From: Thermococcus nautili
GTDB lineage: Archaea; Methanobacteriota_B; Thermococci; Thermococcales; Thermococcaceae
DNA: 64,000 nt
Assembly: GCF_000585495.1 (NCBI RefSeq)
Contig: NZ_CP007264.1
Location: forward strand, 310,001-374,000
Direction: 5' to 3'
Shown in pieces: positions 1 through 64,000 of the stretch; position 1 is the first letter of the stretch; the number at the start of each line of letters is the position of its first letter. A model generated the notes under the pieces. It saw nothing but the letters and a program-made list of their open reading frames with translations, was not told the origin of the DNA and did no database searches. The position numbers and the translations under genes are program-made.

Positions 1-728
<728 letters not shown>

Positions 729-733
729 TTAAC

Positions 734-1111
734 TCAGAGCTCGGCCTCGATGCCGTCTTCCTCGTCCTCCTCGAGCTCCCGAATCTCGTAGACCTTGAGG
801 GGGACCTTCTTGAGGGCCTTGCCGACGACGGCCTTGGCTATCCTCTCGGCGTGCTCTATCGTCTGGGCGTTGTAGACCTTGAGCGTTAGATACATGCCGA
901 CGAGGCCTACGTTCCCGATTACGAAGGCGCTCTCGAAGTGCGCCCCGCAGACGGGACACTGGGAGTAGCCGAGCTCAACGCGGACGAAGTCAAGCTTCTC
1001 CCTGTTGAGTGCCTTCGTTACCTTGCTCACGGCCACGTTTATCGCGTCCTCGCTCGTCTCAACGTCCCTCACGATGATAGGCGCCTCGAGAACCACCAGA
1101 TAGTCTCCCAT
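734..1111 (-). CDS. DUF555 / UPF0212 family archaeal protein
   Basis: Function unknown. The 125-residue product starting MGDYLVVLEAPI matches the archaeal DUF555 (UPF0212) family in length and sequence. It carries a CPVC motif near its middle that could be half of a metal site, and it ends in a very acidic tail. An upstream in-frame extension of 14 residues to 1153 would run into the neighbouring gene, which stops at 1122; the ATG at 1111 with GGTGAG upstream is the better start. It sits 10 bases after the DUF357 gene on the same strand, so the two are probably co-transcribed. Confidence 0.85.
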   Translation of the reverse strand: MGDYLVVLEAPIIVRDVETSEDAINVAVSKVTKALNREKLDFVRVELGYSQCPVCGAHFESAFVIGNVGLVGMYLTLKVYNAQTIEHAERIAKAVVGKALKKVPLKVYEIRELEEDEEDGIEAEL

Positions 1112-1121
1112 CTCGCTCACC

Positions 1122-1409
1122 TCACCCGAATGCGAAAAGCCTGTCGTCTTCACCCCTAAATACGCCGAGCCTCACGCCGGCATCTATGAACCCGTGTGCG
1201 TAGTTCAGCGCGGCAAAGGCCGTGACGTAGTCGCCCTTCTCGTAGTAGTACCTTGCGTCCTCAAAATAGCTCTTTGCCATCGTCAGGAAGTCCATCGCAA
1301 CCGCGTGGAGAAGGCTCTTCTCGTGAACGGCTACCTCAAGTCGCTTGAGGGCCTCTTCGGTGATTCTAAAATACTTCTGGAGCTTCTCATCGGTTACCTC
1401 GCGCTCCAC
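1122..1409 (-). CDS. DUF357 family helical protein
   Basis: A 95-residue, almost entirely alpha-helical protein rich in Glu, Lys, Ala and Tyr. The block [20 protein letters not shown] is typical of the archaeal DUF357 family, whose molecular role is unknown. It is the first gene of a two-gene unit with the DUF555 gene. The promoter is near 1440-1450, where the minus strand reads GGTTTATAAG. Upstream of that promoter begins the hairpin-rich gene-free region. Confidence 0.85.
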
Positions 1410-1458
1410 ACCGCTCGCCTCGGTCGTGCTTTGAAAGTCCTCTTATAAACCTTACCTC

Positions 1459-1778
1459 AAAACTTTGCTGGGCAAAGTTTTATCAAAGTTTGTAGCTTCT
1501 TCTAAAGCGCTAAGTTTTGAGTGATTTTCTAATCACCTAGCTCTTTTGAGAGGGAAAACTTTTCAGTTTGCTCCTTTACTGTGGGTTTACCTTTAAATCG
1601 ACGCCCGACGGGCGTCAAGAAAGAAGTAAACCCCTTGGAAAGGCTTTTTTGGTGTGTTCTCCTTTTGAAAAGTGCAATTTTGCAAGCAAAATCTGCTCTA
1701 CTTGAGCCTTGGATTGGGAGCTACTAACTTTTGGTGAAGCTTTTTCTAAAAACTTCAATCACCGACCTTGGTCAAACT
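1459..1778. repeat. Structured repeat unit, copy 1
   Basis: First copy of an ordered set of three modules. Module a (1459-1492) is an AAAACTTTGC hairpin followed by ATCAAAGTTTGT. Module b (1584-1640) reads GGGTTTAC, an AT-rich run, a GC hairpin, then AAACCCCTT. Module c (1757-1778) is a 22-base block beginning AATCACCGACCTTGGTCAAA. In this copy, module c opens into a larger branched fold: an outer stem CTTGGTCAA (1767-1775) with TTGACCAAAG (1848-1857) encloses three further hairpins. Confidence 0.65.
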
Positions 1779-1961
1779 CTGTGGGACTTTCGTCCCTCGC
1801 GTCGAGCAAAGCTCGACGTTGCGCAGGCGAGCAAGCTTTAGGAAAGCTTGACCAAAGAAGTTCCCTTCTCACCAACGGGGCAAAAAGTCAGTCGTGCACT
1901 ATCGAGTTGAATAGTTCAACGCGAGTTTAAAATTAGTAGGGACTCAGCGAAACAGTTTCAA

Positions 1962-2016
1962 CGTATTTTTGGCGTCCTCCGGACGCCGTTTATAGAGTGA
2001 AACTCTCTCCAAAGAG
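1962..2016. repeat. Extra copy of module b
   Basis: A run of T, the hairpin GGCGTCC/GGACGCC (1971-1977/1981-1987), then TTTATAGAG and AAACTCTCTCCAAAG. It aligns with the module b copies at 1584 and 2211. The stem sequence differs but stays perfectly paired. Confidence 0.5.
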
Positions 2017-2083
2017 CAAGTCAAAAAGAAACTCCTTGCAAACTGTTGAATTTCAAAAAAGCACCTAACCTTCCGCCAGCGCT

Positions 2084-2385
2084 GAAACTTTGCCTTCGCA
2101 AAGTTTCATCAAAGTTTGTGATTCTTTTTGTAGGGGTTCCCTTGGGAGTGTTTGCGCTTTTAACGGCTTTTTGGAATGCGAATTCCTAAATTTTGGAAGC
2201 TTTCTTGCTTGGGTTTACTTTTTATCGCGCTCCGGAGGAGCGCTTTTAGAGAAACCCCTTCCAGAGGGTTCCTTGAAGAGAATTCTCTGAGAGTACCCAA
2301 TCCAATTGAGAGTGCAAACTTCTTAGAGTTGCGTTTTTAGAAAAGAATCACCGACCTTGGTCAAACTTCGCGCAGGCGAAGTTTG
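2084..2385. repeat. Structured repeat unit, copy 2
   Basis: Second copy of modules a-b-c in the same order and with similar spacing: a at 2084-2120, b at 2211-2270, c at 2346-2367. The 22 bases of module c are identical to those in copy 1. Here module c closes directly into a simple 10-bp hairpin (2362-2371/2376-2385) instead of a branched fold. The stems of a and b have different sequences from copy 1 but remain fully paired. Confidence 0.65.
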
Positions 2386-2512
2386 TAAGGGGGGCAGTAG
2401 GGGTTGTCGCCCCCCTGGGGGTCCCGACGTCATCGCAACCCCGTACTCGTCGGGCAGATGAAGTAGGGCAAAGGTCTTATAACCTTCACCCCAACCGAGA
2501 ACGGTGCGAAAT

Positions 2513-3013
2513 ATGGGTGGAACAGTGAGCAAGATAATCCGCTTCCGCGACGAGGAGGAGTTCATAGAGGATATAGACTTCGCCCTTGAGCGCTTCTCGT
2601 ATCTGGCGAGCAAGTACGGCCACAACCCGGTTGGGGGAATCGTCCTCTGGGACAGCATAGCGGTTAGGGACGACGAAGGGATAAAGCTCTTCCGCGTCGG
2701 TGAGTTCCCCTACTTCGAGGGGACTCTAAGGCTCGACCTCGAAACGCTCCGCGTCATGGAGCGCTACTTTGACGAGCTTGAGAGCAGGTGGGACGAGCTC
2801 ACCGTTGAGGAGATAAACTACTTCGTCGAGATGCTCAACGAGGCTTTAGGTGAGGAGAGGGTTTACTACGACGCCTACTCGCTCGGCCTCGACAGGAACA
2901 CCGCCTACATAATCCTCGATTTGGTTGCGCTCAACTACCTTGAGAGTGTTCTTGACGGGAAGGACAGGGAAATATTTGAGGAGGCCGTTGAGGTTCTGCT
3001 CAAGTACATCTAA
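2513..3013 (+). CDS. Uncharacterised acidic helical protein
   Basis: A 166-residue protein (MGGTVSKIIRFRDEEEF) that I do not recognise as a characterised family. It is rich in Glu, Asp and Leu, has no signal peptide, membrane segment or obvious catalytic motif, and looks like a soluble cytoplasmic protein. The ATG at 2513 is preferred over a frame-compatible start at 2504. A TATA-like CTTATAACC at 2474-2482 places transcription start close to the ATG, so the mRNA is probably nearly leaderless. It heads a run of plus-strand genes ending in queE. Confidence 0.75.
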   Translation: MGGTVSKIIRFRDEEEFIEDIDFALERFSYLASKYGHNPVGGIVLWDSIAVRDDEGIKLFRVGEFPYFEGTLRLDLETLRVMERYFDELESRWDELTVEEINYFVEMLNEALGEERVYYDAYSLGLDRNTAYIILDLVALNYLESVLDGKDREIFEEAVEVLLKYI

Positions 3014-3081
3014 GCGGTTGATGAATTGTTTAATTACAGAGTTACATAATCCTTTGATTGAACAATCGCGGGGTGATATCG

Positions 3082-3342
3082 GTGCTCTTCAAGAAGAAAG
3101 GCGTCTTCACTGATGAGGACGCGAGGAAGGTAATCGAGGAGATGAGCAAACATCCGGAAGAGAAGGAGCTCATAGTGATGGCCGAAGCAGTTACGGCCGA
3201 GGCAAAAAGGCGCCTCTGGGACTACGCGAGGGCAGTAAAGCTGATGGCCGACATGACGGGCGAGGAGAGGGAAGTTCGCGTTGAAATCCTCGAGGGCTAC
3301 GTGAGTGAGAAGGTGAAGGGAATAGACGTTGAGACCCTGTGA
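3082..3342 (+). CDS. Small uncharacterised helical protein
   Basis: An 86-residue charged protein starting at GTG 3082 (VLFKKKGVFTDEDARKV), helical by composition and without recognisable motifs. The GTG has a GGGGTGAT ribosome binding site at 3070-3077, which decides it against the upstream TTG at 3058. The gene ends 9 bases before the queE start and is probably in one transcript with it. This suggests shared regulation but does not show a shared function. Confidence 0.75.
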   Translation: MLFKKKGVFTDEDARKVIEEMSKHPEEKELIVMAEAVTAEAKRRLWDYARAVKLMADMTGEEREVRVEILEGYVSEKVKGIDVETL

Positions 3343-3351
3343 GGTGTGACA

Positions 3352-4113
3352 ATGAAACTCATAATGGCCGAGGTCTTCAACAGCTGGCAGGGCGAAGGAG
3401 GAAGCGTTCCGGGAAGTGCCTTTGGGAGGAGGCAGATTTTTGTCCGCTTCGCCGGTTGCGACCTCCACTGTGCCTGGTGCGACTCAAGGGAGTTCATTGA
3501 CGCATCTCGCGTTTCGCGGTGGCGCTACGAGGTCGAGCCCTTCACCGGAAGGTTTGAGTACAGGCCAAACCCAGCTGAGTTTGATGAGGTCGTTGAAGCC
3601 ATTACTCGCCTCGACACGGGTGATATACACTCGATAAGCTACACCGGGGGAGAGCCAACCATTCAGGTGAAACCCCTGAAGGTCCTCATGGGAAAGATGA
3701 AGGAGCTCGGCTTCGACAACTTCCTCGAAACACACGGCGGACTCCCGGAGCTCATAAGAGAGGTCGCCCCGCTCACCGACTACGCGAGCGTTGACATAAA
3801 GGACGAGACCGCTAAAGCGACCGAGGACTGGCGCTCCCTGGTTCTCCGCGAGGTTGAGAGCATCAGGATTCTGAAGGAAGCCGGGGCCAAGGTTTACGCC
3901 AAGCTCGTGGTCACTTCAGAGACAAAGGTTGAGAACGTCCGCTGGTACGCTGGGCTTCTAAAGGGCCTTGCTCCCCTTGTAATCCAGCCGAGGGAGCCGA
4001 TTGATATCAGCCAGGTGAGGCTGATGGAACTTTACCGCGAAGCTTCGCTCATCATGGGGCGGAAGAACGTTGGACTGAGCTTCCAGGTTCACAAGTACCT
4101 CAACGTTCTCTGA
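3352..4113 (+). CDS. queE: 7-carboxy-7-deazaguanine synthase (QueE-like radical SAM enzyme)
   Basis: QueE is a radical SAM enzyme that makes the deazaguanine ring, a precursor of archaeosine in archaeal tRNA. The 253-residue protein opens with FNSWQGEGGSVPG, the QueE substrate-binding start. It has the iron-sulfur motif C36-x3-C40-x2-C43 (GCDLHCAWCDS) and the SYTGGEPTIQ SAM-binding strand, and the length is normal for the family. The ATG at 3352 follows a GAGGTG site at 3341-3346; an in-frame GTG at 3346 lies inside that site. The stop overlaps the convergent CGP-CTERM gene by 14 bases. Confidence 0.92.
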   Translation: MKLIMAEVFNSWQGEGGSVPGSAFGRRQIFVRFAGCDLHCAWCDSREFIDASRVSRWRYEVEPFTGRFEYRPNPAEFDEVVEAITRLDTGDIHSISYTGGEPTIQVKPLKVLMGKMKELGFDNFLETHGGLPELIREVAPLTDYASVDIKDETAKATEDWRSLVLREVESIRILKEAGAKVYAKLVVTSETKVENVRWYAGLLKGLAPLVIQPREPIDISQVRLMELYREASLIMGRKNVGLSFQVHKYLNVL

Positions 4114-5872
4114 GGATGGCGAGCAGGGCGATAAGGACCATTAACCCGGGTCCACAGATTGATTTAGCCTCGCTTCTCTCCGGCGTTTTTCCGGTGTTTG
4201 AGCCGGTGGAATTGGTGGTTCCCCCAGTGCCCGTGGAGGAAGCCGTTAGGTTCGTGGAGGTGGTAACACTCGTCTTCTCACGAGGCGCCTTACTGTACTC
4301 CACGAGTTCGGGGTAAATGGTAAAGTTGCCCCCCACCCTAAAGAGGCCGTAGACTGTGCCGTTGGTAAGGAAGGCGTATACCGGCCAGAGCGAGCAGGTT
4401 GGGAGTATTCTTTTTCCAACTTTCGCGTATCCTGCGGGAAGCCCGTAAAAGCTGACCGAATATCGCTCGGGGTAAACAAGCACTCCGCCCTTGACCGGAA
4501 CGTATTCCAAGACCGGAGTTGAGAGGAAGTATTTGGAGTAATGGGAGACGTTGGAAAGCCTGGTTCCCTTTGTTGAATCCCTCATCATCTTCTTCCAGGT
4601 TTCTGGTGATACGGAACCTGCCTTAACCCATTCCCTCTTTTCGGGCATGAGGCGTATCAGCGTGACGTTTTTCGAGTTGTTCATCGAGACGCCCAGGTAG
4701 GGGGTTCCGTTCACAAAAGTCACGCCGAGGTGGAAGATTTCCTCATCGGCACCGCCGAAGTAGAAGGCCGGGTTGCCGTCCTCGTCCTCCTCAGGCGGGT
4801 TGAAGGTTCTCAGTATGGAACTCAGGTTTACCTGGAAAAGCCTGCCGTCGTAGCCGAAGAGGAGGGTGTAGTGTATGTCCGCCGGAACGTTGGGGCCACC
4901 AGGGATTAGGATTCCGCTGGCGGACAGGTTCAGGAGAAAGAGGGCGAAGGTGCCGTTTGTGAACCCGCTGACGTTGACGCTGACATTGTGGGGAGCGACG
5001 TAGACGTAGGAGTAATTCCTTCCTCCCGTGAGCTCAACGGGTGGTTCCACCGGCCTGGGGAGTTCAAGGTTCGAGGGGGAGCAGGCGTAGTAATAGCATC
5101 CCCAATCCCCCTTCCTTCTCTCCGTTTTGAGCTCCAATACAGGTTTCATGCTCCCGTTGCGGTAGGCGAGAATCAGTGGCGGGGCGCTCGGAGTTGAGCC
5201 GTTGAAAACCAAGGGTATTATCGGGGAAACGTAATTCCCCGTCGCGCGAAATTCCTCGGGTATGAATTTATCGCAGTCCACGAACTCGGCCTGGGGGAAG
5301 TAGACGTAGATTGTTCCCTTGTAAACGAATCCTCTCATTCTCGAAACGACGTCTGGCGTGCCGTTAAATTTCGCCAGGAGGGGTTTGAGGTCCGGGGAAT
5401 AGGTGTAGTTCTGGGTGAACGTCCCGGTGATGTTGAGAACCGAGAGGTACTTTTCGAGAACGCCAAACGAAAACGAGACGTTGGAGCCGTTCAGCACCAC
5501 GACCGACCCGTTCAGGAGCTTTAGGGGGTATGTTTTCAGCGGGATTCCATCAACACCGCCGAGCCTTCCGACCGCGCGCCCATTCTCGATGGTATAGTGA
5601 ACCGTAAAATCGAGGGCCCCGGTGTCCAGACACTGAAGCCTGTCGGTTAGGCTTGAAATCGGACACATTCCTTCGTAGAACTGGTAGAAGTAGTAGACGT
5701 CCAGCTCGAAGACGAGGGTCCCGTTGACGATGTAGGGGGTCGTGGCGAAGAGAACGGGGTCCGGCAGTTCGACCTCTGGCGGACAGGTACTCTTTCCCGA
5801 AACTTCGTGGGGGTGATACGTTAGAGACACCATCAGGAGGAGCATCAGGACAATACCTTTCATTTTTGACAT
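4100..5872 (-). CDS. Secreted surface protein with CGP-CTERM anchor
   Basis: About 590 residues. An N-terminal hydrophobic signal segment (MKGIVLMLLLMVSL) is followed by a long extracellular domain with many N-x-S/T sites, then a Ser/Thr/Gly-rich linker. The C-terminus reads SICGPGLMVLIALLAILRER, the CGP-CTERM tripartite sorting signal known from Thermococcales: Cys-Gly-Pro, a hydrophobic helix and a basic end. The protein is therefore probably processed and anchored outside the membrane. Its specific role is unknown. A TATA box (TTTAAAAG, 5904-5911, read on the minus strand) puts transcription start near 5882, which favours the ATG at 5872. A GTG at 5884 is the alternative start. Confidence 0.85.
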   Translation of the reverse strand: MSKMKGIVLMLLLMVSLTYHPHEVSGKSTCPPEVELPDPVLFATTPYIVNGTLVFELDVYYFYQFYEGMCPISSLTDRLQCLDTGALDFTVHYTIENGRAVGRLGGVDGIPLKTYPLKLLNGSVVVLNGSNVSFSFGVLEKYLSVLNITGTFTQNYTYSPDLKPLLAKFNGTPDVVSRMRGFVYKGTIYVYFPQAEFVDCDKFIPEEFRATGNYVSPIIPLVFNGSTPSAPPLILAYRNGSMKPVLELKTERRKGDWGCYYYACSPSNLELPRPVEPPVELTGGRNYSYVYVAPHNVSVNVSGFTNGTFALFLLNLSASGILIPGGPNVPADIHYTLLFGYDGRLFQVNLSSILRTFNPPEEDEDGNPAFYFGGADEEIFHLGVTFVNGTPYLGVSMNNSKNVTLIRLMPEKREWVKAGSVSPETWKKMMRDSTKGTRLSNVSHYSKYFLSTPVLEYVPVKGGVLVYPERYSVSFYGLPAGYAKVGKRILPTCSLWPVYAFLTNGTVYGLFRVGGNFTIYPELVEYSKAPREKTSVTTSTNLTASSTGTGGTTNSTGSNTGKTPERSEAKSICGPGLMVLIALLAILRER

Positions 5873-6022
5873 TTTACTCGCCACAGTTGTTTCTCACCAA
5901 ACGTTTAAAAGCATTTGGTCAACCTTCTTTGGCGATGATGACATTGGCCTTTGGGGTGACCGATGCCCGGAAAACCCACCTGAGCCATAAAGCTTAAATC
6001 TTTGCATCTTCTCCTTATCTTG

Positions 6023-7054
6023 GTGGTAATAATCGAGGTTCTCCGGTGTGAGCACTGTGGAGCACCGCTCGATGTAACCCCCGAGGATATAATAGTGGTC
6101 TGCCACTATTGCGGTTATCCCAACGCCTATGACAAAGTTTTCACGGAGAAGAACGTCTTCTTCGTTGAGAGCCTTCCCAAAAAAGAAATCCTTCGCCTTT
6201 TCTGGGAGCGGGTTAAGAAAGACCCTGATTACAGCGGGATACGGGGAAAGATAAAGGTTATCAAGGTTGAAGGGGTTTACGTTCCCTTCTGGTTTGGAAT
6301 CGTTAAGGGGCAGGGCCAAATGAGATATGTCGTCTATGAGAAGAAGGGTAGCCAGACCAGAGCCGTTGTTAAATCTAGGAAATTCGACATGGAGTCCCTC
6401 GTCTGCGTTCCTGCCCGGAGAAGCGTCTATGATATTGCAGTTGAGACCTTGGCGCTAAAATTTGAACGATATGGGTATTTATCCTTCAAAAGGTTGGAGG
6501 ATACGTTGAGGTATATGATGGACATTAAGCCGATAGCAGAGTTAACTCCAGATAAGTGGGGCAACCTTAAACTGACGTTTCTGAACGCTGACTTTGGAAA
6601 GGACTACGCCAGAATTGCCCTTCAGGACAGGGCTTCTGATGTTGCCAAAGAGCGCCGTGTTCCCGATGATGCTGAACTCCAGTTCTTTAGGTTCGAGGGG
6701 GAGACCCTTGACATGGCCCTCGTGTTTTATCCCCTATGGAAGGTCTATTATGACGTCGAGGGTGGGACGTACTTCGTCGCCTACGATGGTCACAGGGGAA
6801 AGGAAGTCCTGGCCGTTGAGCCCGTTAGGATATGGAGAAAGGTCTGGTATGCATTGGTTTCCCTACTTGGAATCTCTCTCGCGGGGCTTTTCTCTTCCCT
6901 CTACGGGAACATTGGCTACTGGAAGGCCCTCTCGGATGCAGGGAAGAGTGGACTGGGCATGCTTGTGCTTCCGGCGCTGGGAGCGTACATCGGCTTTGAG
7001 CTGGCAAGGGGCTATGGACGGAAAGTGGCCCGCGACGTGAGGGTTGAGAAATGA
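6023..7054 (+). CDS. Zinc-ribbon membrane protein (paralogue of the 57.2-58.1 kb gene)
   Basis: The N-terminus carries a double zinc ribbon, CEHCGAPLDV and CHYCGYPN. A long domain ending in a PLWKVYYDVEGG block follows, then two hydrophobic segments near the C-terminus (LVSLLGISLAGLF and LGMLVLPALGAYIGF). It is clearly homologous to the product of 57152-58138 (CERCGAPLEVTP, LPMWTVYYKF). TATA-like GCTTAAAT at 5992-5999 suggests transcription starts near 6020, so the start is probably GTG 6023 (or TTG 6020), leaderless. The TTG at 6002 would be upstream of the transcript. It overlaps the next gene by 4 bases. Function unknown; a membrane-associated complex is an inference. Confidence 0.82.
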   Translation: MVIIEVLRCEHCGAPLDVTPEDIIVVCHYCGYPNAYDKVFTEKNVFFVESLPKKEILRLFWERVKKDPDYSGIRGKIKVIKVEGVYVPFWFGIVKGQGQMRYVVYEKKGSQTRAVVKSRKFDMESLVCVPARRSVYDIAVETLALKFERYGYLSFKRLEDTLRYMMDIKPIAELTPDKWGNLKLTFLNADFGKDYARIALQDRASDVAKERRVPDDAELQFFRFEGETLDMALVFYPLWKVYYDVEGGTYFVAYDGHRGKEVLAVEPVRIWRKVWYALVSLLGISLAGLFSSLYGNIGYWKALSDAGKSGLGMLVLPALGAYIGFELARGYGRKVARDVRVEK

Positions 7055-7992
7055 AAGTCCGGTGTCCCCATTGCGGTGCGGAGTTTGAAGCCAAGGAAGA
7101 GGGCATCGTGGTGTGTCCCTACTGTGGATTCCAGATAAAACTCGGCGAATCCAGAACGTTTACTTACCCCCTGCGGGTCGAAAATCCCTGGAACGTGCTG
7201 GCCTCGTTTATACGCCTTCAGCGCCTGTCCCCGACCGACGTTGAATGGAAGGCCCGTATCATTGAGAGAGAACTCCTCTATGTCCCATTTTATGTCTTCT
7301 TCGTGAAGGCAAAAGGCGTTGCCCGAAGGGGTATAATTTCCAAAGAAGGGGCAGGTTACGTTGAGTTCTTTAACTATGCCACCGTGCCCGCAGTCGAGGG
7401 CTTTGACGAGCTCGTTAACTACCCCTTACCCGTGAGAGGCAGGAGGTATTTCGATGGACACGTCAACGGCAGACTCCTTGAAAAGACGATTGAAGCCTCC
7501 GAGGCCGTGAAACGACTCAGGGATGAACTCAGAAACATCCTCAAGAACGAAGCGCGACGGTACTTCCACTGGAGCAACGTTGAGGTGGGAATGCCAACGT
7601 TTGATGTCCACCTTGACGGACTTGTCTATTATCCAATCTGGCGAATCAGGTATAAATATGGCTTTTTCACGTATCTGGCCTACATTGATGGGGCTGACGG
7701 TAGAGTTCCCTACGCTGAGTTTCCTGTGTCTCCTGTTAAACGAATGACGAACCTCTCCCTCGGATTTCTGCTCCTGGCCTCGGGGTTTTTAATCGGCAAG
7801 TTCCTGTATTCGTATGGTGTAACAGCCCCAATTGGTTCCGTTGCAACTGCGATATGGGCTTCATATCCCTCTTTGAAGAGGGCCTTTATGGTCAAGGGCA
7901 GGGCGAGTGAGCACAGGCTTTTGTCTGAGGTCGCGGGGGATTACATCCCAGAGGACGAGGTCTTTAAGACAATACGGCGCTTCCTGAAATAA
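7051..7992 (+). CDS. Zinc-ribbon membrane protein (paralogue of the 56.3-57.2 kb gene)
   Basis: 313 residues with N-terminal ribbon knuckles CPHCGAEF and CPYCGFQI, a central domain containing PLPVRGRRYFDG, a VYYPIWRIRYKYGFFTYLAYIDGADGR block, and C-terminal hydrophobic segments. The product of 56254-57150 has the same order: CPTCSATF/CPYCGTTF, PFPIRGKVFF, VHYPLWELRYEYAGKEYWGYVDGTDGR. The ATG overlaps the stop of the preceding paralogue (ATGA), so the two are translationally coupled. The gene pair is therefore duplicated as a unit in this window. This copy lacks the SPFH and coiled-coil partners. Confidence 0.83.
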   Translation: MKVRCPHCGAEFEAKEEGIVVCPYCGFQIKLGESRTFTYPLRVENPWNVLASFIRLQRLSPTDVEWKARIIERELLYVPFYVFFVKAKGVARRGIISKEGAGYVEFFNYATVPAVEGFDELVNYPLPVRGRRYFDGHVNGRLLEKTIEASEAVKRLRDELRNILKNEARRYFHWSNVEVGMPTFDVHLDGLVYYPIWRIRYKYGFFTYLAYIDGADGRVPYAEFPVSPVKRMTNLSLGFLLLASGFLIGKFLYSYGVTAPIGSVATAIWASYPSLKRAFMVKGRASEHRLLSEVAGDYIPEDEVFKTIRRFLK

Positions 7993-8058
7993 CGCCGTCC
8001 GTCAAATTTTTAAATCCCCTCTTTTAGTTACCTTCGGAAAGATTAAGGGGGTGAGACC

Positions 8059-9384
8059 TTGCCGGCGGTCATAGAGGAGGTCGCCAAGGTTTCATTCGAG
8101 AGGGTTGGAATGCACTCCCACATAAAGGGCCTCGGCCTTGACGAGAACGGAAGGGCCAAGTTCATCGCCGACGGTATGGTCGGTCAGGTTAAGGCGAGGG
8201 AAGCTGCCGGAATAGCGGTCGAGCTCATAAAGCGCGGGAAGCTCGCCGGCAAGGGAATCCTCCTCGTCGGCCCGACCGGGAGCGGTAAAACGGCGATAGC
8301 GATGGGCATAGCGAGGGAACTCGGCGAGGACGTTCCCTTCGTCCAGATAGCGGGAAGCGAGATTTACTCGGCCGAGGTCAACAAGACGGAGTTCCTCAAG
8401 CAGGCGATGAGGCGGGCGATAGGCGTTAGAATCAGCGAGGAGAGGAAGGTCTACGAGGGCGAGGTCAAGAAGATTGAGATAAGGCGCACGAGGCACCCCT
8501 TCAACCCCTACGTCGAGATTCCTGAGAGCGTCATCATAACCCTCCGCACGAGGGACGACGAGAAGACGATAAGGGCCGGCAGGGAGATAGCCTACCAGCT
8601 CATGGAGCTCGGCGTTGAAGAGGGTGACGTCATACAGATTGACGCCGAAACGGGCAAGGTCTCGAAGGTCGGGACGACGAAGGAGGAAGAGGGGCTCTTC
8701 TTCAAGCGCAAGGTCAGCCTTCCGAGCGGTCCGGTGCTCAAGATAAAGGAGTTCACCTACACCGTTACGCTCCACGACCTTGACGTTGCCAACGCCCGCG
8801 GAAACATCTTCGGCCTGCTCTTCAGCACTGGGGCGGAGATAAGCGACGACGTCAGGAGGCGCGTCGACGAGACTGTTAAGAGCTGGATTGAAGAGGGAAG
8901 GGCCACGCTCGTTCCGGGAGTGCTCTTCATAGACGAGGTCCACATGCTCGACATCGAGGCCTTCTCATTCCTTGCGAGGGCCATGGAGAGCGAGCTCGCG
9001 CCAATTCTCATCCTGGCCACCAACAGGGGAAGGACGAAGATAAGGGGCACCGACATCGAGGCACCGCACGGAATACCCGTTGACATGCTCGACAGGTTGC
9101 TCATAATCAACACCGAACCTTACAAGAAGGAGGAAATCAGAGAGATAGTCAAGATTCGCGCAAGGGAGGAGAAGATTGAGGTGAGCGAGGAGGCCATAGA
9201 GTACCTCGCGGAGCTCGGCGAGAAGACCAGCCTGCGCTACGCGGTTCAGCTCCTCGCCCCGGCGAGCGTCTTGGCCAAGGGCGGAAGGGTCGAAAGGGAG
9301 CACGTCGAGAAGGCCAAGGAGTACTTCGCCGACCTCAGGAGGAGCATCGAGTTCGTCGAGAAGCTCGAGGGAATGCTGAGCTGA
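8059..9384 (+). CDS. TIP49 / RuvB-like AAA+ ATPase
   Basis: Archaeal homologue of eukaryotic RuvBL1/2 (TIP49), hexameric AAA+ ATPases that act in chromatin, transcription and RNP assembly. The 441 residues carry Walker A GPTGSGKT (71-78), an inserted OB-like domain (about 130-235), Walker B LFIDEVHML (D292, E293), sensor 1 ILATNRG and sensor 2 region TSLRYAVQLL. The start is TTG 8059 after a GGGGGTGAG site. A TATA-like AATTTTTAAAT lies near 8006-8016. The gene is monocistronic, flanked by the zinc-ribbon pair and the convergent PIN operon. The cellular task in archaea is not established. Confidence 0.93.
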   Translation: MPAVIEEVAKVSFERVGMHSHIKGLGLDENGRAKFIADGMVGQVKAREAAGIAVELIKRGKLAGKGILLVGPTGSGKTAIAMGIARELGEDVPFVQIAGSEIYSAEVNKTEFLKQAMRRAIGVRISEERKVYEGEVKKIEIRRTRHPFNPYVEIPESVIITLRTRDDEKTIRAGREIAYQLMELGVEEGDVIQIDAETGKVSKVGTTKEEEGLFFKRKVSLPSGPVLKIKEFTYTVTLHDLDVANARGNIFGLLFSTGAEISDDVRRRVDETVKSWIEEGRATLVPGVLFIDEVHMLDIEAFSFLARAMESELAPILILATNRGRTKIRGTDIEAPHGIPVDMLDRLLIINTEPYKKEEIREIVKIRAREEKIEVSEEAIEYLAELGEKTSLRYAVQLLAPASVLAKGGRVEREHVEKAKEYFADLRRSIEFVEKLEGMLS

Positions 9385-9414
9385 TTTTCTCTGTTTTCCC
9401 AACATAATTCTAAT

Positions 9415-10413
9415 TCATTCCATAATCTTCACCAGCTCCCTGCTCAGCTTGAGGTGGAATATGAACTCGTTGTAAACTCTATCCTCCCGCTCGAAAACGA
9501 GCTTGAGCTCATCGAGGTTCGCCTTGCCTCCAAACTCACCGAAGACGAGGATTCCGTTGAGCTCTATCACACCGAAGACTGCCGCGAGATTGAAAAGGAG
9601 CGTCCTGAGCTGGTAAGCCGAGACCTCGTGTTTTCCAAGTTCCTCCCTTGGATATTTAAAGAGGAAGTACTCAAGTCCCTCCATCTCCGCCACGTCGGTT
9701 ATCGCTATGTCTGCCGTCAGGAAGACGAGCAGGGTGGGCGTCATTCTGTCGTACCTCTTGAGGGACTTGACGATAATCTCGTCGTTGTTGTGGGCCGGCT
9801 CGCTCACGCTCTCGGCGATGATTATCCTCGGCTTCAGCCTCTCGAACTCCTTCAGGGCTATGTATGCCGCTTTCCGGCTCCTCTTCGTCCGCCTGTTGCT
9901 GAACTCCCTCAGGAGGTGGGCGTTGAGAACCTCACGTGAAATCTCCTCAAGCTGTTTGTGCCTGTACTTGTAGTTCATCGCGTCCTCGATTTCCTTCTTG
10001 ACGCCCTCGGCGACGACTATCTGATAACCCTCAAGCGGTCTGTATGAGGATATGAAGCGGTGGTAGAAGAGGTTCGTATCGGGCGCGAATGCAACGCCTT
10101 TCTCCAGCCTCTCGTAGAGCTCCAGCGTCCTTTCAAACTCGTCGAGGTTGTCGTAGCGGAGGATTCCGGCGGAGATGAAGCACTCATAGAAGTCGCTCCA
10201 CGTCGGGAGTTCTGAGGAGAGCCTTGGCGGAACGCGGGCGTTGAAGGTCTTCCTGTCCGTCAGGACTTCAAGGTTATAACCTCTCTCGCTCGGCTCCGCC
10301 CGGAGGAGAGGAAGGCCGTAGAGCGGGTAACTCACCCGTAGCTCGCCCCTCTCGGCGAGGACGTTCATGAGGACCTGCAGTTCTGGCTTCACTATGACCT
10401 CAGCGGGCCTCAT
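9415..10413 (-). CDS. PIN-domain nuclease-like protein, in operon with a CARF-like sensor
   Basis: About 332 residues. The first 100 form an uncharacterised N-terminal region. A PIN fold follows: D112 in FAPDTNLFYH, E141/E143 in GVKKEIED, D211 in NNDEIIVK, and D235/D240 in FLTADIAITDVAEMEG. This is the usual set of acidic residues for Mg-dependent ribonucleases. The last 70 residues are a further mixed domain. The start at 10413 follows GGGGGATGGAG and overlaps the end of the CARF-like gene by 14 bases, so the two products are coupled. Unlike small VapC toxins it is long and has no small antitoxin partner. The pairing suggests a ligand-controlled nuclease; this is inference. Confidence 0.8.
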   Translation of the reverse strand: MRPAEVIVKPELQVLMNVLAERGELRVSYPLYGLPLLRAEPSERGYNLEVLTDRKTFNARVPPRLSSELPTWSDFYECFISAGILRYDNLDEFERTLELYERLEKGVAFAPDTNLFYHRFISSYRPLEGYQIVVAEGVKKEIEDAMNYKYRHKQLEEISREVLNAHLLREFSNRRTKRSRKAAYIALKEFERLKPRIIIAESVSEPAHNNDEIIVKSLKRYDRMTPTLLVFLTADIAITDVAEMEGLEYFLFKYPREELGKHEVSAYQLRTLLFNLAAVFGVIELNGILVFGEFGGKANLDELKLVFEREDRVYNEFIFHLKLSRELVKIME

Positions 10414-10897
10414 CTCCATCCCCCAGGAAGTTCTTGATGGGTTGCATGTGGGTTGGAATCATCATGTAGGGCCTGTCCGGGAAGTCCATGTCGAGCAGGC
10501 CCATGTAAACTATGAACGACACAGGGAACTCCCGAATCTGGACTATCGCGGCCGCGACCAGAGCCTTCCTGCCGGAGGTTATGTCGAGGCCTATCCGGTA
10601 ACCCTCGCGTTCGAGCTTGGTGAAGAGCTCCTTGAACTTCCTGTCGGCCTCGAAGAAGCCGTAGTCTTTAATCACCACGGTCTCAATCCTCGGCCTGAGG
10701 TTGTAGGCTTTGGATATGGCCTCTATGGCCTTCACCACCTTCGGAAGGAGGTTCCTGTAGCGCTCCTCGGTGAATACATAGACCCGCCGGATTTCCCGCT
10801 TTCCCTTGCCCTCCTTCAGGACTTTGTAGTAGGTGTTCACGACCGCCCAGGGCGAGCGACCGAGCAGGGTAACGTACGCTATGGGTGCCATGTTCAT
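10400..10897 (-). CDS. Free-standing CARF-like (Rossmann) sensor protein
   Basis: About 165 residues. Two CARF-superfamily hallmarks are visible: an N-terminal strand-loop TLLGRSPWAVVNT (LLGRSP at 11-16), and the DxTxGxK signature in LDITSGRKALVAAAI (D105, T107, G109, K111). YVFTEERY supplies the second strand. CARF domains bind cyclic oligoadenylates in type III CRISPR systems and switch effector nucleases. Here no HEPN or other effector is fused, but a PIN protein follows directly. The ATG at 10897 shares bases with the stop of the DUF2284 gene (TGATG). No CRISPR array or cas gene lies in this window. The CARF call rests on motifs read by eye; another Rossmann family is possible. Confidence 0.68.
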   Translation of the reverse strand: MNMAPIAYVTLLGRSPWAVVNTYYKVLKEGKGKREIRRVYVFTEERYRNLLPKVVKAIEAISKAYNLRPRIETVVIKDYGFFEADRKFKELFTKLEREGYRIGLDITSGRKALVAAAIVQIREFPVSFIVYMGLLDMDFPDRPYMMIPTHMQPIKNFLGDGDEAR

Positions 10898-11358
10898 CAC
10901 TCCACCAGTATCATTCCGTAAAGGACGCTCTCTGAAAAGTCTATTTGAACCAGCGAGCTGATTTCAATCCCGATGGCGTCGAGGCTCGGCCGGACTTTCG
11001 TTGGAAGCCGGCAGGGCCCACCGCGCTCGAAGGGGCAGTCCGGGCAGAGGTTGCAGTTGCCGGGGAAGAGGGCCATCGCGTAGAGCTTTCCTTCCCTGAA
11101 GAGCTCGGCCTCGCGCTTGAGCAGATATAGGATTGCCTCCCGTTTCTCCTCCTCGAAGCGCTCCATGTCAATTTCGAACTTTATGATGATGGCCCTGCTG
11201 AAGTGGCTCACCCACTCCTTTGCCTCCCTCCAGTCGGGGGCGTGGGGAGGACAGCTCGGCCTCTTCCCGTACATCGGGCAGGTTCGACACTTCCAGACCG
11301 GTCTTGGCGAGATGACGATTTTCTCGGCCGGTATCTCCTTCTCCCAGAGCATGCGCAT
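10897..11358 (-). CDS. DUF2284 cysteine-rich metal-binding protein
   Basis: 153 residues with eight or more cysteines: CRTCPMYGKRPSCPPHAP near the N-terminus, then CNLCPDCPFERGGPC. This is the DUF2284 pattern, thought to bind iron-sulfur clusters or metal; its reaction is unknown. It is first in an operon with the CARF-like and PIN genes. A TATA-like TATTTAACG (11381-11389, minus-strand promoter) places transcription start at about 11358, so the message is probably leaderless. A second ATG at 11352 is possible. Confidence 0.85.
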   Translation of the reverse strand: MRMLWEKEIPAEKIVISPRPVWKCRTCPMYGKRPSCPPHAPDWREAKEWVSHFSRAIIIKFEIDMERFEEEKREAILYLLKREAELFREGKLYAMALFPGNCNLCPDCPFERGGPCRLPTKVRPSLDAIGIEISSLVQIDFSESVLYGMILVE

Positions 11359-11429
11359 GGTAGGTTAAACGCCGGCGGAGTATTTAACGTTGGCGCAACC
11401 CTTTTACGGATGAAGACATAGGTTTGAAC

Positions 11430-11981
11430 ATGAGGACATGGATACCTCTGCTAATAATCGCGCTTCTAATCGGGTCGGGCTGTATAAGTGGGGGAGGTGA
11501 GAAAACGACCGCACCTAAGACCCTTGAGGTCGGTTCAGTCTTCCACAACGGGAGCTACATCCCCGTTAAGTTCACCTGCGACGGAGAGGACATAAACCCG
11601 CCGATATTCATCGGTAACATCAGCGAGAAGGCGAAGAGCCTTGTCATAATCGTGGACGACCCCGATGCTCCCGCGGGAACCTTCACTCACTGGATTGCCT
11701 GGAACATTCCGCCGGTGGGCGAGATTCCCGAGGCGGTTCCGAAGGTCGGCGAGGTTGAGAAGCCGATTCCGATGGTTCAGGGAAGGAACGACTTCGGGAG
11801 GATAGGCTACGGTGGTCCCTGCCCGCCTGGGGGGAGTGTTCATCACTACCACTTCAAGGTCTATGCCCTCGACACGACGCTGAACCTTCCGCCGGGGGCG
11901 ACGAGAAAAGAACTGGAGAAGGCCATGGAAGGCCACGTTATCCAGTGGGGAGAGCTCGTGGGGCTCTACAGGCGGAGTTAG
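11430..11981 (+). CDS. PEBP (YbhB/YbcL) family lipoprotein
   Basis: Phosphatidylethanolamine-binding-protein fold, the family of Raf kinase inhibitor protein and bacterial YbhB. A signal peptide ends in the lipobox IGSGC, so the mature protein is probably lipid-anchored outside the membrane. Family blocks: FTCDGEDINPP, VDDPDAPAGTFTHW and GYGGPCPPGGSVHHYHF, which form the ligand pocket. Length (184) is normal plus the lipoprotein leader. The ATG at 11430 is preferred over the TTG at 11424. The extracellular ligand is unknown. Its stop overlaps the convergent SemiSWEET-like gene by 4 bases. Confidence 0.9.
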   Translation: MRTWIPLLIIALLIGSGCISGGGEKTTAPKTLEVGSVFHNGSYIPVKFTCDGEDINPPIFIGNISEKAKSLVIIVDDPDAPAGTFTHWIAWNIPPVGEIPEAVPKVGEVEKPIPMVQGRNDFGRIGYGGPCPPGGSVHHYHFKVYALDTTLNLPPGATRKELEKAMEGHVIQWGELVGLYRRS

Positions 11982-12238
11982 GTGCTTTTCTTTTCCCTCA
12001 ACTTCACCACGAGGTTTATCGCGCTCTGCAACGCCGCGAGGAAGTTCAGGGCGAAGAATATCCAGTCCCCGATTATGTAGGAGTATATCGTCAGCAGGGT
12101 CGAGGCGGTCACGTAGATTATTATGAACTGCATGTTCAGGGGACACTTTCTCGTCCTTATTGTTTCCAGGGTCTGAGGAACCCAAGCGCTCACGAGGAGC
12201 AGCATTCCGAGCAGTCCGATTATCTCTCCACCGTTCAT
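11978..12238 (-). CDS. SemiSWEET-like PQ-loop membrane protein
   Basis: 86 residues with three hydrophobic helices. The PQ-loop motif is in the first (LLVSAWVPQTLETIRTR), and an FALNFLAALQSAINLVVK helix closes the protein. Length and a single three-helix unit match SemiSWEETs, which dimerise to move sugars, and related PQ-loop proteins. The substrate cannot be read from sequence. The ATG at 12238 has GGTGAG six bases upstream; a longer frame to 12268 adds unlikely residues. Confidence 0.8.
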   Translation of the reverse strand: MNGGEIIGLLGMLLLVSAWVPQTLETIRTRKCPLNMQFIIIYVTASTLLTIYSYIIGDWIFFALNFLAALQSAINLVVKLREKKST

Positions 12239-12337
12239 GGTCTCACCCGGGATAAAAACGGGCTCCACTAAAAAAGGGTTGTGGCGGGGTTTCTGTCAAA
12301 AACGGCAGATAAAACGGCTGGTTTTAACTTCCTCGCG

Positions 12338-12793
12338 CTAAAGCTCGCTCGCGAGCATTGAGGTTGCCCACGTTTTGACGTCCTCGTCGAGGATGTCTTC
12401 TATGAGCTTCATCGCTCTATCGAGTTCACCCTTCCTCGCGAGTCTGAGCGCGACCTCCGCCTGCACCTTCGACCTGTTGGCGAGGTCGGTTATATGCTCC
12501 GCTATGTAGAGGGCGTCGTCGAACTTCCCCATCTCAAGGAACTCAAAGGCCAGCCCCATCAGGTTCTTCGTCGGGTTCTTTGTTGATAGTGCCGTCTCTA
12601 TCGCCCTGTCAAGGGCATCCCTGTAATCCTCTCCCTCCTTCGCCATCTCCACGACTATTCCGTTGACGGCCTTGGAACGGACGCTCCCGTCAGGTATTCC
12701 CCCGGCGAGCTTCATAGCCTCGTCAAATTTCCCTGCCTTCACGAGCTTCATGACTGCATCGTAAAGGGCCCGCGAGCGGTACCATGCCTGCAT
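12338..12793 (-). CDS. Helical-repeat (TPR-like) protein
   Basis: About 151 residues of repeated helix pairs of the form GKFDEAMKLAGGI, EYRDALDRAI-like, GKFDDALYIAEHI and GELDRAMKLIEDI, spaced about 33-37 residues apart. This is typical of TPR/Sel1-like scaffolds that bind other proteins. No catalytic motif or signal is present. ATG 12793 follows GGGGGT with good spacing; the ATG at 12805 lies before that site. Related small repeat proteins are common in Thermococcales, but the partner is unknown. Confidence 0.75.
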   Translation of the reverse strand: MQAWYRSRALYDAVMKLVKAGKFDEAMKLAGGIPDGSVRSKAVNGIVVEMAKEGEDYRDALDRAIETALSTKNPTKNLMGLAFEFLEMGKFDDALYIAEHITDLANRSKVQAEVALRLARKGELDRAMKLIEDILDEDVKTWATSMLASEL

Positions 12794-12887
12794 GAAGACC
12801 CCCATATCATTATGACCCCGCCCGATTTAAGGGTTCTGGTTGTGTTAACTTTATAACCTCTCCATTGGATAGAACACCGGTGGTCTG

Positions 12888-13493
12888 ATGAAAAAGGCTG
12901 GAGTGCTCCTACTGTTGCTGGTTCTCCTCGGTTTCTCCGCGGGCTGTATCGGGAGCAACGGCACGACGGGCACTTCTTCAACATCGACAACCTCAAAACC
13001 GGCCTACGTTGACGTCAACGGCACGAGGATTTATCTGAACGAGATTCACTTCTACATGTACGGTATGAAAACCTGCCCCCACTGCCGGCACATGCACGAG
13101 TGGATTCCCCAGGAGTACGGCGAGAAGGCCTTAACCTACTACGAGCTCGTGGGCAACCAGACTAACATGATGCTCTTCAACGAGCTCGCCCAGCTCACGG
13201 GCATAACCGGCGTTCCGGCGATAGCGATTACCTACAACGGAACCCTCTACGCGGTCATAGAGGGAGAGTTCAACGTGACCGCAACGCCCGAAATAATCGC
13301 GACGGCAATCAAGAACGACGGCGTGCTACTCCTAACCGGCAAGACCTACCTGCTCTCATACAAGGACCCCAAGGCCAAGCTCGTCATCAATGCCCTCTAC
13401 ACGATATTCGTGAAGCACCAGTCGGTTGACGTCCAGAAGATTTTCAATGAGCTGAAGGCCAACTCAACATCGACCGGGAACTCGACGGGCTGA
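12888..13493 (+). CDS. Thioredoxin-fold lipoprotein with CPHC active site
   Basis: 201 residues. A signal peptide ends in lipobox SAGC, followed by a Thr/Ser linker and then a thioredoxin-like domain: active site MKTCPHCRHM, cis-proline loop GVPAI and a YNGTLYAVIEG strand. It should sit outside the membrane as a thiol-disulfide oxidoreductase. The CcdA-type membrane protein 60 bases downstream could supply electrons to it. TATA-like CTTTATAACC lies at about 12849-12858, and the ribosome site is GGTGGTCTG before ATG 12888. The C-terminal part after the fold is low in homology signals. Confidence 0.87.
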   Translation: MKKAGVLLLLLVLLGFSAGCIGSNGTTGTSSTSTTSKPAYVDVNGTRIYLNEIHFYMYGMKTCPHCRHMHEWIPQEYGEKALTYYELVGNQTNMMLFNELAQLTGITGVPAIAITYNGTLYAVIEGEFNVTATPEIIATAIKNDGVLLLTGKTYLLSYKDPKAKLVINALYTIFVKHQSVDVQKIFNELKANSTSTGNSTG

Positions 13494-13519
13494 CCTTTCG
13501 TTTTCAACCTTTCGTTTTG

Positions 13520-13540
13520 GAAAGGGTGAAAAGCCCTTTC
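13520..13540 (+). terminator. Hairpin between the thioredoxin lipoprotein and ccdA genes
   Basis: A 7-bp perfect stem (GAAAGGG 13520-13526, CCCTTTC 13534-13540) with a 7-base loop lies in the 61-base gap. T-rich runs before it (13499-13518) could stop transcription. It may instead set the ratio between the two genes. Confidence 0.35.
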
Positions 13541-13554
13541 GGGTATTCTCAACC

Positions 13555-14280
13555 ATGAAGAGCGAAATCAAGGCCCTCGCGATAATCCTGCTGGCTTCCT
13601 TCGGGTTAAGCGCCGTAGTTCTCTACCTCCTGGGCATTCCGGGCTTTATCCCCAAGTTCTACGCCCTGGCGATGAGCGACTCGATAAACCCATGCACCTT
13701 TGTGATTTACACCATGCTCCTCATCGCGATATCAGTGAGGGAAGTGTCGCGGAAGAGACTTTACATCATCGGCTCGGCCTTTATCCTGGCAGTTTACGTC
13801 TCGTACTACCTCCTCGGCGTCGGCCTGCTCTTTCTGGGACAGTACATCCCCCTGTGGCTCGCCGGAGTCTTTGCGATAGGCTTCGGAGTCTACACAATAG
13901 TCACGGGGATAATGGAGCGCTCGAGGATAGGCGACAAGGGGAAGATAAGAAAGAAGATATTCAGCGCCGACGCGACCTTCGCGGGTTCGTTTGCCCTCGG
14001 CGTCATTGTCTCGACGACGCTCCTCCCCTGTTCCGCCGGCAGTTACCTCGTCTACGCGACGATAATAGCCCACGGGAGCAGGGCCCTCGCTTTCTTCCTC
14101 CTGGCCCTCTACAACGTCATTTTCGTGCTTCCCCTCGTCGTAATACTCCTCGCCATGGGGAGCGTGAGCGAGAGCAAGCGCTTCTCCCAGGCGATGGTCA
14201 GGCACAGCATGGAGCTTTCCGTCATCGCGGGAATTCTGCTCATTGCGATAGGCGTCTGGGTTTTATCGGGGGGCTCCTAA
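13555..14280 (+). CDS. ccdA: CcdA/DsbD-type transmembrane thiol electron carrier
   Basis: 241 residues with about six membrane helices and the two family cysteines, one in SINPCTF in the first conserved helix and one in TTLLPCSAGSY in the fourth. CcdA passes electrons from cytoplasmic thioredoxin across the membrane to external thiol proteins. Neighbours fit: an external CPHC lipoprotein before it and a cytoplasmic CPYC glutaredoxin-like protein convergent after it. Its stop overlaps the convergent gene by 18 bases. The gene has an unusual pre-domain helix (residues 5-27), as in other archaeal CcdA proteins. Confidence 0.9.
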   Translation: MKSEIKALAIILLASFGLSAVVLYLLGIPGFIPKFYALAMSDSINPCTFVIYTMLLIAISVREVSRKRLYIIGSAFILAVYVSYYLLGVGLLFLGQYIPLWLAGVFAIGFGVYTIVTGIMERSRIGDKGKIRKKIFSADATFAGSFALGVIVSTTLLPCSAGSYLVYATIIAHGSRALAFFLLALYNVIFVLPLVVILLAMGSVSESKRFSQAMVRHSMELSVIAGILLIAIGVWVLSGGS

Positions 14281-14619
14281 CCCGAGCCGTTCCCTGACCC
14301 TTTTCTCGAACTCCGCGAAGTTTGGAACCCCAATGAACTCCACTCTGTTGTCGATGAGTATCGTCGGCGTTCCGAGGATGTTGTGTTCCATGGCTTTCCT
14401 CTGCCCCTCTGGCGTGGCAACGCTGAGCTCCCTGGCCACGACACCCTCATACTTCCCCTCAAGTTCTTTGGCCATCTGGACGGCAATCGGACAGTAGGGG
14501 CATCCCGGGGCCGTTATGACCTCGATGACGACCTTACGTTTCGGCTTTACCTCAATCATGCCCGCTCGCTTCATGAGTTCAAGCATCTTCTTTCTCCTTA
14601 TCATCTCCAGCTCGTCCAT
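14263..14619 (-). CDS. Glutaredoxin-like thiol oxidoreductase (CPYC)
   Basis: 118 residues. A charged N-terminal helix precedes a thioredoxin/glutaredoxin fold with active site APGCPYCPIA and cis-proline GTPTILI. It has no signal, so it is probably cytoplasmic. It may reduce small proteins or be the donor to CcdA. ATG 14619 follows AGGTGATAGT; an upstream frame to 14679 lacks support. It could be transcribed with the membrane protein at 14686-15261, 67 bases upstream. Confidence 0.85.
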   Translation of the reverse strand: MDELEMIRRKKMLELMKRAGMIEVKPKRKVVIEVITAPGCPYCPIAVQMAKELEGKYEGVVARELSVATPEGQRKAMEHNILGTPTILIDNRVEFIGVPNFAEFEKRVRERLGLGAPR

Positions 14620-14685
14620 ACTATCACCTGAGGGAGAAATCCGCAGAAAAATTAAAACGCTAACGGCGGAAATCTGCAAAACTCT

Positions 14686-15261
14686 TCAATCAACGGCGTT
14701 CAGGTGAATCGCGAGCAGAACCGCGAAGAGCACCGCGAGCGCTATGTGGGCCTTTTTCCAGCGCTGGTACATCTTCACGTATCTGGCAACCTCCTCCTTC
14801 CGTCCGGTCTTTGCAAGGGCGAGTATCTTCCTGTTTATCGCCCGGCCAATGAAGCCGAGGACGTTGAGGGCAATGAGGGTTACTCCCATCGCAAGACCAG
14901 CGATGCCACCGATTCCCACGTAGTTCCCGCAGGAGAGGAAGTGGACGAAGACCAGAACCGTTCCCGTTATCGTCAGGGCGTGGTGAACCGTCATTGGGGA
15001 TACCGGGCCTATAAAGGTCACGTACGGGTGCTCGGGCTGGATTTCAAAGCCCCACTTATCGTCCTTGCGGTGCTTTATCAGGAGCTTTCGCTTCGTGAGG
15101 GCGTAGTAGACAACGCCCGCGCCAATCAGCACAACGCCGAGTACCGCGAACGCTGTATAGCCGGCATCGTACTCGTTCTCGTCCTCCCCGTACTCGTCGG
15201 CAAGGGCAAGGGGGAGGAGCAGAAGCATCAAAACGAAAAAGACGGCGAGCTTTCTCCTCAT
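14686..15261 (-). CDS. Membrane protein with cytochrome b561-like histidine pairs
   Basis: 191 residues. A cleavable-looking signal (FFVLMLLLLPLALADE) is followed by an acidic segment and four further hydrophobic helices. Histidines sit in two helices that could hold heme: TVHHALTITGTVLVFVHFL and KKAHIALAVLFAVLLAIHL. This resembles b561/ferric-reductase-like membrane domains, but I cannot name a family with certainty. RBS GAGAGGTG precedes ATG 15261. It lies 11 bases after the gene at 15273-16085, so the two form an operon, possibly continuing to the glutaredoxin-like gene. Confidence 0.7.
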   Translation of the reverse strand: MRRKLAVFFVLMLLLLPLALADEYGEDENEYDAGYTAFAVLGVVLIGAGVVYYALTKRKLLIKHRKDDKWGFEIQPEHPYVTFIGPVSPMTVHHALTITGTVLVFVHFLSCGNYVGIGGIAGLAMGVTLIALNVLGFIGRAINRKILALAKTGRKEEVARYVKMYQRWKKAHIALAVLFAVLLAIHLNAVD

Positions 15262-15272
15262 ATTGACACCTC

Positions 15273-16085
15273 TCAGATTGTTTTACTGCCCAGTCCGCAT
15301 ATGCCCGCGAAGGGACAGACCGAGCAGTCCTCTGTGTAAGGCTTGAGCGGGGGTTCGCCCTTTACGGCCCTTGTTATCTCCCTCGCCCTTTCCATAGCTT
15401 CATCGTCGCCCTGAAGCACGAGGGTGACGCTTCCCTCAGCCCCTCCAGCGCCACCTGAGGCTATGGGTACCGCCTCCACTCCTGCAAGTATCTTGTAAGC
15501 CTCGACCTCCGTCACAGGGTGTGAGTGAGGTATCGGGACGAGCGCCGCGTAGAGGCCCGTTCCCCAGTCGAAGGAGTATATGCCCGTGAGCTTGGCACTT
15601 TCCTCAACCGGCGTTGGCACGAACTTTTCAAGGCTCACAGGGGTGATTGTGAAAACCCCCTTCGTTATCGTCCATCCGAAGGTCTTGCCTATCGTTCCCC
15701 CGTCCGGAGCCGCGGCAAAAACCGCGACGTTCCAGTTTATGTCGATGGCGTTGGCGCCTTTGATAAAGACGTCCTTCGGGCCCATTCTCCGGAGGGCCTC
15801 CTGAGGGTCGTCGAAGGGCTCTCCCCGGTACAGAACGAGGTGCTTTGGCCACGTTTTTTTCGGAGTAACACAGGTTCTTCCATTGCTTATTGTCCCAATC
15901 GTCCACTTCTCCTTCTCTATTTCCTTACCCAGTATCTCTTCCGCAATGTAAGCGGCAGTTGTTCCCGTCGCTATGTAAACGAAGCCCTCCTTCAGCGCGC
16001 GCTGAACTTCCGGCATGGCAACAACGGCCTTCGCTATGAGCCTCTTGCTCTCGGGTGGCGTCAGGGTAACGAGCGCCCTTTTCAC
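15273..16085 (-). CDS. Uncharacterised protein with RpiA-like start and C-terminal Cys cluster
   Basis: 270 residues. The early part reads YIATGTTAAYIAEEIL, resembling the nucleotide/sugar-phosphate loop of the ribose-5-phosphate isomerase/CoA-transferase fold. The C-terminus ends with CSVCPFAGICGL, a C-x2-C-x5-C cluster suited to an iron-sulfur cluster or zinc. I do not recognise a characterised function. The start is GTG 16085 with AGGTGAT upstream, preferred to the GTG at 16094 that lies in this site. TATA-like GTTTATACC (minus strand, about 16118-16127) is its promoter. Confidence 0.75.
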   Translation of the reverse strand: MKRALVTLTPPESKRLIAKAVVAMPEVQRALKEGFVYIATGTTAAYIAEEILGKEIEKEKWTIGTISNGRTCVTPKKTWPKHLVLYRGEPFDDPQEALRRMGPKDVFIKGANAIDINWNVAVFAAAPDGGTIGKTFGWTITKGVFTITPVSLEKFVPTPVEESAKLTGIYSFDWGTGLYAALVPIPHSHPVTEVEAYKILAGVEAVPIASGGAGGAEGSVTLVLQGDDEAMERAREITRAVKGEPPLKPYTEDCSVCPFAGICGLGSKTI

Positions 16086-16155
16086 GTTAATCACCTGGCT
16101 AAAATACGCATCGAAAGGTATAAACCTTCTCTTAGAGGGTCCGAGAAGCCTTAGC

Positions 16156-16542
16156 TCAGCCGAACAACTCTATGCAAACCCTGCACTCGACGGGGTTCAC
16201 CTCGGGGTCTATCTTGGCGTGGAAGGAGCAGACGTAGCCCTTGCCGAGCATCTTGAGGGCTATGCCGATGAGTCTCATGTGAATGTCGTATTCGCTCGGC
16301 CGGAACTCCGCTATCTCCTCGGCAAGGGTTCTTAGCTCGTCGTCAATCTCCCTGAACTTTGAAACGTCTATGAGGGCACCCCTGTCCATATTGAGGTAGC
16401 GCGAAACCGCCGACTGGGTGACGTGAAGGAGCTCCGCTATCTCGGTCTGCTTCAACCCCCTCCCCCGGAGGTGCTCCACGAGGCGTCTTCTGAGGGAGGG
16501 GTAAACGTAGCGGGATGCGACCTCGAAGGCGTTGACCTTCAT
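16156..16542 (-). CDS. HTH regulator with three C-terminal cysteines
   Basis: 128 residues. An XRE-type helix-turn-helix lies at about 27-50 (LKQTEIAELLHVTQSAVSRY) and a helical middle follows. The C-terminal tail has C105, C120 and C123 (CSFHAKID ... VECRVC), as in COG2522 archaeal regulators. Three clustered cysteines could hold an iron-sulfur cluster, a usual NO or redox sensor. The gene is divergent from the hybrid-cluster protein gene, which has a palindrome over its transcription start. It is therefore the best candidate for the repressor. The promoter is CCTTAAGTATTCC (minus strand, about 16565-16577); ATG 16542 is close to the predicted start. Confidence 0.85.
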   Translation of the reverse strand: MKVNAFEVASRYVYPSLRRRLVEHLRGRGLKQTEIAELLHVTQSAVSRYLNMDRGALIDVSKFREIDDELRTLAEEIAEFRPSEYDIHMRLIGIALKMLGKGYVCSFHAKIDPEVNPVECRVCIELFG

Positions 16543-16679
16543 ATGCAAAACATGACCCGCGGAATACTTAAGGCTTTTGGTCCTTTTGAAAACTTAGTCG
16601 GCTTATTTTTGTTGATTTGTAAACCGAGAGCTGGCCTTGTTCTGGATAAAAAATTTAAATCACTTACCATAACATTCAT

Positions 16680-16693
16680 ATGACAAGTGTCAT
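16680..16693. promoter_or_regulatory. Palindromic operator at the hcp promoter
   Basis: ATGACA-AG-TGTCAT, a perfect 6-2-6 inverted repeat (7-2-7 counting the flanking T and A). A TATA box (AAATTTAAAT, 16651-16660) lies upstream, so the palindrome covers the expected transcription start, which fits a repressor. Closely similar palindromes lie at 18155 and 60273. Confidence 0.75.
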
Positions 16694-16710
16694 AATAAGG
16701 GGGTGGAAAG

Positions 16711-18084
16711 ATGGCCGTGAAGGTTCCGAAGGGCGGAAAGGAAGCGGGCGTTCTGATGAGGTGCGACCAGTGTTCGATGAGCCTGCCAGGAGGGTGTACC
16801 TTTAGGGGAATCTGTGGCAAGGACCCCGACCTGAACTCCCTTCAGGAGGCTCTCATCTACGGAATAAAGGGAACCGCCGCCTACTATTACCACGCCTACG
16901 AGCTCGGCTACAAGGACGATGAAATCGGCTTCTTCCTGTCAAAGGCCCTCTACTCAACGCTCACCAACGTGAACTTCGACAAGAACCGCTTCCTTGAGCT
17001 CATCCTTGAGAACGGCAGGATACACCTTAAGGCGATGGAGCTCCTTGACAAAGCTTACACCGAGACCTACGGAAACCCGGAGCCGGTCAAGGTTCCGACC
17101 GGAACCGACGAGGGGCACGGAATTCTCGTCACCGGCCACACCTACAGGGCGCTCTACGAACTCCTCAAGCAGATAAGGGAGATGGGCCTCGAGGACCAGA
17201 TTAGGGTCTACACCCACTCCGAGATGCTTCCGGCCCACTCCTATCCGGAGTTCAGGAAGTTCAAGTCCCTTTATGGCAACTGGGGCGGTTCGTGGGTCTA
17301 CCAGAGGAAGGAGTTCACCGAGTTCCCGGGTGCAATCCTCGGAACCAGCAACTGCGTCCAGCAGCCGCCGAAGAGCTACGCCGACAGGATGTTCACCACC
17401 GACATAGCGGGCCTTGAGGGCGTTCCCCACCTCGAGAACGACTACGAGCCCCTCATCAAGCGCGCGCTCGAGACGCCGAAGATGGAAAAGAGGGACGACG
17501 GCTACATCGTCACCGGTTTCCACCACACCAACGTGCTCCCGCTTATGGATAAGCTCATCGAGCTCATAAACGAGGGCAAGATAAGGCACGTCTTCGTCAT
17601 AGGTGGCTGTGACGTCCCCAACCCGAAGATGAGCTACTACGAGAAGCTCACCGCGATGGTGCCCGAAGATGCCATAATCCTCTCGGCCGCGTGCGGTAAG
17701 TTCCGCTACAACAGGCGCGACTACGGCGAAATCGAGGGAATACCGCGCTTCATGGACTTCGGCCAGTGCAACAACGTCTACTCGATAATCCAGATTGCCG
17801 GGGCACTCGCGAAGGAGCTGGACGTCGGCCTCAACGAGCTCCCGGTCAGCATAGTCCTCAGCTGGATGGAGCAGAAGGCCATCGGAATCCTCTACAGCCT
17901 GCTCTACCTCGGAATCAAGGGCATCTACATCGGACCCAAGGCTCCTGAGTTCTTCACGCCGAACATCTTCGAGACCCTCAGGAAGAAGTTCGACCTCAGG
18001 CTCATAAGCGAGCCCGAGGAGGACTTAAAGAGGATGCTCAACTCCACCACCGCTGTGAGCGAGGATTCGCCCCTGCTCGACTGA
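16711..18084 (+). CDS. hcp: Hybrid-cluster protein (hydroxylamine reductase / NO-stress enzyme)
   Basis: Hybrid-cluster protein reduces hydroxylamine in vitro and acts in nitrosative stress, where NO reductase activity has been described for the family. The 457 residues carry the N-terminal cubane cysteines C18, C21, C29 and C35 (RCDQCSMSL, GGCTFRGICG), then hybrid-cluster regions VTGHTYRALYELL, GTSNCVQQPP, VIGGCDVP and SAACGKFRYN. At 457 residues it is shorter than the enterobacterial type (about 550) and matches the short thermophile class. ATG 16711 follows GGGGGTGG. An operator palindrome covers the transcription start, and the regulator candidate is divergent. The next operon carries the same palindrome. 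Confidence 0.95.
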   Translation: MAVKVPKGGKEAGVLMRCDQCSMSLPGGCTFRGICGKDPDLNSLQEALIYGIKGTAAYYYHAYELGYKDDEIGFFLSKALYSTLTNVNFDKNRFLELILENGRIHLKAMELLDKAYTETYGNPEPVKVPTGTDEGHGILVTGHTYRALYELLKQIREMGLEDQIRVYTHSEMLPAHSYPEFRKFKSLYGNWGGSWVYQRKEFTEFPGAILGTSNCVQQPPKSYADRMFTTDIAGLEGVPHLENDYEPLIKRALETPKMEKRDDGYIVTGFHHTNVLPLMDKLIELINEGKIRHVFVIGGCDVPNPKMSYYEKLTAMVPEDAIILSAACGKFRYNRRDYGEIEGIPRFMDFGQCNNVYSIIQIAGALAKELDVGLNELPVSIVLSWMEQKAIGILYSLLYLGIKGIYIGPKAPEFFTPNIFETLRKKFDLRLISEPEEDLKRMLNSTTAVSEDSPLLD

Positions 18085-18154
18085 TTTCATATCTCCCTTT
18101 TCTTCGTGTTCTTTCATACACATTTCTGCCCAGAAAGACTTAAATATGTCCCCC

Positions 18155-18168
18155 ATGACATTTGTCAT
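18155..18168. promoter_or_regulatory. Palindromic operator at the DUF438 gene promoter
   Basis: ATGACA-TT-TGTCAT, a 6-2-6 inverted repeat (7-2-7 with the flanking C/G). It lies just after a TATA-like CTTAAATATG (18139-18148) and before the ATG at 18181. Same half-sites as the hcp operator. Confidence 0.75.
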
Positions 18169-18180
18169 GAAGGTGGTATC

Positions 18181-19521
18181 ATGACCGAATTGCTCTCAAA
18201 CCGCGAGCAGAAGAAGGAAGCCCTGAAGGCCCTTCTCCTCAGGATTCATAACGGTGAGGATGTTAATTCACTTAAGGAGGAATTCCGGGCAGTTCTAAGC
18301 TCGATATCTCCCCTTGAAATTCCAATCATCGAGCAGGAGCTCGTGAAGGAAGGCGTTTCCGCCAAGGACATCGCCAAGATGTGCGACCTTCACGTCGAGC
18401 TCTTCAGGGAGGCGGTAAAGGGAACGGACGAGGTTGAGGAGAAAGAACTTCCTGAGGGGCATCCCCTCTGGGTTCGCTACATGGAGAACAGGGAAATCCT
18501 CAAGGACGCTGAGATGCTGAACCTCTACGCGAGAACCCTTGCAACGACGAGAGATGAGCGCATGAGGGAGGAAATCCTCGGAGTTCTGGAGGAGATAGTT
18601 GGAAACCTCCGGAAGGTCGGCTTCACCCACTACAACCGCGACGAGATGCTGACGTTTCCCTACATTGAGAGGAGGGGTTTGACGGCAATAGCAACTGTCC
18701 TCTGGACGAAACACGACGAGATAAGGTTCATGCTAAAGCACCTTTACGGACTTCTGGCCCGGAGGGATGAGATGCCCTGGGAGGGGTTCGTTGAGCGCTT
18801 CAAGGCGAAAGCCGGCGAGGCATCCTTTGCGCTGAGCGACATGGTCTTCAGGGAGAACAACATCTACTATCCAACCCTCAATGCCCTCCTCAGCGACGGC
18901 GAGTGGAAGGCAGTAAGAATGCAGGACGACGAGATTGGTTACTACAAGGTGAACCCGCCTGAATGGGACCCGGGAGAGGACGTTAAACCGCTCCAGCCCT
19001 GGCAAATCAACCCGGAGCTGAGCGCTGAGGAACTGCTAAGCCTTCCAAAGGAGGTTCAGCAGGCCCTTAAGGGCCAGCCCCTGGAGTTTGACAAAGGCCA
19101 GCTGAGGCGCGATGGAGACCTTGACCTCGGCACCGGTTTCGTGAGCGTCGAGGAGCTTAAGGCCATATTTGAGGCCCTCCCCGTTGACGTTACCTTCATA
19201 GACAAGGATGACCGCGTTCGGTTCTTTTCCCCGGGCGAGAGGATATTCACAAGGACGCCGTCGATTCTCGGACGACCGGTCCAGCTCTGCCACCCTCCGA
19301 AGAGCGTTCACATCGTTAACAAAATCCTGAGGGCCTTCAAGGAGGGCAGAAAAAGGGAGGCAACGTTCTGGCTCAGGCTTGGCCCGAAGTACGTCTACAT
19401 CAAGTACGTGCCCCTCTTTGACAGGAACGGGAACTACCTGGGAACCCTTGAGATTACGATGGACATCGGAGAGTATAAGAGGATAGAGGGCGAGAAGAGA
19501 CTGCTCGACTGGAGGGATTGA
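18181..19521 (+). CDS. DUF438 / hemerythrin-like / PAS protein
   Basis: 446 residues in three parts. Residues 1-90 are a DUF438 helical domain. Residues about 90-270 are a hemerythrin-like four-helix region with candidate diiron ligands in GHPLWVRYMENREI, FTHYNRDEM, TKHDEIRFMLKHLY and FRENNIYYPTL. Residues about 325-440 are a C-terminal PAS domain (VDVTFIDKDDRVRFFSPGER, ILGRPVQLCHPPKSV). Such proteins are thought to sense or handle NO or O2 at iron centres. ATG 18181 follows AGGTGG; a longer frame from 18106 would run through the promoter. It shares the hcp operator palindrome and is co-transcribed with the M24-like gene 1 base downstream. Confidence 0.88.
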   Translation: MTELLSNREQKKEALKALLLRIHNGEDVNSLKEEFRAVLSSISPLEIPIIEQELVKEGVSAKDIAKMCDLHVELFREAVKGTDEVEEKELPEGHPLWVRYMENREILKDAEMLNLYARTLATTRDERMREEILGVLEEIVGNLRKVGFTHYNRDEMLTFPYIERRGLTAIATVLWTKHDEIRFMLKHLYGLLARRDEMPWEGFVERFKAKAGEASFALSDMVFRENNIYYPTLNALLSDGEWKAVRMQDDEIGYYKVNPPEWDPGEDVKPLQPWQINPELSAEELLSLPKEVQQALKGQPLEFDKGQLRRDGDLDLGTGFVSVEELKAIFEALPVDVTFIDKDDRVRFFSPGERIFTRTPSILGRPVQLCHPPKSVHIVNKILRAFKEGRKREATFWLRLGPKYVYIKYVPLFDRNGNYLGTLEITMDIGEYKRIEGEKRLLDWRD

Positions 19522-19522
19522 G

Positions 19523-20599
19523 ATGCGCGGGGATGAGAGAATCTTTAAAAAACGAGTTGAGCGCTTTCAGGAGCTTTTGAGGGAGAACGAGATAGACGGT
19601 GCCGTCATCAGGACGCTGTCCAGCTTCATATACTTCACCGGAACCAAGTGGCTCAGGCCGAGTCTTCTCATACCCGCTGAGGGAGAGCCGGTCGTTTTCG
19701 TTGTTAAGGGTGAGGCGGAGCTGTTCAAGGAGAGGAGCTGGATTGAGAACGTTGTTGAGTATCAGCGCGTTGAAGACCTTATGGCCGGTGTCGTCAGCTG
19801 GGTCCACAGGAACGGTATGGAGAGGGTCGGCCTCGAGTTCGGGGTCGAGAGGGACGCCTACCTGATATTCCTGAAGATATTTGAACGCCTAAACCCGACT
19901 GTGGAGATAGTGGACGTGCTCGACCTCACGATGAGCCTGAGGATGATAAAGGACGAGTGGGAGCTGGAGAACATCAGGAAGGCGGGAAAGATAGCGCGGA
20001 AGGGAATGAAGGTCGCCGGGGAAGTCATAAAGCCCGGTGTCAGCGAGCTGGAGATAGTGGCAGAGATAACGAGGGAACTCATGCTCAGCGGGAGCGAAGA
20101 GCCTAAAGTGTACGTCTCAACGACTCCAAGGGCCCACGCCGAGCCTTTCCGCGACCTGAAGGTTCCCGAAAACGGCGTCGTTACCGTCGTCATCGGAACC
20201 GACTGGAACCACTACTACGCCAACACCGCGAGGACTTTCATCGTTGGTGAACCCGGCGAGAGAGTTAAGAAAGCGATGGAAGTCAAGATGGAAGCCTACA
20301 AACTCGCTCTGGAGGAGACGAGGGTTGGGGCCCCGATAAATGCAGTTGAAAAGAAGATTGCCAGCCTTTTCAAAGAGAGGGGCTTTGGGGACGCGTACAT
20401 AGCCGGCTACACACACGGCGTTGGTCTGCTCGTGGAGGAACCTCCAATAGCGACGATAGTGGTTCCGCAGAGGGCCACCAGAGTACAGGAAAACATGGTT
20501 CTCACGATAATACACCCACCTCTAATGATTCCCGAAGGGGCAATAAAGCACGAGGACACTTACATCGTCAAAAAGGATGGGCTGGAGAAGGTGACCTAA
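19523..20599 (+). CDS. M24-family (prolidase-like) protein with lost metal ligands
   Basis: 358 residues with the creatinase-N domain and the pita-bread M24 fold of Xaa-Pro dipeptidases (KDEWELENIRKAGKIARKG). Aligned by eye to P. furiosus prolidase, three of the five metal ligands are replaced. The two aspartates become Val and Asn in VVIGTDWNHYYANTART, and the glutamate of TIEPG becomes Ile in TIIHPP. The His in THGVGL and the last Glu in HEDTYIV remain. It is therefore probably not a normal two-metal peptidase; a binding role or altered chemistry is possible. RBS GGAGGGATTGAG precedes ATG 19523. It follows the DUF438 gene directly, and its stop overlaps the convergent Lrp gene by 4 bases. 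Confidence 0.85.
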   Translation: MRGDERIFKKRVERFQELLRENEIDGAVIRTLSSFIYFTGTKWLRPSLLIPAEGEPVVFVVKGEAELFKERSWIENVVEYQRVEDLMAGVVSWVHRNGMERVGLEFGVERDAYLIFLKIFERLNPTVEIVDVLDLTMSLRMIKDEWELENIRKAGKIARKGMKVAGEVIKPGVSELEIVAEITRELMLSGSEEPKVYVSTTPRAHAEPFRDLKVPENGVVTVVIGTDWNHYYANTARTFIVGEPGERVKKAMEVKMEAYKLALEETRVGAPINAVEKKIASLFKERGFGDAYIAGYTHGVGLLVEEPPIATIVVPQRATRVQENMVLTIIHPPLMIPEGAIKHEDTYIVKKDGLEKVT

Positions 20600-21057
20600 A
20601 ACACCCTCGCGTAGCCCCACTTCTTCACGCTCGTGAGGATTGATGTCTCTGTGCTCTTTATCCCATCTATCCTACCGAGCTTTTCAACGAGGAAGTTCTC
20701 AAGTTCCTGCAAATCCCTTACCGTCACCTGCATCAGTATGTCGTGGGCCCCGGTCGCTATGCCCAGGACGTCCACCTCCGGGAGCTCCTTCAGCTTCTCA
20801 ACGGCTTCCTTTATCTTGCTCGGCTCAACGTCCACCGCTATAAAGGCCACTATTGAGTAGCCGGCCTTGAAGGGGTTTATCAGCGCCGCGAACTTCCTTA
20901 TAACGCCCCTCTCAACAAGCTTTTTAACCCTGAGCCTGACCGTCGATTCCGGCACCTTAAGCCTTCTCGCTATCTCCGAATAGCTGGCTCTCCCGTCCTC
21001 CTGGAGGATGTGAAGTATCGCCCTGTCGAGTTCGTCAAGTCGTTCAATCTCAGCCAT
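20596..21057 (-). CDS. Lrp/AsnC-family transcription regulator
   Basis: 153 residues: an N-terminal winged HTH (ASYSEIARRLKVPESTVRLRVKKL) and a C-terminal RAM ligand domain (VDVLGIATGAHDILMQVTV). This is standard Lrp/AsnC length. Such proteins form octamers and respond to amino acids. The gene is divergent from a class III aminotransferase, a likely target. Its promoter is CTTTAAAAATAAC (minus strand, about 21089-21101) with RBS GGTGGG before ATG 21057. An inverted repeat in the shared promoter region is listed separately. Confidence 0.93.
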   Translation of the reverse strand: MAEIERLDELDRAILHILQEDGRASYSEIARRLKVPESTVRLRVKKLVERGVIRKFAALINPFKAGYSIVAFIAVDVEPSKIKEAVEKLKELPEVDVLGIATGAHDILMQVTVRDLQELENFLVEKLGRIDGIKSTETSILTSVKKWGYARVF

Positions 21058-21109
21058 TTTGGCCCACCAATTTTGAATTTTTGTGATGTTATTTTTAAAG
21101 TTTTCCGCT

Positions 21110-21134
21110 AATTTCGCAAAAATTAACCGAAATT
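21110..21134. promoter_or_regulatory. Inverted repeat between the Lrp and aminotransferase genes
   Basis: AATTTCG (21110-21116) and CGAAATT (21128-21134), 7 bp arms 11 bases apart, in the 115-base divergent region. Position and AT-rich surroundings suit an Lrp-family operator. No second copy was seen to support it. Confidence 0.4.
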
Positions 21135-21172
21135 CCTATTAATTCCAAACGCATATGGTTAACGGTGGTCCC

Positions 21173-22510
21173 ATGTTGCTCCCAAAGGATGAGGTTATTC
21201 AGGGCTACTCCCGCTACATCTCGCGCGCATCCCACGTTACCTACGCCCCAATCGTCCCCTACAAAGCTCGAAACGCCCTCGTCTGGGACGTTGAAGGGAG
21301 GGAGTACATAGACTTCCTGAGCGATGCGGCCGTTCAGAACGTCGGGCACAACAACCCGAGGGTTGTCGAGGCAGTCAAAAAGACAGCTGAGAGGTTGCTT
21401 CACTTCACCTTTATCTACGGCTTTCCGGCTGAGCCGTACCTTCTCGCCCGGAAGCTGAGCGAACTTGCACCGGTTGAGAACGCGAAGGTTGCCTTCGGCC
21501 TCAGCGGGAGCGACGCTAATGACGGGGCCATAAAATTCGCGAGGGCCTACACTGGAAGGAGGTCGGTAATCGGCTACCTCAGGAGCTATTACGGCTCCAC
21601 CTACGGGGCCATGAGCGTTACCGGTCTCGATTTTGAGGTTCGCTCGAAGGTCGGCCAGCTCAGCGACGTTCACTTCATCCCCTACCCCAACTGCTACCGC
21701 TGTCCCTTCGGGAAAGAACCGGGGAAGTGCCGTATGGAGTGCCTTGAGTACCTCAAGGAGAAGTTCGAGGGCGAGGTTCACGCTGAGGGAGTAGCTCTTC
21801 TCTTAGCTGAGCCGATACAGGGCGATGCCGGAATGGTGGTTCCGCCCGAGGGCTACTTCAGAAAGCTCAAAAGGCTCCTCGACGAACACGGCATTCTCCT
21901 CGGCGTTGATGAAGTCCAGAGCGGTCTCGGGAGGACGGGCAGGTGGTTCGCCATCGAGCACTTCGGCGTTGAGCCCGACATCATAACCCTCGCAAAGCCC
22001 CTTGGCGGTGGATTGCCTATAAGTGCAATCGTCGGAAGGGGGGAGATAATGGATTCCCTGCCCCCTCTCGGCCATGCATTCACCCTCTCAGGAAACCCCG
22101 TCGCGAGCGCCGCGGCTTTAGCCGTCATCGAGGAAATCGAGGAGAAGAACCTCCTTCAGAGGGCCGAAAAGCTCGGGAAGAAAGCAAAAGAAAGGCTTGA
22201 AAGAATGAAGAAGAGGCACGAGCTCATCGGCGACGTCCGCGGGCTTGGCCTGATGCTCGGCGTTGACCTCGTTAAGGACAGGGAAACCAAGGAGAGGGCC
22301 TACGACGAGGCCAAGAAGGTCGTCTGGAGGGCCTACGAGCTGGGGTTAATAGTGGCCTTTCTCCAGGGCAACGTGCTGAGGATTCAGCCCCCGCTGACGA
22401 TAGAGGAGGAGCTCCTTGAGGAAGGCCTTGACAAGCTTGAAGAAGCAATTGAGGACGTTGAAGAAGGCAGGGTTTCAGATGAAGTCCTTGAAAAGGTGCA
22501 GGGGTGGTGA
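21173..22510 (+). CDS. Class III PLP aminotransferase (ornithine/4-aminobutyrate type, possibly a racemase)
   Basis: About 445 residues of the class III PLP fold: phosphate-binding [18 protein letters not shown], the [14 protein letters not shown] aspartate strand, and the Schiff-base lysine in [12 protein letters not shown]. The Thermococcales family includes ornithine aminotransferases and broad amino-acid racemases; which of these this is cannot be read from sequence. An unusual stretch [18 protein letters not shown] holds four cysteines and could bind a metal. The ATG at 21173 follows GGTGGT closely, the same arrangement as at 60305; the ATG at 21155 is the alternative. The divergent Lrp gene is its probable regulator. 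Confidence 0.9.
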
Positions 22511-22569
22511 TTGACAAAAGCCTGCTTATTCTCAACTTTTCCGAAAACTTTTTATACAACTACCTACAC

Positions 22570-22583
22570 AGCCCGAGCGGGCT
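22570..22583. promoter_or_regulatory. Palindrome at the permease transcription start
   Basis: AGCCCGAGCGGGCT, six-base arms around AG, sits 3 bases before the ATG. It lies about 25 bases after a TATA-like CTTTTTATAC (22547-22556), so it straddles the expected transcription start. It could be an operator or a short RNA hairpin. Confidence 0.45.
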
Positions 22584-22586
22584 TCA

Positions 22587-23885
22587 ATGGAAAGCCTGGA
22601 AAACGCAAGGAAACCCGTTCTCAAAGTGGGGATAGAGGATAGGGTTGAACCTTCCAAGGCTTTGGTTTTTGGCCTTCAGCACGTTCTGGCGATGTTTGGG
22701 GCGACGGTGACGGTGCCTCTTGTAGTAGGCGGGGCGATAGGGCTCAGCGGTTCCCAGATAGCGACGATGATACAGGCCGTCCTGCTGGCGATGGGAATAG
22801 CAACGCTTCTCCAGACGACGATAGGCTCGCGCTATCCGATAGTCCAGGGTTCGAGCTTTGCCTTCATCCCTGGGCTGATAGCGATTGGCTCAAGCATTGG
22901 AATGGCCGCGGTTCAGGGGGCGCTAATCGTTGGCGGGCTGATTGAGGCCCTAATCGGCTGGCTCGGAATAATCGGAAGGGTCAGGAAGCTCTTCACGCCC
23001 CTCGTTACTGGGGTTACGATAACTCTCATTGGCTTCAGCCTCGCCGACGTGGCCGTTAATAACTTCTTCAACGCCTACGCCGACCCCTCCGGCGGGACCG
23101 TCGGAAGGGCCGTGCTTGTGGGTCTGATAACGTTTCTCACAACCCTCTTCGTTGCACTGAGGGGAAGGAGAACGAGGGCAATGCCGGTCGTTGTGGGTGC
23201 CCTCGTTGGCTACGCGGTGAGCTTTCCCCTTGGCCTCGTCAACCTAAACCTCGTGGAAAGCCTTCCTGCTCTAAGCGTTCCCAAGCCGTTCCCCTGGGGA
23301 GAGCCGGTATTCGATTTAACAGCGATAGTGCTCCTCCTCTTCGCCTTCATGGTCAGCATCATCGAGAGCGTTGGTGACTACCACGCGATAGCAACGGTTA
23401 CCGGTTCCGAGATAACTGAGGGAAGGATAGCAAGGGGTATAGGCGCTGAAGGCCTCGCCTGCTCGGTAGCCGGTTTCCTCGGGGCCTGCGGAACCACGAG
23501 CTATTCAGAGAACATAGGTGTCGTTGCCCTTACCAAAGTTGGTAGCAGGCACGTGGTTCAGGTGGGGGCGGTTATCCTGATTCTCCTCTCGCTCCTCCCG
23601 AAGTTCGCGGGAATCCTCGCCTCAATGCCCGCCCCGGTCCTCGGCGGCCTGACGCTGGCCCTCTACGGCATGATAAGCGTTACTGGACTTAGGCTGATAA
23701 AGGAAAAGGTTGAGTTCAACGACAGGAACACGCTGATTCTCGCGGCCTCGCTGATAGCCGGGCTTGGCGCACCGCAGCTACCGCCTCAGCTCCTTGAATC
23801 CCTTCCAAGGCTCGTTTCGAGCATACTCGAGTCGGGAATGGCGGTAGGAGCCCTGACTGCAATAATCCTGGAAAGAATCCTTTAA
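22587..23885 (+). CDS. Uracil/xanthine permease (NCS2 family)
   Basis: 432 residues with about 12-14 membrane helices. NCS2 motifs: GLQHVLAMFGATV at the start, the PIVQGSSFAFIPG substrate helix, and ESVGDYHAIATV with the essential glutamate. The protein should import uracil, xanthine or another nucleobase with protons or sodium; the exact base is not certain. TATA-like CTTTTTATAC lies about 30 bases upstream, so the message is nearly leaderless. A GC palindrome overlaps its start. It is monocistronic, convergent with the mbx operon end. Confidence 0.92.
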   Translation: MESLENARKPVLKVGIEDRVEPSKALVFGLQHVLAMFGATVTVPLVVGGAIGLSGSQIATMIQAVLLAMGIATLLQTTIGSRYPIVQGSSFAFIPGLIAIGSSIGMAAVQGALIVGGLIEALIGWLGIIGRVRKLFTPLVTGVTITLIGFSLADVAVNNFFNAYADPSGGTVGRAVLVGLITFLTTLFVALRGRRTRAMPVVVGALVGYAVSFPLGLVNLNLVESLPALSVPKPFPWGEPVFDLTAIVLLLFAFMVSIIESVGDYHAIATVTGSEITEGRIARGIGAEGLACSVAGFLGACGTTSYSENIGVVALTKVGSRHVVQVGAVILILLSLLPKFAGILASMPAPVLGGLTLALYGMISVTGLRLIKEKVEFNDRNTLILAASLIAGLGAPQLPPQLLESLPRLVSSILESGMAVGALTAIILERIL

Positions 23886-23904
23886 AGGGGAAGAAAAGAG
23901 GGGC

Positions 23905-24582
23905 TCAAGCCCCTTCCTTCTTCTCGGCCGGCTTTGATTCCGTCTTTTCGGCGGGTTTACTGGTCTCCTTCTTTGCAGTGGACTTGGTGGCAGGTTTGGC
24001 AGGGGTGGGCTTCTTGGGTGGCCTTATGCCGTAGCCAAGTATCTTGAACTCGAAGACCTCTCCGTCGCGGAGGTGGTAGCGGTAGGTTCCATCGCCGAGC
24101 TTCTCAATCTTGACGACCGGGAAGCGGTAGTCGCCGTACTTCTCGTTGAGCTCCCTGACCTTGTCCGGGTGAATCGGCACCCAGTTGAAGAGCTCAAGGG
24201 CATCCTCAGTTCCGTCGGTCGTCAGGATGTAGGCCTCGCTGAAGCCGAGCGCTCCCGTTGGGCAGACGTCGACACAGAACTGGCAGAACGTACAGCGACC
24301 GTAGTCAACCTTCGGGTGGGGCCTCTTCTCCATCTTGCCGTCCACTTCGAGCCAGGTCATCTCTATTGCCCTCGCCGGGCATATCTGACCGCAGAAGTTA
24401 CAGCCCACACATTTCTTCCAGTCGAGCGTGTGGAATCCCCTGTACTTTGGAGCCGGCTCTATCTTCTCGAAGGGTATCTTTATCGTCACGGGCTTCTTGA
24501 AGAGGTACTTGATGCCCATCCAGGGCTTGACGAAGGACTTCTTGAGCTTGACCTTTTCCTCACCAACGACTCTCGCGGGCAT
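23905..24582 (-). CDS. mbxN: Mbx complex subunit N, 8Fe ferredoxin-like (NuoI type)
   Basis: Last gene of the membrane-bound sulfane sulfur reductase operon. About 225 residues with two 4Fe-4S motifs, CVGCNFCGQICP and CTFCQFCVDVCPTG, which carry electrons from ferredoxin into the complex. After about residue 185 there is a long Lys/Pro/Ala-rich tail (PTPAKPATKSTAKKETSKPA and onward) of low complexity that the NuoI fold does not need. ATG 24582 follows AGGTGATG. The first in-frame ATG, 24588, overlaps the mbxL stop. The gene is translationally coupled to mbxL. Confidence 0.93.
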   Translation of the reverse strand: MPARVVGEEKVKLKKSFVKPWMGIKYLFKKPVTIKIPFEKIEPAPKYRGFHTLDWKKCVGCNFCGQICPARAIEMTWLEVDGKMEKRPHPKVDYGRCTFCQFCVDVCPTGALGFSEAYILTTDGTEDALELFNWVPIHPDKVRELNEKYGDYRFPVVKIEKLGDGTYRYHLRDGEVFEFKILGYGIRPPKKPTPAKPATKSTAKKETSKPAEKTESKPAEKKEGA

Positions 24583-24587
24583 CGTCA

Positions 24588-25772
24588 TCACCTGTCTATG
24601 TCGGGCGGACAGTTGTCAAGGGTCTTCAATATGACCGGCACGTCGGCGAGGCGGGCTCCCTTGAGGAGCTCCTCAAGCACCGTAACTCCGTGGCTCTGGC
24701 TCGGTCCACGGACGTGGACGCGGTAGGGCTTGTGGCTTCCGTCGCTGACGACGTAGGCTCCGAAGTCTCCCTTGGTGCTCTCAACGTGGGCGTAGGCGTC
24801 TCCTGCCGGAACCTTGAACCTCGGCAGGTTCTTGAGCTTGGGGTCCTGCACCATGTAGGGCCCGCTCGGCGGCCCCATGTCGAGAAGCTGTTCGAGTATG
24901 TAGAGGTCCTGCTCCAGCTCGTACCTCCTGACGAGAACGCGCGCGAGGCTGTCTCCTTCCTTCAGGACCGGAACCTCGAAGTCGAGCTCTGGGTAGAGGT
25001 AATAGGGGTCGTCCTTCCTGACGTCGTAGGGAACTCCCACGGCCCTGAGGTTCGGCCCGGTGACCGCGTGCTTGAGGGCGAACTTCTTGTCCATCACGCC
25101 AACGCCTTCAGTCCTCTCGAACATAATGTAGTTGTCAAAGAGTATCTCATCGAAGTCCTTGAGCTTGGACTTGATGTACTCAACGGTGTCCCTCAACTGC
25201 CTCAGCCACTTGTCTCCTGGGATGTCCCTCCTGACTCCTCCGGGGACGGTGTAGATGTGGTAGACCCTTCCGCCGGTGAGCTCCTCAAAGAGGCGCATGA
25301 ACCTCTCACGGTAGGCGGCGGCCCACTGGCCCGGGGTGTAGAGGCCTATCTCGTTTCCAAATCCCATTATCCAGAACATCCAGGCTGAAACCCTCGCCAT
25401 TTCAAGCACAACTGTCCTAATCCATATCGCCCTCTCAGGAACCTCCCAGCCGACTATTTCATCAACGGCCATTGAGTATATGTTTTCCGGAACGTCGCTC
25501 TCGGGAACACAGATACGGAGGAGCAGGGCGATGTTAGTGAAGTAGGGCCTCTGCTCGGCGAGCTTCTCGAAACCGCGGTGCAGGAATCCGGGGTTAACTA
25601 TGGCCTTCTCTATCCTGTTGCCGTCCATCTTGAGGATTATGCTGAAGTTCTCGGTCGCCATGTGCTGTGGACCGAAGAACAGCTCATAGGTGTCCTTGGC
25701 TATCGGGGTCAGGTACATGTCGTGCTTTCTCGCTTCCTCCCTAAGCTCCTTTGGAACCTCCAAATTCGCCAT
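24588..25772 (-). CDS. mbxL: Mbx complex subunit L, large (NuoD / NiFe-like) subunit lacking the Ni ligands
   Basis: 394-residue relative of the [NiFe] hydrogenase large subunit and NuoD. A true hydrogenase has two CxxC pairs. Here only one cysteine remains at each site: C88 in LLLRICVPESD and C388 in DNCPPDIDR at the C-terminus. It therefore fits Mbx, not the H2-evolving Mbh, and no protease-cleaved tail is present. In Mbx this subunit forms the sulfane-sulfur-reducing site by the ferredoxin chain. ATG 25772 follows GAGGTGATG and is 10 bases after mbxK. Confidence 0.94.
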   Translation of the reverse strand: MANLEVPKELREEARKHDMYLTPIAKDTYELFFGPQHMATENFSIILKMDGNRIEKAIVNPGFLHRGFEKLAEQRPYFTNIALLLRICVPESDVPENIYSMAVDEIVGWEVPERAIWIRTVVLEMARVSAWMFWIMGFGNEIGLYTPGQWAAAYRERFMRLFEELTGGRVYHIYTVPGGVRRDIPGDKWLRQLRDTVEYIKSKLKDFDEILFDNYIMFERTEGVGVMDKKFALKHAVTGPNLRAVGVPYDVRKDDPYYLYPELDFEVPVLKEGDSLARVLVRRYELEQDLYILEQLLDMGPPSGPYMVQDPKLKNLPRFKVPAGDAYAHVESTKGDFGAYVVSDGSHKPYRVHVRGPSQSHGVTVLEELLKGARLADVPVILKTLDNCPPDIDR

Positions 25773-25782
25773 GAGCATCACC

Positions 25783-26370
25783 TCATATCACGTAGTTCGT
25801 CTTACTCTCATCGTACCTGTCGAAGTCATCACCGTAGATTGTCTTGACGTAGCTAAGGGTGTTGAAGTCCTTCCTGAGCGGGTGCTTCTCGTATTCGCGC
25901 GGCTCGAGTATGAACGGTCCGAGCCTCGGGTTGCCCTTGAAGTTTATGCCGAAGAACTCGTGTGCCTCCCTCTCGTAGGTCTCTGCAACGGGCCAGATGT
26001 CCATGGCAGTCGGCACCTCTGCGTTCTCCCTTGGAACCCTCGTCCTGACAAATGCATGAACGCTCTCGCTGACGCTCCAGAGTTGATAGACGAGCTCGAA
26101 CTGGTTCTCCTTGAGCCAGTCAACGACGCTTATCTGCATGAGCATCTCGAACCTCTCGCTGGCAAGCTCGAGGAACTCGTGTATCCTCTCGGCAGGAACC
26201 TTGAACTCTATCCTCTTCTCGCGCCTGACGCTTCCCTCCGCGTAGGGGGCCTTCTCGAGGAGCTCCTTCACGAGCCTGCCCTCCTTGGTGTTCGGGAGCT
26301 CGGGCTTTTTCTCCTCGGCCTTCTCAACGGTTTCAACCTTGTTCTCAACCTTGTTATCGTTCACAGCCAT
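25783..26370 (-). CDS. mbxK: Mbx complex subunit K (NuoC type)
   Basis: 195-residue NuoC/30-kDa-subunit homologue with the YEREAHEFFGINFKGNPRLG signature and the DFNTLSYVK region. The first 30 residues form a Lys/Glu-rich extension (NKVENKVETVEKAEEKK) that is probably disordered. ATG 26370 follows GAGGTGG and overlaps mbxJ by 10 bases; an upstream GTG at 26379 lies in the ribosome site. It forms the peripheral arm with MbxJ, L and N. Confidence 0.92.
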   Translation of the reverse strand: MAVNDNKVENKVETVEKAEEKKPELPNTKEGRLVKELLEKAPYAEGSVRREKRIEFKVPAERIHEFLELASERFEMLMQISVVDWLKENQFELVYQLWSVSESVHAFVRTRVPRENAEVPTAMDIWPVAETYEREAHEFFGINFKGNPRLGPFILEPREYEKHPLRKDFNTLSYVKTIYGDDFDRYDESKTNYVI

Positions 26371-26939
26371 GCCAACCACCTCTTGGCGTCCTTCTCACGC
26401 CATCCCTCTCCAAAGAGCTCGTCCTGGTTCTTCCTGTACCACTCGTAGTTCTCCCTATAGCGCTTCCAGCCGTCCGCTTCCCCGCTCTCTATTTTCCTCA
26501 TTATCTCCTGGATTCCGTCCATAACCGCCTCGGGCCTCGGCATACAGCCGGCTATGGCAACGTCTATCGGGATGTACTTGTCAAGCTGTTTGACGACGTT
26601 GTAGGAGTCCCAGTAGACGCCGCCGTTGATTGGGCATGAGCCGTGGGCGAGGATGTACTTGGGGTCGGGCATCATCTCGTAGGTTATGATGATTCTCTTC
26701 AGCGTTTTTGGCGTGACGTAGCCCGTAATCAGGAACAGGTCTGCCATCCTTGGGGATGGGTTCGGCATCATACCGAATCTCTCAATGTCATAGCGAGCTG
26801 TAAAGAGGGGCGGCATCTCTATGCCGCCGCACCCGGTACAGAACGCCACCAGCCAGATGCTCTTCTTTCTCGCCCATCTGAAGAGCGGCTCGAAGAGCTT
26901 GAACTCCTTGAGCTCGTAGCTTATGAAATCCTCTCCCAT
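26361..26939 (-). CDS. mbxJ: Mbx complex subunit J (NuoB type)
   Basis: 192 residues of the NuoB/small hydrogenase subunit family. It holds the proximal 4Fe-4S cluster by cysteines in FCTGCGG, GSCPINGG and AGCMPRPEAV. It passes electrons from MbxN to the MbxL site. It lies between mbxM (3 bases upstream) and mbxK (overlapping) in the operon. Length and motifs are complete. Confidence 0.94.
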   Translation of the reverse strand: MGEDFISYELKEFKLFEPLFRWARKKSIWLVAFCTGCGGIEMPPLFTARYDIERFGMMPNPSPRMADLFLITGYVTPKTLKRIIITYEMMPDPKYILAHGSCPINGGVYWDSYNVVKQLDKYIPIDVAIAGCMPRPEAVMDGIQEIMRKIESGEADGWKRYRENYEWYRKNQDELFGEGWREKDAKRWLAWL

Positions 26940-26942
26940 CTT

Positions 26943-27842
26943 TCACCACCCCATCGTGAGGATTACGGCTATTATTCCCAGTATGGTCGGCCACTTCCAG
27001 AAGAACTTCGCGGCCTGGTCGATGGTGAAGCGCGGGTAGATGCTGGCGACGAATATCGCGATGAAGAGCACCGCTATCTGCTTGACGAGGAGCTCGAGCA
27101 GGTTACTCGCTCCGCCGAGGAAGAGCACGGCGAAGAACGCGGTCTCGGCGAAGAGCTGAACCGCGTGCTGGGTGAAGAGCAGTGCCGCGTGCTTGCCGCC
27201 ATACTCGACCATTGGACCCATCGAGATTTCCGCGGGGGCGGTGATGATGTCGAAGGGCTCGAGGCCGAGCATCGCCTGGAAGACTATGTCGAAGACGATG
27301 AAAGCTAAAAGCAGCGCTGGAACGGTTATGCTCCAGCCGTGAACCCCCTGGAGTGCCACTATGTTGCTCAGCTTGAAGGTTCCCCAGTGCTGGATTAATG
27401 CTATCAGCGCGAGACCATACGGTAACTGCATGGCAACCATGGTGAGCAGACCACGCTGGACACCGACCGCTGAATAGGGGTTGCCCGAGCTCATGGCACC
27501 GAGCATTATCCCGAGCATCGGCACCTCAAGGAGGTAGGCGACAACTATCAGGTCGGCGTTGCTGCTGAAGAGCTGGAAGTTGGCGATGGGTATGAACAGG
27601 AGCGCCGCTATGCTCGCTCCGAGGGCAAAGACAGGTCCGAAGTCGTAGATGAAGCCGTGGCTTATGCTCTCCTTCTTTCCGAGGAGCTTGAGGGTATCGA
27701 GGATTGGCTGGTAGATGGGCGGCCCAACGCGCCTCTGGATTCTCGCCATGGCCTTCCTCTCGATACCCATGAAGATGAAACCCATGAAGGTGGCGTAGAT
27801 TATCATGCCGATGGCCTCAAGTGCTAACTTCCAGTCGAACAT
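26943..27842 (-). CDS. mbxM: Mbx complex subunit M (NuoH type)
   Basis: 299 residues with about eight membrane helices, homologous to NuoH/HycD. The family loops RRVGPPIYQPILDTLKLLGK and the FDIITAPAEISMGPMVEYGG region connect the peripheral arm to the ion-pumping membrane arm. It starts directly after the mbxH' stop. In Mbx it is the anchor joining sulfur reduction to ion translocation. Confidence 0.94.
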   Translation of the reverse strand: MFDWKLALEAIGMIIYATFMGFIFMGIERKAMARIQRRVGPPIYQPILDTLKLLGKKESISHGFIYDFGPVFALGASIAALLFIPIANFQLFSSNADLIVVAYLLEVPMLGIMLGAMSSGNPYSAVGVQRGLLTMVAMQLPYGLALIALIQHWGTFKLSNIVALQGVHGWSITVPALLLAFIVFDIVFQAMLGLEPFDIITAPAEISMGPMVEYGGKHAALLFTQHAVQLFAETAFFAVLFLGGASNLLELLVKQIAVLFIAIFVASIYPRFTIDQAAKFFWKWPTILGIIAVILTMGW

Positions 27843-29708
27843 TCACAACACCCCCCACAGTGCTAGGATTAGGAGTACCACCGCAAGATACCAGGCGTAG
27901 CTCTGGACGTTTCCGTTGTAGAACCCTTCCCTCAGGGAGTCAGCGAAGTCCTCGAACATGCCGGCGAGGCGCTCGTAGAACCTGTCCCAGCTGTACTTGA
28001 GCCAGAAGTCAAGGGCTTCAGCGAGAGGCCTGTAGAAGTTTCTCCTCATGCTGAGGTTGTAGTCCTCGGTGACTGGGTTACCTGACTGATAGGTGTCTGT
28101 AACTGGAACCTTCCTGGCCTTGGCTCCGTAGATGAATATGAGTCCCGCTATTGCAAGGCCGAGGGTCAGGATTACGGTGACGAGGAGGGCGTTGTAGGTT
28201 CCAGTTGGGGTTACGAGCTTGAAGTAGTCACCGCCGACGGGAATGTGGATTTGGAAGAGAGAGTACATTATGTCATCAATGAACTTCACCACGAGGCCCG
28301 GGGCGATACCGAAGACGAGGTTCGGGATAGCCAGTATCGCCATGCCTATGAGGAGCGGGAGCGGTGCTTCCTTGACGTCCTCAAGGTCGCTCGGTCTCTG
28401 GCCGAACCAGACCGCGTAGAGGAACCTGACGACGTAGGCGAAAGCGAGACCGCTTCCAAGGAATATCGCGCCCGCGACCAGTGGCATGTGGGCGCTTATG
28501 GCAGCTTCGTAGAGGAGCCACTTGCTGGCGAAACCTGCCATCGGCGGGATTCCGGCGAGGCTGAGGACTGCTATGAGGGCCATCGCGAAGGTTATCGGCA
28601 TCTTCTCCGCCAGACCGCCGAAGTCCTCGAACTTGGTCTTACCGGTTCTCAGGATAAGCGCCGCGACGACGAGCCAGAACAGGCCCTTGAAGACCGCGTG
28701 GCTGAGGACGTGGAAGAGGGCTCCAACGAATCCAAGTGAGGTGCCAATACCGAGACCTAGGAGGATGTAGCCGACTTGGCTGATTGACGAGTAGGCGAAG
28801 AGCTTCCTGATGTCCTCCTGAAGGACTGCGAGGAAGCCAGCGACGACGACTGTTATCGCGCCGAGCCATGCTATGATGTACCCAAACACGAGATGGCCGT
28901 GCCAGACTCCAAGGGCGTAGTAGAGCTTGGCACCCATCAGGATGTAGATGAGCAGGAAACCATAGGCTCCGGCCTTGCTGAGGGCTCCGCTGAAGAAGGT
29001 AGTGTAGCTCTGGTCAACCTTGCTGTAGGCGCCGGGTGCCCAGACGTGGAGTGGAACGGCACCTGCCTTGACGCCGAAGGCCGTCAGGAACAGCAGGAAC
29101 ACGAGAGCTGTGAGACCCTTGCTCATGCTTCCGAGCATTGCGTCCATGTAGAGCGCCTGCCTGATTGCCCCGAAGTCGAGCGCTCCGGTCTTTGCGTAGA
29201 GTATACCAATCGCTATGAGCATCGCGTAGGCACCGATGACGCTGAGCACGAAGTACTTGAGGGACTCGTGTCTGTTCCTCTTAAGCACCATCATGAAGCT
29301 CGCGAAGGTCATGAGCTCCCAGAACAGGAAGAAGCCCACGAAGTCCTGGCTGAGGAAGACTCCCAGCACTCCGGTGTAGCTCATGAGGGCGAAGAGCCAC
29401 TCGTAGGAGCTCCTTGAGGTGCTGGCCATTCCAAAGGCCATCGCAACGCCGACGAGCGAAGCCACCGCCGCGAAGTACCAGGTGATTGTGTTGAGCTGGA
29501 AGAGCAGCTTAAAGCCGCCAATCGTTATAGTGTGGGTCACGGTTTCGGGGTTGCTACCAGCTATCGTTGAGTAGTACTTGGCGAGTATCCCAAGGGGAAC
29601 CGCTGCACCAAGGATTCCAACAATCTCGCGTATTCCCCTGATGTCAAGGGCCCAGGCTATGAAGCCAGCCACCAGAGGTGCGAAGAGCATTATCATGAGC
29701 TCGTTCAT
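27843..29708 (-). CDS. mbxH': Mbx complex subunit H' (second MrpD/NuoL-like antiporter)
   Basis: 621 residues with about 14-16 membrane helices, of the proton-conducting antiporter family (MrpA/D, NuoL/M/N). A conserved glutamate lies in FWELMTFASFMMV and lysines in GVKAGAVPLHVWAPGAY. Possession of two large antiporter subunits (H and H') distinguishes Mbx from Mbh. A hydrophilic C-terminal part precedes a final helix. It overlaps mbxH by 4 bases. Confidence 0.92.
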   Translation of the reverse strand: MNELMIMLFAPLVAGFIAWALDIRGIREIVGILGAAVPLGILAKYYSTIAGSNPETVTHTITIGGFKLLFQLNTITWYFAAVASLVGVAMAFGMASTSRSSYEWLFALMSYTGVLGVFLSQDFVGFFLFWELMTFASFMMVLKRNRHESLKYFVLSVIGAYAMLIAIGILYAKTGALDFGAIRQALYMDAMLGSMSKGLTALVFLLFLTAFGVKAGAVPLHVWAPGAYSKVDQSYTTFFSGALSKAGAYGFLLIYILMGAKLYYALGVWHGHLVFGYIIAWLGAITVVVAGFLAVLQEDIRKLFAYSSISQVGYILLGLGIGTSLGFVGALFHVLSHAVFKGLFWLVVAALILRTGKTKFEDFGGLAEKMPITFAMALIAVLSLAGIPPMAGFASKWLLYEAAISAHMPLVAGAIFLGSGLAFAYVVRFLYAVWFGQRPSDLEDVKEAPLPLLIGMAILAIPNLVFGIAPGLVVKFIDDIMYSLFQIHIPVGGDYFKLVTPTGTYNALLVTVILTLGLAIAGLIFIYGAKARKVPVTDTYQSGNPVTEDYNLSMRRNFYRPLAEALDFWLKYSWDRFYERLAGMFEDFADSLREGFYNGNVQSYAWYLAVVLLILALWGVL

Positions 29709-31192
29709 GCTCCCACCCCCATCAGCGGGACGTTCTTAATGTACTGGGCGACGTTGAAGATGTCGCTTCCGGCCTTCTGGGAGACGCTCCAGAGGTAGTT
29801 CGGGTAGACGCCTATTGCTATTACGAGCACCACCAGAAGGACGACTATGGCCATCAGAGGCACGCTCTCCGAAATCCTCTCGCCCTCTCCCTCGAACCAG
29901 ATGGCGTGAATCAGCCTGAAGTAATAGACCGCCTCCACGACGCTGGCCGCGAGGACGAGGAAGGCCGCCCAGGTGTAGCCGACTTCAATGGTCGCCAGGA
30001 TTATCCTGAGCTTGCTCCAGAATATGTTGAACAGCGGTATTCCCACGGCCGCCATTGCTCCTACCGTTATTCCGAAGGCGGTAACCGGCATCCTCCTGCC
30101 GAGTCCGCGGAAGTTCTCAATCTCGGCCCCTCCAAGCTGTACGGCAACGTAGCCAACGCCGAGGAACAGGAGAACCTTCACTATCGCGTGGTTGACCATC
30201 TGGAACACTCCAGCGTCAACGCCCGCCTGGGTTCCGAGGGCGAAGGCGAGCGCTATGAGTCCGACCTGGCTGATTGACGAGTAGGCTATCATTCTCTTGA
30301 CGTTCCTCTGCCTCAACGCCGAGAACTCCGCCACGACGACGGTGAGGGTGGCCATCACTACGAGGAGCCTGAGGACGTTGTGCCAGGTTCCGACCGAGCT
30401 CATGAGGTAGAGAACCCTGGCCATCGCGTAGAGGCCGGCCTTGACGACGAAGGCCGAGAACATGGCCGTTACCGGGTGCGGTGCGGCCTGGTATGCATCG
30501 GGCGCCCAGGCGTTGAGCGGGAAGAGCTCCGCCTCGACGGCAAGGCCAAAGATTATGAGAGCCAGTCCGACCTGGGCAACGGTCGGGTTGATGTGGCCGG
30601 CGAGCTGGGCTATCTGGGCCATGTTGAGTGTTCCGGTGGCGCCGTAGATTAGCGCGACGCCGATTAGGAAGAAGCTCGAACCGATTCCTCCGAGAATCAT
30701 GTACTTGAGCGAGGCTTCAGCAGCTTCGCCGGTCTTGTTGTAAGCCGTCAGCGCGTAGGCCGTTATGGCGGTTATCTCCATGAAGACGAAGAGGTTGAAG
30801 ATGTCACCGGTCGCTATCATTCCAGTGGCTCCGAGCATCAGCAGGAGGAACAGCATGGCGTACTTGTCTATGGGCTCAACATCGATTGCCTTGAAGTTGA
30901 ATACCGCCATGAGGAAGCTCGCTAAGGCCACTATGAGCACGAAGAGCGAGGCGAAGTAGCCAAGGTAGAGGTTAATTCCGACCGGGGGCTTCCAGCCACC
31001 TGCGATGACGATTATAGGCTTTCCTGTTGAGTAAACCTCCTGGAAGACCCACGCCGCTATCCCGGTCTGTATCGCGGTGATTATCAGCACGTAGGTCTTT
31101 ATCGCCTTCTTCCCGAGCCCCTTAATCAGGGGAACGAAGAAGGCACCGAGGAGAGGTAATGCTATGAGGAGTGAAGCGTACTGCCCGTTCAT
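29705..31192 (-). CDS. mbxH: Mbx complex subunit H (MrpD-like antiporter)
   Basis: 495 residues, about 14 helices, MrpD/NuoN-like. Visible motifs are FVFMEITAITAYAL (membrane glutamate), AVEAELFPLNAWAPDAY and SSISQVGLIALA. It moves protons or takes part in H+/Na+ exchange in the complex. The ATG overlaps the mbxG stop by 4 bases. The C-terminal lateral helix is shorter than in H'. Confidence 0.93.
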   Translation of the reverse strand: MNGQYASLLIALPLLGAFFVPLIKGLGKKAIKTYVLIITAIQTGIAAWVFQEVYSTGKPIIVIAGGWKPPVGINLYLGYFASLFVLIVALASFLMAVFNFKAIDVEPIDKYAMLFLLLMLGATGMIATGDIFNLFVFMEITAITAYALTAYNKTGEAAEASLKYMILGGIGSSFFLIGVALIYGATGTLNMAQIAQLAGHINPTVAQVGLALIIFGLAVEAELFPLNAWAPDAYQAAPHPVTAMFSAFVVKAGLYAMARVLYLMSSVGTWHNVLRLLVVMATLTVVVAEFSALRQRNVKRMIAYSSISQVGLIALAFALGTQAGVDAGVFQMVNHAIVKVLLFLGVGYVAVQLGGAEIENFRGLGRRMPVTAFGITVGAMAAVGIPLFNIFWSKLRIILATIEVGYTWAAFLVLAASVVEAVYYFRLIHAIWFEGEGERISESVPLMAIVVLLVVLVIAIGVYPNYLWSVSQKAGSDIFNVAQYIKNVPLMGVGA

Positions 31193-31545
31193 CCTCTCAA
31201 CCTCCTTATCTCCTCAATGTTGAGGGTTCCGTAACGCTTGTAGAGGACTATAACCGCGCTGAGGGCCATAGCGGTTGTGGCAACGCCTATGACTATCGCC
31301 GTCAGAACGAGCGCCTGCGGAATCGGGTCAACGGCCTGGTTGGGCCCTATTCCCTCGCTCAGAATCGGCGCGCTCCTTCCGGAGATGTAGCCTATGCTGA
31401 CGAGGAGCAGGTTAACGCCGGTTTCCATGATGCTGAGCCCAATGAGCATCTTGAGGATGTTCTTCTTGACGAGTATCGCGTAGAGGCCTATGAGCACGAG
31501 GGCAATCGCGCCGAAGTAGAATGCACTGATGTGTGGCACGCTCAT
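31189..31545 (-). CDS. mbxG: Mbx complex subunit G (MrpC/NuoK type)
   Basis: 118 residues and three membrane helices (LIGLYAILVKKNILKMLIGL, SIMETGVNLLLVSIG), matching MrpC/NuoK. The start is ATG 31545, set by GGAGGTGAGCGA coded in the 3' end of mbxF; an open frame extends further upstream but is mbxF read in another frame. It overlaps both neighbours by 4 bases. Confidence 0.92.
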   Translation of the reverse strand: MSVPHISAFYFGAIALVLIGLYAILVKKNILKMLIGLSIMETGVNLLLVSIGYISGRSAPILSEGIGPNQAVDPIPQALVLTAIVIGVATTAMALSAVIVLYKRYGTLNIEEIRRLRG

Positions 31546-32258
31546 TCGCTCACCTCCTCCTTGAGCATGTTGTCGATGATTCCGCTGAGCTCGGTGCCGA
31601 CCTTGAGGCCTATGATGGTGTATATTATCGGTATGAAGCCACCGCTGAAGAGCCTGCCGATGTTGTCGTGTCCCCAGCCCCAGGTCTGCCATATCCAGTC
31701 GAAGAGGAAGTAACCGCCTATCGCGAGGCCTATGAGGCCGACGATGACGTAGCCCATTCCAACGAGCCCCTCGGTCTTCTCAAAGGCCTTGTGCGGAATC
31801 TCATACATGGTGAATGCCATGTAGAGCAGCAGGAACGCCGTCGCTATGGTGGCTCCTCCCGGGAAACCTCCACCCGGGGTCAGGTGTCCGTGGATGAAGA
31901 TGTAGGCGCCGAAGAGTATCACGAAGGGGACGAGGAGCCTTGTTCCTGTGGTGAGAACGATTGAGCCCTCGGTCTTCGCGGTTCTCCTCTTCTTCCTCTC
32001 CCAGAGAAGCGCTCCAACACCGGTGGAGGCTATGAAGAGGACTGTGACCTCACCGAGGGTATCGAAGCCACGGTAGTTGACGACAACAGCGGTAACGGCG
32101 TTGACGGAGCCCGTCTGCTCCTTAACATGGTCGAGGTAGTACTGTCCGACGAGCATTTTATCCTGGCCGAAGGGAACTCCAGCGAGTCCCTGGGCGAGCC
32201 AGTAGCCGATGATAAGCAGGGTAATTATCGCGAGACCCCTCTTCAGTATGCTCACCAT
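31542..32258 (-). CDS. mbxF: Mbx complex subunit F (MrpA C-terminal / MrpB type)
   Basis: 238 residues. The first part, with GFDTLGEVTVLFIASTGVGA, resembles the C-terminal end of MrpA (MbhE). The second part, with GHLTPGGGFPGGATIATAF, is MrpB (MbhF), so two subunits that are separate in Mbh are joined here. ATG 32258 overlaps the mbxD stop by 7 bases; the GTG at 32270 is less likely. It belongs to the sodium-translocating module. Confidence 0.9.
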   Translation of the reverse strand: MVSILKRGLAIITLLIIGYWLAQGLAGVPFGQDKMLVGQYYLDHVKEQTGSVNAVTAVVVNYRGFDTLGEVTVLFIASTGVGALLWERKKRRTAKTEGSIVLTTGTRLLVPFVILFGAYIFIHGHLTPGGGFPGGATIATAFLLLYMAFTMYEIPHKAFEKTEGLVGMGYVIVGLIGLAIGGYFLFDWIWQTWGWGHDNIGRLFSGGFIPIIYTIIGLKVGTELSGIIDNMLKEEVSE

Positions 32259-32536
32259 CTTACCCACCACCCGGGCCTCTCTTCCTCCTCTGTCTCAAAG
32301 CGCTGGGTTCTCTTTATGGCGAAGATGAATATCGCACCGCTGAGCGCGGCCCCTATGGCCGCTTCGGTCATTGCCACGTCCGGCGCCTGAAGGATTAGGA
32401 ACAGTATTGAGGCGAACAGGCTTACCGCGGCCATTCCAACGGCGGCCGCTAAGAGGTCGCGCCACTCAACGGCGAGTATCGCCGAGATTATCATAACGCC
32501 TATTATGATGTAGTTGATGCAGGTTACGCAGTTCAT
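32252..32536 (-). CDS. mbxD: Mbx complex subunit D (MrpA-like small membrane protein)
   Basis: 94 residues, three helices, with the EWRDLLAAAVGMAAVSLFAS and APDVAMTEAAIGAAL segments. The latter is the DUF4040-type block from MrpA. It forms part of the Mrp-like Na+/H+ unit of Mbx. It overlaps mbxC by 4 bases and mbxF by 7. Confidence 0.9.
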   Translation of the reverse strand: MNCVTCINYIIIGVMIISAILAVEWRDLLAAAVGMAAVSLFASILFLILQAPDVAMTEAAIGAALSGAIFIFAIKRTQRFETEEEERPGWWVRW

Positions 32537-32940
32537 TCGCTCACCTCCTCAGAGGTCTCGGGAGTCTCACCCTCAGCCTTTTCGGCCTGCGCCTTGCTCG
32601 CGAGGTGTTCTCCATACTTGTCAACGACGCTACCGTGCCAGAGAGGAATTCCGCGCTTGTAGGCGGCCCTTATGAGTGCGTGGGCGCTTATCGGGTTGGT
32701 GAGCAACAGGAATCCCGCGACAGCTATCGTCTGCACTATCCACGCTGGAGAATAGCCCTTTCCAACGGCCCAGATTCCAACGCCCACTATGACGCCCAGC
32801 GAACCGAGGGTGGCGCTTTTGGTGGACGTCTGCATCCTGTTGTAAACGTCGGGCATTCTTATCAGACCGAGTGCTGACAGGAAGTAGAAGAACGTCCCTA
32901 TGAGGACGAGGACTTCACCGATTATCGCCAGAACGCTCAT
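32533..32940 (-). CDS. mbxC: Mbx complex subunit C (MrpG/MnhG type)
   Basis: 135 residues. Three membrane helices with MrpG signatures (RMPDVYNRMQTSTKSATLG, LTNPISAHALIRAAYKRG) and then an acidic tail ending ETSEEVSE. The last codons also supply the ribosome site of mbxD. Subunit of the Na+/H+ antiporter module. Confidence 0.92.
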   Translation of the reverse strand: MSVLAIIGEVLVLIGTFFYFLSALGLIRMPDVYNRMQTSTKSATLGSLGVIVGVGIWAVGKGYSPAWIVQTIAVAGFLLLTNPISAHALIRAAYKRGIPLWHGSVVDKYGEHLASKAQAEKAEGETPETSEEVSE

Positions 32941-33191
32941 AGGCCTCCCTCCAGGTAGCGGGCAAAGGCTATGACTCCACCGAAGGCAAGGAGCGCGTAG
33001 ACGAGGGCAACGCTGATGTAAATCATTCTGCCGTAGTAGAGCGCGAAGAGCACCATCAGCCCGGTGGTTATGGTCGTCATGATGTCAACGGCGACCAGCC
33101 TGTCAACTGTCGTCGGTCCCCTGAAGACCCTGTAGGTGCTGAGGAGCGTTGCTATCGCAATCAGGGCGAGATAAATGTTAATCCCTATCAT
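32937..33191 (-). CDS. mbxB: Mbx complex subunit B (MrpF/MnhF type)
   Basis: 84 residues and three helices with the MrpF block YRVFRGPTTVDRLVAVDIMT. Overlaps mbxA and mbxC by 4 bases each, so the module is tightly coupled in translation. Confidence 0.92.
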   Translation of the reverse strand: MIGINIYLALIAIATLLSTYRVFRGPTTVDRLVAVDIMTTITTGLMVLFALYYGRMIYISVALVYALLAFGGVIAFARYLEGGL

Positions 33192-33721
33192 CCGAATATC
33201 ACCCTCAGGTACTTTTCAAAGGGCCTCGTTATGGCCTCAGAGGCCTTTTCGACGTGCTCAGAATCGTCCTTGGCGTTGAGGACCTCGTCCGGAACCCAAA
33301 TCCAGTGGATGAAGTAGTTATCCTCGTCGACGTCGAGAGTTATCGTTCCTGGTGTGAGGGTTATCGAGTTTGCCAGAGAAAGCTTTCCGGTGTCGCTGTT
33401 GAGAACCGTCTTGCACTTGACGATTCCGGGCCTTATGGGCCTCGCCGGGTGAAGAACCCTGTAAGCCACGTCAAGGTTGGCCATTATCATGGCCCACAGG
33501 AAGTACGGTATGTATGCTATTGCGTAGGCGACCCTCTTTGGATGAAGGTTTGCCAGTCCTGCTTTGGTGAAGACGTCGTGCGTCAGTGCCGCTACTATTA
33601 AAGCTATAACGGCTCCGGTTATCAACTCCTGGCTGTCAAGGCTGGCCGTGACGACCAGCCACAGAATAAACAGCACGATAAAAGTGTAGGCGAACTTGCT
33701 GGCGCGACTTGCTTCTTCCAT
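33188..33721 (-). CDS. mbxA: Mbx complex subunit A (MrpE/MnhE type)
   Basis: First gene of the operon; 177 residues of the MrpE family, with helices FIVLFILWLVVTASLD and LITGAVIALIVAAL, and the tail motifs NSITLTPGTITLDVDED. The ATG at 33721 is set by GGAGGGTTGAG just upstream; a longer frame to 33751 has no site of its own. A promoter with TATA at 33784-33793 and a SurR-type site at 33770-33778 precedes it. Confidence 0.92.
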   Translation of the reverse strand: MEEASRASKFAYTFIVLFILWLVVTASLDSQELITGAVIALIVAALTHDVFTKAGLANLHPKRVAYAIAYIPYFLWAMIMANLDVAYRVLHPARPIRPGIVKCKTVLNSDTGKLSLANSITLTPGTITLDVDEDNYFIHWIWVPDEVLNAKDDSEHVEKASEAITRPFEKYLRVIFG

Positions 33722-33769
33722 ACTCAACCCTCCGGAGGTTGATGCACTCATTTGGAGTGACTATCGAAG

Positions 33770-33778
33770 GTTGCCAAC
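33770..33778. promoter_or_regulatory. SurR-type binding site at the mbx promoter
   Basis: GTTGCCAAC fits the GTTn3AAC consensus of SurR, the thiol-switch regulator that controls Mbx and hydrogenase genes in Thermococcales. It lies between the TATA box and the expected transcription start, as needed for repression without sulfur. Confidence 0.65.
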
Positions 33779-33783
33779 CATAA

Positions 33784-33793
33784 CTTATAAACC
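33784..33793 (-). promoter_or_regulatory. TATA box of the mbx operon
   Basis: On the minus strand GGTTTATAAG, 60-70 bases before the mbxA start. It is the only strong archaeal promoter signal seen ahead of the 13 coupled genes. Confidence 0.65.
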
Positions 33794-33947
33794 TTACCTG
33801 GGAAGAAGAAAGGTTTAGAACTTTTGGTTAAAATAGGGGTCTCTAATTTGTCCCATAGTCCGGAAAAGCGTCCACGAGCGTTCATTCTTCGAGAAGAGGT
33901 AACAAAATCTTTTGGGGAAAGAAGGGATACTGGCCAAAAAAATTCGG

Positions 33948-34448
33948 TCAGTAGATGGATATCCTCTTGACGCCTTCGAGCTTTGAGAGCTCGTTGATGA
34001 GGTCGCCGGGTATGGGCTTCTCGGTTATGATGGTCAGGGTTGCCTCAGGGTAGAGCTCCGGGTCTTCCGCGACGACCTGAACTATGTTGATGTCGCGCTC
34101 CGCTATCTTCTGCGCAATCTTGGCGAGTATTCCTATGGCCCTCGGCTCGGGCTCAATCTCGATGACGCCGTAGCCAACGTGCCTGCCGACGTACTTCATA
34201 TGGACGGTCGGCTCGAGGTTGGTGTATATCTCCTTGAGCTCCGGAACCTTGAGTATCATGGCAACGGTTTCCTTGACGACACGCCTGTCAACGTCGAGGG
34301 CCTTGGCTATCTTTGTGTAGGGCACCTCGATGTCTCCAGCCTTTATCTTCATGTCCTCTGAGACCTTGAGGCCGTACTTGAGAAGCGTCTTGGCGATTTG
34401 CTTTCTGACGGGATACTCATCAAAGTAATGCTCAATCTTCCCCCACAT
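33948..34448 (-). CDS. HTH-ACT domain regulator of amino-acid metabolism (COG2150-like)
   Basis: 166 residues. A winged-HTH-like N-terminal half (VPYTKIAKALDVDRRVVKETV) and an ACT domain (GYGVIEIEPEPRAIGILAKI, NIVQVVAEDPELYPEATLTI). ACT domains bind amino acids, so this should be an amino-acid-responsive regulator; its targets are unknown. ATG 34448. It is divergent from the radical SAM gene with about 157 bases between. The roughly 230 bases on its 3' side up to the mbx promoter hold nothing else that I can identify. Confidence 0.85.
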   Translation of the reverse strand: MWGKIEHYFDEYPVRKQIAKTLLKYGLKVSEDMKIKAGDIEVPYTKIAKALDVDRRVVKETVAMILKVPELKEIYTNLEPTVHMKYVGRHVGYGVIEIEPEPRAIGILAKIAQKIAERDINIVQVVAEDPELYPEATLTIITEKPIPGDLINELSKLEGVKRISIY

Positions 34449-34605
34449 GAGCTACCACCCAGTTCAGTTCACCAGTAGACTCTTTAAGCCAATAGTATTA
34501 AAATGTTTCCATGCCCGCATGTCTTCAAGGGGGGAATTTAAAAGTCTTCCGGACGGATGTTTTGTCCATCAACGGGTTTTTAAACGCACCGTTAAACTCA
34601 CGACC

Positions 34606-35865
34606 ATGATAGAGCTTCGCCTTCCCCACGTGACGTTTGAGGATTTGGGAGACACGATACGGCTAATCTGGCGTGAGACCCTTTACGCGGACTTTCCAAA
34701 GCGAGAGCTTGAACGGGTCATCCGGAAGAAGTACCGCGTCTCACCTCAAATCACGGCCCGAAACGGCGCGCTAATCATAGACACCGACTACGAGAAAGTT
34801 GAAGGCTTCATAGCGCTCTACATTCAAAACAACCTCGGAGCACTTCTCAGGAACCGCTACACGAAGAGGAAGGTCCTCTACATTCACGAGGCCATGGACG
34901 TTCCGCTCCTCGGCTACAACGCCTTCGGTTTGATAGACAGGGGAACTAACCTGATTCAAATTAGGGGCGTCAGCGGGTGCAACCTGAGCTGTATCTTCTG
35001 CTCCGTTGATGAGGGGCCATATTCGAGGACGAGAAAGCTTGACTACGTCGTTGATATCGACTATTTGATGAAGTGGTTCGACGAGGTCGCGAGGATAAAG
35101 GGAAGGGGTTTGGAGGCACACCTCGACGGTCAGGGTGAACCGCTCATCTACCCCTTCAGAGTGGAACTCGTTCAGGCGTTGCGGGAGCACCCGAACGTCT
35201 CGGTAATCTCGATGCAGAGCAACGGGACGCTTCTCAACGACAAGCTCGTCGAGGAGTTGGCGGAGGCCGGCCTCGACAGGGTGAACCTCTCAATACACTC
35301 CCTCGACCCGGACAAGGCGAAGATGCTCATGGGAATGAAGAGCTACGACCTTGAGCACGTTCTGGAGATGGCGGAGGCCCTTGTGAACGCGGGAATAGAC
35401 GTCCTCATTGCCCCGGTCATAATTTTCGGAATCAACGACGACGAGGCGGAGGCGTTCATAGAGTTCGCGAGGAAAATCGGCGCCGGAAAGCGCTGGCCGG
35501 CCCTCGGCTTCCAGAACTACATTCCCTACAAGTTCGGCAGGAACCCGGTCATAGCCAAGACTGTCCCCTTCAAGGAGTTCTACGCCTGGCTGAGGGGGCT
35601 TGAGGAGAAAACAGGAATGAAGCCCCTCGTCCTGAAGCCGAGCCACTTCGGCATGGAGAAGCGCGAGTTCATTCCCCTCGCCTTCCGGCCTGGGGAGGTC
35701 GTAAAGGCAGAGGTCGTCCTTCCGGGCAGGATTGAGGGTGAAATGCTTGCGAAGGCCAGAAACCGGCTCATCGAGGTCGTTGGAACGAAGGCGGAAGTCG
35801 GGGACAGAATAAAGGTGAGAATCGTGCGGACGAGGCACGGTATCTACATCGGGACCGAGGTTTGA
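34606..35865 (+). CDS. Radical SAM protein with C-terminal TRAM-like domain (COG2100-like)
   Basis: 419 residues. The cluster motif is C125-x3-C129-x2-C132 (SGCNLSCIFCSV), with LDGQGEPLIYP as the SAM loop and MQSNGTLL further on. The last 60 residues (VVLPGRIEGEMLAKARNRL, VGDRIKVRIVRTRHGIYIG) look like a TRAM RNA-binding domain, as in tRNA-modifying methylthiotransferases. An RNA substrate is therefore plausible, but the reaction is unknown. TATA-like TTTTTAAACG at about 34578-34587 makes the ATG at 34606 leaderless. A frame extending back to 34447 crosses that promoter. Confidence 0.88.
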   Translation: MIELRLPHVTFEDLGDTIRLIWRETLYADFPKRELERVIRKKYRVSPQITARNGALIIDTDYEKVEGFIALYIQNNLGALLRNRYTKRKVLYIHEAMDVPLLGYNAFGLIDRGTNLIQIRGVSGCNLSCIFCSVDEGPYSRTRKLDYVVDIDYLMKWFDEVARIKGRGLEAHLDGQGEPLIYPFRVELVQALREHPNVSVISMQSNGTLLNDKLVEELAEAGLDRVNLSIHSLDPDKAKMLMGMKSYDLEHVLEMAEALVNAGIDVLIAPVIIFGINDDEAEAFIEFARKIGAGKRWPALGFQNYIPYKFGRNPVIAKTVPFKEFYAWLRGLEEKTGMKPLVLKPSHFGMEKREFIPLAFRPGEVVKAEVVLPGRIEGEMLAKARNRLIEVVGTKAEVGDRIKVRIVRTRHGIYIGTEV

Positions 35866-35906
35866 AAAACTTTTTAAAGTAAATTCCCAACTTCTTTTGA
35901 TGCGTT

Positions 35907-36557
35907 ATGAGGGGGCGCGCCCTTATTGTCCTCATTGTAGTCGCCGCAGTTATTGGCCTCGGAATAGCTTCGGAATTCTCAGTGCTCTCCGAAGTGTCGG
36001 GGGAGTCCCATTTTGATGGTTCTCTTATTCTCAACGATACCGGCTGGAGGAGTGCTCCAGAGAATCCCAACGTCGTTTACGTGGCCCTGCTAGTTTCCGA
36101 GCCGCAACTTTTGGAAGCCCTTAAAAGTTCTCTCTCAACAGTTATACGCTCCCATAACTTGACCCCTGAATTCGTTGATGAACCCATGAACTACGACCTC
36201 AAGGGACGGCTTGTCGTGGTTTTCCTTCCCCACTCCTTCAGCAAGAACCGGATTCTCTATCGGGAATACGGGGTCTCTGGAATCCTCTACTACTCCTACG
36301 CCGGTGATGCCGAGACCTTTACCTTGCTAACAAACGGCAAAACCCTCTCAGGAGAAAACCTGGAGAAGCTTGCCATAAAACTTCGCGTTTCGAGCATCGA
36401 AAGGCTAAACGAAGAGCATATTCTCAACCAGACGGTTTCCGTGACCTACTGGTGGAAACTAAGGGTAAAGGCGGGAATACTCACGGAAAGAGACCCCTAC
36501 AAGACGATTGCCAAGCAGATTGCCCTGGAACTGGATAGCTTCCTGAGGAGTCATTAG
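35907..36557 (+). CDS. Membrane-anchored or secreted protein of unknown function
   Basis: 216 residues. An N-terminal hydrophobic helix (ALIVLIVVAAVIGLGIAS) with a basic start is a signal or anchor, followed by an external domain with NDT, NQT glycosylation-type sites. The end, KAGILTERDPYKTIAKQIALELD, resembles the end of the next gene product (RAGYLSKFDPYLELAKIISEKTG), so the two are probably tandem paralogues. No known family recognised. Confidence 0.75.
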   Translation: MRGRALIVLIVVAAVIGLGIASEFSVLSEVSGESHFDGSLILNDTGWRSAPENPNVVYVALLVSEPQLLEALKSSLSTVIRSHNLTPEFVDEPMNYDLKGRLVVVFLPHSFSKNRILYREYGVSGILYYSYAGDAETFTLLTNGKTLSGENLEKLAIKLRVSSIERLNEEHILNQTVSVTYWWKLRVKAGILTERDPYKTIAKQIALELDSFLRSH

Positions 36558-36578
36558 TTCTGTTTTGGGGTGGAATCC

Positions 36579-37121
36579 ATGCGAACCGGTGCGACCGTGT
36601 TCCTCCTCTTACTTCTTGTTGCACTCTCTGTTCACCAGCTCGTGTCCCACAGCACCTCCTGCTGGTGGAGTTCGGAGGTAAACCCCTCGCTGGAACCCGG
36701 AAACGGAACCGTGTACGTTTACTTTGATGGAGGGGGCAACACGTACCTATACCTTCCCGTCTACCTGAACTGGTCTCTCCGTCCGCTGGGACTAACTCCA
36801 ATTTTTGTTGACTGGAACGCTTCCAACGTCACCGGAAACGTCCTTATCGTGTCAGTACCATTCTGGGGCGAATTTGCGGGCTTTCTTTCGGTGACGTACC
36901 GTGCTAACGTAACAATTGAATACTACAAGAATGTCAGCGTCAGGGAAGTGATTCTCAGGCACGTCAACGGGCAGAAAGTTCCGGCCGAGCCCGCCGCGAG
37001 GGCTCATCTCACGGTCACGATGAGGGCAGGGTACCTTTCAAAGTTCGACCCGTATCTCGAGCTGGCAAAAATCATCTCCGAGAAAACAGGAAAAATTTTG
37101 AGGCCCTCAGATAAACCTTGA
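36579..37121 (+). CDS. Secreted protein, probable tandem paralogue of the preceding gene
   Basis: 180 residues: signal helix (GATVFLLLLLVALSVHQLV), several N-x-S/T sites and a C-terminal block similar to the preceding gene (AGYLSKFDPYLELAK). The N-terminal halves have diverged beyond recognition by eye. ATG 36579 follows GGGGTGG, deciding against GTG 36570. It starts 21 bases after the previous stop, so the two form an operon. Its end overlaps the convergent wecB by 15 bases. Confidence 0.75.
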   Translation: MRTGATVFLLLLLVALSVHQLVSHSTSCWWSSEVNPSLEPGNGTVYVYFDGGGNTYLYLPVYLNWSLRPLGLTPIFVDWNASNVTGNVLIVSVPFWGEFAGFLSVTYRANVTIEYYKNVSVREVILRHVNGQKVPAEPAARAHLTVTMRAGYLSKFDPYLELAKIISEKTGKILRPSDKP

Positions 37122-38240
37122 GCTCCTAACCCTCAGCTCTCCCCTTTCGTGGAGTTCCAGTAGGATTTTTGCTATCCTTTCCCCGGCCCTTCCGTCGCCG
37201 AAGGGGTTCGGAGCGTTCGCCATCTTCTCGTAGAACTCTTCGTCTTCCATCAGCCGTCTAAGGTAACCGAGGGCGCGGTCCTTTTCAAGGCCGACGAGTA
37301 TGTTTCCGCCGGCCTCCACAGTCTCCGGCCTCTCTGTGTTGTATCGGAGGGTCAGGCAGGGTACGCCGAGGATTATAGCCTCCTCCTGTATTCCCCCTGA
37401 ATCGGTCATTATTGCAAAGGCGTTCTTCTCGAGCCCGAGGAAGTCGAGGTAGCCGAGGGGCTTTGTGACCGTGAGGTTCTCAATCGCCTCCACTCTCTCC
37501 AGCAGTCCAAACTCCTCCAGCCTCTTCCTCGTGCGCGGGTGCATTGGGTATATAGCTCTCATCGGCAGGCTTTCAAGGATTTGGACGAGCTTCTCAAGGT
37601 TCTCCCGGCTGTCGGTGTTCTCCGCCCGGTGGGCCGTTATGAGGACGTATTCCTTTGGTTTAAGGTTAAACCTCTCAAGGACGTCGCTCTTCTTCTCAGC
37701 CACCTCGGCGTTCTGCAAAACCGCATCAACAATCGTGTTGCCGACGACGTAGACGTTCTCGGTTATCCCCTCGCGTTCGAGGTTTTTCTTAGCCTCCTCA
37801 GTCGGCGGAAAGAGAACCTCGCTCGCGTGGTCTGCAAGAATCCTGTTTATCTCCTCTGGCATCGTTCTGTCAAAGCTTCTCAAGCCGGCCTCGACGTGAG
37901 CTACCGGAATCTTCAGCTTGACGCTGGCCAGAGCTCCAGCCAGAACCGTGTTGGTGTCGCCCTGAACGAGCGTAACATCTGGCCTCTCGTCCATCAAAAC
38001 CCTCTCTATTTTTATCATCGCCTTTCCGGTCTGCTCCGCCTGTGTTCCAGAGCCGACTTCGAGGTGGTAGTCTATCCTCGGAAGCTCAAGCTCCTCAAGG
38101 AAGACGCTGCTCATCTCGTAGTCGTAGTGCTGACCTGTGTGGATTAGAAGGGGCTCTACGTCCCTCTCAAGGAACGCCCTTATGACCGGCGCGAGCTTTA
38201 TTATCTCCGGCCTCGTTCCAAAGACGAAAGCGGGCTTCAA
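37107..38240 (-). CDS. wecB: UDP-N-acetylglucosamine 2-epimerase (non-hydrolysing)
   Basis: 377 residues; interconverts UDP-GlcNAc and UDP-ManNAc. Family blocks: FGTRPEIIKLAPVI, HTGQHYDYEM, QGDTNTVLAGA, HVEAGLRSFDRTMPEE and TDSGGIQEEA. Length is standard. It overlaps wecC by 4 bases (ATGA); together they make UDP-ManNAcA for surface glycans or protein glycosylation. Cytoplasmic. Confidence 0.95.
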   Translation of the reverse strand: MKPAFVFGTRPEIIKLAPVIRAFLERDVEPLLIHTGQHYDYEMSSVFLEELELPRIDYHLEVGSGTQAEQTGKAMIKIERVLMDERPDVTLVQGDTNTVLAGALASVKLKIPVAHVEAGLRSFDRTMPEEINRILADHASEVLFPPTEEAKKNLEREGITENVYVVGNTIVDAVLQNAEVAEKKSDVLERFNLKPKEYVLITAHRAENTDSRENLEKLVQILESLPMRAIYPMHPRTRKRLEEFGLLERVEAIENLTVTKPLGYLDFLGLEKNAFAIMTDSGGIQEEAIILGVPCLTLRYNTERPETVEAGGNILVGLEKDRALGYLRRLMEDEEFYEKMANAPNPFGDGRAGERIAKILLELHERGELRVRSSRFI

Positions 38241-39508
38241 AACTCACCCCTCCCGATGCCCTTGAAGAGGAAGCCCCTCGGCGGGTTCTCGACCACGTGC
38301 CTGCCGTCTATGAGAATTCTCGTCCGCATGAGCTTTCCGAGTTTTTCCCAGTCGAGGGACTTGAACGCCGTGTGGTCGGTGGCAATAACGACGGCGTCCG
38401 CGTTTTCAACCGCTTCCTCGACGCTCCCGCTCGTGCCCGGGACGAAGGGGTCGTAGGTTTTAACGGCCTTCACGTCCCCCTCTATCTCTTCGATGAAGGC
38501 CAGCGCCGGCGAGTTCCTCGTGTCGTCGCTGTCGCCCTTGTATGCCAGTCCGAGGACCGCTATGGTGGCGTCCTCGGGCGGAACGTTCAGCTCCTTAAGC
38601 GCCGAGAAGAGCAAATCCTTCGTAAAGAGGGGCATAGAGTCGTTTATCTCCCTCGCGAGCTTTATGAGCCCGAAGTCCTCTTTGGCTGGCCAGAGGAGGA
38701 GGTGCGGGTCCTTCGGGAGGCAGTGGCCGCCGACCCCTATCCCGGGGGTGTGGATTCTAACGCGCGGGTGCGTGTTGGCAAGCTCTATTGCCTCGAAGAC
38801 GTCTATCCCGTACTGGTGAGCGAGAAAGGCGAACTCGTTCGCCAAAGCTATGTTCACATCCCTGAAGGTGTTCTCCATCAGCTTGACGACCTCACTGACG
38901 GTCGAGTTCGTCTTGAACGTCTGCCCCTTGACGAAGGAGCGGTAGAGCCTTTCGGCCATCTCGGCGCTCTCGGGCGTTATCCCGCCGAAGATGCGGGAGT
39001 TGTAGACGAGCTCCTTAAAAATCCTGCCCGGCATTACCCTCTCCGGCGCGTGGACCATGTAGAAGTCCTTTCCCGCCTTGAAGCCCGTCAGCTCCTCGAT
39101 GAGCTTCGCCATCTTAACTGTCGTGAGGGGCGGAACGGTGCTCTCTATGACCACCAGCGAGCCCCTTTTCATGGCCTTTGCAACGGTTTTAACGGCGCTC
39201 TCAAGGTAGCTCAGGTCCGGCGTTTTGTCCTCCCTCAGGGGGGTTTGAACACAGATTATGTACGCATCCTTCCCCCGTATCTCCTCTGGGTCTGAGGTTG
39301 CCCTGAGGTTGCCGCTTTCAACGGCCTTTCTGAGCAGCTCGTCTATCTCGGGCTCGACGATGTGGGCTTTCCCCGAGTTTATCTTCTCGACTACTTCTTC
39401 CCTTATTTCATAACCGGTGACATTGAAACCGGCGTTCGCGAACATTATCGCCGTTGGGAGGCCTATGTAGCCGAGGCCTATGACCGCTATCTCCCTTATC
39501 CCGTCCAT
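38237..39508 (-). CDS. wecC: UDP-N-acetyl-D-mannosamine dehydrogenase
   Basis: 423 residues of the UDP-glucose/ManNAc dehydrogenase family, oxidising UDP-ManNAc to UDP-ManNAcA with NAD. N-terminal Rossmann start REIAVIGLGYIGLPTA, catalytic Cys in GVGGHCLPKDP, and C-terminal domain GLAYKGDSDDTRNSPA. ATG 39508 follows GGTGGAAGTG; a longer frame to 39622 crosses the promoter (GGCTTTTATCC on the minus strand, about 39539-39549). First gene of the wecC-wecB operon. Confidence 0.94.
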   Translation of the reverse strand: MDGIREIAVIGLGYIGLPTAIMFANAGFNVTGYEIREEVVEKINSGKAHIVEPEIDELLRKAVESGNLRATSDPEEIRGKDAYIICVQTPLREDKTPDLSYLESAVKTVAKAMKRGSLVVIESTVPPLTTVKMAKLIEELTGFKAGKDFYMVHAPERVMPGRIFKELVYNSRIFGGITPESAEMAERLYRSFVKGQTFKTNSTVSEVVKLMENTFRDVNIALANEFAFLAHQYGIDVFEAIELANTHPRVRIHTPGIGVGGHCLPKDPHLLLWPAKEDFGLIKLAREINDSMPLFTKDLLFSALKELNVPPEDATIAVLGLAYKGDSDDTRNSPALAFIEEIEGDVKAVKTYDPFVPGTSGSVEEAVENADAVVIATDHTAFKSLDWEKLGKLMRTRILIDGRHVVENPPRGFLFKGIGRGEF

Positions 39509-39801
39509 CACTTCCACCGGAGCGGGTTGGAACGGCCGGATAAAAGCCTTTTTGAGGTAACGATTTTGAAAGCGTTGGAACCGTTTTGGTGCGCCTATCA
39601 AGAACTTCCTTCGCCTGGACACTCTTGTTCACTTAGCCCGGTAGTAGTGGCCCGGCGAAAACCTACATCATGGAAGGAAAGCGTTAGAAAGCGTTTTTCA
39701 TTGAAAGGAGCCATCTGAAACGTCCGAAAAAACGCTTCTGCAACCGTTTTTTGGAAAGCCTTATATTGGACAAAGCCGTTCACTCATCGGCGGGTGGTAG
39801 A
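39509..39801. promoter_or_regulatory. Divergent promoter region with repeated GAAAGCGTT sites
   Basis: No gene in these 293 bases. GAAAGCGTT occurs at 39568-39576, 39676-39684 and 39686-39694, and its complement core AACGCTTC at 39730-39737. The outer copies lie about 19-21 bases upstream of the two TATA boxes (wecC side about 39549; plus-strand side CTTATATTGG at 39759-39768), an activator-like arrangement. A 10-bp stem (39688-39697/39727-39736) is also possible. Confidence 0.5.
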
Positions 39802-40848
39802 ATGAAGGTGTGGATTGACATCACGAACGCGCCTCACGTTCACTTTTTCAAGGGCCTCATCAGGGAACTGGAGAAGACTGGCCACGAGGTTCTAATCACG
39901 ACGAGGGAGTTCGACGGTCTTACCGGAATTCTCGACATGTTCGGTTTCGACTACTACGTGGTCGGAAAGCACGGGGGTTCCACCCTTGAGGGCAAGCTCA
40001 TCGCGAGCGCCGAGAGGGTTTACAAGCTCAGCCGGCTGATAATCGAGGAAAAGCCTGATTTGGCGGTTTACAAACACTCGGTCGAGGCACCGCGCGTTGC
40101 CTTCGGCCTCGGGATTCCGAGCATAGGCTTCGTTGATAACGAGACCGCCATAGCCCAAAACAAGCTCATACTCCCCTTCACGAAGCTCCTCCTCTTCCCG
40201 AAGGCGATAGACGCCTACGAGCTCCTCAAGTGCGGCGCCGACCCCAACGGCATGAAGCCCGTAAACGGCTTCTCGGAACTGGCGCATCTCTACGGCTTCA
40301 GGCCCGACAGAAAGGTTCTCAGGGAGCTCGGCCTCAGGAGGAACGGCTACATAGTGATGCGCACCGAGCCGGTCAAGGCCAACTACTTCAACGGGCCAGA
40401 GAGGAGCGTCCTCGAAGACGTTATCCCCCTCCTACCCGAGATGCCCATCGTGCTCTTCCCGAGGACGGAGGAGCAGAGGAGGCGTTTTGAGCGCTTTGAC
40501 AACGTGATAATGCCCGAGAAGCCCGTTGACAGTTTAAGCCTCCTCTACTACGCGAGGCTCATGATAGGGGCCGGTGGGACTATGAACAGGGAGGCGATAG
40601 CCCTCGGAACACCGACAATCTCGACCTACCCCGGAAGGCTCCTCGCGGTCACGAGGTGGCTCGTCGAGCTCGGTGTCAAGTTCCACTCAACTGACCCGGC
40701 GGAGGTTGCCGAGGTCGCGGAAAGGATGATAGAGGCCAACGGGAGTTACAGGAACTACATAAGGAGCGTTGTCGCGGGCCTTGAGAACCCAATGGACGCG
40801 ATACTGAGGGAAATAGAAACATACGAGGAGAACGGGACCTTCGAGGTC

Positions 40849-43670
<2,822 letters not shown>

Positions 43671-44741
43671 CTAGCCTTTCAATATTTTTTCCACGAGGGG
43701 GTCTATTATCCTGTACTCCCCGTTTTCTTTCCTCACCCAGCCCATTTTCTCAAGGTTCTTCAGGAGCGCAGATAGTCTCGCGTTCGTTATAGGTCCGCTT
43801 TTTGCTTCCACGTAGTCCTTAACCTCCCTCCAGCGTGAGAGGCCCATTGCTATCGCCCTGAGGATTAGGGAGTACCTTGGAGAGCGCTTTTCGAGTTCAA
43901 GGAGCTCTTCCCGTATCATTGCCCGGGCCCTCTCGACAGTTCTCTCCATGGCCCTCTCGAAACTTCCGCTCTTCCAGTAGTTAAACCCAAACTCCACGAG
44001 CCAGCCCGGAATGCCGTCGAGCTCATCAACAGCTCTCTTTATCTCCCCCTCCGGAACTTTCAAGCCGACTTCTTCAAATCCTTCCCGCAGGAAAGCCTCC
44101 GAGAGTTCCCTCGGGAATGGCTTAACTTCAACCTCCTCATAAACCCTGCCGAATAGTGGACTTGAGTAATCGTCGATGCCTATGAAATCATGGAGGAGGC
44201 CGACCTCCGAGCCTGTGAACACGAAGCCAAGGTTCGGCAGGGAGTCGTAAGCGTAGGCCATTCCCGCCAAAAGGTCTTTTCCACCCCTCGGCCCGTAGAA
44301 TCGAAGGTACTGGGCCTCGTCGAAAGCCAAAACGACCCTCCCAAACTTTTCACCGAGGCCGTTTAAAAGTTCGAAGATGTCTATTATGGTAGTCTCCTTT
44401 GGTTTGATTTTTATCCCGGCCAAATTAACGCTCTCAAGCTTTATCCCGCTCAGAAAGCCAAACCTGCCCTTCCCGAGGAGTATCTTTCTAATCTCGTCCA
44501 CAAGAACGGCGGGGCTTATCATCCCTCCACCGGATGCATAGAGTCTCCTTGCGTCGAGGTAAAGGCCGAGACCGTCAAATTCATTAAGAGTCACCCTCAG
44601 GAGGGAACTCTTCCCCACCCTCCGGATTCCGATGAGAACCGTTATCGGGTACTCTTCCATTCCCTTAAGCAGAGAGTTCAGCTCCTTCTCCCTGTCGAAA
44701 ATTTCCTCCCTCCTGCTCTTCGGCCTCGGGTCAAACAACAT
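43671..44741 (-). CDS. Archaeal STAND/AAA-type ATPase with C-terminal winged helix
   Basis: 356 residues of the archaeal ATPase family (PF01637, COG1672-like). Walker A is GIRRVGKSS (38-46), Walker B VVLAFDEAQYLR, and sensor VFTGSEVG. The C-terminal 90 residues (RWREVKDYVEAKSGPITNARLSALL) form a winged helix, probably DNA-binding. Cellular role unknown; such genes multiply in Thermococcales. ATG 44741 is immediately downstream of two tandem GTATCG-N4-CGATAC inverted repeats that overlap its promoter. Autoregulation is a natural guess. Confidence 0.83.
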   Translation of the reverse strand: MLFDPRPKSRREEIFDREKELNSLLKGMEEYPITVLIGIRRVGKSSLLRVTLNEFDGLGLYLDARRLYASGGGMISPAVLVDEIRKILLGKGRFGFLSGIKLESVNLAGIKIKPKETTIIDIFELLNGLGEKFGRVVLAFDEAQYLRFYGPRGGKDLLAGMAYAYDSLPNLGFVFTGSEVGLLHDFIGIDDYSSPLFGRVYEEVEVKPFPRELSEAFLREGFEEVGLKVPEGEIKRAVDELDGIPGWLVEFGFNYWKSGSFERAMERTVERARAMIREELLELEKRSPRYSLILRAIAMGLSRWREVKDYVEAKSGPITNARLSALLKNLEKMGWVRKENGEYRIIDPLVEKILKG

Positions 44742-44743
44742 AG

Positions 44744-44778
44744 GTATCGCCCCCGATACTAAGTATCGGTACCGATAC
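44744..44778. promoter_or_regulatory. Tandem inverted-repeat operator GTATCG-N4-CGATAC
   Basis: Four perfect half-sites: GTATCG 44744-44749, CGATAC 44754-44759, GTATCG 44763-44768, CGATAC 44773-44778. Spacers are 4, 3 and 4 bases. The block overlaps the minus-strand TATA-like ATTTAAGTATC and ends 2 bases before the ATPase ATG, so a bound protein would block initiation. Confidence 0.75.
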
Positions 44779-44845
44779 TTAAATGTTGCTGAGGCAAACA
44801 ACAGCAATATATAATGAAGGTGTAAAAAAGAAGCCCGCAAGTAGC

Positions 44846-46093
44846 TCAGTGAATCTTGTACCTCAGGAACGCGCCGAGGCCTCCAAAGGCCTTGTAGAAC
44901 TGCTGGCCCTCCTCGGTGTCGAGGGAGATTATCTCCACGTTCGAGCCGGCTTCCTCCGCCATCTTGATGAGCTCCTCCGCGACGTCCCACTTCTCGAAGG
45001 TTATGTTCTGACTGCCACACTTTGGACAGTGGGTCAGCTTCTTCTTGTAGACGTGGAACTCCTGCTCGCTCATCGTCTTCTCCTCGCTCCAGCCGCAGTT
45101 GTTGCACTTGGCCTTGACGCGAACCTTGTCATAGCCCTCGCTGATGAGGAGCGTGTCAACGGCGCCGAGCTCAAGGGCCTGGCGGACTTCCTTCTCACCG
45201 TAGGTTATCATCCCCGTGTCCTTGACGAGGTGCCTGAAGAAGTCCTGGATAAGTTTCCTCTCCTTGACCGCCTCATGGTCTCTGAGTATATCGCTGGCCT
45301 TCTCAACGAGCTCCCTTAGGCCGTACTCGCCGTGGTAGCTTATGTCGACGACGCCGATAATCTTCTTCCTCAGCTCGTGGTGGAGGTAATCACCCTCAAC
45401 GAACTCCTCCTTGGTCGGCCCGGGACCGCCGATGATGATTCCCCTCAGCTCGCCCTTCTCAAGGAGCGGGAGGAAGGCCTTGTTGGCGTGCTCGCCGATG
45501 CGCTTCATGAACTCGTGCGTTTCCTGCTCGCGAATCCTCTCGTAACGCCTCGCCGACTGACCACCGGCCCTCGTCTTTCCTGGAACGTTCGAGGTGAGCT
45601 CGTCTATAACCTCAATCCTCTTGCCCCTGAGGAGGCCTATCGTTGCCTCGTTCTTCTCGACGGTTATGAGGCCGTACGCATCTTTAACGCGGAGCATCTC
45701 CTCAAGCGGTTCGGTAACGAAGGTCTGGTCACAGCGGTAGAGGCGGACCTTGAGGGGCTCGGGCGGAACGATGGCCCAGAGTCTTATGTCGCTGACTCCC
45801 TCCTGCTCGCTGACGTTACCGACGAACAGGGCAAGGCCGTTCTCCGGAGTCTTGCGGTAGAGCTTGAGGTGCTGCATCGCCCTTTCGAGGGCTCCTAAAA
45901 CGTTCTTTCGAGTTGACTTGCTCTTGATGTTCTGGGCCGTTCCGTACTCCTCGCGGAGCTGTTGCATGACCTTGTTGATGTCGTAGCCGGCCGGAATGTA
46001 AAGACTGACGAGTTCGGTCGCTCGACCTCGATAGCTCTTGAGTTCTTCAACCTTCTTCTTGAGCTCGTACATTTCCGCTGACTTGTGAGACAT
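44846..46093 (-). CDS. prf1: Peptide chain release factor aRF1
   Basis: 415 residues; archaeal/eukaryotic release factor recognising all three stop codons. NIKS at 55-58 reads the stop codon, GGQ at 177-179 triggers peptide release, and domain 3 carries a zinc site (CNNCGW, CPKCGS). Start ATG 46093 follows GGGGTGATG; the earlier GTG at 46102 lies in that site. Alone on its transcript. Confidence 0.97.
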
Positions 46094-46151
46094 GAGCATC
46101 ACCCCTTCTCTTCCCGTTCCCGGTTAAAAGGGGCCACTTATAAAAGTTGGC

Positions 46152-46397
46152 CTAGAAGAGGGATAGGATTATGAGTATAAACGCGCCGATGACTCCTCCA
46201 ATGGCCAGGATTAGCAGTGTCAGCCAGTTTATTGGGACGTGAGTAACGCCAAGGAAGTTCAGGACGCCGATTATAATGAGGCCGGTAATCGCGTTCACCG
46301 CGAGCCACTTGAGAATCGCTATGGTAAGGGCTAGGATTGCCCACCCAACGATTGCGAGAAGGAAAAGGAGAACCAGAAGGAGGATAAAATCCGGCAT
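46152..46397 (-). CDS. BofA-like small membrane protein
   Basis: 81 residues, three hydrophobic helices. NAITGLIIIGVLNFLGV and INWLTLLILAIGGVIGAFIL match the pro-sigma-K inhibitor BofA-like family, which also occurs in non-sporulating archaea with unknown role. It lies 9 bases after the HEAT-repeat gene; both are near pilin genes and an S2P protease. In Bacillus BofA controls an S2P protease (SpoIVFB), but a link here is only suggestive. Confidence 0.75.
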   Translation of the reverse strand: MPDFILLLVLLFLLAIVGWAILALTIAILKWLAVNAITGLIIIGVLNFLGVTHVPINWLTLLILAIGGVIGAFILIILSLF

Positions 46398-46406
46398 GGT
46401 AACACC

Positions 46407-46967
46407 TCAGAGTTTTTCTAGGGTCTCCCTGGCTATCTGTCCAAGGGGAACCCACTTTTTGCCCTCGAAGGGGAGAACTACCTTGTCTTCCACGCCGGTG
46501 AGTTCCTCCACGAGGGGTTTGAGCTCGCTGAGCCCGAGTTCTCCTATGACGACCAGCAGAAAGCCCTTCTCGTCCCTTTTGCCCTCGCGAAGGCCCCGCT
46601 TTATCTCCTCAACTATCCAGGAGCGGTACTTTCGGGCCAGTTCAGGATAGGTTCTGATGATGTCGTAGGCGAGCACCATGGCGTTTTCCCTGATGTAGGG
46701 ATTCCTGTGGTGGATTAGGGACATCAGTTTCTTGAAGTTGCTCTCATCGAGGTACTTTGAGAGAACGCTCCTGTCGGTTTCCAATACCTGGGTCAGGGCT
46801 AAGAGAGCATCGCCCACTATTCCGGGGTTTTCGTCGTCAAGAAGTTCAACTATCGCGCTCATGACCTTTTTGTCCTTAATGGCATCCTGAACAAGGAGCT
46901 CGAACTGTCCCGATTCAAGCATCTCCTTAACTTTCTTCTTTTTGGAGCCGAAGCTGAAGATAGGCAT
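46407..46967 (-). CDS. HEAT-repeat protein
   Basis: 186 residues of alpha-helical HEAT-like repeats (SAIVELLDDENPGIVGDALL, LMSLIHHRNPYIRENAMVLA), a protein-binding scaffold. The start is basic (GSKKKKVKEML). ATG 46967 follows GGTGATTTAC. Probably one transcript with the BofA-like gene. No enzyme motif; partner unknown. Confidence 0.8.
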   Translation of the reverse strand: MPIFSFGSKKKKVKEMLESGQFELLVQDAIKDKKVMSAIVELLDDENPGIVGDALLALTQVLETDRSVLSKYLDESNFKKLMSLIHHRNPYIRENAMVLAYDIIRTYPELARKYRSWIVEEIKRGLREGKRDEKGFLLVVIGELGLSELKPLVEELTGVEDKVVLPFEGKKWVPLGQIARETLEKL

Positions 46968-46995
46968 GTAAATCACCGGATAATTTTTATGTTAA

Positions 46996-47190
46996 TCACT
47001 TTTTAGTTTTATTCAAAAACTCATTTAAACTTGAATTAATATTCTGGCTTGTGCCGTTGGAGATATTGCCTATTTTCTTTACCGTTCCTACTCTTGGGTC
47101 TAAAAATTTTTTTAGGATAAACACTAATACTACTAACGATAAAGCAATCATGAAGAGGTACTCAATTGCACCCTGGGCCCTTCGATTCAT
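46996..47190 (-). CDS. Minimal pilin with class III signal peptide (1)
   Basis: 64 residues. RRAQGAIEYLFMIALSLVVL is a type IV pilin-like (class III) signal: the prepilin peptidase should cut just before QGAIEYL, leaving a hydrophobic assembly helix and a short Asn/Ser/Lys-rich domain of about 35 residues. Coding is AT-rich compared with neighbours. It shares 36 identical bases with the second pilin gene (see repeats). Confidence 0.8.
   Translation of the reverse strand: MNRRAQGAIEYLFMIALSLVVLVFILKKFLDPRVGTVKKIGNISNGTSQNINSSLNEFLNKTKK
47144..47179 (-). repeat. 36-base direct repeat, copy 1 (inside pilin 1)
   Basis: Identical to 47418-47453, encoding QGAIEYLFMIA and its flanks. Outside the block the two genes differ strongly. 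Confidence 0.85.
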
Positions 47191-47281
47191 AGACTTCCCC
47201 TTTTAAGTTTAATGTAAATTTTTAATGCTAAACTTTAAAGAGAAAATAATAGATGTAAACCAAGAGAATATCTCATAATAT

Positions 47282-47464
47282 TCACTTAGTTCCATTTACA
47301 CTCATATTGTTGAGTATCTGGCTAGCATTACCACCTGCACTTTGGGCTACATTCTTTGCTGTGTCTCCCTTGTTCTGCAACTGCTTAACAACTATCAGTA
47401 TAATTACCAGCGCCGCGGCAATCATGAAGAGGTACTCAATTGCACCCTGGGCCTTCCTCATCAT
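47282..47464 (-). CDS. Minimal pilin with class III signal peptide (2)
   Basis: 60 residues. RKAQGAIEYLFMIAAALVII is the same class III signal as in the neighbouring gene, followed by a short QNKGDTAKNVAQSAGGNAS domain. GGAGGTGATTTGCC precedes the ATG at 47464. Such small pilins may form adhesion pili or regulate them. The divergent HTH gene at 47587 may regulate the pair. Confidence 0.8.
   Translation of the reverse strand: MMRKAQGAIEYLFMIAAALVIILIVVKQLQNKGDTAKNVAQSAGGNASQILNNMSVNGTK
47418..47453 (-). repeat. 36-base direct repeat, copy 2 (inside pilin 2)
   Basis: Second identical copy of the signal-peptide block; the perfect identity at nucleotide level suggests recent duplication or gene conversion. 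Confidence 0.85.
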
Positions 47465-47586
47465 GGCAAATCACCTCCAAAGGTTTACTTCAACCTAAAC
47501 TCGACTAAAAAGGCTTATATATCTTTCTACCCAATACTGAGGAGAGGCATACCCAATATTGCAAGGACTCCAAGAGGTGTGCATTC

Positions 47587-48147
47587 ATGTTGGTGAGCTT
47601 TCACTGCGAATCATCGAGCATTGAAGATTGCGTTGAAGAAATCAACAAAAAGTCAGAAAATATCCTACGTGACCTCCCAGGCTTTGTAAATTCTGCAAAG
47701 ATATTGTTGAGCTTTGGAGCCTTCATGAACCTTGGCGTCGTGCTGGCAGTTGACAAATCCCTCACCGCCCACAAGGTTGTTCGGGCAGATTTTTCTTCCG
47801 GCAAAAACAAGGAGGATGCCATCAACAAAACACTCGAGAAGCTCAATGCGATAATCCCAGACCGCGCCAAGATAGTTGATTTTGAAGTGAAAACCTACAC
47901 CACACCTGTAACGAGGAGAACCTATGCAGTGGGGGTAGTGGTTTACAACGTTTTCGAACAGAAGAAGCCCATTGGAGAGTACACCCTCAAAGAGAGACGA
48001 AAACTGATAGCGATGGTTCTGGAGGCCTTCAACTACAACCCAAAGGTTCTCAACATCTCAGAGCTCGCGAGGGTCTTCGGGGTTTCCAGGGACAGCATAT
48101 ACTACGACATCGAGCAGATACTCAAAGAGGCGGGCAAATCTAAGTAG
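47587..48147 (+). CDS. DNA-binding protein with C-terminal HTH
   Basis: 186 residues. The last 45 (LNISELARVFGVSRDSIYYDIEQILKEAG) form a clear helix-turn-helix. The N-terminal 130 residues are an unrecognised mixed alpha/beta domain, possibly for sensing or dimerisation. ATG 47587; it is divergent from the pilins, with an AT-rich gap of 120 bases holding promoters in both directions. The 3' end overlaps the S2P gene by 8 bases. Confidence 0.75.
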   Translation: MLVSFHCESSSIEDCVEEINKKSENILRDLPGFVNSAKILLSFGAFMNLGVVLAVDKSLTAHKVVRADFSSGKNKEDAINKTLEKLNAIIPDRAKIVDFEVKTYTTPVTRRTYAVGVVVYNVFEQKKPIGEYTLKERRKLIAMVLEAFNYNPKVLNISELARVFGVSRDSIYYDIEQILKEAGKSK

Positions 48148-49423
48148 TCCAAATCGGCCTCGGTGTTGCGGTGAGGATGAATAGGATAGCCGCCAGTATC
48201 GCAAGGGCTATCCTCTTCTTGGATATTGGCGATACTTCGTCGAGGGCGCCGGGATTCCCAGCGGAGCCAATGAGGAGAACGAGCAGTCCCCAGATGAACC
48301 AGCCACTCCAGAGGTAGCTCATCCCGATGAGAACGAAGGCCGTGACGTAAGTCACTATCCTGTGTGTCCTTTCGCTGATGAACGCCCTCAGCACGTGTCC
48401 CCCGTCGAGCTGGGCAACCGGAATCAGGTTGAGGAACGTGACGAGCAGTCCGACCCAGCCGGCCATCGCAATGGGATGAAGGAATATCACGTAGTTGTCA
48501 GGGATTCCAAGCACTGCCCTGGTTAGGAGCTCGAAGAGCAGGTTCGTACCGAAGTAAACCCCTCCTTCCGTCTGGGGCACCATACTAGGGGGAACCACAA
48601 TCGAGAGCTTCAGACCTATGGCCGTGACTGGGATGGCCACCAAGAAGCCCGCTATCGGCCCGCTAACGCCAAGGTCTATTGCCGCGTCCCTCGTTGGCAG
48701 GGGAGACTTAACCCTTATCACAGCGCCAAGGGTTCCTATCAAACTAAACGGGAATGGTATGAAGTATGGCATCGTTGCACGGACGCCATGGTAGGCAGCG
48801 GCTATCTTGTGGCCAAGTTCGTGGGTTCCGAGAATTGCCATGACGCTTACCGAGAAGGAGAGTGCTATAAGGTAGGGGTCCTTCATCCCGGGAAGTCCGT
48901 AATAATCGAGGGCAGAGATGTAGTTAAGGGCCAGCATGTAGCCTGCGAATAGGGTCGTCGCTATGGTCGCGAGCAGGAAAACCCAGGGTAGCCACTTGTT
49001 GTCTGGCTTGACCTCCCCCGCGGGAAACACAAACAGGAGGACTTTGCCATCGCGTTTCTTCAGGGCGCACCAGTAACCGAGCCTCTCCATCTCACTTAGA
49101 ACCTTCTCGAAGTTTGGCTCAAGGATGTCCTCAACCTCGAAAACGAAGACCCTCCCGTCGAAGCCAGCAAACCGGAGGTTGTAAAACGTCCTGAGTTTGG
49201 CCTCAACCTCCGGCGGAAGGTCCGGAGTCTCGGCAACGTGAATCTCGGGGGTGGGGACGGATTCCAGCGATGGGCTACGTGGTCTTTCGGCATCTTCCCT
49301 CGCGTAGCCCACGAGAATCATGTCCCCTCCGCAACGGGGGCACGAGCGCTCAAGAAGGGGCTCGGTGGAATCCCTCTCCTCGCGGTAGCCACAGTTAAGG
49401 CACTCGTAGATTCCCCTCGGCAT
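48140..49423 (-). CDS. Site-2 protease family (M50) with N-terminal zinc ribbon
   Basis: 427 residues. An N-terminal zinc ribbon (C8, C11, C28, C31: CLNCGY, CPRCGG) and a soluble domain to about 140, then several membrane helices. The zinc-protease motif is HELGH (201-205) and the second ligand motif PVAQLDGGHVL. It should cut membrane-embedded substrates. The cytoplasmic zinc ribbon could bring in the substrate or regulator. Substrates unknown. Confidence 0.92.
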   Translation of the reverse strand: MPRGIYECLNCGYREERDSTEPLLERSCPRCGGDMILVGYAREDAERPRSPSLESVPTPEIHVAETPDLPPEVEAKLRTFYNLRFAGFDGRVFVFEVEDILEPNFEKVLSEMERLGYWCALKKRDGKVLLFVFPAGEVKPDNKWLPWVFLLATIATTLFAGYMLALNYISALDYYGLPGMKDPYLIALSFSVSVMAILGTHELGHKIAAAYHGVRATMPYFIPFPFSLIGTLGAVIRVKSPLPTRDAAIDLGVSGPIAGFLVAIPVTAIGLKLSIVVPPSMVPQTEGGVYFGTNLLFELLTRAVLGIPDNYVIFLHPIAMAGWVGLLVTFLNLIPVAQLDGGHVLRAFISERTHRIVTYVTAFVLIGMSYLWSGWFIWGLLVLLIGSAGNPGALDEVSPISKKRIALAILAAILFILTATPRPIWTT

Positions 49424-49556
49424 CTTTTACCTCCTGATTAAAATTGGGGGGAGGGTTAAAAAGTTAGTCCTTTTCAGGGCGTCCAGTTAATAGGTATGCA
49501 CTCTCCAATGGATTTCTTCATGAAAGTTTCAGCTTGTTCCATTATATTCTGTTTTG

Positions 49557-50996
49557 ATGATACAAAACGATAGCTTTTTATCCTATCATGATGAACTACA
49601 CTTGGTGAGAGTCTTGGAAGAAGGACTCGTGGAAAGCATTGTGAGAAGAACCATTGACACGGCCGAGGCAAGGCTTAGGAAGTACGCGTTCACTTCAACT
49701 GGAGAAAAAAGACCCGAAAGGAAACCCCTCGCGAAGCTTAAAGGGGAAGTTGAGATGTTCCTTAAAACCCGGGAGAACAGGCTTCTGGTTCTTTACGGTC
49801 TTCGCGGTGTCGGAAAGACCACCATGCTCGCTCAAACCTACTTCAAGCTTCTCCCTCAGATTCCAAGGGAGAGACTTGTCTACGTCTCCCTCGACAAGCT
49901 TCGTCCGTTGGGGATAAGTCTGAATGACTTTGTCCGTGCTTACGAGCGTCTTCTCGGTGAGAGAATCGAGGAGTTGAGTCAGCCAACCTTCCTATTCATC
50001 GACGAAGCTCACTATGACGAGAACTTCGGGATTACGGTGAAAGACCTTCACGACTCCGCGAGTAACCTCATGATTGTGGTCACTGGCTCCTCTTCACTTC
50101 CCCTTAAGCTCGACCCCGACCTGATGAGGAGGGCCAGAAAGCTCAGGGTGCCGCCTTTAACCTTCACAGAATACCTACTTTTAAAGAAGAGAATACAAAT
50201 CCCCGAGGAACTCAGTGCAGCTTTAAAGAGAGCAGTCCTCAGCTGTGATTTCTCAGGAATTGAAGAGAAGCTTGGAGGGGTACTCCTGAAGTTCACTGAA
50301 AAAGACGTTGAGGATTATCTCGTTCAAGGCTCGCTCCCCCTTTACCTCGCTTCGCCAAACCCGCTTGAGGATGCTTATGAGATACTAAGGAAGATTGTCG
50401 AGGTTGATTTAATGCGCGAAGGTCTTTCCGAGACGACACGGGAAAAGGCCCTTGGCCTGCTACTCCTTCTTGCTTCCGGTGAAAGCTTGGCCTACGATGA
50501 CCTGAGCTCGACTCTGGGGCTCGCCAAGGCGACTGTGGAAAAGATGATTGAGAAGCTTGAAGACCTCGAAGTCATCTTTCCGGTGAGGGCCTACGGCTCT
50601 TTGGGCAAAGTCGCCCGAAAGACCCCAAAATACAAGTTCTTGGCACCTATGCTTAGGAGCGCGGTGCTTTACGAGTTCGGACTCTTTGAGAGGGATTCAA
50701 AAACGCTCGGTATGCTCCTTGAGGACGCGGTTGCGCTCTATCTCCATCTGCTTGCCAGGGAGAAGAAGTTGGGACTTCACTACGATGCCCAGAGGGGCGG
50801 TGCGGACTTCATCTTGAAGGGACATGGCGAAGGAGTCGTGGTCGAGGTCGGCTGGGGGAAGAAGGGCGTCCGTCAGGTCCTCAAGACCATGAAGAAGACT
50901 GGATTAACCTGCGGCGTCGTGGTTCACAACGGACCGTTGAAAAAGAAAGGAGATGTGTGGTTTGTGCCGAGGGAGCTCTTTTTGCTGACGCTCTAA
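49557..50996 (+). CDS. AAA ATPase with C-terminal nuclease-like domain (COG1373/DUF4143-like)
   Basis: About 479 residues. Walker A GLRGVGKTT (81-89 in this numbering), Walker B FLFIDEAHYDEN, sensor VVTGSSSL, a winged helix (YDDLSSTLGLAKATVEKMI), and a C-terminal DUF4143-like part with GGADFILKGHGEGVVVEVGWG, resembling a PD-D/ExK core. The role is unknown; these ATPases spread between genomes. The start is uncertain: a TATA-like GCTTTTTATCC at 49572-49582 would give a leaderless start at TTG 49602 or GTG 49605 instead. Confidence 0.82.
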   Translation: MIQNDSFLSYHDELHLVRVLEEGLVESIVRRTIDTAEARLRKYAFTSTGEKRPERKPLAKLKGEVEMFLKTRENRLLVLYGLRGVGKTTMLAQTYFKLLPQIPRERLVYVSLDKLRPLGISLNDFVRAYERLLGERIEELSQPTFLFIDEAHYDENFGITVKDLHDSASNLMIVVTGSSSLPLKLDPDLMRRARKLRVPPLTFTEYLLLKKRIQIPEELSAALKRAVLSCDFSGIEEKLGGVLLKFTEKDVEDYLVQGSLPLYLASPNPLEDAYEILRKIVEVDLMREGLSETTREKALGLLLLLASGESLAYDDLSSTLGLAKATVEKMIEKLEDLEVIFPVRAYGSLGKVARKTPKYKFLAPMLRSAVLYEFGLFERDSKTLGMLLEDAVALYLHLLAREKKLGLHYDAQRGGADFILKGHGEGVVVEVGWGKKGVRQVLKTMKKTGLTCGVVVHNGPLKKKGDVWFVPRELFLLTL

Positions 50997-51026
50997 ATCC
51001 TTTGATTTCAAGAATGAAAAAACGGC

Positions 51027-51422
51027 TCAACCTTCCTCGACCTCAACCTCACCCGAGTCGGCGTCAACCTTAACTTTCATTCCGCTCCTCAGCTTTGAAA
51101 CGTCTATCCCCTGAACCATTGGAATACCGGCTATTATCGCGCCCGTCGCCACTATCGTCTCGGCCTCACCGACGATTATCGCCTTCGGCGCCTTTCCGTT
51201 CTTCTTGAGGGCGTAGATTACGTAGGAGCCGACGGTTGAGCCCTTCCCGCGCGGGAAAGCGAGGATTTTGCCCGCTATGCTCTGACCCCTTATGTCGCTC
51301 TCCGCGTCGGTGACGATTCCAGTCTCGGGGTCAACCCCACCGAGGAATGAAAGTGGCTTCTGCGAGACTATCAGCTCGCCCTCGGCCTTCCCGCCGACGA
51401 CCTTCCTTCCCTTCAGCTTCAT
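51027..51422 (-). CDS. Phosphomevalonate dehydratase small subunit (DUF126)
   Basis: 131 residues of the aconitase-X swivel family (DUF126), with AESDIRGQSIAGKILAFPRGKGSTVGSYVIY as its signature region (key segments GQSIAGKILAFP and GKGSTVGS). With the large subunit it dehydrates mevalonate 5-phosphate to trans-anhydromevalonate 5-phosphate, a step of the archaeal isoprenoid pathway for membrane lipids. It follows the large subunit by 9 bases. Confidence 0.92.
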   Translation of the reverse strand: MKLKGRKVVGGKAEGELIVSQKPLSFLGGVDPETGIVTDAESDIRGQSIAGKILAFPRGKGSTVGSYVIYALKKNGKAPKAIIVGEAETIVATGAIIAGIPMVQGIDVSKLRSGMKVKVDADSGEVEVEEG

Positions 51423-51431
51423 TCTACCACC

Positions 51432-52592
51432 TCACGGTGCCTCCTTTATGAGCCTCTCGGCGTCGTCGAGCCTTACGCTAAAGCCGAATGAGCGGAAGTA
51501 GAATGCGCTCTTCCCGCTGTTGGTGGCAATGCCGTTATACCAGCCCTTAATCGGCGATACGACGAAGCACGAGTCCGCTATAATCCGCCCGTTGTAGCGC
51601 TCTATCGTTTCGGTGTAGCCGAGCGAGTCAGATAAAGCCTTAACGGCCCTGCTCGCGGTTATGAAGAGCGGTATCTTTAGGGGCCTTCCGCGCATTCTCA
51701 GAAGTTCGGCTACCTCCTTGATTTCCATGAGGGAAGCGTGAGGACAGCCGATGAGAATCATGTCTATCTCACTCCAATCGTCGGAGAAGCTCTCCCTGAC
51801 GGCCTTCAGGTCGGCGTCTTCAACCGTTATCGTCTCTATCCCGTCAGAAATCGCGTTTCTGTATTCGGGCGTTTCGCCTTCGACGTGGTAGAGCGCTATC
51901 GAGCCCGTCGCCGCCATCGAGGCGCCGAGCTCCTTGAGGTAGTCCAGGCTCTCCGGTTTCAGGCCGGTTATGTAGGGCACGTCGTTTCCGAGGGTCTTTC
52001 CGAGGTGGTAGCCGAGGGCTGAGTAGTCAACGAACGTTTTGACTTTAGCTTCTACCTTCACCTTCACGGTCGCCTTCCTGTTCTCGTCGAGGTGGAGTCC
52101 GTACTCCGGCGTTTTGCCGACTATGGCTGATGCCAGGCTTGACGGTCCGCCCTCGCGGTTGGTTCTGGCACCTATTATCGAGTTTGCGAAGGAGACCGCC
52201 GAGCTCTCGCTCCAAGCCAAGTGGTCGCCGAACTTCGGAAGGTTCGCCCCGTAGTATGGGGTGCAGGTCGAGGTGACCTCTATCCCCATCGCGCGGTAGA
52301 GCTCCAAAACTTCCCTCTGCTTCTCCATGAACTCGTCGTCGCCTATTCCCGCCGGGTTGAGGGTCGTGTAGACGCTGACCTTCGCTCCAGCATCCACGAA
52401 GTCCCTCAGGAACTCAATGCCGGCCTCGCCGAGGTTTTTGTAGGAAACCCCTGCTATCTGGGCGCTCTTTATGGGAATCAACCGTTCCGCCCCGTAGATG
52501 TCACCGAGCGCAACGAGGATTTCCATCGCCTTCTGGAGGGCGTAGCCGTACTCGCCGGCCAAAATCAGCTCCTCTTCCTTCGTCAGGTACAT
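51432..52592 (-). CDS. Phosphomevalonate dehydratase large subunit (aconitase X / DUF521)
   Basis: 386 residues of aconitase X, the catalytic subunit with an iron-sulfur cluster. Motifs: PIKSAQIAGVSYKN, TSTCTPYYGANLPKFGDHLA, WSESSAVSFANSIIGARTNR and GCPHASLMEI, then IADSCFVVSP, which provide cysteines at the cluster. The pair forms an operon and supplies the archaeal mevalonate pathway for ether lipids. Confidence 0.93.
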   Translation of the reverse strand: MYLTKEEELILAGEYGYALQKAMEILVALGDIYGAERLIPIKSAQIAGVSYKNLGEAGIEFLRDFVDAGAKVSVYTTLNPAGIGDDEFMEKQREVLELYRAMGIEVTSTCTPYYGANLPKFGDHLAWSESSAVSFANSIIGARTNREGGPSSLASAIVGKTPEYGLHLDENRKATVKVKVEAKVKTFVDYSALGYHLGKTLGNDVPYITGLKPESLDYLKELGASMAATGSIALYHVEGETPEYRNAISDGIETITVEDADLKAVRESFSDDWSEIDMILIGCPHASLMEIKEVAELLRMRGRPLKIPLFITASRAVKALSDSLGYTETIERYNGRIIADSCFVVSPIKGWYNGIATNSGKSAFYFRSFGFSVRLDDAERLIKEAP

Positions 52593-52644
52593 AACACCAC
52601 CGAACTGAGAACGGCCTTGAAGAATATAAAGCCCGCTCCGAAAG

Positions 52645-52654
52645 ATTTATAAAG
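52645..52654 (+). promoter_or_regulatory. TATA box of the initiator tRNA gene
   Basis: ATTTATAAAG, about 36 bases upstream of the tRNA 5' end, a strong archaeal promoter signal. Confidence 0.6.
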
Positions 52655-52685
52655 TCTCTCAGGATGAGTAACTAACGGGTCGAGC

Positions 52686-52763
52686 AGCGGGGTGGGGCAG
52701 CTAGGAGTGCCCGCCGGGCTCATAACCCGGAGGTCGGAGGTTCAAATCCTCCCCCCGCTACCA
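52686..52763 (+). tRNA. Initiator tRNA-Met (CAT anticodon), CCA encoded
   Basis: 78 bases folding into a full cloverleaf: acceptor AGCGGGG/CCCCGCT, D arm GGGC/GCCC, anticodon stem CCGGG/CCCGG with loop CTCATAA, T arm GGAGG/CCTCC with TTCAAAT, discriminator A and encoded CCA. The first pair A1-T72 and three G-C pairs next to the anticodon loop mark the archaeal initiator, not the elongator. Confidence 0.95.
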
Positions 52764-52854
52764 GATTTCTCATGCTTTCACGCCAACTTCTCTGGGATTC
52801 ATTTCGGGCGATGTCCTTTTTAACCCTTCGAGTGATTTCTCAACGGTGATTTCG

Positions 52855-53871
52855 ATGGAGCGCGTAGTTGAGATTCTGAGGGAGATTCTGGAGATTCCGT
52901 CTCCAACTGGATACACTAAGGAGGTTCTGGCACACATCGAGAAGAAACTGGATGAGGCCGGCATAAAGACGAGATACACCAACAAGGGAGCGCTTTTGGC
53001 CTACAACCACCCGGAGCCCGAACTCGTCATAGCGGGCCACGTGGACACGCTTGGCGCGATGGTGAAGGGAATCCTTCCTGACGGGCATCTGAGCTTTACG
53101 AAAATCGGCGGACTTCTCCTCCCGACGTTCGAGGGTGAATACTGCACTATAATAACCCGCTCAGGGAAGCGCTACCGCGGAACGCTCCTCCTCAAGAACC
53201 CAAGTGTCCATGTTAACAGAGATGCCGGAAAGAAGGAGCGCAAGGAGGAGAACATGTACATTCGCCTCGATGCAGAGGTCGAGAAGAAGGAGGACACCGA
53301 GAAGCTCGGCATAAGGCCAGGCGACTTCATAGCCTTCGACCCGAAGTTCGAGTACGTGAACGGCTTCGTCAAAGCTCACTTCCTCGACGACAAGGCGAGC
53401 GTCGCGGTGATGATTGACCTGCTCCTTGAGCTGGCGGACGAGCTTGAAAAGCTCCCCGTGGCGTTCTTCTTCTCGCCCTACGAGGAGGTCGGCCACGGCG
53501 GTTCTGCAGGCTACCCATCAACGACCAAAGAGTTGCTCGTCGTTGACATGGGAGTTGTCGGCGAAGGCGTTTACGGCAAAGAAACGGCCGTTTCAATAGC
53601 GGCGAAGGATTCGAGCGGGCCCTACGACTACGAGATGACGACAAAACTCATCGAGCTGGCAGAGAAGAACGACATACCGCACGTCGTTGACGTCTTCCCC
53701 TACTACGGCTCCGACGGTTCTGCGGCATTGAGGGCCGGCTGGGACTTCAGGGTTGCGCTCATCGGGCCCGGTGTTCACGCGAGCCACGGAATGGAGAGGA
53801 CGCACGTCAAGGGGCTCCTCGCGACGAAGGAGCTGATAAGGGCCTACATAGGGGATAAGTTTGGGGTTTAA
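52855..53871 (+). CDS. M42 family aminopeptidase (TET/deblocking type)
   Basis: 338 residues with two-metal ligands of the M42 family: H62 and D64 (AGHVDTLG), HFLDDKASVAV (bridging Asp), SPYEEVGHGG (catalytic and ligand Glu), VVDMGVVG (Asp) and the C-terminal His in VHASHGMERTH. Related archaeal enzymes form large tetrahedral particles that digest peptides in the cytoplasm. ATG 52855 follows GGTGATTTCG; it is preferred over GTG 52846. Confidence 0.93.
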   Translation: MERVVEILREILEIPSPTGYTKEVLAHIEKKLDEAGIKTRYTNKGALLAYNHPEPELVIAGHVDTLGAMVKGILPDGHLSFTKIGGLLLPTFEGEYCTIITRSGKRYRGTLLLKNPSVHVNRDAGKKERKEENMYIRLDAEVEKKEDTEKLGIRPGDFIAFDPKFEYVNGFVKAHFLDDKASVAVMIDLLLELADELEKLPVAFFFSPYEEVGHGGSAGYPSTTKELLVVDMGVVGEGVYGKETAVSIAAKDSSGPYDYEMTTKLIELAEKNDIPHVVDVFPYYGSDGSAALRAGWDFRVALIGPGVHASHGMERTHVKGLLATKELIRAYIGDKFGV

Positions 53872-53887
53872 TCTTTTTCTCTGGCTC

Positions 53888-53936
53888 TCATTCCTTCAGA
53901 ATTCTGACGTCGAGCTTTTCGAAGTCCCTGTCAAAT
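53888..53936 (-). pseudogene. Probable C-terminal remnant of a VapC-type PIN gene
   Basis: The minus strand reads FDRDFEKLDVRILKE and stop, matching the DxDF...L end of VapC toxins, but a stop codon lies just before it and no upstream part remains. It lies at the edge of an AT-rich strip. Confidence 0.4.
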
Positions 53937-53986
53937 TAGGGAGTGAACAAAACTCAAAATCCAAATTCCCCTGAAAAAGTCGAAAT

Positions 53987-54557
53987 CTAATCATATTTAT
54001 CGCTTTCCCAAAAGGGCAGAGGGTCTCTTTGCCAGTGTAATAGTTGTATTATGCTGTCCATAATATACCCCTCACTGCTTCGTTTGACGAGACCCACTTT
54101 TGTTAGAAGGTCTCTCATACATTTTTTGTGTATGTGGTAAAACGCTATGGGTTCGCCTCTGTGAGAGTTCACGAAATCTTTTAACATCTCTATGCCGTAA
54201 CCATGCCCTCTGTATTCTGGAGCTACGTATATCTCTGCTAATGTGGGAAATTCTAAGTGTGTGAATTCAGAATAATATCCTACGGCTCTTCCATCTTTCC
54301 AAAGAATTTTTGCCCTAATTACATTGTATTATGTATGCTCCGTCTGCATAAGGGGACCCTTCAATCTTAAGTTTATACCTAAGGAGAGCGTGGGTAACTT
54401 CATCTCGGGTTCCTGGAATGACTTCATGAAGCCCCTCCTTAGAGGATACTAAGAAGAGGCTTGCGTCTACTAATTTTCCATAGTACTTAACCCGGGAGAT
54501 ACTCCCCCAATCAGAATCATTTATTAACTCAAACCCCGAGTATGTTATATCACCCAT
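53987..54557 (-). pseudogene. GNAT acetyltransferase gene interrupted by a frameshift
   Basis: The first part (54557 down to about 54315) encodes MGDITYSGFELINDSD onward to GSPYADGAYIIQ and then stops. In the frame shifted by +1 the reading continues with YNVIRAKILWKDGRAVGYY, then LAEIYVAPEYRGHGYGIEML (the acetyl-CoA loop of GNAT) to a natural stop at 53987. The two parts together have a normal GNAT length of about 190 residues. The shift lies near 54320-54335. The start ATG 54557 has a GGGGTG site. Codon use is AT-rich compared with neighbours, suggesting transfer. A sequencing error is the alternative to true inactivation. Confidence 0.75.
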
Positions 54558-54743
54558 AACGCACACCCCTCTTATTCGTTTCATTATTTATTTTAAAATT
54601 TTAATTTAAAACCATTAGCAGGAGGAGTCGTCCTGAGAGACCAATAGAATATAGGTTCTAACGTCATGAAACCTGCTGAAGATTGAAAAGGAGAACATTG
54701 AGAAGACCGTTAAACCCCCAAGATAAAGGATGAAAAATAAAAC
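54558..54743. other. AT-rich intergenic stretch
   Basis: A strongly AT-rich gap that holds the promoter of the interrupted GNAT gene (ATTTTAAAATTTTAATTTAA near 54590-54610). A short open run on the plus strand ends with KENIEKTVKPPR and stop (about 54675-54724) and could be a tail of a lost gene. Nothing else is visible. Confidence 0.4.
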
Positions 54744-55748
54744 TCACTCAATCTTCGCACCGCAGACCGGGCAGAACTTCGCCCCCTCTGGAACTATGTG
54801 GCCGTTGGGACAGCGCTTGATTTCATGCCCGCAGTATGGGCAGAAGCGCGCCCCTGGTGGAATCGGTTTGCCACAATAGGGGCATATCTCCTGTTGCGCT
54901 GGCTGGGCAGGGGCTGCTTGCTGTGGTTGCTGGGGAGCGGGTGCACCGGCGTAGGGCTGTGCCGGGGCCTGCTGGACGGGCTGAGCCGGCTGGGCCGGTT
55001 GCTGGAAGAGCTGGGGAACGAGCACCATTCCGGTTCCCATTCCAGCCCCTGGGCTCTTGCCGAGCTCTGCCGCGACCTGCTTCACCGTGTCCATCTGCAT
55101 TACAGCTTGAGCGTTGCCCGTCTGCATGAGCCAGAAGAGCCTCTGGCGCCATTCGTCCGTGGTGTTAACACCTTCAATCTTCACATCGACCAGCTCGAGG
55201 CCCAACCTGCGGAAGTCCTCCATGAGCTTTATCTTCACCTGAGTGCTGACCATGTCAAGGTTCTGGAAGAGGTCAACTATCGAGTAGGCAGAGAGGTGCT
55301 TCATCATGCCCTCGTTGAAGTAAGCCCTGATGAACTTGGTAACGTCGCTCGCGTCGTACAGGCTCTGGCCACCAACAACTTCCGTGATGAAGAGAACCGG
55401 GTCCGCGACCTTGAACCAGTAGACGCCGTAGTACTTGACAGGTGCCAGCTCCTTAGTCTGCGTTTCGCCACCGTAGCGCCCCTGGAACTGCTTCATGCTG
55501 ACGAAGATTATCGTTGCCTTGAAGGGGCTGTTGCTCCCGCCGACGAGCTTGTATAGGAGTGGCAAATTCTGCGTCGTCAGCGTGTGCCTTCCGGGCCCGA
55601 GGACGTCGTAGATTTTGCCGTCGCGCATGAAAACTGCCACTTCGTACTCGTGGACTATCAGCTGGGCACCCCACTTTATGACCTCGTTCGGGTACCTCCA
55701 GATTATCTCGTCCTCACCTGGGTTGACCCATTCGATTACTTCCACCAT
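54744..55748 (-). CDS. SPFH-domain protein with double zinc ribbon (YdjI-like)
   Basis: 334 residues. The SPFH/band-7 domain at about 15-230 (EVAVFMRDGKIYDVLGPGRH, DPVLFITEVVGGQSLYDASD) is of the virion-core/YdjI subtype. A low-complexity Gln/Pro/Ala linker (QQPAQPAQPVQQAPAQPY) follows, then two zinc ribbons at the end (CPYCGKPIPPGARFCPYCG, CPNGHIVPEGAKFCPVCG). SPFH proteins scaffold membranes. Last gene in a four-gene operon with two zinc-ribbon membrane proteins and a helical protein, like Bacillus ydjGHI. ATG 55748 follows GGTGGGTGAG and is 1 base after the preceding stop. Confidence 0.88.
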   Translation of the reverse strand: MVEVIEWVNPGEDEIIWRYPNEVIKWGAQLIVHEYEVAVFMRDGKIYDVLGPGRHTLTTQNLPLLYKLVGGSNSPFKATIIFVSMKQFQGRYGGETQTKELAPVKYYGVYWFKVADPVLFITEVVGGQSLYDASDVTKFIRAYFNEGMMKHLSAYSIVDLFQNLDMVSTQVKIKLMEDFRRLGLELVDVKIEGVNTTDEWRQRLFWLMQTGNAQAVMQMDTVKQVAAELGKSPGAGMGTGMVLVPQLFQQPAQPAQPVQQAPAQPYAGAPAPQQPQQAAPAQPAQQEICPYCGKPIPPGARFCPYCGHEIKRCPNGHIVPEGAKFCPVCGAKIE

Positions 55749-55749
55749 T

Positions 55750-56244
55750 TCACTCACCCACCGCGAAGCTCATCCTCTGGTTAAGAACCTCTTCAAAGTT
55801 CACGAGCTTGTCGTCAAGGTTGAGCACCGCCATGCCAAGGGCCTGAGGGTTCGCCACCTGGGCGTTCAGGTTCTTTGCCTCGTTAAGTATCTCCTCAGCG
55901 AGCTCAATCATCTTGGCGTCGTACTCGATGAGCCTTTCGAGTTCCTTCTCCTTGAACTTGACCCTGTCGAAGTAGCCGCGGTAGCCGGCCTCGGCGTGGA
56001 GAACCCTGCTCTCGAGCATCATGAGCTTCTTCCTCAGGTTTTCAATGCCCATCAATTGCTGACAGTTCACCATGGCGCACCTCTGCAGGGCCCTCTCAAG
56101 TTCTCTCTTTGCCTGGGCTAAAAGGTCAGCCACCTTTCCCCTAATCAGCCTGTCGTCTTCCCTGAGGAGTTCCTTCTTCTTGTAGCCGTGGAATCCGGGC
56201 ACGATAAGTTCAAGCTTCTCCACAATCGAGGTTTCCTTCCCCAT
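55750..56244 (-). CDS. Helical coiled-coil protein of the SPFH operon
   Basis: 164 residues, nearly all helix with heptad-like Leu/Glu/Lys spacing (AQAKRELERALQRCAMVN, LRKKLMMLESRVLHAEAGYR). No membrane segment. It may be the peripheral membrane partner of the SPFH protein, in the manner of PspA-type proteins, though it is shorter and I do not claim homology. ATG 56244, 9 bases after the upstream gene. Confidence 0.78.
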   Translation of the reverse strand: MGKETSIVEKLELIVPGFHGYKKKELLREDDRLIRGKVADLLAQAKRELERALQRCAMVNCQQLMGIENLRKKLMMLESRVLHAEAGYRGYFDRVKFKEKELERLIEYDAKMIELAEEILNEAKNLNAQVANPQALGMAVLNLDDKLVNFEEVLNQRMSFAVGE

Positions 56245-56253
56245 CTTATCACC

Positions 56254-57150
56254 TCAAATCGGCTGGAAGTAGAGGTTTCCGGAGCGACCCTTTATTACAC
56301 CGCTCACGATTCTCTTCTTCACGGCGCCTTTAGAGCCTATCCCCCACGCGCCGACCGCCCCGGGGATTAGGCCGCCCAGCAGGCCGAAGGGCGTTCCGAA
56401 GATTGCCGACGCTATGAACCCGAGAACCGCCCCGGCCCCGATTACGCCCATCGCCATCGCACTGGCTTTCTTTCTGGCACCGCTTTCAAGGGGGTATTCT
56501 GCCGAGATAACCCTTCCATCGGTTCCGTCAACGTAGCCCCAGTATTCCTTTCCGGCATACTCATAGCGGAGCTCCCAGAGCGGGTAGTGGACGAGACCGA
56601 GGTATCTTACTTCGAGTTCGAGCTCGTCTTCGCTGACGCTCTTGTCTTCCTGCCTCGCCTCTCCAATTAGGGCGTTTATCAGCGCAACCCTCGCGAGCTC
56701 TTCGGCCTTCTCCTTCGGAACCTCCGGCTCGTAGTAGTGGCCCTTCTTGACGACGTCCTCGCTGAAGAAGACCTTGCCCCTAATCGGGAACGGGTAGCCC
56801 TCAAGGAGGGTCTTGAAGGGCGAACCCGCTGGAATTCCCATGAACTGAACTTCCTCAACGGTCGGCCAGAGCCTGCTCCTTCCGTGCAGGTAGAAGAAGT
56901 AAACCGGAACCCAGTGAAGTTCTTTCTTGGTTATCTTCGCCCCAGTTATATCAGCCGGAGCGCCGTACTGCCTTGAGAGGAACTTCAGCAGAACGCCACC
57001 GGCGTCCTTCTTCATCGGCGGGAAGAAGAAGTGCTCACCGGTTTCCTTCGTGTGGACGTGGAAGGTCGTCCCGCAGTAGGGGCAGGTGGCGACCTCAACC
57101 GTGTCGGGAACCTTAAAGGTCGCGGAGCACGTGGGACAGGTAACCTCCAT
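56254..57150 (-). CDS. Zinc-ribbon membrane protein (YdjG-like) of the SPFH operon
   Basis: 298 residues. N-terminal ribbon CPTCSATF and CPYCGTTF, central domain with PFPIRGKVFF, HYPLWELRYEYAGKEYWGYV block, and C-terminal hydrophobic stretch AMGVIGAGAVLGFIASAIFG. Homologous to 7051-7992. ATG 57150 follows GGGGTGGTTGAA; the TTG at 57168 lies within the previous gene. Second gene in the operon. Confidence 0.83.
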   Translation of the reverse strand: MEVTCPTCSATFKVPDTVEVATCPYCGTTFHVHTKETGEHFFFPPMKKDAGGVLLKFLSRQYGAPADITGAKITKKELHWVPVYFFYLHGRSRLWPTVEEVQFMGIPAGSPFKTLLEGYPFPIRGKVFFSEDVVKKGHYYEPEVPKEKAEELARVALINALIGEARQEDKSVSEDELELEVRYLGLVHYPLWELRYEYAGKEYWGYVDGTDGRVISAEYPLESGARKKASAMAMGVIGAGAVLGFIASAIFGTPFGLLGGLIPGAVGAWGIGSKGAVKKRIVSGVIKGRSGNLYFQPI

Positions 57151-57151
57151 T

Positions 57152-58138
57152 TCAACCACCCCTCTCAACGCGCTGGCCCTCGAGGACTTTGAAGCCGAAG
57201 TACCCGCTCAGAACCGAGCCGAGCCCTATCGCTATCCCCGTCAGCGCGTAGGCGCTCGCCGCGGCACCGTAGGCCCCGCCTATGGCCCCTATCAGAATCC
57301 CGAGAGCGACGCCACCCATGTACTCCGCCCGCCGGAGGGTTGACATGGGTTCCGTCGAGGCAACCCTCTTCCCGTCCCAGCCCGCGAAAACCGAGTGGTA
57401 TATCGAGTTCTCGAACTTGTAATAAACCGTCCACATCGGCAGAAGAACGAGGCGCACCTTGCTCGGTTCCTCCGCCTTCACGTCAAAGCGGTCTATTCTA
57501 TCTGCCTTGGCGGAGTAGCGGTTTCTAATGACGTCTATCGCATCTTCGCGCATCATGAGCTTTGCCTGCTCCTCGTCCATCTCCGTGTTGAGTATCTCCA
57601 GCTTGAGCTTCTCCCACTGCCCCTCATCGAGGTCGAGCAGGCGCTTTTCTTCCGGCTTCGTCTTGGAGTAGTGCTTTATGATGTCGTCAACGCCGAAGCT
57701 CGCCACCTGCCTCCTGGCCGGCCCTATGAGGTGCAGGGTCTCGCTCACGACGTCGTGGTAGTGCCTCTCAACGGTGTGGCACCGCGTTTCCGTGTTCCCC
57801 TGGCTGTCAGTGTAGGTTTCGCACTCCTCCTCTCGGACGGTGTAGTCCACTTCGCCGCTAACGTAAACGTCACCGACCCAGTACGGCGCGTAGTGGCCCT
57901 CAACACCGACAACCTGAATCGAGTCCTTAATCCGCTTGAGGTCGAAGTCCTTCTCGACCATGCGCCAGAACGCTTCCGCGATTTGGTTCTTGTTGAGCGA
58001 AGGAACCAGGAACATGTCCTCCGTCCTGAGGTTCCCGGTCAGGTGGTTAGGGAAACCGCAGTACGGACAGACGGCAACAATCGTTTCCGGGGTCACCTCA
58101 AGGGGTGCCCCGCATCGTTCACACTTGAAGGCCTCCAT
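57152..58138 (-). CDS. Zinc-ribbon membrane protein of the SPFH operon, first gene
   Basis: 328 residues. Ribbon CERCGAPLEVTP and CPYCGFPNHL; a middle region with an inserted cysteine-bearing loop (REEECETYTDSQGNTETRC) that the paralogue at 6023-7054 lacks; LPMWTVYYKF block and C-terminal glycine-rich hydrophobic region (GVALGILIGAIGGAYGAA). ATG 58138; its promoter is TCTTAAATAGG (minus strand, about 58167-58178), so the operon starts here. Confidence 0.83.
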   Translation of the reverse strand: MEAFKCERCGAPLEVTPETIVAVCPYCGFPNHLTGNLRTEDMFLVPSLNKNQIAEAFWRMVEKDFDLKRIKDSIQVVGVEGHYAPYWVGDVYVSGEVDYTVREEECETYTDSQGNTETRCHTVERHYHDVVSETLHLIGPARRQVASFGVDDIIKHYSKTKPEEKRLLDLDEGQWEKLKLEILNTEMDEEQAKLMMREDAIDVIRNRYSAKADRIDRFDVKAEEPSKVRLVLLPMWTVYYKFENSIYHSVFAGWDGKRVASTEPMSTLRRAEYMGGVALGILIGAIGGAYGAAASAYALTGIAIGLGSVLSGYFGFKVLEGQRVERGG

Positions 58139-58343
58139 GGGCATCACTCATCTTAGTTATGTCCCAACACCTATTTAAGACTGCCCATGCCCCTTTGCGT
58201 TTCGCGGCTCAAACCATTTTATCCTTTGAACTGCTATTATCGAACTCTCTTGCAACAGGCTTCAAAATTCAAAACCATAAGGTTTAAGAAGCAAACTTCA
58301 TGATTTTGATTATGACTCAACAGGTGCGTTCAGGTGATGGACA

Positions 58344-58658
58344 ATGATGGTAACCGACACCAAATCATCTGGAAGGGGCACGTTCCTATGGAGAATCAAC
58401 CCCTTTGAGGTTATAGCTTCAATCTGGAAAGACGTCGTCGAGGGCTCCAGGGTCGCGGTTCCCCATGCTGTAGGCACAATGAAGACGAGCCACGGTTCAG
58501 TGGTGGAACTCGAACTCAGCGTGGTTCTCTACCCCTCGGAGAAGAGGCTCGTCGTGAAGGACGGTGACGAGGTGTACTTCCTGTTTCCGGTGAGCCCTGC
58601 CGACGGCCCGGAGGGACTCTACGTCAAGCTGATAGAGGCGCTGGGGATGGTAGCATGA
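58344..58658 (+). CDS. Small protein of unknown function preceding an SRPBCC-like gene
   Basis: 104 residues with a TFLWRINPFEVIASIWKDVV start and a beta-rich second half (VVELELSVVLYPSEKRLVVK). It has no signal or catalytic motif. ATG 58344 has GGTGATGG upstream and the stop overlaps the next gene by 4 bases, so the two products are coupled. TATA-like GGTTTAAG at about 58281-58288. Confidence 0.7.
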   Translation: MMVTDTKSSGRGTFLWRINPFEVIASIWKDVVEGSRVAVPHAVGTMKTSHGSVVELELSVVLYPSEKRLVVKDGDEVYFLFPVSPADGPEGLYVKLIEALGMVA

Positions 58659-59449
58659 AGCGCAAGGAAGCCAGCGTTGAGATAAAGTCCGGCATGGACT
58701 CCGTTGAGGCCATACTCCACGACCCGGTGCAGTTCATAACAAACTGGCCCTACGTGGTCAAGGTCAGGGGCAGAAACCCGGTCGTGGCCGAGATAATGCT
58801 ACCCCGCTTCGTCTTCAAGTTCAGGGACACCTACGAGTTCGAGTTCCACGAGGACTACAACAGCCACATCTACGAGGGAAGGGGAAAGAGGGGCAACCTG
58901 ACGGTCGTGATAACCCTCAAGGAATGGCGGAAGTACGTTTCTGCCAATGTGGAGCTCTCCTACTCGGGCAGGGGCGAGTTCTTCCTCGGGAAGACCCTGG
59001 AGATACTTGTCGAGGGGATAGCCAGGAACCTCAAGGAGCTGGCGGAGGCGTCCAAGCCAATCGAAGTTGGCAAGAAGACCGAAAAGGCCATACTCGAAGT
59101 GGACTTCTCCGACCCCATGAGCGTCGCCAACTTCCTGGCAAAGGCCAAGATGGTTCACAGCGGTCTACACGTCATCCCCGAGGGTGGCTTCTTCAACGTC
59201 CTCAACGAGATTCTCGAAAAGGCGGGCAGTGAGGTTCTCTACCTCTCGGGAATAACGTCCGATGGAACCAGCGGTTTCAAGGTGCTCGTCAGGGGCAGTC
59301 AGGTTCTGGCCGTTGAGTTGAGGGACGGAAGCGAGGTTAAGACCCTCAAGGTTGAGGGAGAGGACGGTGTTAGGGAAGCCGTTGAGCTCCTTTCAAAGGT
59401 TTCCGGGGCCTATATGGTGAACGCGTGGGTCCCTGCTGGAGGTGTTTGA
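58655..59449 (+). CDS. SRPBCC (DUF3211-like) ligand-binding protein
   Basis: 264 residues. The first 125 (ILHDPVQFITNWPYVVKVRG ... GKTLEILVEGIARNLKEL) have the length and pattern of the START/SRPBCC fold seen in DUF3211 archaeal proteins, which bind hydrophobic ligands. The second half is an unrecognised alpha/beta domain (VLYLSGITSDGTSGFKVLVRG). It sits between a small gene and a flavodiiron-like gene in one operon. Confidence 0.72.
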   Translation: MKRKEASVEIKSGMDSVEAILHDPVQFITNWPYVVKVRGRNPVVAEIMLPRFVFKFRDTYEFEFHEDYNSHIYEGRGKRGNLTVVITLKEWRKYVSANVELSYSGRGEFFLGKTLEILVEGIARNLKELAEASKPIEVGKKTEKAILEVDFSDPMSVANFLAKAKMVHSGLHVIPEGGFFNVLNEILEKAGSEVLYLSGITSDGTSGFKVLVRGSQVLAVELRDGSEVKTLKVEGEDGVREAVELLSKVSGAYMVNAWVPAGGV

Positions 59450-59450
59450 G

Positions 59451-60224
59451 ATGATTAGGAACATGAACAGCTACCCGCTCTACGACGACGGTAGCCATAA
59501 GGTTTACTGGCTTGGAATTGAAGAAAGCGAGGACGAGAAGGGAATACTGACCAACCAGTACCTCGTCATTGACGGAAACGAGGGCGCGCTTATAGAGCCC
59601 GGAGGGTTCTTCGTGTTCTCCCGCGTTCTCAAGAACGTCTCCTCCCTGATTCCTCCAACGCAGATTAAGTACCTCATGTACTCGCACCAAGACCCCGACG
59701 TAGTTGCGGGCTTGAACCTCTGGTTCGAGTACGCGCCACTGGCGAAGGTCGTCATCTCGGAGCTGTGGGTGCGCTTCATTCCGCACCTGGCCGTAATGAG
59801 CGCGGGGAGAACGGTAGGAATCCCCGATAGGGGAGCGGAGTTCAAGCTTGGAAACTCGACCATAAGGGCAGTTCCAGCCCACTACCTCCACAGCCCGGGT
59901 AACTTCGCCTTCTACGACGAGAAGAGCGGAATTCTGTTCAGCTCGGACATTGGAGCCGCCGCCTTCTCGAAGGACGAGTGGTACCTCTTCGTTGAGGACT
60001 TCGACGAGCACACGAAGCACATGGAAGGCTTCCATAAGAGGTATATGAGCTCAACGAAGGCCCTTAAAGCATGGGTCCGCTCCGTGAGAAAGCTGAAGCC
60101 CAAGATGATAGCGCCACAGCACGGGGCGATATTCAGGGACGAGGACGTTGGCAGGTTCCTTGACTGGCTCGATTCGCTTGAGGTTGGAATCGACGCCTTC
60201 GAAGAGGAGTTCTACGGGGACTGA
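59451..60224 (+). CDS. Flavodiiron-like metallo-beta-lactamase protein without flavodoxin domain
   Basis: 257 residues, the MBL domain of flavodiiron proteins. Ligands: H79, D81 and D83 in SHQDPDVVAG (the canonical HxExDH becomes HxDxDV), H147 (LHSPGN), D166 (SSDIG) and H224 (PQHGAIF). Related single-domain oxygen-binding diiron proteins reduce or sense O2; NO is possible too. The altered Glu and His suggest a changed metal centre. ATG 59451 is set by GGAGGTG. The downstream gene bears the NO-type palindrome. Confidence 0.83.
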   Translation: MIRNMNSYPLYDDGSHKVYWLGIEESEDEKGILTNQYLVIDGNEGALIEPGGFFVFSRVLKNVSSLIPPTQIKYLMYSHQDPDVVAGLNLWFEYAPLAKVVISELWVRFIPHLAVMSAGRTVGIPDRGAEFKLGNSTIRAVPAHYLHSPGNFAFYDEKSGILFSSDIGAAAFSKDEWYLFVEDFDEHTKHMEGFHKRYMSSTKALKAWVRSVRKLKPKMIAPQHGAIFRDEDVGRFLDWLDSLEVGIDAFEEEFYGD

Positions 60225-60268
60225 GTTCTTCAACCTTTGGTTTTAAATGAAAATTTTTCAAAGTGCTT

Positions 60269-60290
60269 TTAAATGACGCACGTCATTTAA
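60269..60290. promoter_or_regulatory. Extended palindromic operator (third copy of the ATGACR motif)
   Basis: TTAAATGACG-CA-CGTCATTTAA, a perfect 10-2-10 inverted repeat. Its core ATGACG-CA-CGTCAT at 60273-60286 matches the two operators at 16680 and 18155. It overlaps the TATA region (TTTTAAATG) of the next gene, so binding should repress. Confidence 0.72.
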
Positions 60291-60304
60291 CCCTTGGTGG
60301 TCCC

Positions 60305-60598
60305 ATGAACCCGATGGAGAAGGCGTTTGAAGAAGCTATGAAAAACCCCAAACTCCGGAAGAAACTGCGAGTGAAGGCCTTCCTCTCGCTCCTGCTCCTC
60401 GTAGGGTTCCTCGGGGTGGTCTTCATAACAATCGGCACGATGATGGCGAGCAAGAACGGAACGTTCCTCGGAATGACTCACCTGGACTTCCTAAAGTTGC
60501 GCGCCCGCTACGGTCTCTTCATGATGGCCCTGATAACAATACACATAATCATGAACAGGGGCATAATGCGAAAAGAGCTTGGCCTGCTCTTCGGCTAA
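60305..60598 (+). CDS. Small two-helix membrane protein (DUF4405-like)
   Basis: 97 residues with helices FLSLLLLVGFLGVVFITIG and FMMALITIHIIMNRG. A histidine in each half (MTHLDFLK, ITIHIIMN) could bind heme, as in DUF4405 membrane proteins. Start at ATG 60305 after GGTGGTCCC. The palindromic operator overlaps its promoter, tying it to the hcp/DUF438 genes. Its stop overlaps the protease gene by 4 bases. Confidence 0.72.
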   Translation: MNPMEKAFEEAMKNPKLRKKLRVKAFLSLLLLVGFLGVVFITIGTMMASKNGTFLGMTHLDFLKLRARYGLFMMALITIHIIMNRGIMRKELGLLFG

Positions 60599-61053
60599 TT
60601 CTTTCGATTTTTACATAGTTCTTCGATTAAAGCTACTGCCCTCGGCACTGCACCCAAAACCTCACCGCTGAGCTCGGTTCCAAGGTCAATCTCCTTCGCA
60701 ACTATCCCTACGAAGTGAACCTCCGCCCTGGCGAGCCTCTCGTCGAGCTTCATGAGGAGCTTAAGGCCGTCTATCGCCCCCATGAAGTGCGCGCTTCTTA
60801 TCTCCGCTTTCAGCTTCTCAAAGACATCCTCCCCTTCGAGGTGTATAACTTCTCCCGGCTTGAACTTCTCGCTCAGAATCGCGTCAACGATTATCAGCCT
60901 CTCCTCCCCGTTGTAGTGGCTTGAGAGCATGAAGATGTCGGTTCCGACTTCGAGGACGTTGTAGCCCTTCTCGGCGAGGATTCTGCCGACCTTGAGCCCA
61001 ACTCCGTCGTCCTTCATCAGCTCGTTTCCTAAGGCAAGGATTAGCGTTCTCAT
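60595..61053 (-). CDS. Hydrogenase maturation protease (HycI/HybD type)
   Basis: 152 residues. The family start LILALGNELMKDDGVGLKVG, a metal-binding Asp in IIVDAI and the His in SAHFMGAIDGL. These enzymes cut the C-terminal tail of [NiFe] large subunits after nickel insertion. The hydrogenase large subunit in this window ends in DPCISCSVH followed by VAKL, a suitable substrate. About 1.5 kb separates them; the lipoprotein gene between is on the other strand. Confidence 0.92.
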   Translation of the reverse strand: MRTLILALGNELMKDDGVGLKVGRILAEKGYNVLEVGTDIFMLSSHYNGEERLIIVDAILSEKFKPGEVIHLEGEDVFEKLKAEIRSAHFMGAIDGLKLLMKLDERLARAEVHFVGIVAKEIDLGTELSGEVLGAVPRAVALIEELCKNRKN

Positions 61054-61162
61054 TTTGCCTCCCTCACGGAGTTGTCCCGGGGGTTTATGAGCCTTATCGA
61101 AACCCTTATATACTTTTTGCAGTAGTCATGACCATCTCAAAGTTTAAAAGGAGGATGTTCCG

Positions 61163-61891
61163 ATGACGTGGAAGATTGCGCCGCTGCTTCTGGTGCTCGT
61201 CGTTTTCTCGGCGGGTTGTCTAGTCCAGACGGGAAGCGAGACGACATCCCCTGGCTTTGTCCTCAACGTGACTTACGTCCCCTTCAAAGTGCCCCTCAAC
61301 GTTACTGCTGTCGCGATTAACGTGAGTGCTAACTTCATCGGCTACAAGAGCCTTGTCATAAACGATGTTTATCCCGCCATACTGATAAAAGCGGGTCCGA
61401 ATGTAAAGAACATTTCCGCCTTCAGACTCTCGAAGGACGTTTATCTTGTCGTTCCCTCCCTCGACGAAGACTCCTCGGAGAAGTTCTACTCCCTAACGGT
61501 ATGGCTCAAGAACGGCTCCGTTGCGATAGCGAACATAAAGTTCTCCGGAACCCCCGCGAAAGTCGTTGACATGGTCGTCAACTATGAGGTCGAGAAGAAC
61601 GGGACGCACTACGTCGTCAGGCCCATGAGCTGGTCTATAGGTGAGGCAACACTCTGGAACGAGACCTTCAACGTAACTGTTGAACTGCCGGAGCCAATTC
61701 AAATCGCCAACGCTCCCTCTGTTGAATATAAAAACGGCACCTACGTCCTGCCCGAGGTCTGCAAAACGGCGAGCGGAGGCGTTACCGTCATCTACAGATA
61801 CTCCATTGGCGACGTTTACGTCGTTGGCCCCATTGGTGAGGGCTTCGTCGGGAAGATATACTTCCCCTGCGAGAAGATGGCGGGAAAGTGA
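61163..61891 (+). CDS. Lipoprotein of unknown function
   Basis: 242 residues. A signal with lipobox FSAGC, then a beta-rich domain with many N-x-S/T sites (LNVTYV, VNVSANF-like). Two cysteines (EVCKTA and FPCEKM) in the last third could pair. TATA CCTTATATAC at 61104-61113; GGAGGATG before ATG 61163. No known family recognised; probably on the outer membrane face. Confidence 0.8.
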   Translation: MTWKIAPLLLVLVVFSAGCLVQTGSETTSPGFVLNVTYVPFKVPLNVTAVAINVSANFIGYKSLVINDVYPAILIKAGPNVKNISAFRLSKDVYLVVPSLDEDSSEKFYSLTVWLKNGSVAIANIKFSGTPAKVVDMVVNYEVEKNGTHYVVRPMSWSIGEATLWNETFNVTVELPEPIQIANAPSVEYKNGTYVLPEVCKTASGGVTVIYRYSIGDVYVVGPIGEGFVGKIYFPCEKMAGK

Positions 61892-61892
61892 T

Positions 61893-62321
61893 TCAGGAAA
61901 TCAGCTCAACTTTTTCTTTCTTTGCGGGTTCAAAGAAGTCCTCGTCTAGCGTAGCCAAGGCAAAGCCGTGCTCGATGCAGGTTGAGAGAATTAGTGCATC
62001 GTTCGGGAGCATGGCGTACTTTTCTATTAGCTCCATTGCTTTGAAGACCGTTCTCTGAGAGGATTCGATAAATCCAAAACCCTTCAGCGCCTTGAAAACT
62101 GCTCTAATCTCCGGCGGCAGTTTGTCCCTTCGTCCTTTGACGGTTCGGGGGGCGAGCTTTGAAAAATAACCGATAAGCAGGTACGTGACCTCACTGAAAA
62201 TGGTCTCCGTTATGTAAAGGGCAACCTCTTCGTTCTCAAAAGACTCAAAGAGCTTAACCGCCCGTTCGTTGCCTTTGAAGTACTCCACAAGGAGAGAGCT
62301 GTCAATCAGCAATTCCCTCAT
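61893..62321 (-). CDS. VapC-type PIN toxin
   Basis: 142 residues of a PIN ribonuclease with acidic sites D7 (LLIDSSLL), E44 (FSEVTYLL), D108 (LPNDALIL) and D126/D128 (ATLDEDFF). Partner of the small antitoxin gene upstream, which it overlaps by 20 bases. In archaea such toxins cut tRNA or rRNA under stress. Ends near the convergent lipoprotein gene. Confidence 0.9.
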   Translation of the reverse strand: MRELLIDSSLLVEYFKGNERAVKLFESFENEEVALYITETIFSEVTYLLIGYFSKLAPRTVKGRRDKLPPEIRAVFKALKGFGFIESSQRTVFKAMELIEKYAMLPNDALILSTCIEHGFALATLDEDFFEPAKKEKVELIS

Positions 62322-62511
62322 AAATCTCCCTCTTGAGCTCTTTCCAGCTCTTGTCGGTTTTCATGATTCCTTTGAGCTTTTTCATGTTCTCAAACAGTTC
62401 GTCTTTGTGGGAAAGATACCAAGCCATGGCCTCGACGTCCTTTTTAAACGTCTCAGCGTACTTTTTGGGAACCTTCACGTGAATAACAACATCCACGATT
62501 TCTTCGGCCAT
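62302..62511 (-). CDS. VapB-type antitoxin
   Basis: 69 residues. The start (EEIVDVVIHVKVPKKYAETF) is a beta-strand/helix of the ribbon-helix-helix type, for DNA binding; the C-terminal helix (DKSWKELKREIYEGIAD) should bind the toxin. It overlaps the VapC gene, an antitoxin-first order typical for such pairs. Confidence 0.85.
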   Translation of the reverse strand: MAEEIVDVVIHVKVPKKYAETFKKDVEAMAWYLSHKDELFENMKKLKGIMKTDKSWKELKREIYEGIAD

Positions 62512-62565
62512 GCTAACCCCCGATGAGTTCTATCTTCGACCCCTTATAAAAAATTTGAGAAGAGC

Positions 62566-63852
62566 TCAGAGCTTCGCTACATGGACAGAACAGGAGATGC
62601 ATGGGTCGTAAGCCCTTACCACCATCTCGGTGAGGAACTTAATCCTCTCTGGGTCGTCGTTGTAGTGCTTCTCGGCCATCATCCTGACGTGCTCCTCCAT
62701 CATGGCGAGGTTGAAGGCAGTGGGCGTTATGATGTCCGCGTAGGCGACCTTTCCGTCCTTCACTTCGAGCGCGTAGACGAGGATTCCGCGCGGTGCCTCG
62801 GTCGTGCTGACGCCGAAGCCGTCTTTCACAGTTACCTCGTCCCTCGGCCTTATCGGCCACTTCGCGAGGGCCTCGTCGAGCAAATCGATTCCGCGCTCGA
62901 TGAAGTAGACGAGCTCAAGGGCCTGAGCCAGGTTGTTGGCGAAGGGATTCGTTGGACGGAGAAGCTCCTTATGAGCATCGTAGAGTTCCTTCGCCCTGCC
63001 GTAGAGGAGCTTCCAGTTGTTGACGACGCGCGAGATGGCACCGACCATGAAGGGCTTTCCGTGGTAGTGGGAGTGCTTGGCGAAGCTGTGCTCGACTACG
63101 AACTCCTTTATGTGCTCCTTATAACTCTCGCTCGGGAACTCGTTTCCGTCGCTGGCCTTTATGTAGTCCCCGTAGATTCCGTAGACGTCGTTCCTCGGCT
63201 TCACGGCGAGGTGCGTTATCGGCCCCTCAACCTCCTCGTACTGCTCCAGCTTGGTGAACAGCTCGAAGGTGTATTCAGCCTTCGGAAGGGCTTCTTTAAG
63301 CCTCTCCTTCATCCTCTCGAGAGTTTCCCTGCTTGGGAGCTTTCCAAAGCCCCCGAGGACGACGTTCTCTTGGTGTATAGCCCTCGCGCCAAGCTCGTCC
63401 ATCATCCAGCTTCCGAGGTTCTTGAGGTCGAGCGCTATGCCTATCTCCTTCTTGTACTTATCGACCATGTGGAGCGGTCCGGAGTAGCCGAGGTAGTCTG
63501 GTAGAACGAGAAGGTAGAGGTGGAGTGCGTGGCTCTCAATCATGTCGCCGATGTAGAGGACCTCCCTCAGGGCCTGAATCTCCTCGCGCGGGGTGAAGCC
63601 TATCGCCTTCTCGGCCGCCTCCACGGCGGTGAGCTTGTGCGCCGCTGAACAGAAGGAGCATATCCTCGGGTAAACCGCGAGGGCCTCGTCGAGCTTCTTG
63701 CCGATGGTTATGGCCTCGAAGAACCTCGGCCCCTCTATGATGTTGAGCTTGACCTCCCTGACACCATCGTCGCCGATGACTATCTCGACGCCACCCTTGC
63801 CCTCTACCCTTGCTATGTGGTCAACGGTGATTGGCAGGTAAACGTTCTTCAT
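62566..63852 (-). CDS. hyhL: Cytosolic [NiFe] hydrogenase large (alpha) subunit
   Basis: 428 residues, the length of the P. furiosus sulfhydrogenase I alpha subunit (HydA). Nickel-iron ligands: C65 and C68 ([12 protein letters not shown]), and C418 and C421 (DPCISCSVH). The maturation protease should cut after H424, removing VAKL. The enzyme couples H2 and NADPH in the cytoplasm. Last gene of the hydrogenase operon; the ATG overlaps the small subunit stop (ATGA). Confidence 0.95.
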
Positions 63853-64000
63853 TGGCTCTCCCCTCCAAAGATTTTCTCAACCATCTCCTCAAGCTTCTCG
63901 TTGTGGGCGTTGAAAATCTTCATCCTCTCAAGGATTTCCTCCTTGGTCAGGCCCTTCTCCTTGAAGACCCTCGCGAGGGAGTCGAACCAGGCAACGTCGT
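63849..64000 (-). CDS. hyhS: Cytosolic hydrogenase small (delta) subunit, C-terminal part (runs off the right edge)
   Basis: Only the last 49 residues are visible ([20 protein letters not shown] ... ending [12 protein letters not shown]). A helical tail of the hydrogenase small subunit, identified mainly by operon position before the large subunit and by the 4-base overlap. The iron-sulfur part lies outside the window. Confidence 0.82.

Follow-up and report, generated by a model that had tools for sequence, protein, structure and literature searches.

Near-palindromic DNA repeats at the 3' ends of stable-RNA genes in Thermococcus as likely substrates of chromosomal inversion

The window analyzed here, a stretch of 64,000 nucleotides from the chromosome of Thermococcus nautili (NZ_CP007264.1, positions 310,001–374,000), contains a non-coding block located between two protein genes. 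On one side of it lies a gene with a DUF357 domain (1122..1409, minus strand; Pfam PF04010), which forms one side of an inversion breakpoint and adjoins tRNA arrays in other species. On the other side lies a gene of 169 aa without a Pfam match (2504..3013, plus strand). Between them we found an array of repeats (1459–2388) and a 67-nt candidate structured RNA (2389..2455, minus strand), whose 3' end abuts the array. A Pfam search of the ORFs of the array gave no match and no coding content was found, so that a decayed gene of a known transposon, an outcome that the first-pass annotation had allowed for, is not supported.

The array is composed of three units in tandem (A1, B and A2), each of ~300 bp and near-palindromic over its full length. 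Unit A1 (1459..1778, plus strand) has a centre of the GACGCCC class, was aligned with 28 more tRNA-anchored copies and finds matches elsewhere in the T. nautili genome down to E = 1.7e-68. It begins with a left terminal hairpin AAAACTTTGC-TGG-GCAAAGTTTT (1459..1481; here and below, hairpins were read from the sequence and are given without strand). Its central hairpin GACGCCC-GAC-GGGCGTC (1600..1616), flanked by GGGTTTAC and GTAAACCC, is invariant across the unit alignment. The right subterminal part (1757..1778, plus strand) is a 22-base block that the repeat search found to be identical to 2346–2367. Unit B (1779..2083, plus strand, start approximate; core 1821–2083) has a GGCGTCC-class centre with the central hairpin GGCGTCC-TCC-GGACGCC (1971..1987), includes AGTCGTGCAC and terminates with CCGCCAGCGCT. 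Its matches in the genome reach E = 5.7e-61, and an HMM detected it in the window locus with E = 3e-70. Unit A2 (2084..2385, minus strand), an inverted repeat of the GCGCTCC class, contains a left terminal hairpin GAAACTTTGC-CTTC-GCAAAGTTTC (2084..2107), a central hairpin GCGCTCC-GGA-GGAGCGC (2227..2243) and a terminal hairpin on the RNA side, CAAACTTCGC..GCGAAGTTTG (2362..2385). Its canonical orientation, with the RNA gene first, is on the minus strand, where the GTAA junction that follows the last hairpin reads TTAC; several tRNA genes show a comparable junction, CCA-GTTAC-AAACTTCGCC.

The first-pass annotation had described the block as modules a, b and c recurring in the same order, with an extra b between them. 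Its repeats and coordinates were recovered by our repeat search, which returned the 38-nt module a pair (1456/2082), a 24-nt pair (1628/2252) and the identical 22-base block, and the three GC stems (1600–1616, 1971–1987 and 2227–2243) are indeed perfectly paired. The parts are not, however, separate modules: a is the left terminal hairpin, b the centre and c the right end, and the full unit folds back on itself because all three belong to one near-palindrome of ~300 bp. The extra b is the centre of the third unit, B (about 1779–2083). Module c had been described as simple in one copy and branched in the other; this difference arises where the right end of A1 continues into unit B, while A2 closes in its own hairpin (2362–2385).

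The RNA candidate next to the array has two GC-rich helices and reads GCCCGACGAG..GGGTTGCGATGACGTCGGG ACCCCCAGGGGGGC..GCCCCCC. It is conserved in 51 of the 61 genomes of the genus, shows two pairs with compensatory change among 17 sequences, and may possibly contain a kink-turn-like internal loop. A search of Rfam with this candidate gave no match.

When the array was used as a query against the T. nautili genome, 96 matches were obtained on both strands (E <= 10; best non-self match E = 8e-72), which by our own count group into ~26 clusters, so that its earlier description as a repeat family proved correct. Further analysis of this genome covered the stretches surrounding these matches and the tRNA genes. 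Aligned copies share a common plan. The terminal hairpin is (C)AAACTTCGC..GCGAAGTTT(G) or (G)AAACTTTGC..GCAAAGTTT(C) and is followed inward by CATCAAAGTTnGTAGCTCC or ..GTGATTCC; the centre is GGGTTTAC..CGACGCCCnnnGGGCGTC..GTAAACCC, or a GCGCTCC centre instead, and the right end is a mirror image, GAGCTACTAACTTTTGGTGAAGCTT. In most copies the centre is located 145–153 nt (~148) past the start of the hairpin. The GC stems had been thought to drift in sequence while remaining paired. This does not hold, as GACGCCC and GCGCTCC represent sequence-conserved subfamilies with 29 and 23 exact copies, respectively, among 71 tRNA-anchored units, and the three b copies differ because each compared copy represents another subfamily. 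An additional recurrent block, the short palindromic repeat GTACTCTCAAACCCCCGGAGTGGGGCTTCGCCCCAC, was observed between or beside units at five loci (L023, L010, L014, L022 and L028). The structure of the arrays does not correspond to a CRISPR array, since short direct repeats with unique spacers are lacking. No name or earlier description of the family was found in the open-access literature, but one may exist elsewhere.

The clusters are anchored at stable-RNA genes. Twenty-one of the 26 (own count) directly follow an intact tRNA gene, in most cases 0–8 nt past CCA. Conversely, the tRNA model detects 44 tRNA genes, and in ~20 of these no more than a few nucleotides separate CCA from a terminal hairpin or a B-type end; annotation at the level of anticodons gives ~22 of 46 tRNAs with an array, i.e., about half. 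One cluster lies directly at the 3' end of the Pab160 H/ACA RNA (RF02796, 93 bits; L016:1474-1542), and the anchoring is therefore not confined to tRNA. Identical spacers (GTTAC, TCG, TAG, CAC and TAAG) occur at different tRNA genes, which means that the element, spacer included, has been joined exactly at CCA. At one locus (L018:1400-1850; genome 1,016,800-1,017,250) the array adjoins a truncated 3' fragment of tRNA-His, probably the scar of an integrated element. As a general origin of the arrays such scars are not supported, since a truncated tRNA was found only there and the other arrays lie behind intact genes. It should be mentioned that a protein gene at another locus (L028, about 1520–1530) ends with a TAG stop codon at which an array begins; this stop codon may be supplied by the TAG spacer of the element.

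To count such junctions in other genomes, we used a pattern running from the tRNA T-loop to CCA, then 0–8 nt and AAACTT, in 94 genomes of the family. In the 61 genomes of the genus to which the window belongs, 639 tRNAs were followed by this start of the terminal hairpin, compared with ~6 expected and a single hit in the reversed control. Most genomes of this genus contain 7–22 hits; the numbers per genome are 4–12 in genus g14, 2–6 in g11, 0–4 in g13 and 0–1 in the nine genomes of g12, which is probably Pyrococcus. A DNA search of 24 genomes outside the family gave no match to the repeats, nor did collections of plasmids, phages and viral contigs. In an exact-match scan of named genomes, 67 of 70 stretches were in Thermococcus or in MAGs of Thermococcaceae (or Thermococci) and three in bacterial MAGs. 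The latter are contigs of Peregrinibacteria and Clostridia (L224, L228 and L245) with the exact tRNA-plus-hairpin pattern; chance, contamination or convergent terminators may account for them, and we tentatively take them as chance or contamination.

This distribution resembles that of the REP/BIME elements of enterobacteria, short palindromic intergenic repeats that form mosaic clusters and prefer the 3' ends of transcribed genes. The Thermococcus arrays are likewise intergenic, palindromic and mosaic in their clusters, and lie at the 3' ends of genes, but their units are ~300 bp long, near-palindromic over their whole length, archaeal and placed nucleotides from the 3' ends of mature RNAs, and no associated transposase was seen among the loci, plasmids, phages and viral contigs covered. 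In a host element of this kind, palindromic DNA behind strongly transcribed genes would insulate or terminate transcription or absorb supercoiling; such an element could account for the position of the repeats directly 3' of the most heavily transcribed genes in many species. It could also account for their constant architecture (hairpin 0–8 nt past CCA, centre ~148 nt on) despite divergent sequence. We nevertheless regard such a role as unlikely: arrays are missing at half of the tRNAs, the nine genomes of g12 are almost devoid of them, and the G+C content of the array (43%, compared with 55% for the window) is low for a structure acting as RNA at 85 °C. A closer parallel in position is known from another hyperthermophilic archaeon, Methanopyrus kandleri, where about half of the tRNA genes are followed, at a distance of ~10 bp, by an 18-nt palindrome; this palindrome was interpreted as a processing signal and reported to be specific for M. 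kandleri (PMC5217627). The palindrome, the fixed distance and the proportion of tRNA genes are shared, whereas 18 nt there compare with 300-bp units in arrays in Thermococcus.

The array had been proposed as a possible new structured RNA, e.g., in our reading a tRNA-trailer RNA produced by read-through. The predicted folds are strong (z = -5.5, -4.2 and -8.4 against dinucleotide shuffles for the three units), and compensatory changes were found at 8 of 29 pairs in the 29 A1 units and, in the terminal hairpin, as G-C/C-G and U-A/C-G changes (10 sequences each). Covariation, whose absence was to count against the proposal, is thus present to some extent; however, it is not diagnostic because a DNA palindrome predicts it equally. 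Selection on an RNA strand should give G-U mispairs in excess of A-C mispairs. Among 84 distinct terminal hairpins next to tRNA genes, 65 of which are perfect, we counted 9 G-U versus 15 A-C, and in central stems 16 versus 36. The outer closing helix of the 29 A1 units did show an excess (22 G-U, nine of them in one column, versus about 5 A-C), as did whole arms (724:381). The whole-arm excess was not used as an RNA signal, since most of it is explained by a skew of that strand towards T and G, which is equally apparent from the T-T/A-A and G-G/C-C ratios. Loops of central stems occur about equally as TTC (21) and GAA (17), and hence neither strand is favored, as it would be for a stable RNA loop. 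No unit-specific co-evolution of the arms was detected, since left arms matched the right arm of their own unit no better than right arms of other units of the class (66.7 versus 65.1 and 78.7 versus 80.2). Finally, cmscan of the window and 11 loci against Rfam revealed no match to the array at or above the gathering score. Overall, the comparison of sequences gives no consistent RNA-strand signature, and although the palindrome is retained, DNA alone suffices to account for the degree of its retention; we consider a structured RNA very improbable.

Arrays are found at the endpoints of inversions. In T. nautili the gene order is tRNA-Ala-Val, an array (209.9–210.5 kb) and the rpl37Ae side (so named from a reading of the neighboring sequence, not from a family search), then ~101 kb further the DUF357 gene, the window array, the RNA candidate and the 169-aa gene. 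A distance of about 100 kb usually separates the DUF357 gene from the 169-aa gene in other species. The arrangement tRNA-Val, array, DUF357 was found in nine species (G001, G018, G074, G075, G013, G032, G010, G079 and G080), and the rpl37Ae side adjoins the RNA candidate in 18 species, with repeat units intervening in 15 of them. Judged by gene order, the window array and the tRNA-Val array are the two ends of a reciprocal inversion of ~101 kb, and both ends lie inside arrays. The DUF357 gene is also located at the arrays of tRNA-Arg, tRNA-Pro and tRNA-Leu (G007, G035 and G008, respectively), which indicates that this site has been used more than once. It should be noted that in six species (L177, L187, L189, L200, L206 and L212) the tRNA-Ala-Val pair is flipped together with its array, so that DUF357 is on the 5' side; this change amounts to a small inversion confined to that site.

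Strain 30-1 of T. nautili is the organism of the published work on "flipping chromosomes", in which a laboratory inversion was traced to a 176-bp identity and obtained again in vitro by means of IntpTN3 (Cossu et al., 2017; PMC5495485). At two tRNA-Gly loci (L021 and L025) we counted 176 columns from the anticodon mismatch to the next difference, with one interior mismatch discounted, as would be correct if it is a sequencing error corrected in PMC5495485. These columns comprise 41 nt of tRNA-Gly and 135 nt of the repeat (unit A1 with its spacer), and their number equals the published identity; unit A1 thus makes up 135 of the 176 identical bases of the published pair. By this 176-bp match and by position, the two genes appear to be BD01_1557 and BD01_1976. 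Cossu et al. described it as conserved sequence behind the tRNA, which in the text searched is not treated as a dispersed repeat family.

The association of arrays with rearrangement was also seen when tRNA genes of T. nautili were compared with those of another species (G034). In this single species pair, with up to 4.5 kb inspected and one mis-paired tRNA-Met excluded from the array group, the 3' neighbor beyond the array was kept at 5 of 21 tRNAs with an array in either genome versus 14 of 19 without (Fisher p = 0.004), while the 5' neighbor was kept at 18 of 21 and 16 of 19, respectively. At tRNA-Ser(CGA) (L102 versus L078) T. nautili carries a ACGTCCTTCGGACGT palindrome, and thus diverged units may be present at some of the tRNAs that were scored as lacking arrays.

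We consider it likely that these non-coding near-palindromic repeats at the 3' ends of stable-RNA genes of Thermococcus act as substrates of DNA inversion and are spread by recombination. Arrays behind different RNA genes have long similar or identical stretches in common, many of them inverted. Recombination between two inverted arrays would flip the part of the chromosome between them and leave the RNA gene intact, because the exchange would fall just beyond its 3' end; the same exchange could carry units from one locus to another and so give rise to mosaic arrays. We infer that the homology of the arrays, used by RadA or by a pTN3-type integrase of relaxed specificity, most likely drives the inversions, and that the units have most likely spread mainly by conversion or recombination. 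Several points speak against this reading. Synteny could be lost at the same positions through tRNA-targeting integrases, with no part played by the repeats, and 3' synteny would likewise decrease if inserts were exchanged at the 3' ends of tRNAs. The history of the window site is blurred by five species without the full array. At only 72–82%, the identity of most array pairs in this genome lies below the level presumed necessary for efficient homologous recombination.

The first of these points can be extended to the arrays as a whole: breaks may be made by tRNA-targeting integrases or by recombination within tRNA genes, so that arrays would be hitch-hikers marking old sites. For the integrase of pTN3, which has tRNA-Leu as its target, recombination of other identical segments is also known (PMC5495485), and the 176-bp segment is partly tRNA. 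However, the 101-kb inversion joined tRNA-Val with a locus other than tRNA, so that the array is the only shared sequence seen, and array-less tRNAs mostly retain their 3' neighbors. Hitch-hiking therefore seems quite improbable to us.

Another question is whether the units are non-autonomous mobile elements. The five species that blur the history of the window site (G011, G021, G088, G090 and G095) have DUF357 adjoining the RNA candidate. Comparison of the empty site CTTCAAA/GGGGGGC with the occupied site CTCAAA/ACTTTGC...GTTTGTAA/GGGGGGC revealed no clear target-site duplication. Since the locus is a rearrangement junction, the empty alleles of G011 and G021 may be deletions. For both reasons insertion with target duplication at this site is unsupported. 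An element derived from IS200/IS605 was rejected because there is no fixed 5' target, the spacers being GTTAC, CAC, TAG, TAAG, TCG, CAG or CAAC.

Like archaeal and bacterial MITEs, the repeats are non-coding and intergenic, have terminal inverted repeats and are present in tens of copies; they differ in their fixed orientation towards RNA genes, and neither a target duplication nor a parent transposon was found. A MITE-like element would insert at the 3' ends of stable RNAs as safe sites with an enzyme acting in trans, and inversions would be a by-product. The use of tRNA neighborhoods as safe sites is known for the eukaryotic retrotransposons Ty3 and the TREs of Dictyostelium; the likeness is limited to this use, as their distances are looser and the Thermococcus repeats are non-coding with an exact 3' junction. 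The same spacers at the junctions with different tRNAs, the varying presence at the same tRNA between species and the occupied/empty contrast at the window locus would fit such an element. So would tRNA-Ser(CGA), which in G001 has a left end of ~45 nt directly after CCA and in T. nautili does not; a search for clean occupied/empty pairs at tRNA genes yielded only this partial case. On the other hand, no target-site duplication is seen there or at the window locus, and no autonomous partner was found among the loci examined or the plasmids, phages and viral contigs; the latter three lack any match to the repeats. A1+B and similar composites are found repeatedly with one and the same junction, which resembles shared descent, and in the Cys and His cases the occupied and empty alleles differ in their 3' neighbor too, so that these cases do not amount to clean insertion. 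A MITE-like origin is possible, in our opinion, though not the probable one; it is compatible with inversion between arrays and differs in why the family exists. It is rather doubtful that there is a system recognizing stable-RNA 3' ends, in which a putative enzyme joins palindromic units precisely to the ends of mature RNAs (CCA in tRNA, the end of the H/ACA RNA) and arrays serve genus-wide as preferred exchange sites that leave genes undamaged.

For the annotation of Thermococcus genomes these results mean that the lead of a new structured RNA at the window array is removed as false, and that the sequence behind tRNA 3' ends should be inspected as a rule. The shuffling of Thermococcus chromosomes differs from that of Pyrococcus and could not be ascribed to mobile elements in earlier work (PMC2718504), and proposed endpoints at different tRNA genes were left unexplained because the tRNAs themselves share too little sequence (PMC5495485). 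A repeat family behind tRNA genes would provide the missing common sequence, and arrays at inversion ends could help to explain the fast shuffling of Thermococcus genomes.
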